Of a stretch of 43,675 bases of DNA, positions 1 through 43,675 are shown one piece after another. The DNA is from a virus. The first letter of the stretch is position 1; each line of letters begins with the position of its first letter. Below the pieces are notes generated by a model that did no database searches, had not been told where the DNA came from, and worked only from the letters and a program-made list of their open reading frames with translations. Location of the stretch: the IMG/VR virus record IMGVR_UViG_3300024259_000067, positions 1 to 43,675 of that record; one strand, 5' to 3'. The position numbers and the translations under genes were made by a program.

Positions 1-126
1 ATGAAGAATATCTCGCTGAAAGAGGCCTATAAGGCGCTGAAGGCGATGGCTGTGGCGGAAGCCGCAAAAACCAAAGACGAAGATGGCAAGAGTGAAAAGT
101 TGGTGTTTTATGCCGATGCAAAGGAT
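1..126. repeat. Terminal direct repeat, left copy (assembly overlap)
   Basis: Positions 1-126 are identical to 43539-43664. The repeat lies inside one reading frame that continues across the joined ends, so it most simply reflects a circular or circularly permuted genome whose assembly overlaps itself. A true short terminal repeat of the packaged DNA is the alternative and cannot be excluded by sequence alone. Confidence 0.95.
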
Positions 127-132
127 GTTTAA
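1..132 (+). CDS. 3' part of the junction-spanning 117-aa virion-end protein
   Basis: This is the C-terminal part of the gene that starts at 43317. Joining position 43538 to position 1 keeps the frame, and the protein ends in a TAA at 130-132. The joined protein has 117 residues. The last 43 are Lys/Ala/Glu-rich and probably helical, following a beta-type N-terminal half. The stop overlaps the ATG of the next gene (TAATG). The upstream fibre gene and these small downstream genes suggest a tail-fibre accessory or structural role, but the family is not recognised. The ATG at position 1 is internal and is not a likely start. Confidence 0.85.
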   Translation: MKNISLKEAYKALKAMAVAEAAKTKDEDGKSEKLVFYADAKDV

Positions 133-359
133 TGGACGATAAAACGAACGATAACTTGAATGGTTTCGTGGACGAGTATAACAAATTGACCCAGAAATAC
201 GGTCATCAATTGCAGGCGACAATAGAGCCGGAACAGATGGGTGCGGTGTTGCAGGTTCGTCCACGGCTGACTGTCGTGGCGGTAGAAGGTTGGCAGCCGG
301 AAGGAAACAATGGCAATGGCGATAAGCGACATACCGAGGGGAACAACAAGGTCGATTAG
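132..359 (+). CDS. Small phage protein of unknown function (75 aa)
   Basis: The ATG at 132 overlaps the upstream stop and has AAGGA six bases before it, so translation is probably coupled. The N-terminal half (NGFVDEYNKLTQKYGHQL) looks like the short helix found in many small phage proteins. A beta-like stretch with QVRPRLTVVAVEGW follows. No family is recognised with confidence. It ends inside the next gene (50-bp overlap), as the last-but-one gene of the rightward late operon. Confidence 0.7.
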   Translation: MDDKTNDNLNGFVDEYNKLTQKYGHQLQATIEPEQMGAVLQVRPRLTVVAVEGWQPEGNNGNGDKRHTEGNNKVD

Positions 360-645
360 TGTTGAGATCACGATAAGCGGGTCAAATCCTGATATTAGTG
401 GTGACAAGGTAACGCTGACGATCAAAAGTGACAAGGGCGACGCTGATCCTGGTGTGTTGCAGGAAGATGCTGACGTGACGACATCGGGTGCAAGTGGCGT
501 TGCTCTATTTGACTTGTCCACCACGGATACGGATATTGAGCCGGGACGATATGAGTATGATATTGTGTGGTATCTGGCTGGCGGTGATGAGCATGTGATC
601 GATTCAGGGCTGGTGACATTCGTCGAGCGGGTGAGTGATTTGTAG
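310..645 (+). CDS. Beta-sandwich (Ig-like) phage structural or fibre-associated protein (111 aa)
   Basis: The start at 310 has AAGG five bases upstream. The protein shows alternating beta strands: VTLTIKSDKGD, then VALFDLSTTDT, then PGRYEYDIVWYL, ending GLVTFVERV. This is typical of small Ig-like domains in tail or baseplate proteins, where a gain/loss pattern such as IEPGRYEYDIVW recurs. The fold is inferred, not proven. It is the last gene of the late operon and is followed by a hairpin and a strong terminator. Confidence 0.7.
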   Translation: MAMAISDIPRGTTRSISVEITISGSNPDISGDKVTLTIKSDKGDADPGVLQEDADVTTSGASGVALFDLSTTDTDIEPGRYEYDIVWYLAGGDEHVIDSGLVTFVERVSDL

Positions 646-693
646 TTTCTGTTCCGAGTTTTATTCCTACAGGTAAACAAAACCCTTACGGGC

Positions 694-760
694 GGTGCGG
701 AGTGTCAGTGAGTGAACCCCGCACCTGTCGGGATGTATCGGCAACATGCCGATTGTTTTT
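694..760 (+). terminator. Hairpin plus rho-independent terminator ending the late operon
   Basis: Two hairpins follow the last rightward gene. The first is a perfect 7-bp inverted repeat, GGTGCGG (694-700) with CCGCACC (719-725). The second is ATCGGCA (737-743), loop ACA, TGCCGAT (747-753), followed at once by TGTTTTT. The second has the classic form of an intrinsic terminator on the + strand. The rest of the 646-933 gap, up to the convergent leftward gene, shows no convincing gene. Confidence 0.8.
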
Positions 761-933
761 ACGTGCGGCCCGTATCACCGCAGAACCAGATGGGGGGCAT
801 TGAGCACACCGGCGCATTGATCTGGCTACGCTTGTCCGTATGCCCACTCTGGACATTCCCCCGGTGGTGTATGTTTGGGCTACCGTATGGAGTACTCAGA
901 ATTAAGACAGATTGTCCCACACGGTCTCAGCAA

Positions 934-1371
934 TTAAATATCGTCTTCAAACAAAATTGATATATCCACTTCGTATCGCGCTTCAAACAATTTGCGTCTG
1001 AGCACGAACCCTTCTGTCCTTGCTGTCTGTGGTGATTTCACATCTTCCACCACAAAACGTCCTTCTTCGTCAATGTAGGTAAAGTCTGGAGTATACGTGA
1101 TTGCCGCAACTGCTTTCCCCGATTGTCTTTTGTACCCATCATGAACAACGTATGTGGGCGCGTGGACTTGCAGCTCTGAGATGTGTCCGAGATTACGCCG
1201 GACGCACAATTGATAATAACGTGTACGCTCTAACCCAGAGTCAAACTTGTATCCATCACTGGACGAAACTTTTACTGCTTTGAACTTGTTCCGCTTGGGT
1301 AGGGAAGGGGGATCGTCATTTTTCTTTTTTATCTTGACGGTCTTCTGTTTAATCTTCTTGTGCGTGGTCAC
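934..1371 (-). CDS. DUF1064-type PD-(D/E)XK nuclease-like protein
   Basis: The protein matches the DUF1064 phage family, thought to be small PD-(D/E)XK-fold nucleases or resolvase-like enzymes. Visible are KFDSGLE (acidic residue about 48), YTPDFTY (Asp about 96) and VVEDVK (Asp110-x-Lys112) in the order expected for the nuclease core, then the C-terminal RKLFEARY helix. The chosen GTG at 1371 has GGAAAGG seven bases upstream and leaves a short overlap with the previous gene. The frame is open to 1443, and an ATG at 1431 with AGGTGA is a real alternative. Last gene of the leftward small-gene operon. The nuclease role is inferred from the family. Confidence 0.8.
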   Translation of the reverse strand: MTTHKKIKQKTVKIKKKNDDPPSLPKRNKFKAVKVSSSDGYKFDSGLERTRYYQLCVRRNLGHISELQVHAPTYVVHDGYKRQSGKAVAAITYTPDFTYIDEEGRFVVEDVKSPQTARTEGFVLRRKLFEARYEVDISILFEDDI

Positions 1372-1567
1372 GCTGACACCTTTCCACTGCTGCCTGGGCG
1401 CGGGCGTTCGCAATCGCTCTCGCTTCGTCATACGTGTAATCACCTAAACCAAATGCGAGTTCTTTTTGCAACTCCCCATTAATAGACAACCGCACGCCTG
1501 GGAAAAATTTTCCATTGTCTTCGTGGACATACGCTTCAATGTCAACAGTTGCCATCATCGTATCCAT
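1349..1567 (-). CDS. Hypothetical 72-aa protein
   Basis: The protein has a beta-rich N-terminal half (DIEAYVHEDNGKFFPGVRLSI) and an Ala-rich helix near the end (YDEARAIANARAQAAVERC). This resembles small phage proteins with a double-stranded RNA-binding-like or HicB-like alpha/beta arrangement, but no family is assigned. The ATG at 1567 has GGAAGG eight bases upstream; later ATGs at residues 4 and 5 are possible. A palindrome and an extended -10 box lie directly upstream, so it probably heads a two-gene transcript with the DUF1064 gene. Confidence 0.75.
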   Translation of the reverse strand: MDTMMATVDIEAYVHEDNGKFFPGVRLSINGELQKELAFGLGDYTYDEARAIANARAQAAVERCQRDHAQED

Positions 1568-1599
1568 CTACCTGCCCTTCCCTGCTCGTTTGTTCTCAA

Positions 1600-1639
1600 A
1601 TCATAGCACATTATTACTCATGATAAGAGTATTTATCAT
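1600..1639 (-). promoter_or_regulatory. Extended -10 promoter with upstream palindromic operator
   Basis: Read leftward, the box TGC-TATGAT lies at 1608-1600, a TGn-extended -10. Upstream of it, 1620-1639 is a perfect inverted repeat: ATGATAA, six-base spacer, TTATCAT. The GTGC-TATGAT core matches the phage-wide promoter motif, but the GAAC block is not conserved here. It would drive the 1349-1567 and 934-1371 genes. The palindrome sits where a repressor or activator could act. Confidence 0.6.
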
Positions 1640-1689
1640 ATAGTAATTGATTTTTCATTGATACATCCACCTGGTACAGCTCGTTAAAT

Positions 1690-1890
1690 TTATATTTCAT
1701 CAACGTTTCTTTCAATTCTCCATTCTTCAACACAATTCGGGCAGAATATGGATGGCAGGTCGAGCCTGTCCAATGGCCCAACGACACAACCTTTATCGAC
1801 TGCCCGATTCAACTCCTCGCGTATACAATCTGCTTGGACGATAGTAACCGCAATCTCTGCACAGCAATTGCAATAAAGTGTCTTTAACAT
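1690..1890 (-). CDS. Small zinc-ribbon-type protein (66 aa)
   Basis: Two cysteine pairs are visible, CNCC near the N-terminus and CPNC near the C-terminus (residues about 7-10 and 49-52). Between them a Leu/Arg-rich segment may be helical. This suggests a structural zinc site of rubredoxin-knuckle type; function is unknown. The start is preceded by GAAAGCGAGTGA, an element repeated before several neighbouring starts. It is part of a leftward array of small genes. Confidence 0.65.
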   Translation of the reverse strand: MLKTLYCNCCAEIAVTIVQADCIREELNRAVDKGCVVGPLDRLDLPSIFCPNCVEEWRIERNVDEI

Positions 1891-1910
1891 TGTTCACTCG
1901 CTTTCGATCT

Positions 1911-2144
1911 CTATTCGTGAGTGGCGCAATCGTGTGTTATCTTACCCCGTGCGTGATCCTGAGCGTGCCGGGACAATACACGCAACTGATCGCGCAGAGA
2001 TAATCCAATGATGTCAACATTCCATCCATTGGCGTAGGTTTCCAGCACTGGCGCTAAATCGTCCCGGTCCAATGCCAGCACATCCACAATAGCTTTTATG
2101 CTTCGCAGATCGTAAGCTGTCGTTACTTGTTGCGCTGGTGGCAT
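1911..2144 (-). CDS. Hypothetical 77-aa protein
   Basis: A compact, mostly helical protein: YDLRSIKAIVDVLALDRDDLAPVLE followed by SLRDQLRVLSRHAQDHARG. It lies one base after the upstream gene (2146), so translation is probably coupled. No family is recognised. The DDLAPVLETYANGW segment is reminiscent of helical DNA-binding or adaptor domains, but that is a guess. Confidence 0.65.
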   Translation of the reverse strand: MPPAQQVTTAYDLRSIKAIVDVLALDRDDLAPVLETYANGWNVDIIGLSLRDQLRVLSRHAQDHARGKITHDCATHE

Positions 2145-2145
2145 C

Positions 2146-2565
2146 TCACCATCTCCATCTATCTGGGAAGCTCGATATTAGGTCAGCCTGAATCTTAATA
2201 CCACTAGAATAATGGGTCACACGAAATGGCTTCATCAAGCCGCCACCTTGATGTTCTGGCGGGGAACCGATGTCAGGCTTGAGTGCTGACTTAATGGGGG
2301 TGACAAATGCCTTCCTAAGTTGAATATCTCGCATCCGCGAGAATGGAGGAAGCAGGCGAGGGATCAACTCATTGGAATAATCGCCAGAAATTATCATAGA
2401 ATCGATCATCTTCGTGAAACCTGGCAGCATCCGGTTTAACATTTCATCAAATTTTCGTTCTCGCCGCATATCAGCCAATATCTCATTGTCAGCAAACGGG
2501 CTGACACACCGGCAACCGTTCCCGCGCTCTTTCATGCAATGCACACAGACATATTTCCTGTTCAT
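2146..2565 (-). CDS. Hypothetical protein with N-terminal zinc-binding cluster (139 aa)
   Basis: The N-terminus holds a tight CVHCMKERGNGCRC cluster (four Cys within residues 7-20), typical of a small zinc site. The rest is helical and basic, with several Met/Arg-rich segments, and ends SFPDRWRW. The start at 2565 has AAGGAGC about nine bases upstream. No family is recognised. It lies in the leftward cysteine-rich gene array. Confidence 0.65.
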   Translation of the reverse strand: MNRKYVCVHCMKERGNGCRCVSPFADNEILADMRRERKFDEMLNRMLPGFTKMIDSMIISGDYSNELIPRLLPPFSRMRDIQLRKAFVTPIKSALKPDIGSPPEHQGGGLMKPFRVTHYSSGIKIQADLISSFPDRWRW

Positions 2566-2602
2566 AAATCAAGCTCCTTAGAAACTAACTTGTTGTTACC
2601 GT

Positions 2603-3058
2603 CTAAAACCAATCTGCCAATCTATCAACCCCTTCGGCAATGTCGGCAAATTCAATTTGCTTGTTAAGATAATCCTCGCCTAAGAATCTGGAATAGGTAA
2701 CAACTTTTCCACTCCCATCGTCATAGATAATCAACCCCAACGCATCGTTGCCGCGTCCTCGATCACCATCAGCGCAGGCTTCATTCCATTGGTTAATTAT
2801 CTCGGTGAGTATTTCCATCCCAACACGCAGAGATTCCTTCAATTCCGCGCCGATTCTTTCAGCCTCATCACCCTTTACGGAACGCATCAAGTCAGCAATA
2901 TTTTTGTTAGTTAGGTTTGTTTCCTCAATTTTTGAACGCGATTCCTCATCACTTAAAAATTGAGCCTTTGCATTGAGAAATTGATCTCCATGTGTATGCG
3001 GTTGATCTTTGATAATCTTCTCGATTTTGGCTCTCAAGTTTTTCGTTTCATCGTCCAT
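2603..3058 (-). CDS. Hypothetical acidic helical protein (151 aa)
   Basis: The protein is acidic and predicted mostly helical (LRAKIEKIIKD, EIINQWNEACADGD). A short beta segment follows (ALGLIIYDDGSGKVVTYSRF), then an acidic C-terminus. GAAAGAGGA precedes the ATG at 3058. No family is recognised. Being unlike its Cys-rich neighbours and acidic, it could be an inhibitor or mimic protein, but nothing in the sequence proves this. Confidence 0.65.
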   Translation of the reverse strand: MDDETKNLRAKIEKIIKDQPHTHGDQFLNAKAQFLSDEESRSKIEETNLTNKNIADLMRSVKGDEAERIGAELKESLRVGMEILTEIINQWNEACADGDRGRGNDALGLIIYDDGSGKVVTYSRFLGEDYLNKQIEFADIAEGVDRLADWF

Positions 3059-3110
3059 TTTAATCCTCTTTCACTGTCGGCAAGTAGAAAATCGTTTATA
3101 GTTTCGTTGC

Positions 3111-3347
3111 TCAATCAGCGCAGCGCGGTGACATATCTTTGGCGGTGCAAGCGAACATTTGGGCAATTCTCCCTTGATGACAACTTACGCCGCCCTTATT
3201 CTGTTTCAAATAAAACAGATAATCTTTGGCAGTCATTGTGTTAATATCTGGCCGCCGGCGAGCATACACACAATTATCACATTTTCTGCGCTTTTCATAA
3301 TTGATACACGTATCGTTCTCATCTGGTTGATACCAATCAGCCGCCAT
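3111..3347 (-). CDS. Small Cys-containing protein (78 aa)
   Basis: Cysteines occur as CINY, then CDNC, then a later cluster (VSCHQGRIAQMFACTAKDMSPRC), which could form one or two metal sites. The ATG at 3347 overlaps the stop of the upstream 48-aa gene (TAATG), and a GAAAGAGAGTGA element lies just before it. It is part of the leftward small-gene operon. Function unknown. Confidence 0.65.
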   Translation of the reverse strand: MAADWYQPDENDTCINYEKRRKCDNCVYARRRPDINTMTAKDYLFYLKQNKGGVSCHQGRIAQMFACTAKDMSPRCAD

Positions 3348-3493
3348 TAGTCACTCTCTTTCGCACTGTTGATTATTCTGGTTAGCCATTTGAGCAACGG
3401 GAGGACACGCTTTGTAATTGCCATACTGCGACCCCTCCACCAATTGCGAAAGTCACTCATATAGTCAGCAAAGATTTTTTCACCGTAGTCCAT
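3347..3493 (-). CDS. Small basic protein (48 aa)
   Basis: A 48-residue frame from ATG 3493 to TAA 3347. It begins MDYGEKIFADYMSDF and continues with a basic Trp-rich stretch (RNWWRGR) and an amphipathic helix (VLPLLKWLTRIINS). The start follows GAAAGCGAGTGA-GTAAG and the stop overlaps the next start. It fills what would otherwise be a gap in the operon. The amphipathic, tryptophan-rich composition suggests membrane or nucleic-acid contact; this is inference. Confidence 0.6.
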   Translation of the reverse strand: MDYGEKIFADYMSDFRNWWRGRSMAITKRVLPLLKWLTRIINSAKESD

Positions 3494-3498
3494 CTTAC

Positions 3499-3753
3499 TC
3501 ACTCGCTTTCTACCATAGTCGGATCGTAACCGTTACAATATTCCCAGCCGTCGCCAGCGCAACGATTACAGGTTACAAGACGATTACCATAATTAATCCA
3601 ATCACACTCTAGCTCGTTTTCTTCACCAACACCCTCGCCTCTGCACTTGTCACATTTCCAGGCAATCACACCGGCGCATTTTCTACAAATTATGACATCA
3701 TCCGCAGATTCTATGATGACATCTGGCTCGTGCTGACAAGTATTACCGGTCAT
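3499..3753 (-). CDS. Zinc-finger protein with DnaJ-type CxxCxGxG repeats
   Basis: The protein holds CRKC, CDKCRGEG and CNRCAGDGWEYC. The last two resemble the CxxCxGxG repeats of DnaJ zinc fingers, and CQHE at the N-terminus may add a ligand. Such small phage proteins are common and of unknown role. The ATG at 3753 overlaps the previous stop (TGATG); a GTG one codon earlier is also open. The C-terminus ...VESE is encoded by the GAAAGCGAGTGA element that also precedes the next start. Confidence 0.7.
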   Translation of the reverse strand: MTGNTCQHEPDVIIESADDVIICRKCAGVIAWKCDKCRGEGVGEENELECDWINYGNRLVTCNRCAGDGWEYCNGYDPTMVESE

Positions 3754-3992
3754 CACTCACTCGCTTTCTGGATACTTATATTTTCCGGGTCATTTATCCA
3801 TACCCGAAAACAAAATACCGCACTTTTCCCGCGTGTCTCCCGCCTTTTGAAATCGACCCGTAAGGCATTCGGATATCGAACTTCAAGTTCGCCAGTTAGC
3901 ATTTGTCGCGTGTCTTCTTGACATTTCCCAGACGGCAACCGTTCAATATCCAGATAAATTATATTGTCCATAATGATAGTATCCTCGTTCAT
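3753..3992 (-). CDS. Hypothetical protein (79 aa)
   Basis: An alpha/beta protein with IIYLDIERLPSG, then a short helix, then ALRVDFKRRETRGKSAVFCFRVWI. It looks like a small beta-sheet domain and no family is recognised. The chosen ATG at 3992 has GAGGG five bases upstream. The frame is open to a TTG at 4037, and an ATG at 3971 with GAGGA is also possible. It overlaps the upstream 52-aa gene by 50 bases in another frame. Confidence 0.6.
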   Translation of the reverse strand: MNEDTIIMDNIIYLDIERLPSGKCQEDTRQMLTGELEVRYPNALRVDFKRRETRGKSAVFCFRVWINDPENISIQKASE

Positions 3993-4101
3993 TTTCGCCC
4001 TCAACTCCTCTCGCACTGTAGATGGCAGTGCTTTCAAGCTCTGCTATTCGGGCAATAAGTTGGCTTTTACTCAGATTTCGCATTTTCTTTCTGTCTGACA
4101 T
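3943..4101 (-). CDS. Small helical-start protein (52 aa)
   Basis: A short frame from ATG 4101 to TGA 3943: MSDRKKMRNLSKSQLIARIAELE, then a Tyr/Gly-rich tail (GYYHYGQYNLSGY). The N-terminal part is a basic amphipathic helix. It fills the space between 4037 and 4151, has GA-rich sequence upstream of the start, and overlaps the following gene. Function unknown; coding status rests on codon sense and position. Confidence 0.55.
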   Translation of the reverse strand: MSDRKKMRNLSKSQLIARIAELESTAIYSARGVEGENERGYYHYGQYNLSGY

Positions 4102-4150
4102 GAAACCCCCATTTCCTCGCCGAATCGTATCGGCAGATAGAAATTATCTA

Positions 4151-4444
4151 CTACTTGCCGTCTGATTTTCTGCTTTTATCCCATTCTAAATAATTCGCAT
4201 ATGCCCTATCATGGATTGACTTGTGGTTTGACGAATAATTCCAGTCAACATGCGACACCCACTGCTCATATCTCCATTCTTGCAGAGAATATTTGACAGT
4301 AATTTCACCAAAATGTGATTTGAGATCAATTTTGATTTTGACATGCCCATCAAAAAATTCACGATGGCAATCATCACAGACACCGCTAATCAGATTATCA
4401 AATTGCCAATGGCAGTTAAAACATACTGCGCCCATATTAACCAT
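4151..4444 (-). CDS. N-terminal zinc-ribbon protein (97 aa)
   Basis: CFNCHW and CDDCHREF at residues about 8-27 form a C-x2-C...C-x2-C zinc ribbon, followed by a beta region (VKIKIDLKSHFGEITVKYSL) and an aromatic helical tail. GAGGG six bases before ATG 4444 supports the start. The ribbon points to a nucleic-acid or protein adaptor, function unknown. Between this gene and 4475 there is a short spacer only. Confidence 0.65.
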   Translation of the reverse strand: MVNMGAVCFNCHWQFDNLISGVCDDCHREFFDGHVKIKIDLKSHFGEITVKYSLQEWRYEQWVSHVDWNYSSNHKSIHDRAYANYLEWDKSRKSDGK

Positions 4445-4474
4445 TTTAGCCCTCGCTGGATAGAAATTATCTTC

Positions 4475-4819
4475 TTATTTAGTTGAATATCTATTGCAGG
4501 CATGCCCTTCGTTTCTATCAAACACTTTCCCGCATTCCAGGCAGCGTGCCATTCTAGGCGCTCTGCCATTGGGGCAGTATCTTTTTAAGTATTGCTGGAA
4601 GTTATAACAAGTTGTTGGATCAGGCGGTTCAATGCCGCCATCCCCCTTCACCGGGATAAACATTTCACCAACATAAAATATAGCAACGATATTTTGTTCT
4701 TTGTCACTAATAACGCGGAACTCTTCTTTGCTGTCTTCCTTGCAAAGCTCCACAGCTTCGCCCCATTCAAATTCGTCAGCATATCCACCACTTGCCCCAG
4801 ATACTGAAAATTGGTTCAT
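4475..4819 (-). CDS. Protein with C-terminal C2H2/C2HC-like finger (114 aa)
   Basis: The C-terminus carries CLECGKVFDRNEGHAC, a spacing like a zinc knuckle with His/Cys ligands; CP at YCPNGRAP precedes it. The N-terminal half has two beta strands (EEFRVISDKEQNIVAIFYVG). AAGGAG nine bases before ATG 4819 is a strong ribosome-binding site. It is part of the leftward Cys-rich array; function unknown. Confidence 0.65.
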   Translation of the reverse strand: MNQFSVSGASGGYADEFEWGEAVELCKEDSKEEFRVISDKEQNIVAIFYVGEMFIPVKGDGGIEPPDPTTCYNFQQYLKRYCPNGRAPRMARCLECGKVFDRNEGHACNRYSTK

Positions 4820-4844
4820 TTCACCACGCTCCTTAGAATATCAA

Positions 4845-5051
4845 TCACTCGCAGGTTGCCCGGATGTTGCGCCAGGCTTCGGTGATACGCGACATTAGCG
4901 TAAAACGAGTGAGTGTAAGATTGTTTGGATTAGATAGTTTCTCGCACTCTGAGTCGGTCACTTGTTCTGTCAGCCATTTGTCAAACGTCATGACGGTTTG
5001 CTGGTAATCTGGCACATGTACTGTCGTGTCTTCTTGCGATTGTTCCATCAT
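4845..5051 (-). CDS. First gene of the leftward small-gene operon (68 aa, hypothetical)
   Basis: A helical protein (TFDKWLTEQVTDSECEKLS, then RFTLMSRITEAWRNIRATCE). AGGATCAAA precedes ATG 5051. It follows a 365-base leader that starts at a GAAC-N8-TATAAT promoter near 5430, so it is probably the promoter-proximal gene of a block running to 934. No family is recognised. Confidence 0.6.
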   Translation of the reverse strand: MMEQSQEDTTVHVPDYQQTVMTFDKWLTEQVTDSECEKLSNPNNLTLTRFTLMSRITEAWRNIRATCE

Positions 5052-5416
5052 TTTGATCCTGTTTAATTTAGAACCGCTCGGCGAGTGTCCACCTCTGAAT
5101 GTTTATTCCCGCCGAGCTAACACAAAAAATGTAATCTGGGGCACTATTCGCCTTGTGCGGGATTGCACCTGCCCCATAGTGAGTGTGGTGGGGACGAAAC
5201 CACCTGCTGCGGGAAAACGAAAACTTTTGGGATAAAATCTCGTTTGTTGTAGGAGTCCCCCTTTCATGATTAACAACGAAAAAGAACCCGCACAGCCACA
5301 CTCATAAAGCGGGATGGCTGTCTGGGTCGGATAAGACTGCCAACAGGATGACGGCACAATCACACATAGCAATGTCCACGTCCCATCCCGCATCAAAAAC
5401 AACTCAGTTGTTAAGT
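5052..5416 (-). ncRNA. Long structured leader or non-coding RNA
   Basis: About 365 bases separate the promoter at 5423-5440 from the gene at 5051, with no convincing coding frame. The stretch is dense in inverted repeats. GCTCGGCG (5076-5083) pairs with CGCCGAGC (5110-5117). GGGGAC (5190-5195) pairs with GTCCCC (5255-5260). GCGGGATGG near 5309 pairs with CCATCCCGC near 5392. GCGGGAT-type words recur at least three times. It could be a cis-regulatory leader, an independent RNA or an origin-type element. I tried and failed to fold it as a tRNA. Confidence 0.5.
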
Positions 5417-5422
5417 GCTACT

Positions 5423-5440
5423 ATTATAACTCAAATGTTC
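5423..5440 (-). promoter_or_regulatory. Leftward promoter, GAAC-N8-TATAAT
   Basis: Read leftward, GAAC (5440-5437), eight bases, then a perfect TATAAT (5428-5423). The GAAC to -10 spacing equals that of the six intact GAAC-N4-GTGC-TAnnnT copies elsewhere in the genome, although GTGC is replaced by GAGT here. It would start RNA near 5416 and serve the 365-base leader and the small-gene operon. Confidence 0.6.
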
Positions 5441-5461
5441 CGCGCCGGGACTGTTTGTCAA

Positions 5462-6829
5462 TCAAAACAGTCTCATTTGAGTTGGGCGCGGTGGATACCC
5501 CTTGATCGGCTTCGACAGATAATGTTTCCGTCCCCACCCTGATCCGGTGGTGCGTCTGGCTGCGGCTTCCCATCGTGGATTAATATGACCTAGCAGCGTA
5601 CACGCAATATCTCTGACATCACTGTCACGGTGTTGGATAAACTTCCACAGAATAGCAGCCGCATTGGGTTCCCCCGATCTACCGATACACCAAATCGCTA
5701 TTTTTTGCTCCAATAGATTCGGGCTAAAGATTGCCAATTCGACCAGAGATTGAAAAGGCATGTTAGACAAAACGTAGTCAGTCAATAACTCGACATGGTA
5801 TTGCCCTTCCCATTCCTGCCAATCGGCAATCTCCGCAAATTCCCGTGCTGGGCGATAAAATCCTAATGTCGATACACCGGGCTTGCTATTCACTGCCAAA
5901 ACAGGTGCCGGAATAGTCGAAGGTTTGCCAGCGATCCAAGCTGCAAGTTGTTCGGGAGCGACATTGAAGCCCAGCCCTCTTGGACCACGCCTACCGTTAT
6001 ATTCTCCGGTGTTGATAACGCACAGCATATTACCGTGCCGTCCGGCGTTTGGTGAGACAATCTCTATCACCTGTCCAGCGCGTGCTAGTTGATCTTTTGC
6101 CCGATAATCTGTTTTTGAACGCCCCTTCAACGGCTGCATCCCGCGTGGGAATTCCTGAAACATTTGACCATCAAGAAGAGGGTCTGTCCCCGGTTTATTG
6201 CCGGAGCTTTGCTTGTAGAAAAACGCAGTATCATATTTGCGGCACTGGGTACGGATGTTACGTGCCCACTCTTTGTCGAATGGTCTGCGCCCTGCCCCGC
6301 TCTCTGCACCAACGATAGCCATGTCGATGCCGGTGAGATCGACTTCGCCCACATCTCCGAGCAATGGCTCGAAGCTGATGAACTTAGTAGCTGCCGGTAT
6401 CTGGCGCAGATAATCTATGCGCCAGGTGTAGTCTTCGTTTTCGACTGTTGTGCCCATCCAGAGGTTATCCGGCCACGCCAGGTATGGGGCAAGGTGCAAT
6501 ACACGCTCAATTCGTTTGGTCAACATCTGGAATTGCAGATCAGGACGTTCGTAAGCTGCGAGATTATGGACACGGTGAATCCACTCGACAGGCATTTGCT
6601 CATGATACTGGTCATACATGTCGCCGACGAAGACGAACGCGCCGGTGGGGATGCTACGCAAATCCTTGATGGAGTTAGCCCTCCACACCGGGCGATCTGC
6701 GGCATTGGCTGCCCAGCGTTTCGCCATTGGGAACATGTAGCAGTTCTTGCATCCTGGCGAGGTCTTCGTACAGAACCACTTTATGAAATTCTGGCTCCAA
6801 TCTGTCCACGCAATTGCAGTTTTTCCCAT
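5462..6829 (-). CDS. DUF5131 (phage Gp37/Gp68-like) protein with C-terminal extension
   Basis: The N-terminus has the hallmark of DUF5131: AIAWTDWSQNF and TSPGCKNCYMFPMAKRW, with Cys about 20, 27 and 30 suited to a radical-SAM-like Fe-S or metal site. FVGDMYDQ, MLTKRIER, GTTVEN and ISFEPLLGDVG then follow in family order. The usual family length is about 230-300 residues. Here about 200 extra residues follow, including ELAIFSPNLLEQKIAIWCIG and RDSDVRDIACTLLGH, which look like HEAT-type helical repeats. The start at 6829 overlaps the initiator stop (TGATG). The enzymatic reaction of the family is not established. Confidence 0.85.
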   Translation of the reverse strand: MGKTAIAWTDWSQNFIKWFCTKTSPGCKNCYMFPMAKRWAANAADRPVWRANSIKDLRSIPTGAFVFVGDMYDQYHEQMPVEWIHRVHNLAAYERPDLQFQMLTKRIERVLHLAPYLAWPDNLWMGTTVENEDYTWRIDYLRQIPAATKFISFEPLLGDVGEVDLTGIDMAIVGAESGAGRRPFDKEWARNIRTQCRKYDTAFFYKQSSGNKPGTDPLLDGQMFQEFPRGMQPLKGRSKTDYRAKDQLARAGQVIEIVSPNAGRHGNMLCVINTGEYNGRRGPRGLGFNVAPEQLAAWIAGKPSTIPAPVLAVNSKPGVSTLGFYRPAREFAEIADWQEWEGQYHVELLTDYVLSNMPFQSLVELAIFSPNLLEQKIAIWCIGRSGEPNAAAILWKFIQHRDSDVRDIACTLLGHINPRWEAAARRTTGSGWGRKHYLSKPIKGYPPRPTQMRLF

Positions 6830-8157
6830 CAGGCACTTCTCGCTAACTGTTTCCATAACGGCTCGTCATTTCCCGTCTCTGTTTCGCTGGCGAACTGTCG
6901 GACTTCAAAGCGCAACTCTGTGTCTTCTCCGCGCACATCGCTGAGGACGCGGCGGATGTTACGGTAGAGACGATGCTGAAGCATTTCTCGAACATAATCA
7001 TTACGCACGGCAATCACAAACACGCCATCCTCGCAGCCGATCACCTGAGTGCCGCGCAGCCAGGTGTCAAATGTTTGACGATCAAATTGGAGTTCAAGCT
7101 GGGCGTAGGCTGATTCCCACTGGTTTGTAATCTGTGGATCGGCTTCCGGCAACGGTGGCAATTCTGGCTTTGGCTGTGGTGCCGGTGGTGTTTCTTCTTT
7201 TGGATTCGGCGCGTAGTCCTCTGGTGATTTGGGGCTGTACGATTTGATAAAGTCGTTCAGTGTTTGCCAACCGTTGCTGACAATATCCCAGGTCAGGTCC
7301 TGTTCGTTGTTTTTCAATTCGTCGCGGACAAAACCTGGCGGATTGTTGATTGACTTGCCTTGAGCACATTTGACTGTGGCAAAGAGGCGTTCCAATTCGT
7401 GGTTGTGGCGGATGGTCAGATCGCGCCCAAGTTTCGGTGCAATATTCACATCTTTAAGGGCATTGACTGCGGCCTGTTGCTTTGGCGAAAGCTCAATTTC
7501 TTCGGTAACGGAAGTACCTTTTTTAACAGCAGCAACATCTTGTTCGTTTGAATCCGTTTGTAAAGAGTCTTTACCGTCCAAATTTTTGGCCGGGGTAGTC
7601 AAAAATTTAGACCACCCTTTTTTGACCGCAATATCCTTCTGACTGCCATTCCAGAGTGTGACTTCTGCGCCCTGCCCCATCAACCGATAGATATTGATCT
7701 CGTTGGACTTTGGACCGGAGCTTTCGCGCTTGACTTTGACGATACCCATGTCCTCTAATAGTTGCGTATGGGTAATGAGCGCCTGTTTGCTTAGGCTTGT
7801 TTCCAGGGACAGGTCGTTTAGGCTGATTTCGAGTGTGTTTGTGTGACGATTAATCAGCGCGGCAATGGTTGCATAGAGCCAGCCAGTAGATGTCGTATAT
7901 CCTTTTTCATGAGCAATCTTGCCCACGATTAGTTTGCGGGTGGTGTTTGCTATTTTGCCGTAGGTTGGTCCGGTGTAGGGTTGGTCCGGTACGATTGTGG
8001 TTGTCACGATTTGATGATCGACCAGGCACAACAGTGTGTCTGATGTTGCGTGGAGCTTCATCGCTACCCAAATTGCGGCGCGACGAAACACGTTTTTAAC
8101 AAAATTCTCATATTGCGATGCCTGTATTTCTGTCGGAGTCTTAACGTTTGTTACCAT
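6829..8157 (-). CDS. Replication initiator: winged helix plus C-terminal DnaA-N-like domain
   Basis: Residues about 90-160 (TSTGWLYATIAALINRH, SLETSLSKQALITHTQLLEDMGI) form a winged-helix DNA-binding region like plasmid and phage initiators. A Pro-rich linker (APNPKEETPPAPQPKPELP) leads to a C-terminal block: ITNQWESAYAQLELQF, FDTWLRGTQVIG, FVIAVRNDYVREML and YRNIRRVL. This block follows the DnaA domain I pattern, the domain that in DnaA contacts the replicative helicase. Its likely role is to bind the phage origin and recruit host DnaB. No AAA+ ATPase part is present. A small RNA is encoded opposite its leader. Confidence 0.8.
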   Translation of the reverse strand: MVTNVKTPTEIQASQYENFVKNVFRRAAIWVAMKLHATSDTLLCLVDHQIVTTTIVPDQPYTGPTYGKIANTTRKLIVGKIAHEKGYTTSTGWLYATIAALINRHTNTLEISLNDLSLETSLSKQALITHTQLLEDMGIVKVKRESSGPKSNEINIYRLMGQGAEVTLWNGSQKDIAVKKGWSKFLTTPAKNLDGKDSLQTDSNEQDVAAVKKGTSVTEEIELSPKQQAAVNALKDVNIAPKLGRDLTIRHNHELERLFATVKCAQGKSINNPPGFVRDELKNNEQDLTWDIVSNGWQTLNDFIKSYSPKSPEDYAPNPKEETPPAPQPKPELPPLPEADPQITNQWESAYAQLELQFDRQTFDTWLRGTQVIGCEDGVFVIAVRNDYVREMLQHRLYRNIRRVLSDVRGEDTELRFEVRQFASETETGNDEPLWKQLARSA

Positions 8158-8241
8158 GCGAATTCCCTTAATGCTTCAAAAAAGCGATTCGACGCGGCAA
8201 CCAGGTAGCAGATACTCTCTATCAACAAGGTAAACAAATAG

Positions 8242-8270
8242 TTGACCCAGCGATGTAGCTGTGCTACACT
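8242..8270 (+). promoter_or_regulatory. Rightward sigma70-type promoter of a small antisense RNA
   Basis: TTGACC (8242-8247), a 17-base spacer and TACACT (8265-8270), with the extended element TGC directly before the -10. It points right, while every gene around it points left. The -10 overlaps a 6-bp hairpin (TGTAGC-TGT-GCTACA). The GTGCTACACT core matches the phage-wide promoter core. Confidence 0.7.
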
Positions 8271-8276
8271 GTGTTT

Positions 8277-8351
8277 GCCGTGTAGTATTGAGACCGCTGA
8301 AATCTCAATACGACTAAATATGAAATTTTGCCCGCTTTGTGCGGGTTTTTG
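8277..8351 (+). ncRNA. Candidate counter-transcribed small RNA opposite the initiator leader
   Basis: Between the promoter at 8242-8270 and the terminator at 8331-8350 lies a roughly 75-nt transcript without a coding frame. It folds as a perfect 9-bp hairpin (GTATTGAGA at 8285-8293 with TCTCAATAC at 8303-8311, 9-nt loop), an A/U-rich single strand, then the terminator stem. It is antisense to the leader of the initiator mRNA, the geometry of copy-number control RNAs of plasmids. Function is inferred from position and shape. Confidence 0.65.
8331..8350 (+). terminator. Rho-independent terminator of the small RNA
   Basis: CCCGC (8331-8335), loop TTTGT, GCGGG (8341-8345), then TTTTT. It works only on the + strand, since the reverse strand has no U tract. 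Confidence 0.85.
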
Positions 8352-8439
8352 CTTTCCATATATCATCGTCATTGATGACCTCACAAGTATACAATAGGTT
8401 TGTAGAATAGTCGAATCTAGTTTCATTCTCAGTCCTGTG

Positions 8440-9222
8440 TCATAGTTGGCGCGAGTTGCTGTCGAGCAAAGGATGCTCACGATCTGCCTGCTTGTCGAAT
8501 GCTTTTTCAATCTCTTCTAGCCCGTGGTGGGGTTGCATCGTCTTCTTGCTGTCGCGGCGGAAGGTAATGCGTTCCCAGGGCTGGCTTACCTCGTTCTTCC
8601 CCGGTTTCCACAGTTTAGATAATGTTAGTTCTGGCACGATCTGCCAGCCACCCGCGAACCATTTCGCAATATCTGCGTCGTCATGGACTCCGGTAGTGAC
8701 ATTGACAGGTCGGATGATGGTTTTAACTTCCACCGGTGGGCGTTCTTTGAGCTTTATGTTTTCGGCGGTGAGCCGGGCTACTTCAGCTTTCAATACTGTC
8801 AGTTCGCCTGGTTCCAGTGGACGATGCGTTTTTAGTTTCTCCTCTGTTTCGGCACAATCCTCTTTGGCTTTGTCCCGTTGTCGCTCCGCGATCATCGTCA
8901 ACTTTTGTTGTTGTTCAAGGGATTCAACGGCCTTTTTGGCTTCTGCCGTTAGCCTCTTCACAGCTTCTTGCAACTCCGCCACCTGGTCAACCTCTGGCGT
9001 GGGTTGCTCTACGGTTTCACCGTCGATCTCTGTGATGTCGTGCCATCGTTCTGAGTCGCCGTCGATTAGTTGGTATTTGACTTTAATCTTTTTACCGTCA
9101 TCACTGACTTGGATAACTGTTCCGCCATGTTCCCCGATAACAACCGTGTCACCTACTTCATGCTTCGGCATACCGAGTAGTGGCTGTTGTTGTGTCTCAT
9201 CCTTCGTTTCTGTTGTGCTCAT
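8440..9222 (-). CDS. Coiled-coil protein with N-terminal beta domain (260 aa)
   Basis: The N-terminal 60 residues look like a small SH3/KOW-type beta domain (VGDTVVIGEHGGTVIQV, KIKVKYQL). Residues about 75-165 form a long coiled coil (AELQEAVKRLTAEAKKAVES and onwards). The C-terminal part ends with ITFRRDSKKTMQPHHGLEEI. It lies upstream of the initiator in the same leftward transcript, so a role in replication or recombination is plausible. No family is recognised. Confidence 0.7.
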   Translation of the reverse strand: MSTTETKDETQQQPLLGMPKHEVGDTVVIGEHGGTVIQVSDDGKKIKVKYQLIDGDSERWHDITEIDGETVEQPTPEVDQVAELQEAVKRLTAEAKKAVESLEQQQKLTMIAERQRDKAKEDCAETEEKLKTHRPLEPGELTVLKAEVARLTAENIKLKERPPVEVKTIIRPVNVTTGVHDDADIAKWFAGGWQIVPELTLSKLWKPGKNEVSQPWERITFRRDSKKTMQPHHGLEEIEKAFDKQADREHPLLDSNSRQL

Positions 9223-9231
9223 GATTTTTCC

Positions 9232-9657
9232 TCAGACTACTATATAAACGGAATCTAGCCCGGACGTGATGACCTTACTCATGTCGGTGTCCAGGTGAAT
9301 GCGCTTGCGAATAGGATCGGTCTCTGTAATTTTGTTAATCTTTTCTGGTCGCATCTTGTTCGTATTCCAGAAGGTCATCCCTACTTTCAAATCTGCTACG
9401 CTGGATGCCTGCCGGTCCACATATCCCACCCAATGCCCGTCATGGCTCTGGACGGCGCGAACTCTGCGCTTGCCAGCGAAATCCTGAAGCAGCACAGGTA
9501 TCGGCTCTTCGAGCTTCACGTCTGCATATTGGATTTGCTGCTTGTTCTTGATGCGCCTGGTTGTTACCATCAGTCGTACATCCTCGTTGTAAATAATTAA
9601 ACGTACCTGTTGCCCATCGAATTGCCCCCATGCCTCCCATTTACCGAGGCGAAGCAT
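9232..9657 (-). CDS. Hypothetical beta-rich protein (141 aa)
   Basis: Alternating strands such as QVRLIIYNEDVRLMVTTRR and RRVRAVQSHDGHWVGYVDR suggest a beta-barrel domain. No family is recognised. The ATG at 9657 has no Shine-Dalgarno sequence; instead the 3' arm of a 13-bp hairpin ends directly before it. Either translation is controlled by that hairpin or the true start is elsewhere (the next in-frame ATG is at residue 30). It lies between the RecA-like block and the coiled-coil gene. Confidence 0.65.
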   Translation of the reverse strand: MLRLGKWEAWGQFDGQQVRLIIYNEDVRLMVTTRRIKNKQQIQYADVKLEEPIPVLLQDFAGKRRVRAVQSHDGHWVGYVDRQASSVADLKVGMTFWNTNKMRPEKINKITETDPIRKRIHLDTDMSKVITSGLDSVYIVV

Positions 9658-9690
9658 GGATACCCGATCAATGTCAATGATCGGGTATCC
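9658..9690 (-). promoter_or_regulatory. Perfect 13-bp hairpin abutting a start codon
   Basis: GGATACCCGATCA (9658-9670), 7-base loop, TGATCGGGTATCC (9678-9690). Read leftward, it ends at the base before the ATG at 9657 and no U tract follows, so it is not a normal terminator. It could be an mRNA processing site, a translational control element or a protein-binding palindrome. Confidence 0.7.
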
Positions 9691-9711
9691 CGCGTAGCTG
9701 CTGGGGGCGTT

Positions 9712-10095
9712 CTAAAAAGGAATATCAGATTCCCCTACTCCGGTCATCACGTTATAAGCATCATCGCCCTTCCCTATTTGCTGGTGTTTGATGCTTATGG
9801 GTTTGGTCGTCCTGCGCCACTCAGTTGTCTCTGTTGCATCTACGTATTCGCCGAGCTTGTGCAGATGATAATTATCTGCGCCGATCCATGTCTTGATGTT
9901 GCTCAGTAGCCCCATTCCGCGAATGATCTTGCTGGCAGTATCATCGCCTGGCTTCTTGTCGGCGAATTCCAGATATGTGCTGCCATTAACGGCGCAGCGC
10001 ACCCAATCGCAGGTTGTGATTGCAGATGTCGGTTCTTCGGTTGCCTCCGGCTGGTCTTCCTTCGCTTTGTGTTTGGACGGTGGCAAGGTTGACAT
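9712..10095 (-). CDS. Hypothetical protein downstream of the RecA-like ATPase (127 aa)
   Basis: The chosen start MSTLPPSKHKAKED (10095) overlaps the end of the RecA-like gene by 110 bases in another frame; a TTG start at 10125 is also open. After a charged, probably disordered N-terminus come a folded segment (DWVRCAVNGSTYLEFADKKPG, written here only in part: VRCAVNGSTYLEF), SKIIRGMGLLSNIKTWIG and a C-terminus ending ESDIPF. The short acidic-hydrophobic tail and the location suggest an ssDNA-binding partner of the ATPase. This is inference only. Confidence 0.6.
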   Translation of the reverse strand: MSTLPPSKHKAKEDQPEATEEPTSAITTCDWVRCAVNGSTYLEFADKKPGDDTASKIIRGMGLLSNIKTWIGADNYHLHKLGEYVDATETTEWRRTTKPISIKHQQIGKGDDAYNVMTGVGESDIPF

Positions 10096-10894
10096 CTCGG
10101 AACCAGTAGGCGAAGAGCTTGTCAATGCGGTCTTTTGTCCACTCTGGTTTGCTCCCGTTCTTCCCGGCTTTTCCGGTAGTCATAGTAGTAGGCTGGCTTG
10201 CTGGCTTGATCTGGCGGGGCGGTGCCACAACGCCATCTGTAATCCAAGCGTGGATGATTTCTGTGACCTGGGATGTGTCGGTGAATGTATCGCCAATCTC
10301 ATTAAGAGGAATGCAACGTGATTTTGATATATTCATTGTGTGCTGCTGGTCAAGCTGAACAGCTACATCGAATTCGTATTCGAGATCATTGGATTGCACC
10401 ACACCAACACCGGCTTTACGAACCTTTGCTTTGCCGTTTGCACCGGTTTCAATTACCCACTCTGTTTTTGAGCGCATAGTGCAAATTAAATGCACCTGTG
10501 AATGGAGTATGGCTTCGACGAGTGCTTGTTGTGCCGGTCTGCCTGCAATCCAGCCGGCTGCACCGTTCCAGGGGTGAGACAGGGAGTCGATGACGAGCAC
10601 TGTGTAACCGTGTTCGTGGGCAAGCCTGATCGCCTCAATAAATTTCTTGGGGCTGTAATTCCCTTCCATGTCGTACACATCAAAGTCGAATATGTCTGCA
10701 TAGCGGCGTGCAGATCGCCCTTCTGTGTCGATGACGGCCACTTTCCCATCTTCCAATGCAGCGAGTTTGGTCGCCAATTCTAGTGCCGAATAGGTTTTTC
10801 CTGAGCCAGATGGCCCGGAGATTGATAGCCTCAATTTAACTTTTTCCTTCACTGCCGGGACAAAGGGATTAGGTTTACTGCTATTTGTTGCCAT
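9986..10894 (-). CDS. RecA-like AAA ATPase (Sak4/AAA_24 type)
   Basis: Walker A GPSGSGKT (residues 27-34) and Walker B VLVIDS (about 99-104), with VIDTEGR after the first strand and LICTMRSKTEW later. This matches the small RecA-like phage ATPases that act in single-strand annealing or recombination. AAGGAG ten bases before ATG 10894 decides the start; the frame is open to 10939. The last 30 residues are basic and read through the start of the next gene, so the very C-terminus may be an extension. It probably works with the downstream 127-aa protein. Confidence 0.85.
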   Translation of the reverse strand: MATNSSKPNPFVPAVKEKVKLRLSISGPSGSGKTYSALELATKLAALEDGKVAVIDTEGRSARRYADIFDFDVYDMEGNYSPKKFIEAIRLAHEHGYTVLVIDSLSHPWNGAAGWIAGRPAQQALVEAILHSQVHLICTMRSKTEWVIETGANGKAKVRKAGVGVVQSNDLEYEFDVAVQLDQQHTMNISKSRCIPLNEIGDTFTDTSQVTEIIHAWITDGVVAPPRQIKPASQPTTMTTGKAGKNGSKPEWTKDRIDKLFAYWFRDVNLATVQTQSEGRPAGGNRRTDICNHNLRLGALRR

Positions 10895-12149
10895 TTGTGA
10901 TATACTCCTTAGTGACGGGGTTAGCTTCCGAAGGAGCACCCGTCAAATTAGCCCGCAGTGACTTGATTACGAAATTCCTCATTCGGATGTCGAGCTTGTC
11001 CTTATCAAAGCCTGGCTCTTCCATACGGTGTCGATCATCCTCATACCAATCGGCGCGAGGGTCATCCCTCCGTTTGAAGTCGCCGGTGACAATGCCCCGC
11101 GCAATTGCCTGCAATGTTGCTGTCAGACAATCGTAATACTCGCTGTTGCATTTTGTTTTGATGTTGCTTGGCGCGATGCCATCTGCGATTGCCAGATCGT
11201 ATGCGTGCTGGTAGCCGTCGATTGCTACCTGGCGCTTTTCTACATCGTTGTTCTTGTTGGCTTTGGCAATGCACCGCAGTGATGTCTGGACACTGGCGAT
11301 GTGTGCCGCCTTGCATTTCTCCTGCAAGGTATCGGGCTTGACTCCGGCACGAACTGCCCGCCAATGACGGTCTTTGTAAGTCTCCAGTGCCAATACGAGA
11401 GCGCCCTGATCGTAGTCCTTGATGGCTTGTTCGATGGATTGGATACTGACCAGCACGCAGGCGGTGAATGCCACGCTGTCTGTTACTCTCAGATTAAGGG
11501 CCGGTTGATGCGGCGGTTTGATGTCTATTGCTTGTGCTGCGACCATAGTTGCTCCTACCCTCTTTTGTTGTGGAATGCCACGCCGGGCGTTCCTTACTAA
11601 TGAACGTTGGCGGCACGATAGCCGGATTTGTCTTGGTTGACATGTGTGTGGACGTTGCCGGATTTTATAGGAATTACAAACTATTTTTTTATGTAAGGCT
11701 AATCTTAACGTGTTATTATCTGTCGCAAATGAGGACGACGCTGTGTCTCGTGAGAATTGAGCGACTGCCCCGGTAGTTGTGACGTTTTTTTGTTGCTGGC
11801 TTTGTTTCGGTATGATCTTGGTCGAGAGTTCCGATACATTGCCATTGAGATCGGTGTTGCCCTCATTTTGATTCTTAGGTGGTGGATGGTGCGATAAGAG
11901 ATGTCGCTCCTTTTCAAGCCACTCCACTTCGTCAAGACAGTGGGGGCAAACAAATTTGCTCGTGCGGATATAATGTGGTGGCGATTCTATCTGTGGCTCT
12001 ATGCTGACAGTGGGCGCAGTGCATCGCACACCCACACGGTCATCGTAGGTTGGATAACCGAAGTCCCTGATAAACTTGTGCCAAGCGCGTGTGCGTCCTG
12101 CCGCTCTGCCTCCGAGGTGTCTACGTAAAGACCCGTTTGTTAATGCCAT
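10881..12149 (-). CDS. 422-aa open frame, probably two fused or nested proteins
   Basis: The frame runs without a stop from ATG 12149. The first 90 residues look coding and carry a zinc-finger-like CPHCLDEVEWLEKERHLLSHH-type segment (C-x2-C...H-H). The next 100 are low-complexity and partly encoded by A/T-rich sequence that looks intergenic (IPKQSQQQKNVTTTG and on). From ATG 11546 a second clear protein of 221 residues begins, MVAAQAIDIKPP, with helical segments (QALVLA-like, KDRHWRAVRAGVKP) and an acidic end. AGGAG five bases before 11546 is the best ribosome site in the region. Neither part has a recognised family. A promoter with a palindromic operator precedes 12149. Confidence 0.6.
   Translation of the reverse strand: MALTNGSLRRHLGGRAAGRTRAWHKFIRDFGYPTYDDRVGVRCTAPTVSIEPQIESPPHYIRTSKFVCPHCLDEVEWLEKERHLLSHHPPPKNQNEGNTDLNGNVSELSTKIIPKQSQQQKNVTTTGAVAQFSRDTASSSFATDNNTLRLALHKKIVCNSYKIRQRPHTCQPRQIRLSCRQRSLVRNARRGIPQQKRVGATMVAAQAIDIKPPHQPALNLRVTDSVAFTACVLVSIQSIEQAIKDYDQGALVLALETYKDRHWRAVRAGVKPDTLQEKCKAAHIASVQTSLRCIAKANKNNDVEKRQVAIDGYQHAYDLAIADGIAPSNIKTKCNSEYYDCLTATLQAIARGIVTGDFKRRDDPRADWYEDDRHRMEEPGFDKDKLDIRMRNFVIKSLRANLTGAPSEANPVTKEYITNGNK
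11544..11556 (-). promoter_or_regulatory. Internal ribosome-binding site and start in the 422-aa frame
   Basis: Read leftward, AGGAG, five bases, ATG (11546-11544), in frame with the upstream zinc-finger-like part. The 221-residue product from this start is the part that looks most like a folded protein, so it may be the main product. Confidence 0.6.
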
Positions 12150-12191
12150 AATTGTTTCAAAACCTCAAAAAATATCTCTTTCGATGTTTAG

Positions 12192-12221
12192 ATTATAACA
12201 CTCTTTTGTTTCGAAACAAAA
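12192..12221 (-). promoter_or_regulatory. Promoter overlapped by an 18-bp perfect palindrome
   Basis: Positions 12204-12221 read TTTTGTTTCGAAACAAAA on both strands. Read leftward, TATAAT lies at 12197-12192 with an extended TGT, and TTGTTT, inside the palindrome, sits 16 bases upstream as the -35. A repressor bound to the palindrome would cover the -35 and spacer. The nearby HTH gene (12275-12616) is the obvious candidate. It drives the frame starting at 12149. Confidence 0.75.
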
Positions 12222-12274
12222 GGTTTCTATGTATTCTAACCATATTGTAACATTGGGTATGGTACGCCATGCCC

Positions 12275-12616
12275 CTACGTTTTAGGTGGCATCTTGCGTT
12301 TGTAATTTTTGGCGGAGTCAGGGTCGATGCGCCATTCACCGCCACCTCTGCCCATGCTTCCAACTTTAGTTGCACGCAACCTGTCGTGGCTACATAGATA
12401 TACAACCGCAGATGTTGACATGTCGTGCATTTCGGCAACCTGGGCGGTGGTGAGCCAAGTTTCGTAGATGACACCGATGGCTGGGAGATCGTCATTTTGT
12501 TGGGCGGGCATAATCAAGCCTTTCTGCGAAAGAGAATCGAAGACATTCTCTACGGGAATTAGGCTTGATTTTAGTGGATTTTGCATGGTTGTCGCTATGA
12601 AACTATCTTGCTGCAT
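12275..12616 (-). CDS. Excisionase/MerR-type helix-turn-helix regulator (113 aa)
   Basis: Residues about 54-107 read WLTTAQVAEMHDMSTSAVVY, then a wing with GGGEWRIDPDSAKNYKRK, the pattern of the excisionase-family winged HTH. The N-terminal 50 residues are not conserved in type. The ATG at 12616 is chosen because the promoter -10 box (TATACT, 12649-12644) lies inside the longer open frame, and an AGAGCGGA element precedes 12616. It probably controls the palindrome promoter just downstream. With no integrase in the genome, a true excisionase role is unlikely. Confidence 0.8.
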   Translation of the reverse strand: MQQDSFIATTMQNPLKSSLIPVENVFDSLSQKGLIMPAQQNDDLPAIGVIYETWLTTAQVAEMHDMSTSAVVYLCSHDRLRATKVGSMGRGGGEWRIDPDSAKNYKRKMPPKT

Positions 12617-12643
12617 ATTCCGCTCTTTCGTTCTTTGAATTTT

Positions 12644-12661
12644 AGTATAGCACATGTGTTC
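12644..12661 (-). promoter_or_regulatory. GAAC-N4-GTGC-TATACT promoter, leftward
   Basis: GAAC (12661-12658), ACAT, GTGC, TATACT (12649-12644). It is one of six intact copies in the genome and lies just before the HTH regulator gene. Confidence 0.75.
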
Positions 12662-12721
12662 ATTATTTGTAACAAAGGTTTGCGAATTATAACGATTACC
12701 ACATGCAAACTGTTGTTTGTG

Positions 12722-13045
12722 TTACTCAGGCGATTGTTGCTGCCCTTGCATAGCAGCCAGCATCTCGGCGTGTTTCTTTTCTTTGTCGATCCCAACGCCG
12801 TTGCGCCAGCCCAATAATGCAAAGAGGAAGAAGAACGGCATCGTCATGCAGAAGATCATGCTAACTCCTAGGCCGGTCCCAATGTCTGCTCCGACCTCAT
12901 ATGCCTCTTGTTGCGCTGAGGTGCGGGATTCGCTGCCTTCGGTTTTTGTTTGTTCATTAATATCACCTGCTGCCGACATCCAGGCGGCCATGAGTAATAG
13001 GGTCAATACTGCTAATGTCCAAAATAACCGTTTACGTAATTTCAT
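12722..13045 (-). CDS. Small two-helix membrane protein (107 aa)
   Basis: A basic start (MKLRKR) precedes a hydrophobic helix (residues 8-26), then a polar loop of about 30 residues (TKTEGSESRTSAQQEA) and a second helix (56-80, very Phe/Met-rich). A charged C-terminus follows. GGAGGAG before ATG 13045 and a TATACT promoter at 13083-13078 support it as its own leftward transcript. It could be a superinfection-immunity, holin-like or membrane-anchor protein; nothing in the sequence decides. A weak hairpin at about 12664-12718 may terminate the transcript. Confidence 0.75.
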   Translation of the reverse strand: MKLRKRLFWTLAVLTLLLMAAWMSAAGDINEQTKTEGSESRTSAQQEAYEVGADIGTGLGVSMIFCMTMPFFFLFALLGWRNGVGIDKEKKHAEMLAAMQGQQQSPE

Positions 13046-13077
13046 AAGCTCCTCCGTTGAGCGATGAATATGTTAAA

Positions 13078-13087
13078 AGTATAGCAC
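13078..13087 (-). promoter_or_regulatory. GTGC-TATACT promoter of the small membrane protein
   Basis: Read leftward GTGC-TATACT, an extended -10 identical in core to the other phage promoters but without the GAAC block; the upstream bases are T-rich. The first transcribed base would lie about 25 bases before ATG 13045. Confidence 0.6.
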
Positions 13088-13203
13088 AAAAATACAAAAT
13101 AATAGTGAACGTATGTTTTGGATAGGGTTTGGGTTGTTGGACGAACTATTTTGGAATTCGGAAATAATTCGTATGTGCTGTAAATTCACCAAAGGTTCCT
13201 TGA

Positions 13204-13350
13204 TATAATTAGGTTGGGCAAGGCGGCATTGCTTGCCCTGCCTCGTGATACTGTGGAAGGTGAACGAGGTTGTGCGTAGGTAGGCCGCTTTGCCCACCTG
13301 GACATGCTACGATCTGTTGTTTAGGTAGTAATGAAGATTGTAGCATGTTC
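13204..13350 (+). ncRNA. Candidate structured RNA in the regulatory gap before parA
   Basis: A TGA-TATAAT extended -10 (13201-13209) is followed by strong paired segments. GGGCAAGGCGGC (13216-13227) pairs with GCCGCTTTGCCC (13284-13295), one mismatch. CCTCGT (13241-13246) pairs with ACGAGG (13264-13269). A 14-bp stem of 13302-13315 with 13335-13348 has one G-U pair. GGGCAAG can also pair with CTTGCCC (13232-13238), so two folds compete. No coding frame fits. It may be a regulatory RNA or a partition or origin site. I see no gene elsewhere in 13088-13697. Confidence 0.5.
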
Positions 13351-13596
13351 TGCTGTTTCCTCACGTTCTATTTTAATTTCAATCTGGTTATAATTTCGGT
13401 TCACGTTGGCACAATGGTAAGTAATCTATCGTAATAGTCGCCTTCTGTGAGTATTAATAAATGAGTGACGCTAAGTTAATGCCATGAATTAAGTGGAATA
13501 ATAAGATTAATTTGTTGGATTTCACCATGTTGTTAAGAGATGACCGTCGTGGATATTTGGGTGAATAATGGTCGAAAATCGGTTATAATATGATTA

Positions 13597-13625
13597 CAAT
13601 AAAAAACGCCCTGGTGGACAGGGCG
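13597..13625 (-). terminator. Leftward rho-independent terminator upstream of parA
   Basis: Read leftward: CGCCCTG, loop TCCAC, CAGGGCG, then TTTTTTATTG. The stem is perfect (7 bp) and the U tract lies only on the - strand. It would stop leftward transcripts entering the regulatory gap from the par side. Confidence 0.8.
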
Positions 13626-13697
13626 GCAGGACGGCGAAGGGCGCGTCTTGCGAATACAGTATAATCTAAAATGTTAAAACTAGCGAAGGGAAAACTT

Positions 13698-14528
13698 ATG
13701 GCTCGGCAGCAACGAGTGATTGGCGTTACCAATCGTAAGGGTGGCGTAGGGAAAAGCACTATTGCCACACATGTCGCGGCAGGACTGGCGACCAAAGGTT
13801 TGTGTGTCGGTGTTGTTGACACTGATAGTCAGGGCAACGCCAGCATGATGCTAGGGATGGAACGCAGAGACGATCTGTATGAGTTGTTAGTCGATGGTAA
13901 GCAATTGTCAGATGCTGTCCAGCATATCCCCGGCAGCCAGTACAGCACATCAGATAACCCGTCTCTTGGAGAATTGTTCCTGATCTCATCAGCCGACAAG
14001 ACCGCCAAGATACCGTATGATCTTGATCCATCGCAGGTCTTCACTTTGCTAGAGGCAATTGACGATTTTATTGAGCAGTACGATTTAGACACTGTAATCA
14101 TCGACACTGCGCCTACCCTCTCGGTGTTTGATGGCGCTATCTATATGTGCATAGATGGTTTCCTTTATGTGACCGAATGTGAAAAGTATTCATTAGACGG
14201 CGTTCAAAAGGCGGTCCAGCAGATGCTTGGATTCAGCCGCAGCCGCGAACGTTATCTGGGACATGGTAGTGAGGTCATCGGGATTGTCCCGAATAAGATG
14301 TCTGCCCGGACTGTACTTCACCGGCACAACATCGCGCAACTTGGTCAAGCGTTTATTGGTTTGACCTGGAGTCCAGTCACGCTGAGGATCGCCTGGGCTT
14401 CTGCGCAGAACCTGGATGAATTAGTTTACACGTTCGAGCCGACCAGCCAGGCAGCAGCAGACGCATGGGCGCTGACGGATAGAGCATATGAGGCGCTGCA
14501 ACAATGGCAAATAAAAACGACAGGATAA
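13698..14528 (+). CDS. parA: ParA-type partition ATPase
   Basis: Deviant Walker A KGGVGKST (residues 14-21), Walker A' VVDTDSQG (39-46) and Walker B TVIIDTAP, the full signature of ParA/MinD ATPases. At 276 residues without an N-terminal HTH it resembles the small (type Ib or chromosomal) ParA proteins. The ATG at 13698 has GAAGGG eight bases upstream and is preferred over an ATG at 13671 that lies on the likely transcription start of the TATAAT at 13660-13665. The next gene overlaps by 25 bases. The role is segregation of the circular phage genome as an extrachromosomal element. Confidence 0.93.
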   Translation: MARQQRVIGVTNRKGGVGKSTIATHVAAGLATKGLCVGVVDTDSQGNASMMLGMERRDDLYELLVDGKQLSDAVQHIPGSQYSTSDNPSLGELFLISSADKTAKIPYDLDPSQVFTLLEAIDDFIEQYDLDTVIIDTAPTLSVFDGAIYMCIDGFLYVTECEKYSLDGVQKAVQQMLGFSRSRERYLGHGSEVIGIVPNKMSARTVLHRHNIAQLGQAFIGLTWSPVTLRIAWASAQNLDELVYTFEPTSQAAADAWALTDRAYEALQQWQIKTTG

Positions 14529-15262
14529 AGGGCAGCAAACCTCTCGGCGATGTGGATTTCAATTCTCTATTGGCTGACATGACAGGTGATAATAAGTTAG
14601 CCGAAATTCCTGATGGCGCATTAGTGCCAGTGGACGATGGGTATCAGCTTGGCCCGTTCCTGTTGACAGAGATCGGCGTAGCGATAACTCCCGAAACTAC
14701 CCATGATAACTGGGAGTTGTTAGGCCACGCATTACGCTCAATGGAAACGTCGATTAGCTGGCTGGTCGGGGACTGGGTTAATTTTGCGCTGGATCATTTC
14801 GACTATGAATACGAGCAACTTGCTGACGCTTTTGGGCTATCAATTGAGACGCTGTACACCTATGCCTCAACGTGTTCAAAATTCCCAATCTCGATTCGGA
14901 ATCGAGATTGTAGTTTCGGGCATCATCGCATTGTTCAAGGGATGGAAAATCGTTGGGCAAATCACTGGCTACAGAAGGCGATTGAAAGCGGTTGGACAGT
15001 AAAGCAGCTATCGGAAAACATCAAAAAAGAGAAGCGCAAACGAACTGGCAAGATTACGCTATTAGTAGACGATCCGGCGCTAAAAACGGGAAAAAGGCTG
15101 TTTTCTAAGCAAAAAGAGACGCTTTTGGTGCAAAAAATGAAAGAATTGGCGAAATTAAAGGATGGCGTTACCGGGGCAGGGCAGGGGGCAAAGCAACAAA
15201 TTCACGATATGTTGTCGGAGATACGAGAGTTTGTCGAGTCTCTGGAACAGATTGTCGAATAG
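14504..15262 (+). CDS. ParB-like DNA-binding partner of ParA
   Basis: The central part (about residues 60-180) has WELLGHALRSMETSISWLVGDW, then LADAFGLSIETLYTYAS, then a GHHRIVQGM motif and a WTVKQLSENI helix. This HTH-bearing pattern is seen in plasmid and phage ParB-like and DNA-binding proteins. The C-terminus is a charged helix (LVQKMKELAKLKDG, IREFVESLEQIVE) suited to dimerisation. No ParB CTPase motifs (GERRxR type) are visible, so it is not a canonical ParB. Coupling to parA by overlap supports a centromere-binding role. The site it binds is not identified. Confidence 0.75.
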   Translation: MANKNDRIKGSKPLGDVDFNSLLADMTGDNKLAEIPDGALVPVDDGYQLGPFLLTEIGVAITPETTHDNWELLGHALRSMETSISWLVGDWVNFALDHFDYEYEQLADAFGLSIETLYTYASTCSKFPISIRNRDCSFGHHRIVQGMENRWANHWLQKAIESGWTVKQLSENIKKEKRKRTGKITLLVDDPALKTGKRLFSKQKETLLVQKMKELAKLKDGVTGAGQGAKQQIHDMLSEIREFVESLEQIVE

Positions 15263-15282
15263 CATTCCACAACCGGATTAAT

Positions 15283-15320
15283 CATGGGAGAATTTCATGC
15301 GAAAAAAGTTCCCATGAAAT
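15283..15320. terminator. Inverted repeats between convergent genes
   Basis: CATGGGA (15283-15289) pairs with TCCCATG (15310-15316); alternatively ATTTCATG (15292-15299) pairs with CATGAAAT (15313-15320). A GAAAAAAG run lies in the loop. It separates the parAB stop at 15262 from the convergent leftward stop at 15320, so it probably ends transcription on both strands, though a clean U tract is absent. Confidence 0.5.
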
Positions 15321-15619
15321 CACACATCGGGCACCCCAAACACATCAACATTCTTGCGCGCAGGCAGAAAACAGCCGCGCTCTTTTATTGCCTGTTTCGC
15401 TAACTCCGCAGTGAGTGTCGGCTGCCGAACCGATACCTTCTCTGATAATTTGGTAAGTTGCTCATCGGTCAGTTGAGCCGTGTCTAGTTGGTAGCATTGG
15501 AGATGTTGCCCGTCGATGACCTTAGTCTTGATGATGGTCGATTTGATGGGTGTATACTTCCCCAGGATTGTCGTGAGCTTTGCCGGTGTTTTAATGGATG
15601 TAGGTATTGGTTTGGACAT
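15320..15619 (-). CDS. Hypothetical 99-aa protein
   Basis: The N-terminal 30 residues are Thr/Lys-rich (SIKTPAKLTTILGKYTPIKS). A beta segment (TIIKTKVIDGQHLQCYQLD) and helices (TDEQLTKLSEKV, LTAELAKQAIKERG) follow. It overlaps the SLOG gene by 29 bases, so translation is coupled. No family is recognised. It forms a three-gene leftward unit with the SLOG and DUF488-like genes. Confidence 0.65.
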   Translation of the reverse strand: MSKPIPTSIKTPAKLTTILGKYTPIKSTIIKTKVIDGQHLQCYQLDTAQLTDEQLTKLSEKVSVRQPTLTAELAKQAIKERGCFLPARKNVDVFGVPDV

Positions 15620-16184
15620 TCGGATATGCCTTTCTTATTAGCTCGTCAAGTTGCACCGCTTGGTATTCTTTGTTTGATACATACCCTGCACTGCGCTTTC
15701 GGACTTTGATCCAGGGCATGGCGTGCGTGCTCAAATAAACTTTCTTAGTCTTGAATGTTCTGGCGTAGTTGTAGACTGCCAGTGTCTCGGCTGATCTCCC
15801 ATCCCAGACGCAGACGATTGTATCTGCTTGCTGTACCATGTGCATATCGCGCAGGTGCAGGCGATCAGGCTTGCCCACGAACTGTACCAGGCGGGTATAG
15901 TTTTTAGTCGATGCACCGTTCCTGGGGCGTATGTTCACCCCAAAAAGTCTAATAGGTATATCCATCATGGCGCATAGCCTGGCGATGTCTGAATCTGTGT
16001 CGGTACCGTCGCCGGTGATGACATGTAGGTCCTTATATTTCGCCCTGCCGACCCATGTTTGGACTTTGCGAACGCCCTCCTCTGGCAGATCACCGGCCCC
16101 GTAAATGAGCACTGACTTCTGGAATATTGGAAGCGGTAATCGGAGTTGTACGGGTGGTAGGTATTTAGGTAAGAATATACTCAA
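15591..16184 (-). CDS. SLOG-fold (YspA/DprA-like) nucleotide-binding protein
   Basis: The Rossmann-like pattern of the SLOG superfamily is visible: VLIYGAGDL (residues 25-33), HVITGDGTDTDSDIARL (54-70), IPIRLFGV and DTIVCVWDGRSAETLAVYNY (121-140). The GDGTDTD and WDGRS motifs are where family members bind nucleotide-like ligands. SLOG proteins sense nucleotides or act in DNA uptake and conflict systems; the ligand here is unknown. It overlaps both neighbours. The pairing with a DUF488-like protein is notable. Confidence 0.75.
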   Translation of the reverse strand: MSIFLPKYLPPVQLRLPLPIFQKSVLIYGAGDLPEEGVRKVQTWVGRAKYKDLHVITGDGTDTDSDIARLCAMMDIPIRLFGVNIRPRNGASTKNYTRLVQFVGKPDRLHLRDMHMVQQADTIVCVWDGRSAETLAVYNYARTFKTKKVYLSTHAMPWIKVRKRSAGYVSNKEYQAVQLDELIRKAYPNVQTNTYIH

Positions 16185-16564
16185 TGCGTCCTCCTACGTT
16201 GATGAACTATCTCGCCGCCGTCGATCCCCTGGATGCCGATGTGTGTCGCAATTTTCAATAGTACATCTTTGGCAATTTGCCGGTGGCAGAATGCGTCATG
16301 TGGGCAATAGCATTTTAGAGTGATGTCGGTTTTCAGTACGCCGTGAAATAACTCTTTGATTTCTGGAAAACGGTAGCGGTGTCGGAGCAGGTTCAAATAT
16401 TTTTCGGTGTATTGGTCATCGGTTATCTGCCCTCTTTTGATGCCGTTGACCATCTCCCAGGTCGGTGCGAGTGCGCGTCCTATAGGCGTGTTTGCTGACT
16501 TGATCGTGATGTCGATTGAGTTGTCGCTGTCGATCCTCATCTGGGCGGTGTAGATGGTAATCAC
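16181..16564 (-). CDS. DUF488-like protein
   Basis: The C-terminal half carries TLKCYCPHDAFCHRQIAKDV-type residues (CYC about 84-86, CH about 92-93), the conserved CHR corner of the DUF488 family, after YLNLLRHRYRFPEIKEL. The GTG at 16564 has GAGG eight bases upstream. A TATAAT box lies at 16602-16597, so it probably heads the three-gene unit down to 15320. The biochemical activity of DUF488 proteins is not established; the conserved Cys/His/Arg suggests a catalytic or metal site. Confidence 0.65.
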   Translation of the reverse strand: MITIYTAQMRIDSDNSIDITIKSANTPIGRALAPTWEMVNGIKRGQITDDQYTEKYLNLLRHRYRFPEIKELFHGVLKTDITLKCYCPHDAFCHRQIAKDVLLKIATHIGIQGIDGGEIVHQRRRTH

Positions 16565-16616
16565 GGTGATGTCCTCGCTTTGTAACGTGTATCCATATTA
16601 TAAGCCAGTAGCACGG

Positions 16617-16758
16617 GGAAAAGAAGAAGTCCGAGAAATGTGGCTCGGACTCTTCTGTCACGGGGGTTAAATGATACTGAACGTCCCAACATTACATCGG
16701 GGAAGGCATAGTGTCGTCCTTTCGGCTTATCTTATGCACATTTAACAACGTTCTAAGT
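16617..16758 (-). ncRNA. Short transcript with five-residue open frame and terminator
   Basis: It starts from the GAAC/GTGC promoter at 16765-16782 and ends in a hairpin AGTCCGAG (16651-16644), 8-base loop, CTCGGACT (16635-16628) followed by TCTTCTTTT, a good leftward terminator. The only frame is tiny: AAAGGA, then ATG at 16709 and stop at 16692, reading MPSPM. It may be a small RNA or an attenuator leader for the DUF488-like gene, which has its own TATAAT box just beyond. Confidence 0.55.
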
Positions 16759-16764
16759 TAACCC

Positions 16765-16782
16765 AGTGTAGCACGGTTGTTC
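16765..16782 (-). promoter_or_regulatory. GAAC-N4-GTGC-TACACT promoter, leftward
   Basis: GAAC (16782-16779), AACC, GTGC, TACACT (16770-16765). Intact copy of the phage promoter motif; it serves the short 16617-16758 transcript. Confidence 0.75.
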
Positions 16783-16803
16783 GGAAAAAGGAACAACCCA
16801 CAC

Positions 16804-17037
16804 TCACAGCAGTCGCCGATCATATGCTACCACGACAATTTTGGGTGTCTTGATATTTTGTTCCTCTAGGCGTTTGTACGGGCGCACTGTTGATGCACTG
16901 TAGGTGCCGGCAGCCGTATGCTTGCCAATCTGCCTTAACTTCCGGCGATCTATCTTGCCGGAAGTTTGGTCATTGGCTATGAACGTTTCCGCGACCTGTT
17001 GAAATGTGTGTGTTAGTTGCCTGGCGACGGACTCTGA
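16804..17037 (-). other. Leftward open segment resembling a wHTH protein, no start codon
   Basis: The frame from about 17037 to the stop at 16804 reads like protein: TFQQVAETFIANDQ, RRKLRQIGKHTAAG and STVRPYKRLEEQNI, suggestive of a winged helix. No ATG, GTG or TTG begins it without running through the rightward gene at 17006. It may be the remnant of a truncated regulator, may use a rare start, or may be chance. A 10-bp inverted repeat lies within it. Confidence 0.3.
16937..16966. promoter_or_regulatory. Perfect 10-bp inverted repeat
   Basis: AACTTCCGGC (16937-16946), ten-base spacer, GCCGGAAGTT (16957-16966). There is no U tract on either side. It lies between the leftward unit and the rightward genes, where a regulator site would be expected. 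Confidence 0.55.
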
Positions 17038-17251
17038 GTTCTGGTTTACGATTTGCTTTGAAAGCCGTGACCAAAAGGATATGTTTTTGAAGAAAACCGG
17101 CTGGCAGAATCTTGGTAATAAGTATATAGACGGGACTGATCTTGCCCGACATATGGATATTGAGTTACCAACCGTCACACTTGCCAACCGTAATGCTGTC
17201 AAGCGAAAAGACAAAAAACTATCAAAATTGACCACCATAAAACGTAAATAG
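17006..17251 (+). CDS. Small phage protein of unknown function (81 aa)
   Basis: The core FTICFESRDQKDMFLKKTGW followed by GNKYIDGTDLARHMDIEL is a pattern seen in many small phage proteins (residue run then YIDG and LA..LGI). The C-terminus is basic (KRKDKKLSKLTTIKRK). The ATG at 17006 has no clear ribosome site. It is the first rightward gene after the leftward block and lies just upstream of the late promoter at 17262. Function unknown. Confidence 0.7.
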   Translation: MCVSCLATDSEFWFTICFESRDQKDMFLKKTGWQNLGNKYIDGTDLARHMDIELPTVTLANRNAVKRKDKKLSKLTTIKRK

Positions 17252-17261
17252 TAGTCAAAAC

Positions 17262-17307
17262 GAACTGTTGTGCTATACTTTAGCTGTGCATGTAAGTATA
17301 TGCACAG
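17262..17307 (+). promoter_or_regulatory. GAAC-N4-GTGC-TATACT promoter with 5' leader hairpin
   Basis: GAAC (17262-17265), TGTT, GTGC, TATACT (17274-17279). The transcript would start near 17286 and open with a perfect 8-bp hairpin, CTGTGCAT (17284-17291) with ATGCACAG (17300-17307), 8-nt loop. Such a hairpin at the 5' end can stabilise an mRNA. It serves the 32-aa peptide and the terminase genes. Confidence 0.8.
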
Positions 17308-17336
17308 TCTTTCGTTAAGCATAAGGAGCTTTCTAT

Positions 17337-17435
17337 ATGAACGTTTTAGGACGTGTTGGTGCTGGAGTCCGGGCCGTAGGCCGCGGGGTTCGTCGTGCTG
17401 TGGGACGTGGTAGGTCTCGCTCAAGTAACTCCTAA
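17337..17435 (+). CDS. Tiny Arg/Gly-rich basic peptide (32 aa)
   Basis: MNVLGRVGAGVRAVGRGVRR and on, ending RGRSRSSNS: about a quarter arginine, another quarter glycine, with no acidic residue. AAGGAG eight bases before the ATG is the cleanest ribosome site in the region, the gene has its own promoter and leader hairpin, and a GC-rich hairpin follows (GGGGGTGGCT... AGCCCCC near 17460-17481). The composition suggests nucleic-acid binding (protamine-like) or membrane activity. It is not a known family; coding status rests on the initiation signals. Confidence 0.65.
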   Translation: MNVLGRVGAGVRAVGRGVRRAVGRGRSRSSNS

Positions 17436-17500
17436 TCCTTATGACGGGATTTAGGGCATGGGGGGTGGCTTGTTCAGCCCCCGTCCTGATTGGTTTGAAA

Positions 17501-18082
17501 ATGGCATATGGTAGAAAAGGGCGTGGGCGACCACGCTTATTGAATGAAAGCAAGCAGGCGGAGCTAGTTACCGCCATTCAGAGGGGTGCAACGTATTCAC
17601 TTGCTTGCAGGTATGCAGGCGTTTCATACGCATCGTTTAATGGTTGGATGAATCGTGGGCAGGCGGAATTCCAAAGAAAGGCTGCCGCAAAAGCGGCGGC
17701 GATTAACCTGGTTAATTCTGGCAAGCGTGTTCCAAAAAAACTTATTAAAAACATCCGCGCAAGAGAGAATGAGCGGCTTTTTTTCAATTTTTTCAATGCC
17801 ATCGAGAAGGCCAACGCTATAGCAGCATTTGGATGGCTCCAGGTTATTGACAGTGCCGCAGGGCAAGACCCGAACTGGGCGGCATGGCAACTTAAAATGC
17901 GCTTACCTGACGAGTATGGTGGAGAAGTTAAAAAGAAGATCGACATCACCAGTGGCGGTGAACCACTCAGCGTAGGCGCACCGATTGAAGCGTTGATACC
18001 ACTTTTCCAGGCGATAGGGCAACGAGAGAACTCAATCAAAGATGATACAGAACCTGACCCCGACCCAGACAACGGCAATTGA
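17501..18082 (+). CDS. terS: Terminase small subunit
   Basis: An N-terminal HTH (ELVTAIQRGATYSLACRYAG, SYASFNGWMNRG) is followed by a helical middle (RENERLFFNFFNAIEKANAIA-like) and a C-terminus with WQLKMRLPDEYGG and an acidic tail (DDTEPDPDPDNGN). This is the classic arrangement of small terminase subunits that recognise the packaging site and the large subunit. The frame is open to 17441, but MAYGRKGRGRPRLL at 17501 is preferred because the earlier codons lie in a GC hairpin region. It overlaps the large subunit by 41 bases. Confidence 0.85.
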   Translation: MAYGRKGRGRPRLLNESKQAELVTAIQRGATYSLACRYAGVSYASFNGWMNRGQAEFQRKAAAKAAAINLVNSGKRVPKKLIKNIRARENERLFFNFFNAIEKANAIAAFGWLQVIDSAAGQDPNWAAWQLKMRLPDEYGGEVKKKIDITSGGEPLSVGAPIEALIPLFQAIGQRENSIKDDTEPDPDPDNGN

Positions 18083-19580
18083 TCTAGCCGTAACGCGCCT
18101 TCAATTTAATCAAAAAGAATCGCGGAAGCTCCGCGCACAGATAATGGATAGCTCAGAGATTGAGCGTGAACTACTGTTATGTGCTTTGTCCCCCGAATAC
18201 TTTATCACCCAGTACATTTTCATCTACGACGCTCAGATTAAGGACTGGATCAAGTTTATCCTATGGGCACAGCAACTCGATGCGTTGAACTTATTTCACA
18301 TCGCGCAATTGGTTATCGCGCTCAAGGCGCGGCAGCTTGGTTTGACGTGGCTGGCATTGGCTTATGCTATATGGCAAATGCTGTTCCGCCCAATCGCAAC
18401 GGTGATGGTCTTCTCCAGGCGCGATGACGAGTCAATGTATTTGCTCAGTGATGAAAGGGCGCGGGGTATGTACCGGCGTTTGCCTGAGTGGATGCAATTA
18501 GATACTCTTACGGCATCCGCCCATCAGTGGAAGCTGTCAAATGGAAGTGTCGCGTATGCGTTCCCGACTACTGCCGGTGATAGCTATACATCGACATTGG
18601 TTATTATGGATGAGGCCGACCTGATCCCCAACCTGAACAGGTTGATGCGTTCGGTCAAGCCGACCATAGATGCTGGCGGTAAGATGTTTATGATCTCGCG
18701 TGCTGATAAAAGCACCCCGAACTCTGAGTACAAGCGTATCTATAGGGGTGCGAAAGCTGGGCTAAACGGATGGTCAGACATTTTCCTGCCCTGGTGGGTG
18801 CGTCCCTCCCGAACACCAGAATGGTACGAGAAACAGAAGCGGGATATTCTGCAACGGACCGGTGGGCTTGACGATCTGCATGAGCAGTACCCGTCCACTG
18901 ACACCGAGGCGCTTGCTCCAGCGTCGTTGAATAAACGCATACCCCACAAATGGGGCGAGCAGTGCTACGTTGAGATGAAGCCAGTAGAGACACCGACAGA
19001 TGCTCCCGATATTCCTGGGTTAAAGGTTTTTCATCCGCCAGCACGACACCGCAAATATGTGGGTGGGGTGGACTGCGCGGAAGGGCTTCCTTCCTCCGAC
19101 GACAGTGCTGCGACATTCATTGACCTGGCTACAGGCGAAGAGGTTTGCAACCTGGTTGGCAAGTTCACGCCGACGGTAACGGCTATACACTGCTCCAAAA
19201 TCGCAGAGTGGTACAACAAAGCGAAACTCATGATAGAATCTAATAATCACGGACATGCTGTGATCGGGTGGCTTGAAGATAATGGTTACTCCGGTTGGCT
19301 GTTGGCCGGGCACAATGACCGTGCCGGTTGGATGTCATCTGAATTGGGGAAGGTCTTATTGTATGACGCAACAACCGAAGTGTTCAAGGAACAAGAGACG
19401 ATCATCCATGACTTTGAAACGCTGACGCAATTACTGAGCATTGAAAAGGCCACCCTGCGTGCTCCTATCGGGGATATGGATGATAGGGCAGACAGCTACG
19501 CACTGGCGATTGTTGGGCGGCATGAGATGCTACGCAAAAGTGGATCATTTGGTTTTATGCAAGGAAAGCCGAGGTGGTAA
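18042..19580 (+). CDS. terL: Terminase large subunit
   Basis: Walker A-like ARQLGLT (residues about 96-102), Walker B LVIMDE (186-191) with the coupling ISRADKSTPN motif at about 219, and an RNase H-type nuclease with VGGVDCAEG (Asp344), LMIESNNHG (Glu399) and a C-terminal DMDDRADSYALA (Asp about 480-484). At 512 residues it has the usual size. It powers DNA packaging and cuts the concatemer. The residues needed for both activities are present. Confidence 0.95.
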   Translation: MIQNLTPTQTTAIDLAVTRLQFNQKESRKLRAQIMDSSEIERELLLCALSPEYFITQYIFIYDAQIKDWIKFILWAQQLDALNLFHIAQLVIALKARQLGLTWLALAYAIWQMLFRPIATVMVFSRRDDESMYLLSDERARGMYRRLPEWMQLDTLTASAHQWKLSNGSVAYAFPTTAGDSYTSTLVIMDEADLIPNLNRLMRSVKPTIDAGGKMFMISRADKSTPNSEYKRIYRGAKAGLNGWSDIFLPWWVRPSRTPEWYEKQKRDILQRTGGLDDLHEQYPSTDTEALAPASLNKRIPHKWGEQCYVEMKPVETPTDAPDIPGLKVFHPPARHRKYVGGVDCAEGLPSSDDSAATFIDLATGEEVCNLVGKFTPTVTAIHCSKIAEWYNKAKLMIESNNHGHAVIGWLEDNGYSGWLLAGHNDRAGWMSSELGKVLLYDATTEVFKEQETIIHDFETLTQLLSIEKATLRAPIGDMDDRADSYALAIVGRHEMLRKSGSFGFMQGKPRW

Positions 19581-19886
19581 ATGGCAGAATACACTTATAA
19601 CCCGCAGGACTTCGCAGGCATTATGAGAGTGATATTTGCTCTGATACTTGAGACCGTGCCGGACGATGTGCCTGGCCCTGAAGCGTTCAAGCAAGTTCAG
19701 CCCCAGGTAGTGCGACTGCGAAAGCGTGTCCAGAGAGCCTATGACAAACAGACGAAAGCGCCGATAGTTGAAATCTATAGAATTGCCGATACTGTGCTAC
19801 ACATGATTGAGAACCATCAATCAGTCGATAGCATCTGCGCTATGACCAATGGCAAGCTCGTCAAGAAGGCGCGTTCAGCCAGGTAG
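19581..19886 (+). CDS. Hypothetical helical protein between terminase and portal (101 aa)
   Basis: The ATG follows the terminase stop directly (TAAATG). It is helical: GIMRVIFALILETVPDDVPG, then QVVRLRKRVQRAYDK, then VEIYRIADTVLHMIENH, with a basic end. No family is recognised. The position between the packaging motor and portal suggests a packaging or head-assembly helper. Confidence 0.65.
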   Translation: MAEYTYNPQDFAGIMRVIFALILETVPDDVPGPEAFKQVQPQVVRLRKRVQRAYDKQTKAPIVEIYRIADTVLHMIENHQSVDSICAMTNGKLVKKARSAR

Positions 19887-19911
19887 AACCGCCATACCGT
19901 TTCCTTACAAA

Positions 19912-19929
19912 GAACTTTTGTGCTATAAT
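19912..19929 (+). promoter_or_regulatory. GAAC-N4-GTGC-TATAAT promoter before the portal gene
   Basis: GAAC (19912-19915), TTTT, GTGC, TATAAT (19924-19929), the best -10 of the family. It gives a leader of about 40 bases before the portal ATG at 19974. Confidence 0.85.
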
Positions 19930-19973
19930 ATTTCTGACCGAACAGATGTTCATTACCGAGTCAGGATATGCTT

Positions 19974-21530
19974 ATGGCTTTTGCTTCACGAATTATTCAG
20001 CCAACTAGACGATTTATACCAAATTCAATTGCCCGACTGTTTCCCCAGCGACGTAAAACAACGCCGGAGATCGTTGGAGACCTTCGTACCAATCGACTTG
20101 CAACGTCCTGGTATGATTCCAACTCAAACACCCCGACACGCGACTGGGGGCAGGCTGATTACAAGTTTTGGAATCGTGTGTTGTTGGGTAAGGCTCAGGG
20201 TCTCGAATTGTCGGGATTATTCCTTAAACCACTCGCATCCAAGATCGCATCATGGACTCTTGGTATCACTCCTTCATTCTCCATCGAAAACGAAAACTCA
20301 CAGACCGCAGTCAATAAATGGTTCACTGACAATCATCCCGCCGTGCTCCGTGCGTTGGAGGAGTCGCTGGTCAAAGCGGATTCTTACTTAGTGGTGAACC
20401 CTGATTTGACGCTGACGGTACTCCCGCCAGATGTTGTGAAGCCGATAGTCGATGATAATGACTACTCAAAGATCATAGGATGGACAGTCACCGAAGTTCA
20501 TCCGCACCCTACTCGCCACATGGACAACATGAAGATAGTTGACGAGTACACAGAGAAGGAGCGCGTTCGCAAGAAGTACAAGAACGGCAAGCTGCAATCC
20601 ACTGACAAGTACCCCAACTTGCTTGGATGCATTCCCCTAATCCACATTGCCAACAATGTGGGCAGCGACGAAACATTTGGACATGCGGAAGGTGAGGCGT
20701 TGATAAACGTACTGCACCAGTATGGTGCATTGTTTGATGCTGCGATTGCCGGAAACAAGAGGCAGGGCAGGCCAACACCCGTAATTCAGCGTTTCGGTTC
20801 TGTGGAGGAAATGCAACAATTCTGGGCAAACTTCGGAGTTAAGCGTACCAGGACGTTGGATGACGGAACAATCGAGACATATTACGAACTTCCGTTCGAC
20901 GCTGATAATGTTATGACGTTGGCCGGTAATGCTGAATTCAAGTACGAATCACCTGGCAGCTTCTCTGCTGACACGCAGACACTGCTCGGATTGCTTTTCT
21001 ACCTGATGCTCCAACACTCGGAAGTGCCGGAGTTTGTTTGGGGTAATGCCATCGCATCCAGCCAGGCTAGTGCAGAGACGCAGATGCCGCCGTTCGTCAA
21101 GTTCATTCAGAAGAAACAGCGTCAATACAATTGGGTCAATGAATTGATCGCGGTTGTCGTCGGCTTCCTGAGTCTGTGGGAGCCGGGAATAAATGCTGAA
21201 GACGAAATTGCTGTCAAATATCCCGACCTTACACAGAAAGACGGTAAGCTAACACTTGATGCCATCCGCCTGGCGCTAGACAAGGATATTATTGACGAAG
21301 AAACTGCGCTCACTCTGATGCCTCTCGAAATTGAGAACCCCAAAGAGGTATTGGATAAGGTGAAAGACGAACTAGCGAAACGCAAGGACGATGACGATCA
21401 GCGCCAGGAAGGGCTGATGACGCGGCTATCTGACCGTCACACTAAGACAGATGATGACGATGAAGAGACCGCAGACGAAATGGTATTAGAACCTATCCCG
21501 TCTGTTTTCGAGCAGGCATTTAGCAACTAG
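19974..21530 (+). CDS. Portal protein (SPP1 gp6-like)
   Basis: About 518 residues, with an N-terminal basic region, KPLASKIASWTLGITPSF, PHPTRHMDN..IVDEY, a QRFGSVEEMQQFWANFG segment and the C-terminal portal core GLLFYLMLQHSEVPEFVWG, SQASAETQMPPF. The acidic tail follows. The position after the terminase and before a MuF-like gene matches the SPP1-type order. The ATG at 19974 has AGGA seven bases upstream; the ATG at 19968 lies too close to it. It forms the dodecameric gate for DNA. Confidence 0.9.
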   Translation: MAFASRIIQPTRRFIPNSIARLFPQRRKTTPEIVGDLRTNRLATSWYDSNSNTPTRDWGQADYKFWNRVLLGKAQGLELSGLFLKPLASKIASWTLGITPSFSIENENSQTAVNKWFTDNHPAVLRALEESLVKADSYLVVNPDLTLTVLPPDVVKPIVDDNDYSKIIGWTVTEVHPHPTRHMDNMKIVDEYTEKERVRKKYKNGKLQSTDKYPNLLGCIPLIHIANNVGSDETFGHAEGEALINVLHQYGALFDAAIAGNKRQGRPTPVIQRFGSVEEMQQFWANFGVKRTRTLDDGTIETYYELPFDADNVMTLAGNAEFKYESPGSFSADTQTLLGLLFYLMLQHSEVPEFVWGNAIASSQASAETQMPPFVKFIQKKQRQYNWVNELIAVVVGFLSLWEPGINAEDEIAVKYPDLTQKDGKLTLDAIRLALDKDIIDEETALTLMPLEIENPKEVLDKVKDELAKRKDDDDQRQEGLMTRLSDRHTKTDDDDEETADEMVLEPIPSVFEQAFSN

Positions 21531-21541
21531 GAGTGTGACAA

Positions 21542-21781
21542 GTGGACCACGAAGAGATGCAGAGTCTAGCAGATGCGATACAAGCGTTGGCGGCTGACAT
21601 ACAGGAGGCTTTCGGCAAGACGGAAGAGGGTCCATTGCCGACTGAACGTGAGGAGTGGGAAAAGGTAAAGTCAACACGTCCGCCGACACATCACATGCCA
21701 TGTACTGTCCGCCCTGTATACCATCGCCGGTTAGAGCGTGGTCGCAATGGTAGTCATCTGGATCGGAGAGGGAAAGAATGA
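21542..21781 (+). CDS. Hypothetical 79-aa protein between portal and glycosyltransferase
   Basis: GTG start with AGGAG eight bases upstream. The acidic helical N-terminus (EEMQSLADAIQALAADIQEA) is followed by a basic Pro/His/Arg-rich C-terminus (RPVYHRRLERGRNGSHLDRR). The stop overlaps the glycosyltransferase start (ATGA). No family is recognised. It could be a small head component or a helper of the following genes. Confidence 0.65.
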   Translation: MDHEEMQSLADAIQALAADIQEAFGKTEEGPLPTEREEWEKVKSTRPPTHHMPCTVRPVYHRRLERGRNGSHLDRRGKE

Positions 21782-22578
21782 AAATACACATAGTCGTTGT
21801 AGCCTATGGGCTGCCGGAAGACACCGAGAAGTTGCTGGCGTGCAAGCCAGCCGTCAAAAAAAACTATAATAAATTTCACTGGCATTTGTTTTTGCACAGC
21901 CAGATTACGGAAGTAGTCGCCGTCTGTGAGAAAGCCGCGAAGCGCAAGAACGTGACCTATTATCCATATGGCACTAATCGCGGACTGGCGAAGTCGTGGA
22001 ATGAAGGCATTTTGGCAGGTTATGATGCCGGTGCAGACGTTGTGATCGTCTCCAATGATGACATGATGCCCGGACCTGGCGACATCGAGACTGTGGCCGA
22101 AGCCGCTATGAAGCAACGCGAAGAGGGACAATTGATTTATCTCGTTGATGCTCAAATGTATGACAAGCGCCAGGATGCCCACATTCCCAGCACTTGCGGC
22201 TTCTTCGCTATCCAACCACTTGCACTAGAGACCATCGGCATGTTTGACGAACAGTTTTTCCCTATCTATTTTGAGGATAGAGACTACGAGCATCGCGCCA
22301 GGGTTTCCGGTCTGCATAGATTCACGGTAATGGATACCGGCTTGGTTCACATGGGAAGCGGCAACATCTCTACGCTGCCTGATCTTCAAGAACAAAATCA
22401 CCAGACGTTTGAAGCCAATAAAGCGTATTACATCAGGAAGTGGGGCGGTGAGCCGGGACGTGAGAGGTTCAGGCAACCGTTCAACGATATACGCTTCAGC
22501 ACCAGGATCGCTATCTCTGACAGTGAACGTCCATACTGGGGCTATGAGCGCGAAGACCAGGAGATCGCCAAGATATGA
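21778..22578 (+). CDS. GT2-family glycosyltransferase
   Basis: GT-A pattern: IHIVVVAYGLPEDTEKLL, TNRGLAKSWNEGI (69-80), the metal-binding VIVSNDDMMP (Asp94-Asp95) and a C-terminal acceptor region GMFDEQFFPIYFEDRDYEHR (Glu166-Asp167). At 266 residues this matches short rhamnosyl/GT2 enzymes. It probably transfers a sugar from a nucleotide donor onto a phage protein or host glycan. It sits between portal and MuF genes, linked to both neighbours by 4-base overlaps. Donor and acceptor are unknown. Confidence 0.85.
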   Translation: MKIHIVVVAYGLPEDTEKLLACKPAVKKNYNKFHWHLFLHSQITEVVAVCEKAAKRKNVTYYPYGTNRGLAKSWNEGILAGYDAGADVVIVSNDDMMPGPGDIETVAEAAMKQREEGQLIYLVDAQMYDKRQDAHIPSTCGFFAIQPLALETIGMFDEQFFPIYFEDRDYEHRARVSGLHRFTVMDTGLVHMGSGNISTLPDLQEQNHQTFEANKAYYIRKWGGEPGRERFRQPFNDIRFSTRIAISDSERPYWGYEREDQEIAKI

Positions 22579-23141
22579 CATTCACCGATGACCAGCAGAA
22601 AGCGCAGCCTCTTTTGGAGCAACATGGGATTATTATCGCCCCAGAAGAAATCAACCATGATACATATATCGAGTTGTCTTGGGCGCTCAGGATAGGCAGA
22701 GAGTTACATCCAGCGCAGCCTCTTGAATTCCGATGCTGTGGGGTAGGTGGAGAGTCATCCCGGTCATTTGCTATATACGATTTAGTTCAACAGGACGGCA
22801 ACATTGATGGAATAGCACTGGGGCGCGTATCCAGTGGTCACTCGATTATATGGAGTGGCTGTAATCGCAGATTCGTGTATCCAACCGCAATGGTCAGCGT
22901 CCATCAATCTAAAAATGGGTCGTGGCAACAAGGGCAAGTCCAGCGAGATTACGAATTAGGGTACGAACAAACCAAATGGACAAATAGTCGGCTCGTTGAG
23001 ATTTATGAAAAAGTGTCTAATCAAGGGGCTGATTACTGGCACGATAAAGTGTTTGGCGCAGGTATGGAGCTTTTCAACATCGACGCTAATCAGCTTGTCG
23101 AGTTGGATATGGCGAAACCTATTTCGGAGCGTGCTCTATGA
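22575..23141 (+). CDS. ClpP-like serine protease
   Basis: A ClpP/crotonase-like core: PLEFRCCGVGGESSRSFAIY (oxyanion GG), IDGIALGRVSSGHSIIWSGC (candidate catalytic Ser86/Ser87) and VYPTAMVSVHQS (His110 as the catalytic His). Residue context fits ClpP (GQAASMG and MIHQ). The third catalytic Asp is not obvious. At 188 residues it has normal ClpP size. A separate prohead protease exists at 25545, so this one may process another virion or glycan-linked protein. It has overlapping starts with both neighbours. Confidence 0.8.
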   Translation: MTFTDDQQKAQPLLEQHGIIIAPEEINHDTYIELSWALRIGRELHPAQPLEFRCCGVGGESSRSFAIYDLVQQDGNIDGIALGRVSSGHSIIWSGCNRRFVYPTAMVSVHQSKNGSWQQGQVQRDYELGYEQTKWTNSRLVEIYEKVSNQGADYWHDKVFGAGMELFNIDANQLVELDMAKPISERAL

Positions 23142-24145
23142 AACAGATACTCGTCACCGGCGGATTCGGCTTCATTGGTGGTCATCTGATTGAGCGATTG
23201 TTGGATGACCCGAACAATCATGTGCATGTGGTCGATAATCTGAGTAGTTGTCCGATTCCCTATCCCCTGTTGATCGACGAGTTGGAGCATCCACCTAATT
23301 TGACGTATGAAACAATTTCGATCTGGGAGTTTTTTCACATTAGCTCTAAAAATCTGTGTGTGTATGACGAAATCTATCATCTCGCATCGCCTGTCGGCCC
23401 GGCAGGTGTCTTGCAGCACGCAGGGCAGATGATAGGCAATGTCGTTGACGATATTTACCTACTGATTAACCTCGCGTTGCGTGAGGATGCCAAGCTGGTT
23501 GATGTGTCCACCAGTGAAGTGTATGGTGGTGGCGCTGGCGGATTGTGCGCGGAAGGGCTTGATAAGATCATTTCTGCCGATACTACCGTGCGCCTGGAAT
23601 ATGCCATTGCAAAGCTGGCGGCAGAGACAGCGATCATCAATACCTGTAAGGTCAATCCGTTGAGAGCTTCGATTGTCCGTCCGTTCAACGTGGCCGGTCC
23701 GCGTCAGAGTGGGGTAGGCGGTTTTGTGTTGCCGCGTTTCATTGACCAGGCTATGCGCGGTGAGCCGTTGACCGTGTTTGGAGATGGCAACCAGGTCAGA
23801 GCGTTTACCCATGTTGCTGATATTGTGGATGGTCTGATACGGGTTATGGAATCCGGGCAATCTGGAGAAGCGTACAACCTGGGCAATCCGATCAATAAGA
23901 CGAGTATCAATGAAATGGCTAACCGGGTGAATGACATCACCGGCAACCAGGCTGGTGTTACCTATGTTGACCCGAAGGATATATTCGGGGACCTGTATGC
24001 TGAGGGCGCGGAGAAGTACCCAGACGCGAGGAAGGCTATCTCCGAACTGGGATGGTCGCCTAAATACGGAATTATCGCAACCATAACCGATGCACTCAGG
24101 TATCAGAAATCATGCAATACATTGACGGCAGCAAAAACAAGCTAA
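23138..24145 (+). CDS. NAD-dependent sugar-nucleotide epimerase/dehydratase
   Basis: Extended short-chain dehydrogenase: nucleotide site TGGFGFIGGH (7-16), acidic HVVDNLSS after strand two, VDVSTSEVYG (121-130), catalytic Y155-x3-K159 (YAIAK), RPFNVAGPRQ and a C-terminal FGDGNQVRAFTHVADIVDG. This suits UDP-glucuronate decarboxylase or dTDP-glucose dehydratase type enzymes that modify nucleotide sugars. It probably supplies the donor for the two phage glycosyltransferases. It is coupled to the ClpP-like gene and overlaps the MuF-like gene by 34 bases. Confidence 0.88.
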   Translation: MKQILVTGGFGFIGGHLIERLLDDPNNHVHVVDNLSSCPIPYPLLIDELEHPPNLTYETISIWEFFHISSKNLCVYDEIYHLASPVGPAGVLQHAGQMIGNVVDDIYLLINLALREDAKLVDVSTSEVYGGGAGGLCAEGLDKIISADTTVRLEYAIAKLAAETAIINTCKVNPLRASIVRPFNVAGPRQSGVGGFVLPRFIDQAMRGEPLTVFGDGNQVRAFTHVADIVDGLIRVMESGQSGEAYNLGNPINKTSINEMANRVNDITGNQAGVTYVDPKDIFGDLYAEGAEKYPDARKAISELGWSPKYGIIATITDALRYQKSCNTLTAAKTS

Positions 24146-25278
24146 GAACCCGCGTCAAGCCATTTGCGAAAGATGTGCGTGAAGCCCTCTTGCCAACAGT
24201 GGATAGCATACGTGGCACGCTGCTGCGATCTGCCAGGTCAGACGAGCGTATTGACCCCAGAGATAAAGAACAAATCCAGGTACAAGTTGGTGACGCTATT
24301 CAGCGCGGCTTCGTTGGCCCGAATTTACGCAGTCCATTTGGTCAGGATGGTGTAACACCACTCGCCCCTTATCCCCGCCTACTCAATAAATGGTATGCCA
24401 CAGTCGTTATTGAAGCGATCAATGTCCATCACAACTGGATGAAGCGGCACGTACCAACAGACGTATTTGAGTGGTTATCCAATCAACAGACACCCTCCGA
24501 CAACCTGATAATTGGCGAGAACGAGTTTCTGCGCCGTCCAGATGAGCCGTATGAAGTGTTTCTCAGTAGGATGGATGACCTGCGGGTGTTCCGTCCGAAT
24601 CCCCTGGCTGTGTTAGACCCGAAACGCCGGTGGGTGCCAATGCACAGATGGAATACACCAGACGGCTACCGTCTCAGTGACAGGGTGTGGGAGACTAGCG
24701 TTCACGCCCGTACTCAGATTGATAAGGTAGTGGGGCAGGGCATTCGTGAGGGATGGTCAGCGTTACGTATTTCCAGGGCCGTTGAGCAATATCTGCTCCC
24801 GGCTGAACTTCGACGCATCACCCGCAAGCCTTATGGCAGCCGAGCAATCTATTCTGCTATGAGACTGGGGCGAACGGAAGTTGCCAGAGCCGCTAATCAT
24901 GCTGCATACACCGCCGCATACCTTAACCCATATGTCAATCAGATTGACGTTGCACGATCAACTGCTGGCGATCCTACATGCCCGATCTGCCCCCAACACG
25001 CGACTATTGGTCTGGGCGGTGGGCGTTTGCGCGAACCCTATTCAATAACTAGCGCGGACCTGCCGGTTTACCATCCACATTGCATGTGTCATGTTCGTCC
25101 AATCGCGGAATCCCCTGCTGCTGTGACCGCCAGGATCAGAGCCGTTATGGGTGATGCCGAAAGCATTTATCTGGAGCCGGTGCTGACACCCGCCGCTCGT
25201 GAAACATTTGTTTCACAGATGCTTGGATTGGCTATGATGCGAATTTTGCCACAGATATTGCAACACCCCCTCATATAG
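24112..25278 (+). CDS. MuF-like head morphogenesis protein (SPP1 gp7 type)
   Basis: The C-terminal part holds the MuF zinc-type motif: DPTCPICPQH and PVYHPHCMCHVRPI. It is preceded by the helical IYSAMRLGRTEVARAANHAAY segment seen in MuF proteins. The N-terminal half is helical and unassigned. Such proteins are minor head components, bound to the portal and often ejected. The position after the portal, with the sugar cassette in between, matches SPP1-like order. Confidence 0.85.
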   Translation: MQYIDGSKNKLRTRVKPFAKDVREALLPTVDSIRGTLLRSARSDERIDPRDKEQIQVQVGDAIQRGFVGPNLRSPFGQDGVTPLAPYPRLLNKWYATVVIEAINVHHNWMKRHVPTDVFEWLSNQQTPSDNLIIGENEFLRRPDEPYEVFLSRMDDLRVFRPNPLAVLDPKRRWVPMHRWNTPDGYRLSDRVWETSVHARTQIDKVVGQGIREGWSALRISRAVEQYLLPAELRRITRKPYGSRAIYSAMRLGRTEVARAANHAAYTAAYLNPYVNQIDVARSTAGDPTCPICPQHATIGLGGGRLREPYSITSADLPVYHPHCMCHVRPIAESPAAVTARIRAVMGDAESIYLEPVLTPAARETFVSQMLGLAMMRILPQILQHPLI

Positions 25279-25299
25279 ACCGCATCTCTTGCCTTGTCA

Positions 25300-25317
25300 G
25301 AACTTATGTGCTATGCT
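25300..25317 (+). promoter_or_regulatory. GAAC-N4-GTGC-TATGCT promoter before the capsid block
   Basis: GAAC (25300-25303), TTAT, GTGC, TATGCT (25312-25317), with a TTGCCT 17 bases before the -10. The transcript would enter the hairpin array at once, making that array a leader of the protease-scaffold/capsid mRNA. Confidence 0.75.
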
Positions 25318-25334
25318 TTCAGGAGTGTTTCGTA

Positions 25335-25487
25335 TCCCTTGCGCGGCAAGGGAACGAATAAACACTCTGCGCGGCAAGGGAACGAATAAACACTCTGCGC
25401 GGCAGGGTGTACGACAGCCTTGCGCGGCAAGGCTAATAAACAAACACCTGCGCGGCAGGTCAAAGCTGTTAAATTTCCGCGCGGCGG
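25335..25487 (+). repeat. Array of six GC-rich hairpins with covarying stems
   Basis: Six copies of the core GC-GCG-GC, each the loop and inner stem of a small hairpin, with flanking bases that differ but still pair. Stem 1 is TCCCTTGC/GCAAGGGA (25335-25353). Stem 3 is CACTCTGC/GCAGGGTG with one wobble (25391-25409). Stem 4 is AGCCTTGC/GCAAGGCT (25416-25434). Stem 5 is ACCTGC/GCAGGT (25446-25460). Stem 6 is CCGC/GCGG (25477-25487). Copy 2 (near 25369) pairs poorly outside the core. Two exact 28-base units lie in tandem at 25341-25396. The rest of the 25279-25544 gap holds only the promoter and a GGAGGAG ribosome site. Confidence 0.85.
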
Positions 25488-25544
25488 GGGTTGGTCTGCA
25501 TAAGTAGATTGATTTCGCCGTGTTTTGTTGCGGAGGAGAGATAG

Positions 25545-26669
25545 ATGATTAAGAAAATTTCAGGCGTGCTGCTTGAAACACAGATGCGAATTTCCGGTAG
25601 TTATCCAGACGTGCCATTAGCTTCTGGCATCAACCTCGAGACGATGATAGAGGGCGATTCTACTCCTGTCTTTGTCACGCTGCCTATTGGCAAGGTTGAC
25701 ACTGAAAGCCGTAATGGACGGAAGTATGACCGTAAGGCTGTTACGTCATTGGTCGAGACGATCAACTCTGAAACAGCTATCGGACAAAAAGGGCATCTGC
25801 GTGACGATGAGCGTGCCTACCGTTTCGACGTTCCCCCTTTGACGTGGGTGGGTGCAACGCTGGAGTCTGATGGTACAGCGTGGGGTAAAGCCTACGTGAG
25901 CCAATCGGCTGCTGATGTGCGCGAGTATGTCAAGATTGCAAAAGCCACCAACGCCAAAATCGGCACGTCCATTTATGGAACTGCTGATGTGGACGATGAC
26001 GGCAATGTTTCCAACCTTCAGATCGAAAGTATTGATCTTGCTCATCCAGGGCGCTTGGGTGTGCCGATGGCTGGGGCAGTGCCAAAAGTTACACAAGAAA
26101 CACTCGAAGAAGACGATATTGAGGAGTCAACCGAAATGCCATCTAAACAAGAACAGGCACCAGAAGCAACTCCCGCGCAGATTATCGAATTGAGACGTGA
26201 ACACACAATCGCTTTCCGCGAAATTGAAGGGCGTGTCGCTGAACTCGAAGGGCAAGTCGCTGACTTAAACACAGTCCTCGAATTGCTGGGCGAGAACGGC
26301 AAGCCTGCCACTGATGCGATTGCTGGCGTTCGTGTTCTGCAAACCAATTTGCAAAATCTGCGTCAGGAAAACCAGGACTTGCTGGGCGAGGCTATTGAGT
26401 CTCAAGTCACCAAGCTCGTCAAGGTTGAAAACGTGCGTGCCATCATAGTTGATATGGTCACGGCTACCAAACCAGCCACCCGTCAGGCAGTCGCTGATGC
26501 GGTACAGGATGTGTTGAGCCGTGAAGCTGTCAAAGTTTTGCTCAAGGACAGCGTGAAGGAAACTATGGGGCCTAACCAGACTCGTCCGAACCAAAAGGAC
26601 GATGAAGATGAGCCAGGTACATCCTCGCCCATCAACATCCCGCAAATTCCAGCTAAGGAGGCCAGCTAA
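25545..26669 (+). CDS. Prohead protease fused to a scaffold domain
   Basis: The N-terminal about 190 residues match the capsid maturation protease pattern, with GHLRDDE (His84) and KIGTSIYG (Ser142) at the usual spacing. A Glu/Gln-rich linker leads to a coiled-coil scaffold (IAFREIEGRVAELEGQVADL and on) and a charged C-terminus. Fused protease-scaffold proteins of this length (374 aa) are common in SPP1/HK97-like heads. It cleaves itself and scaffold during head maturation. GGAGGAG precedes the ATG. Confidence 0.85.
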   Translation: MIKKISGVLLETQMRISGSYPDVPLASGINLETMIEGDSTPVFVTLPIGKVDTESRNGRKYDRKAVTSLVETINSETAIGQKGHLRDDERAYRFDVPPLTWVGATLESDGTAWGKAYVSQSAADVREYVKIAKATNAKIGTSIYGTADVDDDGNVSNLQIESIDLAHPGRLGVPMAGAVPKVTQETLEEDDIEESTEMPSKQEQAPEATPAQIIELRREHTIAFREIEGRVAELEGQVADLNTVLELLGENGKPATDAIAGVRVLQTNLQNLRQENQDLLGEAIESQVTKLVKVENVRAIIVDMVTATKPATRQAVADAVQDVLSREAVKVLLKDSVKETMGPNQTRPNQKDDEDEPGTSSPINIPQIPAKEAS

Positions 26670-27043
26670 TGGCTACCGGAGAAAACACATATCACGACAA
26701 TGGCGGACGTTCCGTTGAGGTCGATCTGACTTCAACAGTTGCTGCTCATCAAGTCGCCTATGTAGACGGCTGGCTGGGCATTGCTGCGGGTGCCGGTGAC
26801 AGTGGCGACTCTGTCGCTCTGATAGCCGATCACCAAGCATACCAATTCACCGTTCCAACAGCTTTGGCTGTGGAGAAAGGCGATACTGTCTATGTAGACA
26901 TAACAGACCTGACCGGGCATCTACCGGATGGGACTGGCTATGCCAAAGCATCAGGATCGAACCTGGTGGCCCTGTTTAAGGCTATCGAAGCCCAAGATGC
27001 CAATGACCATGTTATAGGCATCCTACTACCGGAGGGAGTGTAA
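26669..27043 (+). CDS. Head decoration protein (DUF2190-like)
   Basis: 124 residues of beta-rich sequence with VAYVDGWLGIAAGAGDSGDS, a VEKGDTVYVDITD turn and a C-terminal VIGILLPEG, matching small capsid-decoration proteins of the DUF2190 kind. Its ATG overlaps the scaffold stop (TAATG) and the capsid gene follows four bases later. It probably binds the outside of the capsid, where the phage glycosyltransferases could also act. Confidence 0.75.
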   Translation: MATGENTYHDNGGRSVEVDLTSTVAAHQVAYVDGWLGIAAGAGDSGDSVALIADHQAYQFTVPTALAVEKGDTVYVDITDLTGHLPDGTGYAKASGSNLVALFKAIEAQDANDHVIGILLPEGV

Positions 27044-27047
27044 TCTC

Positions 27048-28109
27048 ATGACAGCTCAAATAATCTCGAAAGCTGGCTCGGTTGCCGAGAACAAGAAGGC
27101 GCGTGGACTGGCCGAGGTAGAAAACATCCCCCGCGCAACGTTTGAAGAGGGATTCGACATCAACGAACACATCAATGTCAACAAAGGCGTTGCTGAATTT
27201 GTGGCTTCGGATGATTTCGCTTCTGCTTTCTATACACGGCAACGTTATGAAGTAGATGCAGGTAGAGACGAAGAGCCTCTGCTGTATATGCCGATCTACG
27301 ACGAAGTTGTGGACGCATCGCTACCGCGCACGCTCAATATCAACACGCTTGGTACTGGCGGTGTGGTCTTCAAAGAAATCAAAGAGGGCGGCGAGGTTGT
27401 ATTCGCTACCATCGGTGAGGGCAGCAAGTCGGTAACATTGCTTCACCACGCCGTAGGTCTGTCATACACCGAAGACCTGTTCCTGTACAACGAATTGTGG
27501 CGCTTGCCTAACATCGAGCGTGTATTTGGTATCGCACACAATGCGCTGCTCAATCACATTCATTTCAACCCGATCCTGGCTTATACCTATGCTGCCGCCA
27601 ACAAGACGGACGGCACAGCGTTGACAGATTTCAACGCCACAGATGAACTTCCTCTGAAGTATCTGCACGCGATTGAAGCTGCAATAACTGCTGCCGTTGC
27701 TGATAATCGGCGCGGTCCGTATTCGCTGGTCGTTTCGACATCGAACCTGTTTACAGTCGAGCGTGCATTGAACATCGTTGCACAACAGGGCTTTAGCAAG
27801 CAATCATCTGCTATTTCCCGCATCAGCAATGTCATTGCCTATGACGGTTGGACTGGCACACGCGGCAAAAAGTCCACCACCTATTCTGGCGTTACAGCCG
27901 GTACCGGTTATCTGACCGATCTGAGCCATAAGGCGATTGACTTCCAGAGCTATGCCAAGCACACACTGCGCCGTCAGGTGCAACCCGGCGACATGAAGAG
28001 ATTCGTTGTCGAAGAGGTTATCTGGGACACTCGTCGTGGCGTGTACGCTGGACCTGCCAACGCAGTAGAAGAAATCACATGGCCGGTTGCCGCTAGTGGC
28101 GCAAGCTAG
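27048..28109 (+). CDS. Major capsid protein
   Basis: 353 residues in the conserved position after protease/scaffold and decoration protein. Visible are a helical N-terminal arm, EPLLYMPIYDEVVDASLPRT, a SVTLLHHAVGLSYTEDLF segment and a C-terminal VQPGDMKRFVVEEVIWDTRR. This fits HK97-fold capsid proteins of environmental siphoviruses. The call rests on position, length and style, since no strict motif defines the family. Confidence 0.85.
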   Translation: MTAQIISKAGSVAENKKARGLAEVENIPRATFEEGFDINEHINVNKGVAEFVASDDFASAFYTRQRYEVDAGRDEEPLLYMPIYDEVVDASLPRTLNINTLGTGGVVFKEIKEGGEVVFATIGEGSKSVTLLHHAVGLSYTEDLFLYNELWRLPNIERVFGIAHNALLNHIHFNPILAYTYAAANKTDGTALTDFNATDELPLKYLHAIEAAITAAVADNRRGPYSLVVSTSNLFTVERALNIVAQQGFSKQSSAISRISNVIAYDGWTGTRGKKSTTYSGVTAGTGYLTDLSHKAIDFQSYAKHTLRRQVQPGDMKRFVVEEVIWDTRRGVYAGPANAVEEITWPVAASGAS

Positions 28110-28126
28110 TTAGAGGAACTTAAACA

Positions 28127-29188
28127 ATGACCATCGTCAACGTCTGCTCACCCACATTTGATCCCTGCGATAGCTATGGAATACTGGCTACCGAATTGGT
28201 GGACGGTCTTGGGTCGCTTGGTTGGGATGTGAATACGATAGGAAGTAAAGCTCCGAACCGTTCAATTCGCATAGCACCAGGCGGTATTCTGTTAGGATAC
28301 CCGACGCTACACAAAACATATGGCGCAATGAGCAATATTGGGCCAAAGCTGGCGTTGACGATGTTTGAAAGCACTGTGTTACCAGATGGTTGGGTCGATA
28401 GACTGAATAAGTGTGATGCGGTAGTTGTCCCCGCCAGGTGGTTGGTCAGGGTGTTCCGACAGAATGGTGTCGCTGTTCCTATCCATGTCGTTCCGTTGGG
28501 TATCAATGATGTGTACAAGGGATATTCCCCACGCACAAAAAAGACCCCATTCACGTTCATTGCAATTGGTGATCGTGGACTTCGCAAAGCCTGGAACAAA
28601 GTAATATTTGCATTCAACCAGGCGTTTGGCGACAACATGGATTACAGGCTAATCATCAAATCTCGTAATCTTGGAATGTCACTCAACAACCCTAACATCG
28701 AAGTAATAAAAGAAGATTACACGGATGAGCAGATGGCCGCGTTGTATAGACGTAGCCATGTGATGGTGTTTCCTTCATCCGGTGAAGGTTTCGGGCTACC
28801 TCCCAGAGAGTTCGCCGCGACAGGCGGCATATCGCTGGCAACTAATTGGGGCGGTACAGCCGATGACATCAGCCAGTGGGGTATACCACTCCCGTATCAA
28901 ATAGTGGATGCCTGGGATGATAGGTCAGATTGGCGCGGTTCAATGGGACATTGGGCATCAGTCGATCAGGATGACATTGTGCAGGTGATGGAATCAGTAG
29001 CCGCTAATTACTACGGCTCCTATAAATCAATCGGGGCACAGTCAGCCGGGTTTGTCGCAGCCCATTATCGTTGGTCGGTCTTCACATCAAAGATAGCAAG
29101 TATCTGGGAACAAATCGCGGAGGAACAATATGGCAACAGCCACAGCAGAAGAGAGGTCTCGGTTGCGTCGGCAAGCAGGGTTGGATAA
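28127..29188 (+). CDS. GT4-family (GT-B) glycosyltransferase
   Basis: The C-terminal domain carries the retaining GT4 signature VFPSSGEGFGLPPREFAATG, with Glu220 and Glu228 (EX7E), and a preceding NPNIEVIKEDYTDEQMAALY donor region. The N-terminal domain holds SPTFDPCDSYGILATELVDG. At 353 residues it is a typical GT4 enzyme. It lies directly after the major capsid gene and overlaps the connector gene by 59 bases, so it is part of the head operon. Capsid glycosylation is a reasonable inference; the acceptor is unknown. Confidence 0.9.
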   Translation: MTIVNVCSPTFDPCDSYGILATELVDGLGSLGWDVNTIGSKAPNRSIRIAPGGILLGYPTLHKTYGAMSNIGPKLALTMFESTVLPDGWVDRLNKCDAVVVPARWLVRVFRQNGVAVPIHVVPLGINDVYKGYSPRTKKTPFTFIAIGDRGLRKAWNKVIFAFNQAFGDNMDYRLIIKSRNLGMSLNNPNIEVIKEDYTDEQMAALYRRSHVMVFPSSGEGFGLPPREFAATGGISLATNWGGTADDISQWGIPLPYQIVDAWDDRSDWRGSMGHWASVDQDDIVQVMESVAANYYGSYKSIGAQSAGFVAAHYRWSVFTSKIASIWEQIAEEQYGNSHSRREVSVASASRVG

Positions 29189-29519
29189 AACAAAACTGCC
29201 CGACACTGAAATCAACCAGATGTTTACAGAAGCAGAAGAGATGTATCCCGTGACGACCTACAGCCGATCTGTGTGGTTTGCTGCGGTACGTCTTCAAGTC
29301 GCTAAGGATATGATGGCTGAAGCCGCGCAGCGTGTTTCTCACTCTCAGGGACAAAGCCAAACAAGTTTATCCGACAGGTTCCGCCATATGAAGGATGTAG
29401 TGGCGATGTACGAATCTGACCTGGAAAAGCTGATTAGCAAAACAGTCCAATTGCCGTTAGCACGATGGGGCAGAACGAAGACAGTCCCATCAAGGACGAA
29501 GGAATATCCCGATGGCTAA
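29130..29519 (+). CDS. Head-tail connector protein (gp6-like)
   Basis: Helical 129-aa protein (TEINQMFTEAEEMYPV, SVWFAAVRLQVAKDMMAEAA, LSDRFRHMKDVVAMYESDLE) in the position of the first connector after the capsid. GGAGG six bases before the ATG. The helix pattern with a tyrosine-proline turn resembles HK97 gp6/SPP1 gp15 adaptors. The start overlaps the glycosyltransferase gene. Confidence 0.75.
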   Translation: MATATAEERSRLRRQAGLDKTKLPDTEINQMFTEAEEMYPVTTYSRSVWFAAVRLQVAKDMMAEAAQRVSHSQGQSQTSLSDRFRHMKDVVAMYESDLEKLISKTVQLPLARWGRTKTVPSRTKEYPDG

Positions 29520-29862
29520 ATTGTCCACATTCAATGCTGCGGCAATCGCCTCAGACGCTTGGGTGCGGATCAATGACAAGCCGTCCAGTATATCAATCTT
29601 ACGTAACGACACGCTGCCTCTGATGGCAGCGCAGACAGTGAGAATAGAGCGTGGAGCTATCGGTGATACGGCTTCCGGTGGGGCAGGTGAAACGATGATT
29701 ACGGGTGTAAACATCTTTGGTGTCCGCGATCATCAGACTGTAGCAGATACAGACATCCAGCGCGGTGACACTTTCGATCTGGATGGTGTGCTTTACCAGG
29801 TGACAAACGTCAACCTCACGCTGCCCGGAGAGATACAAGCAAGCGGAAAGGTCATTCAGTAA
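29512..29862 (+). CDS. Head closure / stopper protein
   Basis: 116-aa beta-rich protein (IERGAIGDTASGGAGETMIT, VADTDIQRGDTFDLDGVLYQ, VNLTLPGEIQASGKVI), typical of the small barrel that seals the connector. The GDTF..DGVLYQV pattern is common in head-closure proteins. Its start and stop both overlap neighbours. Assignment by position and fold. Confidence 0.75.
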   Translation: MAKLSTFNAAAIASDAWVRINDKPSSISILRNDTLPLMAAQTVRIERGAIGDTASGGAGETMITGVNIFGVRDHQTVADTDIQRGDTFDLDGVLYQVTNVNLTLPGEIQASGKVIQ

Positions 29863-30260
29863 TGGGCGTTAATTGGCATGGTAGTGACGAGAGAGTCGCC
29901 AGAAACATTCGTGACTATGGCGGTGAAGTCAAATGGGCCGTTAAACAAGTTGGCTTGGCGATTGCTCCGATGCTAGAAGCATATGCCAAGCAAAATGCAG
30001 ACTGGACTGACCGCACAGCTAACGCGAGGCAATCATTAGCTGGGTATGTGCATGACAAGCCGCCGCAGGACTTTGGCGGGCTTGAATACCCAACGCCGGA
30101 TGAGATTGCCAAAGATATTGTCATGGTCTATCTGTCGCATGGTGTGGAATATGGTATTTACCTGGAGACAAAATACGCCGGAAAGTACGCGGTGATCTGG
30201 GACAGTATCGAAGCACTGATTCCAACCATTCGCAATATGTTGCAAGGGATTTTTAAGTGA
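29862..30260 (+). CDS. HK97 gp10-like tail component
   Basis: The NADWTDRTANARQSLAG segment, VMVYLSHGVEYGIYLETKYA and GKYAVIWDSIEALIPTI follow the conserved HK97-gp10-like order (short helix, then HGVxYGxYLE, then PtIE-type helix). It is a tail or neck component between head closure and tail terminator. The stop overlaps the next start. Confidence 0.85.
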   Translation: MGVNWHGSDERVARNIRDYGGEVKWAVKQVGLAIAPMLEAYAKQNADWTDRTANARQSLAGYVHDKPPQDFGGLEYPTPDEIAKDIVMVYLSHGVEYGIYLETKYAGKYAVIWDSIEALIPTIRNMLQGIFK

Positions 30261-30703
30261 TGGCTATCCTACGTGATGCACTAAAAACCTTTCTCGCTGC
30301 TGACGAGACACTGAGCGGATTGTTGCCTGGTGGGGTGCTGGATATTAATGAACTCCCGCAAACCGACTATGGACTAACCAATGTGCCGCGCAGTGGGGCA
30401 GTGATTAGCCCATTCGCTGTAATTCGCTGGCGTGGGACTGTAGGGAAAGAAATCATCGGTCTTACTGAACGCAGGACTGTTGAAATATATGTATATGAAG
30501 CGCGACGCGGCTACGCGATCATCGAACAAGCCAAGCGTCGCATCAAAACAATCTTGAATCGTACACAGATACAGGCAGACGATGCCGGTATCGCAATGTT
30601 TCACTGGCAAACATCTGGCGGGTTGTTCCCGGCACAGGAACTCAATGGTGCATCGGGAGAGATGATCCGCTATTACGTAGATTACGAAGTCATAGACTCG
30701 TAA
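30260..30703 (+). CDS. Tail terminator (tail completion) protein
   Basis: 147 residues: helical start MAILRDALKTFLAADETL, then beta strands FAVIRWRGTV and RRTVEIYVYEARRGYA, then a helix with KRRIKTILNRTQI and a final strand RYYVDYEVI. This alpha/beta arrangement and the position before the tail tube gene match tail terminators. The ATG at 30260 overlaps the upstream stop (TGATG); a GTG one codon earlier is open. Confidence 0.75.
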   Translation: MAILRDALKTFLAADETLSGLLPGGVLDINELPQTDYGLTNVPRSGAVISPFAVIRWRGTVGKEIIGLTERRTVEIYVYEARRGYAIIEQAKRRIKTILNRTQIQADDAGIAMFHWQTSGGLFPAQELNGASGEMIRYYVDYEVIDS

Positions 30704-30716
30704 GGAAGGAATTATC

Positions 30717-31286
30717 ATGGAATATGCAGAGATTCTATATTCACTCGTTGCTTTGTACATCGCAGAGTTGAACGCTGACGGTTCATACGACACGCCGGTA
30801 CTGGTCGCAAATGGTCAGGCTTTCGTGTATGAGCCTGAATCAGACAATGATGAGATGCGCGGCTATGGTGTGGTCAAAGAAGGTTTGAGTGTACCGATCA
30901 AAGCCAAAGTGACACTCAAAGGCGGCGGATATGACACCACCGCACTGGCGATCATGGCCGGTGCAACTGCGACAGAAAGCGGTGCATCCGGTAATCGCGT
31001 AACAACTGTTGACGTACCTGCTGGCGGCGCTGGGTTGGGGCATTTTGCTATTATCGGCAAGGTCGCGGCCAAAGAAGGACAAGCAGCCGTTCTAGGATTG
31101 GAAAAAGTAATGTTGAGCACTCCCCCGTCATTCACAGCCGATGGGGAAAATAACAAGTTCAACAATATGGATGCCGAAGGCAACGCCTATCCCGTCACGG
31201 TTCTGTCACGCCTCAAGCGATATGAAGACGCAACTGACTTCACCGCACCGACATCGGGCGCTGACATTACGGCCTTCTTCGCCTAA
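30717..31286 (+). CDS. Major tail (tube) protein
   Basis: 189 residues of beta-rich sequence: YSLVALYIAELNADGSYDTP, VPIKAKVTLKGGGYDTTALA, AALGLEKVMLSTPP-like strands and VTVLSRLKRYEDATDF. The position between tail terminator and tail chaperones is diagnostic. AAGGAAGGA precedes the ATG. Confidence 0.85.
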   Translation: MEYAEILYSLVALYIAELNADGSYDTPVLVANGQAFVYEPESDNDEMRGYGVVKEGLSVPIKAKVTLKGGGYDTTALAIMAGATATESGASGNRVTTVDVPAGGAGLGHFAIIGKVAAKEGQAAVLGLEKVMLSTPPSFTADGENNKFNNMDAEGNAYPVTVLSRLKRYEDATDFTAPTSGADITAFFA

Positions 31287-31297
31287 AGGATTGCCCT

Positions 31298-31801
31298 ATG
31301 ACACAGAACGGTAATAAGCAAATGGAAGTAACGCCAGCAGTTCAATGGAAGCGTCAAACTCAACTCGTTGAACTGCCTTCTGGCAATGTGGTCGAGATCA
31401 TGGAAATCGACATTAGTGGGTTTATTTTGTCGGGTGATAGCTCTATCCCTGATTTTCTTACTACGCAGGTTCTCGCTGGAATGAACGGAGGAATGAACGG
31501 GCAGGGATCACAACCAAAAGAAGTCGAAATCGGCTCTGATGATTTTGAGAAACTACTGCCGTTTATTGAGCGGGTTGCCACTATGACAATTGTTAATCCG
31601 GTTATCGTAACCGACAGAAAGCCAGATTACGATAATGGCGAAATCCATCTTTCGGATATAGACGTGACCGACAAGATTTTCCTGTTTACATCTTTGATGC
31701 CGTCTCAGGAGATGAGCGCCGTTGCGTCCTTTCGTGAGAAACCGGGAGCAAGTGTGGGTACTGTTCAACAAGGCCCAGTCATTCGGGAAACTACCAAGTG
31801 A
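31298..31801 (+). CDS. Tail assembly chaperone, first frame
   Basis: 167 residues; after a beta N-terminal region (WKRQTQLVELPSGNVVEIME) come an acidic helical part (EIGSDDFEKLLPFIERVATM), DVTDKIFLFTSLMPSQEMSA and a polar tail. It lies between tube and tape-measure genes, the place of the G/GT chaperone pair. The following frame overlaps its last 80 bases in the +1 (or -2) frame, so a frameshift product is possible. Confidence 0.8.
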   Translation: MTQNGNKQMEVTPAVQWKRQTQLVELPSGNVVEIMEIDISGFILSGDSSIPDFLTTQVLAGMNGGMNGQGSQPKEVEIGSDDFEKLLPFIERVATMTIVNPVIVTDRKPDYDNGEIHLSDIDVTDKIFLFTSLMPSQEMSAVASFREKPGASVGTVQQGPVIRETTK

Positions 31802-32039
31802 ACTGCTAAGGCTCGACAATAGCTGGGTTTGCTATCAGTTCGACAATGCTGTGCATACATTAGGCGTGCATGTCCAAAACAAGCTGAATAAGCGGGACAA
31901 GGATGGACGGCCTAAATACACAATTCAAGAAGCTCTGAATATCCCGCTTGAGCCAATCGTAGTCGATCTTGACCGAATGCCGCGTGTCGCGGGAGTTGAT
32001 GTCGTAGTAGTGCCAAAGAAAGGTTCGTCGAATGAGTGA
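31722..32039 (+). CDS. Tail assembly chaperone, second (overlapping) frame
   Basis: WVLFNKAQSFGKLPSELLRL, then a CYQFDNAVHTLGVH segment, the recognisable second chaperone pattern (LPSE..., FD.AV..G). The frame opens at a TTG (31722) and has a GTG near 31752, with no good ribosome site. It may be made by frameshifting from the 31298 gene as an extended GT protein. The needed shift is +1 or -2, unlike the usual -1. The stop overlaps the tape-measure start. Confidence 0.75.
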   Translation: MRPFVRNREQVWVLFNKAQSFGKLPSELLRLDNSWVCYQFDNAVHTLGVHVQNKLNKRDKDGRPKYTIQEALNIPLEPIVVDLDRMPRVAGVDVVVVPKKGSSNE

Positions 32040-35000
32040 CTATAATGTGGGTAATGCTCACGGGACGGTCACAATCGATTCCAGTGGTATAGATGCTTCG
32101 CTTCAAAATGCGCAGCGTGGATTTAGGAATCTAACCAGAGACATCGGTGGCGGTATGCAGCGCGTGGGTGGGAGTATCTCAGGCGTTGGCACAAAGCTGT
32201 CGATGCTGACCCTGCCGCTTGTAGCCGTTGGTACTGGTGGGCTACGAACTGCCATGCAGTTTGATACGGCTATGAATGCCATCTCTGCCAGGACCGGATT
32301 GACTGGCGAAAAGCTGGAAGAAGTTAAACAACTGTCGATGGACATGGGCGCAGCGACTGTGTTTAGTAGCCAACAGTCGGCAGATGCTATGCTCCAGATG
32401 CTTACTGCTGGTATGGACGTTGAACAGGCCATGGCAGCATTGCCCAATGTGCTCAATGCTGCGGCAGCTTCTGGCGCTGATCTAGGAACATCGGCTGACC
32501 TCGTTACGAATATCATGTCCAGTTTCAGTCTGACGGCTGAAGACACCACCGACATTGTTGAGAACATGAGCCGCGCAGCCGCAAGCTCTCCTGCTGATAT
32601 GCTGGAGATGGGCGTTGCCCTTCAGCGTTTGGGCGGTATGGCTTCAAATATGGGCATCAGTGTCAACGAGGCCTCCGCGACACTGGCGATCCTGGCGAAC
32701 AACGGTATACGTGGTGAAGCAGCAGCCACACAGCTACGCTCTATGCTCCTGAACATGCAACAAGATACACCAGGCGTATCCGCAGCGTGGGAGAAACTAG
32801 GAACATCGCTGTTTGATGCCGATGGTAAGGCCCGTGACCTCAATGATGTTTTTGAAGAAATGAAAGTCGCTATGGCCGACATGAGCGAGGAAGAAAAGTC
32901 GGCGATCATCACGGATTTGGCTGGTTCGTATGGTATGACGGCCATGAATGCTCTGTTGGCAGGAGAATCCATCGAATCAATGCAGGAGAAGATGGGCGAT
33001 CAGTCATCAGCCGCAGAAGTTGCCGCCGCCAGGATGGACACATTCGAGGGCGTGATTACCTCACTCAAAGGTAGTGTCGAGACCTTCATGATAACAACGC
33101 TGTTGCCATTTATGAATAATGTTCTCAAACCGCTTGGCGAACAGGCGATTGTGTTGGTCAATAGCTTCACCGCATGGGCCAATGCTCATCCACAATTAGT
33201 CGGTCAAATTATGGGGCTGCTGGCTGTCTTGACAATGGCCGGTCCGACTCTGTTCTTTGTAGGTAAGATGATCTCGATATTGGGCGGAATTATAGGGTTT
33301 GTTTTATCCCCCATTGGACTGCTTGCGGCTGGGATCGCGGCCATTGTTTATGCCTTTCAGGATGCGCTGGCACCTCTTAGCAAAATCGGTGATATTTTTG
33401 TTGGCTTCTATGATCGAATGATGATGGCGTTTGATGCCGGTGGGATCGGTAGGGCGGTAGACTTCTTCTTCGCTCGTATCGGTGGCGTTCTTAAATCCGC
33501 ATTGAACGTGCTGGGTTCTATATTTTTGGACATCGGGGGACAACTTGTTTCGGCACTCCCCGCGATCCTGTCCGCGTTGGGTGATCTGGCCAACTGGGTG
33601 TACAACAGCATTATTTTGCCCCTCGTGAATGGTCTCTCCGGTTATGCTACAGATTTCTACAACGCTGTAGTGGAATACGGTCCTGAGATACTAAGAGGTA
33701 TCGCTGCCGGGATTATTGATCTTGCAGTTTGGGCAAACGAAAAAGTAGTCACGCCAATTGCGACTGCTCTGAGCGGTTATGCTACTGATTTCTACAACGC
33801 TGTAGTGGAATACGGTCCTGAGATACTAAGAGGTATCGCTGCCGGGATTATTGATCTAACCAACTGGGTCTGGGATAACATTATCTCTCCGGTTATTGAT
33901 GCCCTTACCGGCGCGGCAAGCGATCCTGCACTGGCCACACAAGCAACAGCCGTTGGGAAAAACATTGTCGCAAGTATTGCCAATGGCTTTATCGAAATTG
34001 GCACGATGATTTATGAGAACCTGATCGTACCTCTTGGCGAAGAATTGCAGCGCGGCTTAGAAAGTGTTTTGGGAGAATTTGGTACGAAGTTCCTGACCAC
34101 GATGATAGGCGTTGGGATTGCCTTGTTCGGCGTATCACTGGCGATAGGCGTGTTTGCCAGTGCGTGGACGGCTGTAAAAACAGCGATCATCGCGGCAAAA
34201 GCGGTTTTGATGGGCTTTAATTGGCCAATTGCGTTGCTGGTATTAGCCATAACCGCCGCAATTCTTTTCCTTGATGAATTCGCCAAGAAGCTGGGATTTG
34301 CAGGTGTCATTGAGATGCTACAGAGTACATTCGACACATGGAAAGGCATCGTTGACCAGTTCGGCACCATCATACAGGAGACGGTGGACTCATGGTTCGG
34401 CATATTTGACATGGCGTGGACAATAATTAAAAACACCGTAATCGGCATACTTGATGAAATCTCAGCAGCGTTGGGATTTGAAGATGCGACAGAGCTTTTG
34501 CAGACGGCATTGGACGGACTTGAAGCCATATTTAGCCTTTCTTTTGCCGCAATTGATGGGATTGTTGATGGTGTTGTTAAAACTGTCGAAGGGATTGTTG
34601 GCGCTCTCAATGATGTTTACACCGCCGCTATGACTTTGCTGGGATTAAGTGGGGGAGGGGGTGGGGCACCTGTCACACGATTTGGGACTACACCGGAAAC
34701 AAGCGGTACAACTGGAGATGGGCATGGGTGGTGGTCGGACAATGAATGGACAGGTTCTTCCAGCCCCTGGCAGACAGCACTCGGTTTGCTAAACCCAAAT
34801 GGTGATGCGGCAGGCACGCCCTGGACCGGTGACATGGGCATCAATACACCGACTGGGCGAACTACTCATGGGCAGGAAGGGGTCATCCCGGCCCGGCAGC
34901 GTGGTGGATTGAGAGTTTATCCCGGCAAGAACGGTGCAACACTTGAAGGTCTGGGCGAGATGTTAGCCGCGATGGTGCAGTCAATGTCTATGCCTGCGAT

Positions 35001-35163
35001 TCCAGTGGCGACTGCCGATGCCGGTGGTTCTGGCGGCGGTGGCAATAATTATTATCTGACTGTCGAGGTGCCGCTTGAGGTGCTGCGCGATGAACCGAAC
35101 CTGGCTGCTAATGCCGAGCGATTGGGCGAAACAATTATGAAGAATATCAGGGGGCAGTCATGA
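32032..35163 (+). CDS. Tape measure protein
   Basis: 1043 residues, by far the longest gene and right after the chaperones. It has a TP901-type N-terminal part (AMQFDTAMNAISARTG, SADAMLQMLTAGMDVEQAMA), hydrophobic helices at about 385-440, alternating membrane-type segments to about 860, then a Gly/Ser/Thr-rich linker and a C-terminal strand. An 83-base internal duplication sits at 33640-33857. By the usual 1.5 angstrom per residue rule the tail would be about 150 nm. Confidence 0.95.
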   Translation: MSDYNVGNAHGTVTIDSSGIDASLQNAQRGFRNLTRDIGGGMQRVGGSISGVGTKLSMLTLPLVAVGTGGLRTAMQFDTAMNAISARTGLTGEKLEEVKQLSMDMGAATVFSSQQSADAMLQMLTAGMDVEQAMAALPNVLNAAAASGADLGTSADLVTNIMSSFSLTAEDTTDIVENMSRAAASSPADMLEMGVALQRLGGMASNMGISVNEASATLAILANNGIRGEAAATQLRSMLLNMQQDTPGVSAAWEKLGTSLFDADGKARDLNDVFEEMKVAMADMSEEEKSAIITDLAGSYGMTAMNALLAGESIESMQEKMGDQSSAAEVAAARMDTFEGVITSLKGSVETFMITTLLPFMNNVLKPLGEQAIVLVNSFTAWANAHPQLVGQIMGLLAVLTMAGPTLFFVGKMISILGGIIGFVLSPIGLLAAGIAAIVYAFQDALAPLSKIGDIFVGFYDRMMMAFDAGGIGRAVDFFFARIGGVLKSALNVLGSIFLDIGGQLVSALPAILSALGDLANWVYNSIILPLVNGLSGYATDFYNAVVEYGPEILRGIAAGIIDLAVWANEKVVTPIATALSGYATDFYNAVVEYGPEILRGIAAGIIDLTNWVWDNIISPVIDALTGAASDPALATQATAVGKNIVASIANGFIEIGTMIYENLIVPLGEELQRGLESVLGEFGTKFLTTMIGVGIALFGVSLAIGVFASAWTAVKTAIIAAKAVLMGFNWPIALLVLAITAAILFLDEFAKKLGFAGVIEMLQSTFDTWKGIVDQFGTIIQETVDSWFGIFDMAWTIIKNTVIGILDEISAALGFEDATELLQTALDGLEAIFSLSFAAIDGIVDGVVKTVEGIVGALNDVYTAAMTLLGLSGGGGGAPVTRFGTTPETSGTTGDGHGWWSDNEWTGSSSPWQTALGLLNPNGDAAGTPWTGDMGINTPTGRTTHGQEGVIPARQRGGLRVYPGKNGATLEGLGEMLAAMVQSMSMPAIPVATADAGGSGGGGNNYYLTVEVPLEVLRDEPNLAANAERLGETIMKNIRGQS
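33640..33857 (+). repeat. Recent internal duplication in the tape measure gene
   Basis: Positions 33640-33722 and 33775-33857 are identical except for one base, 135 bases apart, giving a 45-residue repeat (GYATDFYNAVVEYGPEILRG in both copies). The near-identity at synonymous sites means the event is recent. It lengthens the tape by a multiple of the helical repeat. Confidence 0.9.
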
Positions 35164-36032
35164 CGACATACGGCGGCATAGTCCGCTTTGGTGATTATAA
35201 TCTCCCGAACCTGGGGCGCTTCACATGTGATTTCGCTATGCAGCAGACGCAAATGGTGCCATTGCCTGGCATGGACGGTGGATTTGACATGTATGGCGAT
35301 GATCCTGCCCCGTTTGCTCCCGGTGGCGGCAATGTAACACAAGATATTAAGGTCATCTCCTCGGATCGCGCCGGGATGGATGCACTGCGCGATGCCGTCA
35401 AGCTGATGAGCAGTTATGGATTAGCCAGACTGGTTTATCAGCCGACGGAATCCACTGACCAGGTGCGTTGGACGTGGGCAAGACTCGTTTCTCCCAACAT
35501 GGTTGAAGATAAGGGATGGCAAACCGATTTATGGCAACCTGTGACGCTCACATTTATCTGCCCGGAACCGGTATGGTGGGTTGACACTCATGTCGGTTGG
35601 TCCATCGGCGATGGCAGTAAGATCGGCGATTTGGCACTGACGATTGGCGAAGGTGGTCATGAGATATTGGCCTCCGGTGTTTCATCGACAGACACGCTGG
35701 ACAACGATGGCAATACAAAAAGCATCCCACAGATCGTTGTTGTTCCACAAGTGGGAGATAGTTGCGAAAATCCAACGATCCAACGATTGATTGGGACACT
35801 GGTTGTTGACGAGGTGGTCTACACCGGGACATTGAGTGCCGGTGATACTTTGAGCATTAATGGCAAAACAGGCGCGATTACGGTCAACGGGTCATCTGAT
35901 TGGGCGAATATCAGTTATGAACATCGTGATTTCCTGCGATTGTTGCCGGGCGAAAACTCCATCAAGGTTGTTTTTGCCAATGCCGGTGATGCGGCCACGG
36001 TGACATTCTACTACCGAGATAGCTATAGATAG
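35160..36032 (+). CDS. Distal tail protein (Dit-like)
   Basis: An N-terminal strand-rich domain (GGIVRFGDYNLPNLGRFT, PLPGMDGGFDMYG) and a C-terminal galectin-like part (SSDWANISYEHRDFLRLLPG, IKVVFANAGDAATVTFYY), typical of Dit proteins. The PGENSIKV loop is a common Dit ending. It lies directly after the tape measure (4-base overlap), where Dit is expected. It forms the ring at the tail tip. Confidence 0.82.
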   Translation: MTTYGGIVRFGDYNLPNLGRFTCDFAMQQTQMVPLPGMDGGFDMYGDDPAPFAPGGGNVTQDIKVISSDRAGMDALRDAVKLMSSYGLARLVYQPTESTDQVRWTWARLVSPNMVEDKGWQTDLWQPVTLTFICPEPVWWVDTHVGWSIGDGSKIGDLALTIGEGGHEILASGVSSTDTLDNDGNTKSIPQIVVVPQVGDSCENPTIQRLIGTLVVDEVVYTGTLSAGDTLSINGKTGAITVNGSSDWANISYEHRDFLRLLPGENSIKVVFANAGDAATVTFYYRDSYR

Positions 36033-36041
36033 GGGTTAGGC

Positions 36042-36923
36042 ATGGCTGTAAATTACGATCTGATAGTCAATGGTAACGATGCAAATGCGGCGAACTTCAA
36101 TTCACCATTGCAACAATTGGATGATGCGATTGAGAACATCAAGGATGGTACTGCGGCGATGTCTGCACCACAGATTACATCGCACGTCAACAGCACACAC
36201 GATCATAGTGATGCTGCCAATGGCGGGAAAGTGCCGTTTGATGAATTAGATACAACCGGCGAAACTGTGGGAAATTTGCTGGCGGTGGGATCGAGCAATA
36301 ACGTGGTGACTGTCGCTGACAAATGGGAGGTCGGTGATATTCTCCCGAAAGCGAAGGTATCAGATAGCTCTAATCTTTGGTTGCGCCTTGATGGGCGAAC
36401 GGTTGGTAATGCTGACTCCGGCGGTACGGCAAGAGCCAACGCTGATATGGAAGACCTGTTTTTGCATTTGTGGACTGAGTTTACCAACTCCGAGTTGGTG
36501 ATACAAAACAGTTCGGGCACACCGACTACACGCCTGGCGACTGCCGCGCTCGATTGGGCGGATGATAAGCGGCTGCCGTTGCCGGATGGACGTGGAAAGG
36601 TGCTGGCAGGAATGGATGATCCGAGTGGCTCTGATCCGGCCAATATTGTGACTGATTCAGAGGCCGATGCTATGGGCGGCTCTATGGGTGAGGAGACACA
36701 TCAATTAGTTGCATCTGAAATCCCCGCACACACTCATACTACAACAGTACCAGTACGCGCCACAACAGGCGGTACACCAATTACCACTAGAGTCGGTAGC
36801 TCTAATTCTCTCGGTAGTGATTTTGTGATTAACATAGCCTCTACATCAATAGGCAGTAGCGGCACTCATAACAATATGCAACCAACGTTGTTCATTAATT
36901 ACTTCATCTATACGGGCAATTAG
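36042..36923 (+). CDS. Tail-collar / microcystin-dependent-protein-like fibre protein
   Basis: The middle and C-terminal parts carry WLRLDGRTVG and PLPDGRGKVLAGMDDPSG, then a SEIPAHTHTTTVP segment and GTHNNMQPTLFINYFI. These are the classic collar-domain features, a G-rich turn, an HxH metal site and the final NNMQPTLFINY motif. The N-terminal part reads like a fibre-attachment region (NAANFNSPLQQLDDAIENI). It is likely a tail-tip or fibre subunit. Confidence 0.88.
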   Translation: MAVNYDLIVNGNDANAANFNSPLQQLDDAIENIKDGTAAMSAPQITSHVNSTHDHSDAANGGKVPFDELDTTGETVGNLLAVGSSNNVVTVADKWEVGDILPKAKVSDSSNLWLRLDGRTVGNADSGGTARANADMEDLFLHLWTEFTNSELVIQNSSGTPTTRLATAALDWADDKRLPLPDGRGKVLAGMDDPSGSDPANIVTDSEADAMGGSMGEETHQLVASEIPAHTHTTTVPVRATTGGTPITTRVGSSNSLGSDFVINIASTSIGSSGTHNNMQPTLFINYFIYTGN

Positions 36924-36940
36924 AGACGAAAGGAAATGTT

Positions 36941-37402
36941 ATGGGAAATTTAACGAATGTAGGAGCACCACAGGTGGCCAATCGCGGATTTGTGGCGCTG
37001 GCAGTTGAGGCCGGGATTATCATGACGATTGAGACCCTTGTCGGTCTTGCCATGGATAAGAAAACACTGCTAGAGCAATTAGTCGATGCTCTGGCAGGCG
37101 ATAATCCACCCTTAGCAGCCGCTCTCAATTACCAGACATTGGATGCGATTCTGGATTATATGGCTGTGTTGGGTGACACGGGGATTGTGAATGCGGCAGA
37201 CCTGCCAGCACTGCTGGATGAGGATGGACCGGTTTCGGTCACTGCTGGCTGGGACGGCGGGAATAGTTCGAGTGAGCAGAGCAATGTGACTTACAGCGAA
37301 CCACCAACCGATTACACGGCGGAAATCTACCTGAACGGTATTTTCGCCAAGCACAGCACGGTTTCACCGGCGGCTGGATACTGCAATGATGCGCTAAGGT
37401 AG
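36941..37402 (+). CDS. Hypothetical tail-associated protein (153 aa)
   Basis: The N-terminal half is helical and hydrophobic (RGFVALAVEAGIIMTIETLV, KTLLEQLVDALAGD), then comes a beta C-terminal half with DGPVSVTAGWDGGNSSSEQS and AEIYLNGIFAKHS. A short helical anchor followed by a beta domain suggests a baseplate accessory. No family is recognised. AAAGGAAA precedes the ATG. Confidence 0.65.
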   Translation: MGNLTNVGAPQVANRGFVALAVEAGIIMTIETLVGLAMDKKTLLEQLVDALAGDNPPLAAALNYQTLDAILDYMAVLGDTGIVNAADLPALLDEDGPVSVTAGWDGGNSSSEQSNVTYSEPPTDYTAEIYLNGIFAKHSTVSPAAGYCNDALR

Positions 37403-37405
37403 GTC

Positions 37406-38992
37406 ATGGTTAACGAACTGTGGGCGGAAGTGTATACACCTGCCGGTGTTATGCAGGGCATTGTTGATCTGGTTTCTGCATCTATCACCAAGCAGATGGA
37501 CGCTGCCGGGCAGATTAGTCTTGTCGTACCCTCCGCAGAAAGTAACGCTGTCAATCTTCTGCAAATCTGGCGACGGGTGAAAATTTACTGGGGTAATCCT
37601 AGCCGTGGCAAGGAACTGGTCGGTAGTGGCGTTCTGCTTGCGCCAAACATCAATATCGGCAGTAACCAGACGACATGGACAGGGCAGGACATGCTTCAGG
37701 AGTTGCGCTGCATCAATACCTGGCGTGGTCTGACTTACGATAATCAAACGATCAATGATATTGTCAAAGACCTGATTAGCAATGTCTCCGGCTGGTCGTC
37801 CTTCATTGACAGTGGTTTAGGATATACGTCGCGCAGATTCGCTGGCGATAGCATCCTGAGAGCCATTCTGACAGTCGTTCAAGGCGCTGGCGTGCATCTG
37901 CGAATGGGGCAGTCGGATAATCGGATTGAAGTTGGTGCTTTTGGGGCAGATTCAAAACTGCGCATGACCAATCTCAGCACAGCATCCCATGAAGCACGAT
38001 CTAATCCCGAATTGGTGATGATCCACTCATTGAGCGTTATCGAGGATGGATTTGAGGTATTGAATGTCGTCGAGCCATTATGGGGCAATGGTGATGTTGT
38101 GCTGACGTTGCGCCGCTCTACCAGGACAAGCCCTTATACTATCCAGACGATGCCGGGACCGGATGGGCGAACTATTTACCAGTTGAAAGATACAGCATCT
38201 ATTGCTCAATACGGAGAGGTACAGGGGCCATTGACGATGGACGATGCTCCGTATATCGCTGCTGACGGTGGGGCATCGTCCATTAATGCGGCCAACGTCT
38301 TATATGACTGGGCCGCCAAAAAACTGCCACGAGTTGCGCAACCAAAGCAAACCTACCAGGCGACCGGCATCAAATTGGACAAGCCTCTGCGCCCTGGCGA
38401 CAAGCTACGCCTGGTATATCAAGGCTCAACCTATCAATACGGGATTGCGGTCAATTGGCTGGATGTTGATGATTTGTTTTGGGTGTTGTCGATGACCGAG
38501 AATTACAGTATGCAGGGGCAGACGATTAGTATGCAGATTAGCAATGTTGACGAACCTGCCGTTGACGCGGCCGGTTTAATTGCCAACAACCTGATTATGC
38601 AATCGACGGCAAGCATCAAGCCACGACTGACCAGTAACCAGCAGAGTTATTCCAGCACGTTGACGATCTCGCCAGGTGCGCCGGATACATTGGAGTTTAC
38701 TATTGCCGCGATGACCGTTGATATTGGCCAGGCTGTGTTGACACTGACACGCGATGATCCTAGTGGCCCGAGTGAGATTTGGATTGCAATAGATGGCCTC
38801 GATTACACGGTGCAACTAGGTGGCCCGTGGCTGGTTGGGGCGTTTGACAATGACCCTGTTTCTCTCGACATTGACGAAATCCTACAGGATGGCAGTGTGC
38901 AGGGCGACCATACGATTGAGATTTCTTGTTTACTACGAACTGGCGACATTGATGTTTCTGTCGAGGTTGTGGAGATCGGCGTGAGCGGGTAG
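37406..38992 (+). CDS. Tail hub protein (Gp37/Tal-like)
   Basis: 528 residues. The N-terminal part (ELWAEVYTPAGVMQGIVDLV, SASITKQMDAAGQISLVVPS) and the ring-type WRRVKIYWGNP, GVLLAPNINIGSNQTTWTGQ segments match the Gp37-like siphovirus tail-hub family (ReqiPepy6 Gp37 type). IRRFAGDSILRAIL-like and LRPGDKLRLVYQG follow. The C-terminal about 140 residues form an additional beta domain. It closes the tail tube and carries the fibres. No peptidase motif is seen. Confidence 0.82.
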   Translation: MVNELWAEVYTPAGVMQGIVDLVSASITKQMDAAGQISLVVPSAESNAVNLLQIWRRVKIYWGNPSRGKELVGSGVLLAPNINIGSNQTTWTGQDMLQELRCINTWRGLTYDNQTINDIVKDLISNVSGWSSFIDSGLGYTSRRFAGDSILRAILTVVQGAGVHLRMGQSDNRIEVGAFGADSKLRMTNLSTASHEARSNPELVMIHSLSVIEDGFEVLNVVEPLWGNGDVVLTLRRSTRTSPYTIQTMPGPDGRTIYQLKDTASIAQYGEVQGPLTMDDAPYIAADGGASSINAANVLYDWAAKKLPRVAQPKQTYQATGIKLDKPLRPGDKLRLVYQGSTYQYGIAVNWLDVDDLFWVLSMTENYSMQGQTISMQISNVDEPAVDAAGLIANNLIMQSTASIKPRLTSNQQSYSSTLTISPGAPDTLEFTIAAMTVDIGQAVLTLTRDDPSGPSEIWIAIDGLDYTVQLGGPWLVGAFDNDPVSLDIDEILQDGSVQGDHTIEISCLLRTGDIDVSVEVVEIGVSG

Positions 38993-39005
38993 GGTGGCAC
39001 AACGA

Positions 39006-39023
39006 GAACACATGTGCTAGTAT
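39006..39023 (+). promoter_or_regulatory. GAAC-N4-GTGC-TAGTAT promoter before the lysis-type genes
   Basis: GAAC (39006-39009), ACAT, GTGC, TAGTAT (39018-39023). It is the weakest -10 of the six. It overlaps the first codons of a longer open frame, which argues for the start at 39053. Confidence 0.7.
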
Positions 39024-39052
39024 TAAGTGAATGTTTGTTTGAGATTGAACCT

Positions 39053-39865
39053 ATGATTGAAGACCTGCGACCTGAAGACTTTCAAACGATAATGGCTCTG
39101 ATTTTCTCGCTGGCAAGCGGATTTATTACGCTGCTTGTGGCTGTCTTTGGCTTGTTTATTCAGGGGCGCAAACAATCGCTGAAGATCAAGGATCAACAAG
39201 CAGCCGCGATTAAGGACAAAGAAGAGGCAGAAAGCAACGCGGAGAAAATTCAACAGGCCGCACAAAAGTTCGTACAACAAACCGCACAGCAATTGCAAAC
39301 ACAAATTATAGAGCAAGGGAAGCGGTACGATGGGTTGCAGGAAAAATACACAAGCCTGATCGTGGACCACGCTTCGCTTTGTACATCGCATTCACAATTA
39401 TCACAGCAGGTTGACATCCTGACGCAAGGCAACGCTGAGTTGAAAGCGGACAATGGCGCTCTGAGGAAACACAACGCTGAACTGCGTAAAGACAATGCTG
39501 AGTTGAAGAAAGCCGCCGATGATTCCCTGGCACAAATAACCTCCGCACAAGAGAAGCTGCATGAGGCCGAGGAGAACTTAAATAATGCGAGTGCAGAGAA
39601 GCTGGCATTGCAAGCGAAGATCGAAAACCTGAATACCAAAGTATCACAGCAGGGCAGCCGCATTCTGAAACTGGAGAGGCAAGCGAAACTCGACCAGCAA
39701 TTACGTGAGCGTGCAGAAAAACGGGCAATTGAGGCCGAATTGGCATTGCAGCAGCCGGTCCTGGTAAATAATGGTAGCGAACAGCCAGGGGAAACTACTC
39801 CTCCGGCTGAAGTGAAGACAGTAGAACCTATCCCGCAAATATCAGAAGAGGAAAACAAATCATGA
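39053..39865 (+). CDS. Membrane-anchored coiled-coil protein
   Basis: One transmembrane helix (residues about 11-37, TIMALIFSLASGFITLLVAV) followed by about 190 residues of coiled coil with Glu/Lys/Gln heptads (AELKADNGALRKHNAELRKD) and a Pro/Glu-rich tail. The topology resembles an inner-membrane spanin or a membrane-linked scaffold. The ATG at 39053 is preferred since the longer frame starts inside the promoter. It is coupled to the next gene by a 4-base overlap (ATGA). Confidence 0.7.
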   Translation: MIEDLRPEDFQTIMALIFSLASGFITLLVAVFGLFIQGRKQSLKIKDQQAAAIKDKEEAESNAEKIQQAAQKFVQQTAQQLQTQIIEQGKRYDGLQEKYTSLIVDHASLCTSHSQLSQQVDILTQGNAELKADNGALRKHNAELRKDNAELKKAADDSLAQITSAQEKLHEAEENLNNASAEKLALQAKIENLNTKVSQQGSRILKLERQAKLDQQLRERAEKRAIEAELALQQPVLVNNGSEQPGETTPPAEVKTVEPIPQISEEENKS

Positions 39866-40317
39866 AAAACCTATTCGTTGTACTGATGATCGTACTGATT
39901 GTCATTAGTTGGGTAGCGCCTGTCGCAGCCCAAGAAGCAACAGTCGTTGACTACGGCACTCCTGTCACCTTTCAGCAAAATGAACTCTATCCACTGGTTG
40001 TTACCGGGCTATTGTTCATACTCTTCGCCGCACTTACCGTACTCGGATATTCAATTCGTAAAATAGCCGAGTCTGCTCCGCCCTGGATGATGGAATTAAT
40101 TAAGCCAATACTTCAACAGGCGATGACTGAAGTCGAATTAATCACAGAAGAAACGACGATTGAGATTGACGATAAGATAGCTGAAGCAGTTCGGCGTGTC
40201 CTCGGAGAGCTTGGACTTCTGCCTATACCACAAACAGCGCCAGGTGCTGGAATTGGTGTAACCATCGGAGAGATTCCGCTCAGTGATTCCCTAGATATTG
40301 GTGATGACAATGCGTAG
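39862..40317 (+). CDS. Exported membrane protein, candidate holin or envelope protein
   Basis: A clear signal peptide (MKNLFVVLMIVLIVISWVAP, cleavage near VAAQ-EA), a second membrane helix (residues about 43-63, LYPLVVTGLLFILFAALTVL) and a cytoplasmic or periplasmic domain (EVELITEETTIEIDDKIAEA). It stands between the coiled-coil and lipoprotein genes. Holin-like or spanin-partner roles are possible; there is no endolysin motif. Confidence 0.65.
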   Translation: MKNLFVVLMIVLIVISWVAPVAAQEATVVDYGTPVTFQQNELYPLVVTGLLFILFAALTVLGYSIRKIAESAPPWMMELIKPILQQAMTEVELITEETTIEIDDKIAEAVRRVLGELGLLPIPQTAPGAGIGVTIGEIPLSDSLDIGDDNA

Positions 40318-40984
40318 GTCAATATGTGCGCTTATCCTGATCGTCGCACTTCTCCTGGCGGGGTGCGAGGCAAAACAGGGCGCTATCATCATCACCGCCA
40401 CGCCGGAGCCGGTCACAGAGTTGCCTACGGCGGCAACCGCGCCGACGGTGCAGCCTACCGCTATCGTATTTCTCAACGACAATCCTAATCTTGAACTCGG
40501 CAAGTGTAACATTGTGACATTCACTACCGAGGCATATGGTGATGAAGTGATAAAGCAGTGCATCCCCGAAGGCTATTCATTATACGAGAATATCACTCTG
40601 GGTAATTCGATCAGGATATTGTATCAGAATGTAGAATATTTCATTTTGCCGAACGGGTCTACTGGTTCGAGTGGAATAACGTTACCCGGAATGGTTCTCA
40701 CACCAGGCGAATACACCGTCAAGGTATATGGCACTCTGAATGTGTGGGGCGAAATGCAGCACTACGCATTTGTGGCAAGGTACGAGATTGAAGATATGGA
40801 CGGCACCGTTTACATGGGAGCGACTGAGATCGAAGCCAATGGTGGCGACTATATGGCACAGTTCACACTGAATGCGCCGACGCTGGCTCGGTATCTTGTT
40901 TCAGTATCTCTGGATATGACATGGCCGATGACGGCTAGTAGTTGGGTGACGATCAAGACTATCACCGTTGAGGCTGCGAACTGA
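40310..40984 (+). CDS. Lipoprotein with Thr/Pro linker
   Basis: MRRSICALILIVALLLAGCE: signal peptide and lipobox LLAGC with Cys19. The mature start is a Thr/Pro/Glu linker (ITATPEPVTELPTAATAP) of a type common in Chloroflexota surface lipoproteins, then a beta-rich domain (KVYGTLNVWGEMQHYAFVAR, TWPMTASSWVTIKTITVE). The GGTGA five bases before ATG 40310 supports this start; ATG 40304, GTG and TTG codons upstream are also open. Roles may include superinfection exclusion, outer-spanin function or host-surface change. Confidence 0.75.
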   Translation: MRRSICALILIVALLLAGCEAKQGAIIITATPEPVTELPTAATAPTVQPTAIVFLNDNPNLELGKCNIVTFTTEAYGDEVIKQCIPEGYSLYENITLGNSIRILYQNVEYFILPNGSTGSSGITLPGMVLTPGEYTVKVYGTLNVWGEMQHYAFVARYEIEDMDGTVYMGATEIEANGGDYMAQFTLNAPTLARYLVSVSLDMTWPMTASSWVTIKTITVEAAN

Positions 40985-41044
40985 CCGAATGTTGGGCGGG
41001 GCTGTTGTTAGAGTTTAGTTTATGGCTATTGGAAGCGTGCTAAA

Positions 41045-43306
41045 ATGGTTGACGATATTGCTGTCGTAATCACTGAAGATGTAATCAACACCACGAATTC
41101 CGATGACGCGATTGCTGTCGGTGTGGGTGGGGCTGTTCATATTATCAATCACAACCTATTCCCCGATTTGCAGGGTGGGGTGGCCAGTGAATATTATCAT
41201 TTGACCGCCGCCGATTACAGCGATTTGCGGGATGGTGGTGATAGTACGTTGCATTATCATGCTGCGGATCGTGACCGGACGAATCATACAGGGACGCAAT
41301 TGCTGGCGACGATCTCCGATGCCGGGACGATGGCGGCGCAGGACGCGGATGATTATGTGGAAATCGCCGGCGATACCATGACCGGGCGGCTTGTCATTAG
41401 GCCGGGCGTTAATGATAATAATGTATTTTCTATCTTAACGGCAGGAGGGGCAGCTGTCCTTCAGGTTGGGACACGACCCGGAGTTGACCCCAGTCTAATA
41501 TTATATGCTGCCAACGCTGGAAACATTCCCCTTAAAATCAAAGCGGCGGCGGCGCAGACGGCGAATCTGCAAGAGTGGCAGGATTCGAGTGGGACGGCGT
41601 TGAGTGGGGTTGATGAACGGGGGATACTTTTTAGTGACGGTGGGGGAAATGATACTAACCTATTTTTGGGGAAGGATTCAGGTAATGCCTCCGCAACAGG
41701 CGGAAGTAATATCGCCATTGGGGAGGGGGCCCTCGCGGCTATTACAACCGGAAACAGTAATTTTGCGCTGGGCGCTTCTGCGCTTAACACGGTAGAAACC
41801 ACAACAGGGGCAACCGCCATTGGTGTTGGGGCGATGCGGGATGTTGATTTTAGCACTTCTTATAATGCCGTCGCCATTGGTCAGGCGGCGATGCAGACTC
41901 CTACAGCCTCAATAAATGGGCGGTTTGGTGTGGCGATCGGGGCGTTGGCGGGCATAAGACCGAGAGGGACAAGCTTCGTAACAATAGGGTCAAATGCAGG
42001 TTTTGAGGTTGGGAACAACAATGTCTACATTGGGGCAGAAGCGGGAAGGAATAATATAGGCAGAGACAATGTCTATATTGGGTACTCCGCAGGTACTACG
42101 GTCGCCAATGGAAGCAATGAACTCTACATCGCCAATTCAAACACGGCGACCCCGTTGATTTATGGGCTGTTCACTGGTGCAGGTGCCGGCGTGACTATTC
42201 ACTCGCAGAATGTGGCCGGTGTGCCGTTGATCGTCAAGGCTGCCGCCGCCCAAACAGCTCACCTCCAACAGTGGCAGAATTCAAGCGGGACACCATTAGT
42301 TACTTTCAATAACATTGGTAATATTTTTGCTCATGGGATAGTTGTAGGTTCAACTCAAGTATACCCCAGTGATGGTCAAGTTAGATTAGGTGGTCCAAAT
42401 CCTAGCTTATACTTTGATGTAGGTGCTAGTTATCCAGCCGCATATTTACTTTATACTGCTGGCTCACCGGGTGTTTTGTATTTGCGGGATGGGCTTTACG
42501 GACGTATGATTGCTCACTTCGGAGGAGGGGTAGCGGGTACAGCCTTAACTCAGTTTAATGGGAGTGTACTGGCAGTCAGCGAGGCCGCTGGACAAACACC
42601 TTTAGCCTGTAAAGGTGCAGTGGGACAAACAAGCAATCTGCAAGAGTGGCAGAATTCGAGTGGGACGGTGTTGGCGGGTGTTGATGAACGTGGCGTGTTA
42701 TTCAGCAATGCCGGGATAGATACCCAAAGTGTCTATATTGGTGACGGTGCTGGGACAAGGATACAGACTGGAGACCGTAATATCCTTATCGGGTATCAAT
42801 CTGGGTACGGTGCGGCAGCTGACCAGACCGGAGTTTCTGACAATGTCTGTATAGGCAACTACGCGGGGAAGCACTTATCGACCGGGCAAGATAAAAATGT
42901 CCTCATTGGTTCAAACGCGGGGATTAACTGTACCGGGGATGATAACACAATGATCGGCTTTGATGCTGGTTATGGGGTAACATCGGGGGTATCCAATATT
43001 ATCATCGGTCATTATGCCGGGTACAGGCAAACAACGCTTTCTAATCTGTTGATCGTAGACAACCAACTTAGGGCTGACGCTGCCACGGAACAAAGTAATG
43101 CCATCCTTTATGGTGTGATGGCGGCAACTCCGGCAGGTCAAACACTTCGGATCAATGCGACGGCAACTATCAGCGGCGACCTCGATCACGATGGCAGCAA
43201 TGTCGGATTTTATGGTACGGCACCGGTTGCAAAACAGACCGGCGTGGCGGTGACGGCGGCGGGTATCCATGCGGCGCTGGTGAATTTGGGATTAATAGCG
43301 GCTTAG
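41045..43306 (+). CDS. Tail fibre with YadA-like head repeats
   Basis: 753 residues. The N-terminal part (residues 1-110) has fibre-type GGVASEYYHLTAADYSDLRD and HNLFPDLQGG, common in fibre attachment regions. Three copies of LQ(E/Q)WQ(D/N)SSGT with the following GVDERG or similar start near 41568, 42261 and 42638. Between them lie many NxxIGxxAG repeats (NVYIGAEAGRNN, NVYIGYSAG, NVCIGNYAG, NVLIGSNAG), the pattern of YadA/Hia-head beta rolls. It is probably a trimeric receptor-binding fibre. The C-terminus ends HAALVNLGLIAA. Confidence 0.85.
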   Translation: MVDDIAVVITEDVINTTNSDDAIAVGVGGAVHIINHNLFPDLQGGVASEYYHLTAADYSDLRDGGDSTLHYHAADRDRTNHTGTQLLATISDAGTMAAQDADDYVEIAGDTMTGRLVIRPGVNDNNVFSILTAGGAAVLQVGTRPGVDPSLILYAANAGNIPLKIKAAAAQTANLQEWQDSSGTALSGVDERGILFSDGGGNDTNLFLGKDSGNASATGGSNIAIGEGALAAITTGNSNFALGASALNTVETTTGATAIGVGAMRDVDFSTSYNAVAIGQAAMQTPTASINGRFGVAIGALAGIRPRGTSFVTIGSNAGFEVGNNNVYIGAEAGRNNIGRDNVYIGYSAGTTVANGSNELYIANSNTATPLIYGLFTGAGAGVTIHSQNVAGVPLIVKAAAAQTAHLQQWQNSSGTPLVTFNNIGNIFAHGIVVGSTQVYPSDGQVRLGGPNPSLYFDVGASYPAAYLLYTAGSPGVLYLRDGLYGRMIAHFGGGVAGTALTQFNGSVLAVSEAAGQTPLACKGAVGQTSNLQEWQNSSGTVLAGVDERGVLFSNAGIDTQSVYIGDGAGTRIQTGDRNILIGYQSGYGAAADQTGVSDNVCIGNYAGKHLSTGQDKNVLIGSNAGINCTGDDNTMIGFDAGYGVTSGVSNIIIGHYAGYRQTTLSNLLIVDNQLRADAATEQSNAILYGVMAATPAGQTLRINATATISGDLDHDGSNVGFYGTAPVAKQTGVAVTAAGIHAALVNLGLIAA

Positions 43307-43316
43307 GAGAAATACT

Positions 43317-43675
43317 ATGGCACTACAGAAAATCATAAGCACGGCGATGGGTGTGGAGGGTGATTATCATCGCGTGTTGCAGTTGAATTGCAATTATGAC
43401 CGGATGGATGCGGTGTGCACGGTTGGCGTGTATGTATCCGCGGCGGCCCGGAATGATGGTAGCACTCCGATTGATAGTTTTCAGGTGGATTTATCTGGAC
43501 AATTCCACGACGAGAATTACAAAGATGGTGAGGATGCTATGAAGAATATCTCGCTGAAAGAGGCCTATAAGGCGCTGAAGGCGATGGCTGTGGCGGAAGC
43601 CGCAAAAACCAAAGACGAAGATGGCAAGAGTGAAAAGTTGGTGTTTTATGCCGATGCAAAGGATCCTCACCATCT
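43317..43675 (+). CDS. 5' part of the junction-spanning 117-aa protein
   Basis: ATG 43317 with AGGAGA six bases upstream, right after the fibre stop. The protein begins MALQKIISTAMGVEGDYHRV and has a beta-rich N-terminal half (CTVGVYVSAAARNDGSTPID), then enters the helical part shared with 1-132. In the window the frame runs into 11 wrong bases at the very end. The true C-terminus is at 1-132. Family unknown; position suggests a fibre or virion accessory. Confidence 0.8.
   Translation, partial: MALQKIISTAMGVEGDYHRVLQLNCNYDRMDAVCTVGVYVSAAARNDGSTPIDSFQVDLSGQFHDENYKDGEDAMKNISLKEAYKALKAMAVAEAAKTKDEDGKSEKLVFYADAKDPHH
43539..43664. repeat. Terminal direct repeat, right copy
   Basis: Identical to 1-126; see the left copy. 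The 11 bases after it (43665-43675) do not match position 127 onward. Confidence 0.95.

Follow-up and report, generated by a model that had tools for sequence, protein, structure and literature searches.

A singular array of tandem GCG-triloop hairpins ahead of the capsid block in a tailed-phage genome record

A hairpin array between the head and capsid genes

The window, by which we mean the whole stretch of DNA analyzed, is one complete IMG/VR virus record, 43,675 bases long. It carries the late region of a tailed phage, with genes for terminase, portal, head morphogenesis, cement, a capsid-like protein, tape measure, and tail proteins, and it also encodes a ParA-like protein and a DnaA_N-containing replication protein. 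Capsid protein identity to the nearest relatives found is 44 to 54%. Several features lie elsewhere in the record. A candidate replication or partition region of ∼1 kb, noncoding, precedes parA (12655-13670); in it, two imperfect inverted arms (13295-13315 / 13335-13355) are followed by a GC hairpin (GCCCTG-GTGGA-CAGGGC, ∼13608-13625) located some 45 bases upstream of the parA start. On the − strand, the product of 5462-6856 is a DUF5131 protein that matches HEAT repeats weakly and two PADLOC models for candidate defence systems, PDC-M41B and PDC-M30B, at E values of about 1e-60. For the replication-like protein on the same strand (6829-8157), whose DnaA_N domain lies near the C-terminus, phage and plasmid records yielded no relative. 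Glycosyltransferases, a nucleotide-sugar epimerase, and a ClpP-like protease are encoded within the head-gene block (21778-24145 and 28127-29188); in one relative, L138, a glycosyltransferase-like gene directly follows the capsid gene as well.

The array occupies a non-coding gap (25278-25545) that separates the head-morphogenesis gene from the capsid-block gene that follows. Six GCGCGGC cores were found there, at 25341, 25369, 25397, 25422, 25450, and 25479, with core-to-core spacings of 28, 28, 25, 28, and 29. All six lie on the + strand, the sense direction of the late genes. Across the window the 7-mer has 18 matches, compared to 7.1 expected. An earlier note, made by a model from the letters alone, had described six GC-GCG-GC cores within 150 bases, and all were recovered (25341-25485); the extent it assigned, 25335-25487, has the correct start, with hairpin 6 running slightly further at the other end. 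Five of the six copies are true hairpins with a GCG triloop on a stem of 6 to 9 bp, and their stem sequences differ while pairing is kept. Judging from the coordinates, 5 to 14 nt separate adjacent copies, and these linkers are partly A-rich.

Positions and sequences of the array and its neighboring elements
Feature	Position	Strand	Details
Promoter-like element	25289-25317	+	TTGCCT (25289-25294), 17-nt spacer, extended -10 TGC-TATGCT (25309-25317)
Hairpin 1, 5'-terminal extension	25323-25367	+	GAGTGTTT pairs with AAACACTC, CGT with ACG, outside the 8-bp stem
Hairpin 1	25335-25353	+	TCCCTTGC-GCG-GCAAGGGA, 8 bp
Exact 28-bp tandem duplication	25340-25367 / 25368-25395	+	TRF, 100% match, 2.3 copies
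Copy 2	25368-25376	+	TGC-GCG-GCA only, 3 bp; duplication junction, no independent hairpin
Hairpin 3	25390-25410	+	ACACTCTGC-GCG-GCAGGGTGT, 9 bp, one G.U
Hairpin 4	25416-25434	+	AGCCTTGC-GCG-GCAAGGCT, 8 bp
Hairpin 5	25446-25460	+	ACCTGC-GCG-GCAGGT, 6 bp
Hairpin 6	25472-25492	+	AATTTCCGC-GCG-GCGGGGGTT, 9 bp, three G.U
Imperfect downstream stem	25483-25520	+	Competitor of hairpin 6; from folding
Shine-Dalgarno sequence of next gene	25532-25538	+	GGAGGAG; mostly paired in the predicted fold
First capsid-block gene after leader	25545-26669	+	374 aa; PHROG_3219 "unknown function"

Copy 2 is explained by the tandem duplication, which comprises two full units and a partial third reaching 25404; the exact repetition of two 28-base units had been noticed before and was confirmed here by TRF. 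Copy 2 is broken because it lies at the duplication junction, where a left arm from hairpin 3 meets a right arm from hairpin 1. Slippage thus made this one copy, whereas in the remaining five, stems of differing sequence still pair; for example, hairpin 4 differs from hairpin 1 by two adjacent compensatory pair changes. We rejected an ancestral two-hairpin unit (hairpins 1 and 3, hairpins 4 and 5): the mutual best similarity of the pairs was suggestive, and their linkers were not significantly alike (391 of 5,000 shuffles).

Upstream of the array, the promoter-like site scored 10 and ranked among the top 38 of 5,707 candidates on both strands of the window; a stricter promoter scan did not return it (8 of 12 matches). 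The earlier statement that the array follows a promoter is therefore plausible in placement, with the site best described as a consensus match. Its extended -10 ends ∼6 bases upstream of the 5' arm, so transcription would be expected to start at about 25323 to 25325; the predicted start of ∼25324 coincides with the 5' arm of extended hairpin 1 (25323). Because the promoter lies just upstream, the array would open the capsid-block mRNA. The first gene of that block is followed by the cement gene (26669) and then the major capsid gene (27048). Its 374-aa product had no Pfam match, and PHROG_3219 was its sole match. The name "protease-scaffold" given to it earlier derives from its location between head morphogenesis and cement/capsid: the capsid-block placement stands, and the name is one of position. 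Its homologue in L138 (L138:527-841) is longer (436 versus 374 aa), with an extra segment between the parts matching window-protein residues 186 and 185.

A coding role for the array was tried and set aside: the open frame that spans it (25313-25504, 64 aa) lacks a ribosome site, matches nothing in Pfam, and changes phase across the 28-bp duplication. No intrinsic terminator (hairpin plus U tract) was detected among the six copies on the + strand; hairpin 5 is terminator-like on the − strand alone.

Pairing, covariation, and the invariant core

We compared the pairing of the copies with several controls. With the inner three pairs fixed, true arms extended the stem by a mean of 5.0 contiguous pairs, compared to 1.9 when arms were exchanged between copies. 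In a Monte Carlo simulation with 200,000 random flank sets, no set attained the observed pair total. These controls bear out, for five of the six copies, the previous claim that most flanking stems differ yet pair. In a gapless alignment of the six copies, five of nine stem columns had changed on both sides. The covariation score was 0.489, relative to 0.242 in shuffles, none of which (n = 500) scored as high, and it did not exceed 0.237 once partners were slid by 1 to 3 columns. Since covariation was measured among copies inside one genome and not across genomes, this control indicates structure kept since duplication rather than conservation across phages. Folding of the leader, a check the earlier note had proposed, gave a z-score of -4.1, and no shuffle folded as well. 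Pairing also depends on the strand: four G.U pairs occur on the + strand versus one on the − strand. The earlier note had mentioned a single wobble, against the four found here. Hairpins 3 and 6 are intact solely when read as + strand RNA. The G.U pairs thus favor the + strand, and therefore action of the array as RNA.

These strand-specific pairs bear directly on a DNA-level reading, in which the dyad TGC-N3-GCA would form an operator or a centromere-like array bound by a repressor or by a partner of the ParA encoded at 13671. Regularly spaced dyads do occur in plasmid centromeres, and in the record a gene for a possible partner lies behind a ParA-like gene. However, differing flanks here still pair, with G.U mainly on one strand, and a DNA dyad needs neither; moreover, the array lies 11 kb from parA, and its spacings of 25 to 29 bp are not whole helical turns. 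We regard such a site as very improbable.

The stems and the core differ in how freely they vary. None of the seven core columns varies, compared to 11 of 12 stem columns (p = 1.6e-4). Because these core columns never vary, the loop sequence appears constrained too, unless gene conversion was recent; core invariance could also reflect recent duplication or gene conversion. The proposal that selection acts on structure rather than sequence is therefore upheld in its first half by the arm-swap, shuffle, slide, and sense-strand G.U results, and needs amending in its second, given the invariant 7-nt core. Together, these results support selection for structure across the stems. They also bear on the reading that the array has no function and arose by slippage in a GC-rich palindromic gap. 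The exact 28-bp duplication and the broken copy 2 are what slippage would leave; however, slippage gives identical copies, not differing stems that still pair. Because the stems are compensated, neutral slippage is disfavored, and we give it no more than a slight chance.

In the computed equilibrium ensemble, hairpin 4 alone was near certain (pair probability, 0.91 to 1.0), and arms of hairpins 1 and 2, and of hairpins 5 and 6, re-paired over longer distances. The left arm of hairpin 6 (TTTCCGC, 25474-25480) can pair in the predicted fold with the ribosome-binding site (25530-25536) instead, in which case its right arm joins the downstream stem. This alternative hints at a switch. We give it little weight because a CU-rich arm matching GGAGG at such a length is not rare.

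Occurrence elsewhere and alternative origins

The array was missing from about 25 distant relatives. In relatives L266 and L267, a promoter-like site precedes the same gene without hairpins, and other relatives have coding or unrelated sequence at this place. A covariance model built from the copies, as had been suggested, was run on 26 relatives and recovered no array, returning single weak matches (E, 0.04 to 0.5) of a chance-like kind. The earlier note had weighed the prospect that the array might be absent from relatives and explained by slippage only; the absence was found, and slippage accounts for copy 2 alone. DNA similarity searches of phages and plasmids gave chance matches only (E of at least 0.2). 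A pattern of three spaced cores had 26 IMG/VR matches, which were rejected as GC-rich tandem repeats, mostly in open frames, with no covarying hairpin array. Two looser IMG/VR scans showed no similar array among the matches listed, the pattern of a hairpin plus an AAACA linker had no match in IMG/VR, and a generic hairpin-array scan over 2.68 Mb of loci matched this window alone. No hairpin copies were found elsewhere in the virus record. In another locus, L059:1-110 (− strand), four 30-base tandem units form a CAGC-GCG-GCTG hairpin with near-identical stems and no covariation; this repeat has the same triloop and is unrelated. The array is thus a genuine and unusual RNA structure, so far without a counterpart, and the best reading of its distribution is that it is lineage-specific.

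Absence from relatives is also what would be expected if a cluster of extragenic palindromic repeats had come from the host, landed in the gap, and expanded by slippage, with any leader function secondary. Slippage is demonstrated for the 28-bp unit, and REP families likewise have stems and loops that are short, include G-T pairs, and fall into stem subfamilies (PMC3733652). Against this origin, neither GTAG nor CGTC occurs on either strand of 25319-25500, the virus record holds no Y1 transposase, the six cores share one orientation, no copies were found elsewhere in the record, in the IMG/VR scans, or in phages and plasmids, and a spot directly behind a promoter is unexpected for random insertion. 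The mobile palindrome raised in the earlier note thus finds no support in the record, which has a single cluster in one orientation and no tags, Y1 transposase, or further copies, or in the virus collection, whose scans yielded no other copies; we consider it rather unlikely. If it nevertheless applied, the array would document phage capture of such repeats.

Among 4,227 Rfam families, none scored above its gathering score in the window; the best local E values were 0.1 and 0.84, with scores well short of the gathering thresholds. This bears on two further readings. The hairpins start at the probable transcript start, ahead of a long late block, and their conserved loop and covarying stems recall boxB; the array could therefore be a transcription element, like HK022 put RNA or lambda boxB, that RNA polymerase or an antiterminator reads for read-through of the long late operon. 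However, no N-like protein was identified, Rfam gave no match, and known elements of the put/boxB type have one or two hairpins, not five. Antitermination thus appears quite improbable. The second reading is a decoy RNA against host defence, mimicking either a CRISPR repeat (Racr) or a type III antitoxin (pseudo-ToxI). Both kinds are carried by phages (PMC10651486; PMC3475682), and slippage has been proposed for the expansion of pseudo-ToxI repeats (PMC3475682). However, no Rfam CRISPR-repeat or antitoxin family matched even at E = 5, stem sequence varies between the units whereas mimics copy sequence, and the record showed no ToxN domain match in a search whose control was uninformative. A decoy has, in our estimate, the slimmest chance of the readings considered.

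A proposed leader and its relation to known systems

Our preferred reading, at a probability of roughly 0.45 and hence tentative, is that the array is a cis-acting 5' leader of the capsid-block mRNA that serves as a multi-site protein-binding and/or transcript-protecting element; its partner and its effect on stability or translation we infer. Transcription from the extended -10 would start at ∼25324 and yield a leader of ∼220 nt, in which hairpin 1 and its extension would close off the 5' end of the mRNA, with another four hairpins behind it, spaced ∼28 nt apart. The local hairpins would form first, during transcription, each presenting a GCG triloop that is closed by a C-G pair and carried on a stem free to vary. 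An invariant triloop on varying stems with short linkers, some of them partly A-rich, looks like the repeated recognition site of an RNA-binding factor. A phage or host protein might therefore bind the GCG loops at several sites, such that the capsid transcript would be protected and its use controlled. Hairpin 6 may act as a switch, its left arm covering the ribosome-binding site instead. Against the leader model, the array is known from one genome, and relatives at 44 to 54% capsid identity do without it. The equilibrium fold also favors some of the hairpins and not all, the promoter is a consensus match, and no RNA-binding protein partner was identified.

A bolder version, which we consider possible though doubtful, is that the array represents a novel type of cis-acting phage RNA, a tandem-hairpin late leader whose invariant GCG triloop serves a dedicated RNA-binding protein and gates capsid-block stability and translation, hairpin 6 competing with pairing of the ribosome site. 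Structured late-operon leaders are little described in tailed phages, and an invariant loop on covarying stems gives a testable starting point in the search for a phage regulator that binds RNA or for a host factor recruited by phage mRNAs.

Several known systems share parts of this architecture. CsrB and RsmZ are protein-binding RNAs with several hairpins, one repeated loop motif, and variable stems. The array resembles them in all three respects and differs in having a GCG rather than a GGA loop and in its setting, an mRNA leader rather than a free small RNA. TIGR arrays (PMC12045711) are likewise tandem, with variable, consistently palindromic stem-loops, and occur in phage-associated loci. 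However, TIGR units hold two 8- to 12-nt spacers and boxes C and D, for which the intervals of 5 to 14 nt are too short, and the Tas/Nop-domain families PF01798 and PF02371 were absent from the record in a search whose positive controls matched. Like the array, REPs of the GTAG/CGTC families cluster in intergenic regions and have G-T pairs, stem subfamilies, and stems and loops of small size (PMC3733652). In contrast to these tagged, RAYT-associated elements, whose dispersed copies are often in opposite orientations, the array in this record has no tag, RAYT, or dispersal and keeps a single orientation. The pseudo-ToxI of PhiTE (PMC3475682) is a phage non-coding RNA with repeats that, as here, probably expand by slippage. 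Its units are 36-nt, near-identical pseudoknot repeats, whereas the array consists of covarying simple hairpins. Type III antitoxins of the ToxI family also consist of near-identical repeats; in the array the stems vary, and Rfam returned no match.

The closest mechanism, though one without loop repetition, is that of 5' stabilizing stem-loops, whose prolongation of mRNA life is established for ompA and papA in works cited in PMC3997798. As in those transcripts, a stable hairpin would stand at the extreme 5' terminus of an mRNA for a highly expressed structural gene; the array adds four hairpins and an invariant loop sequence, which a mere stabilizer would not need.
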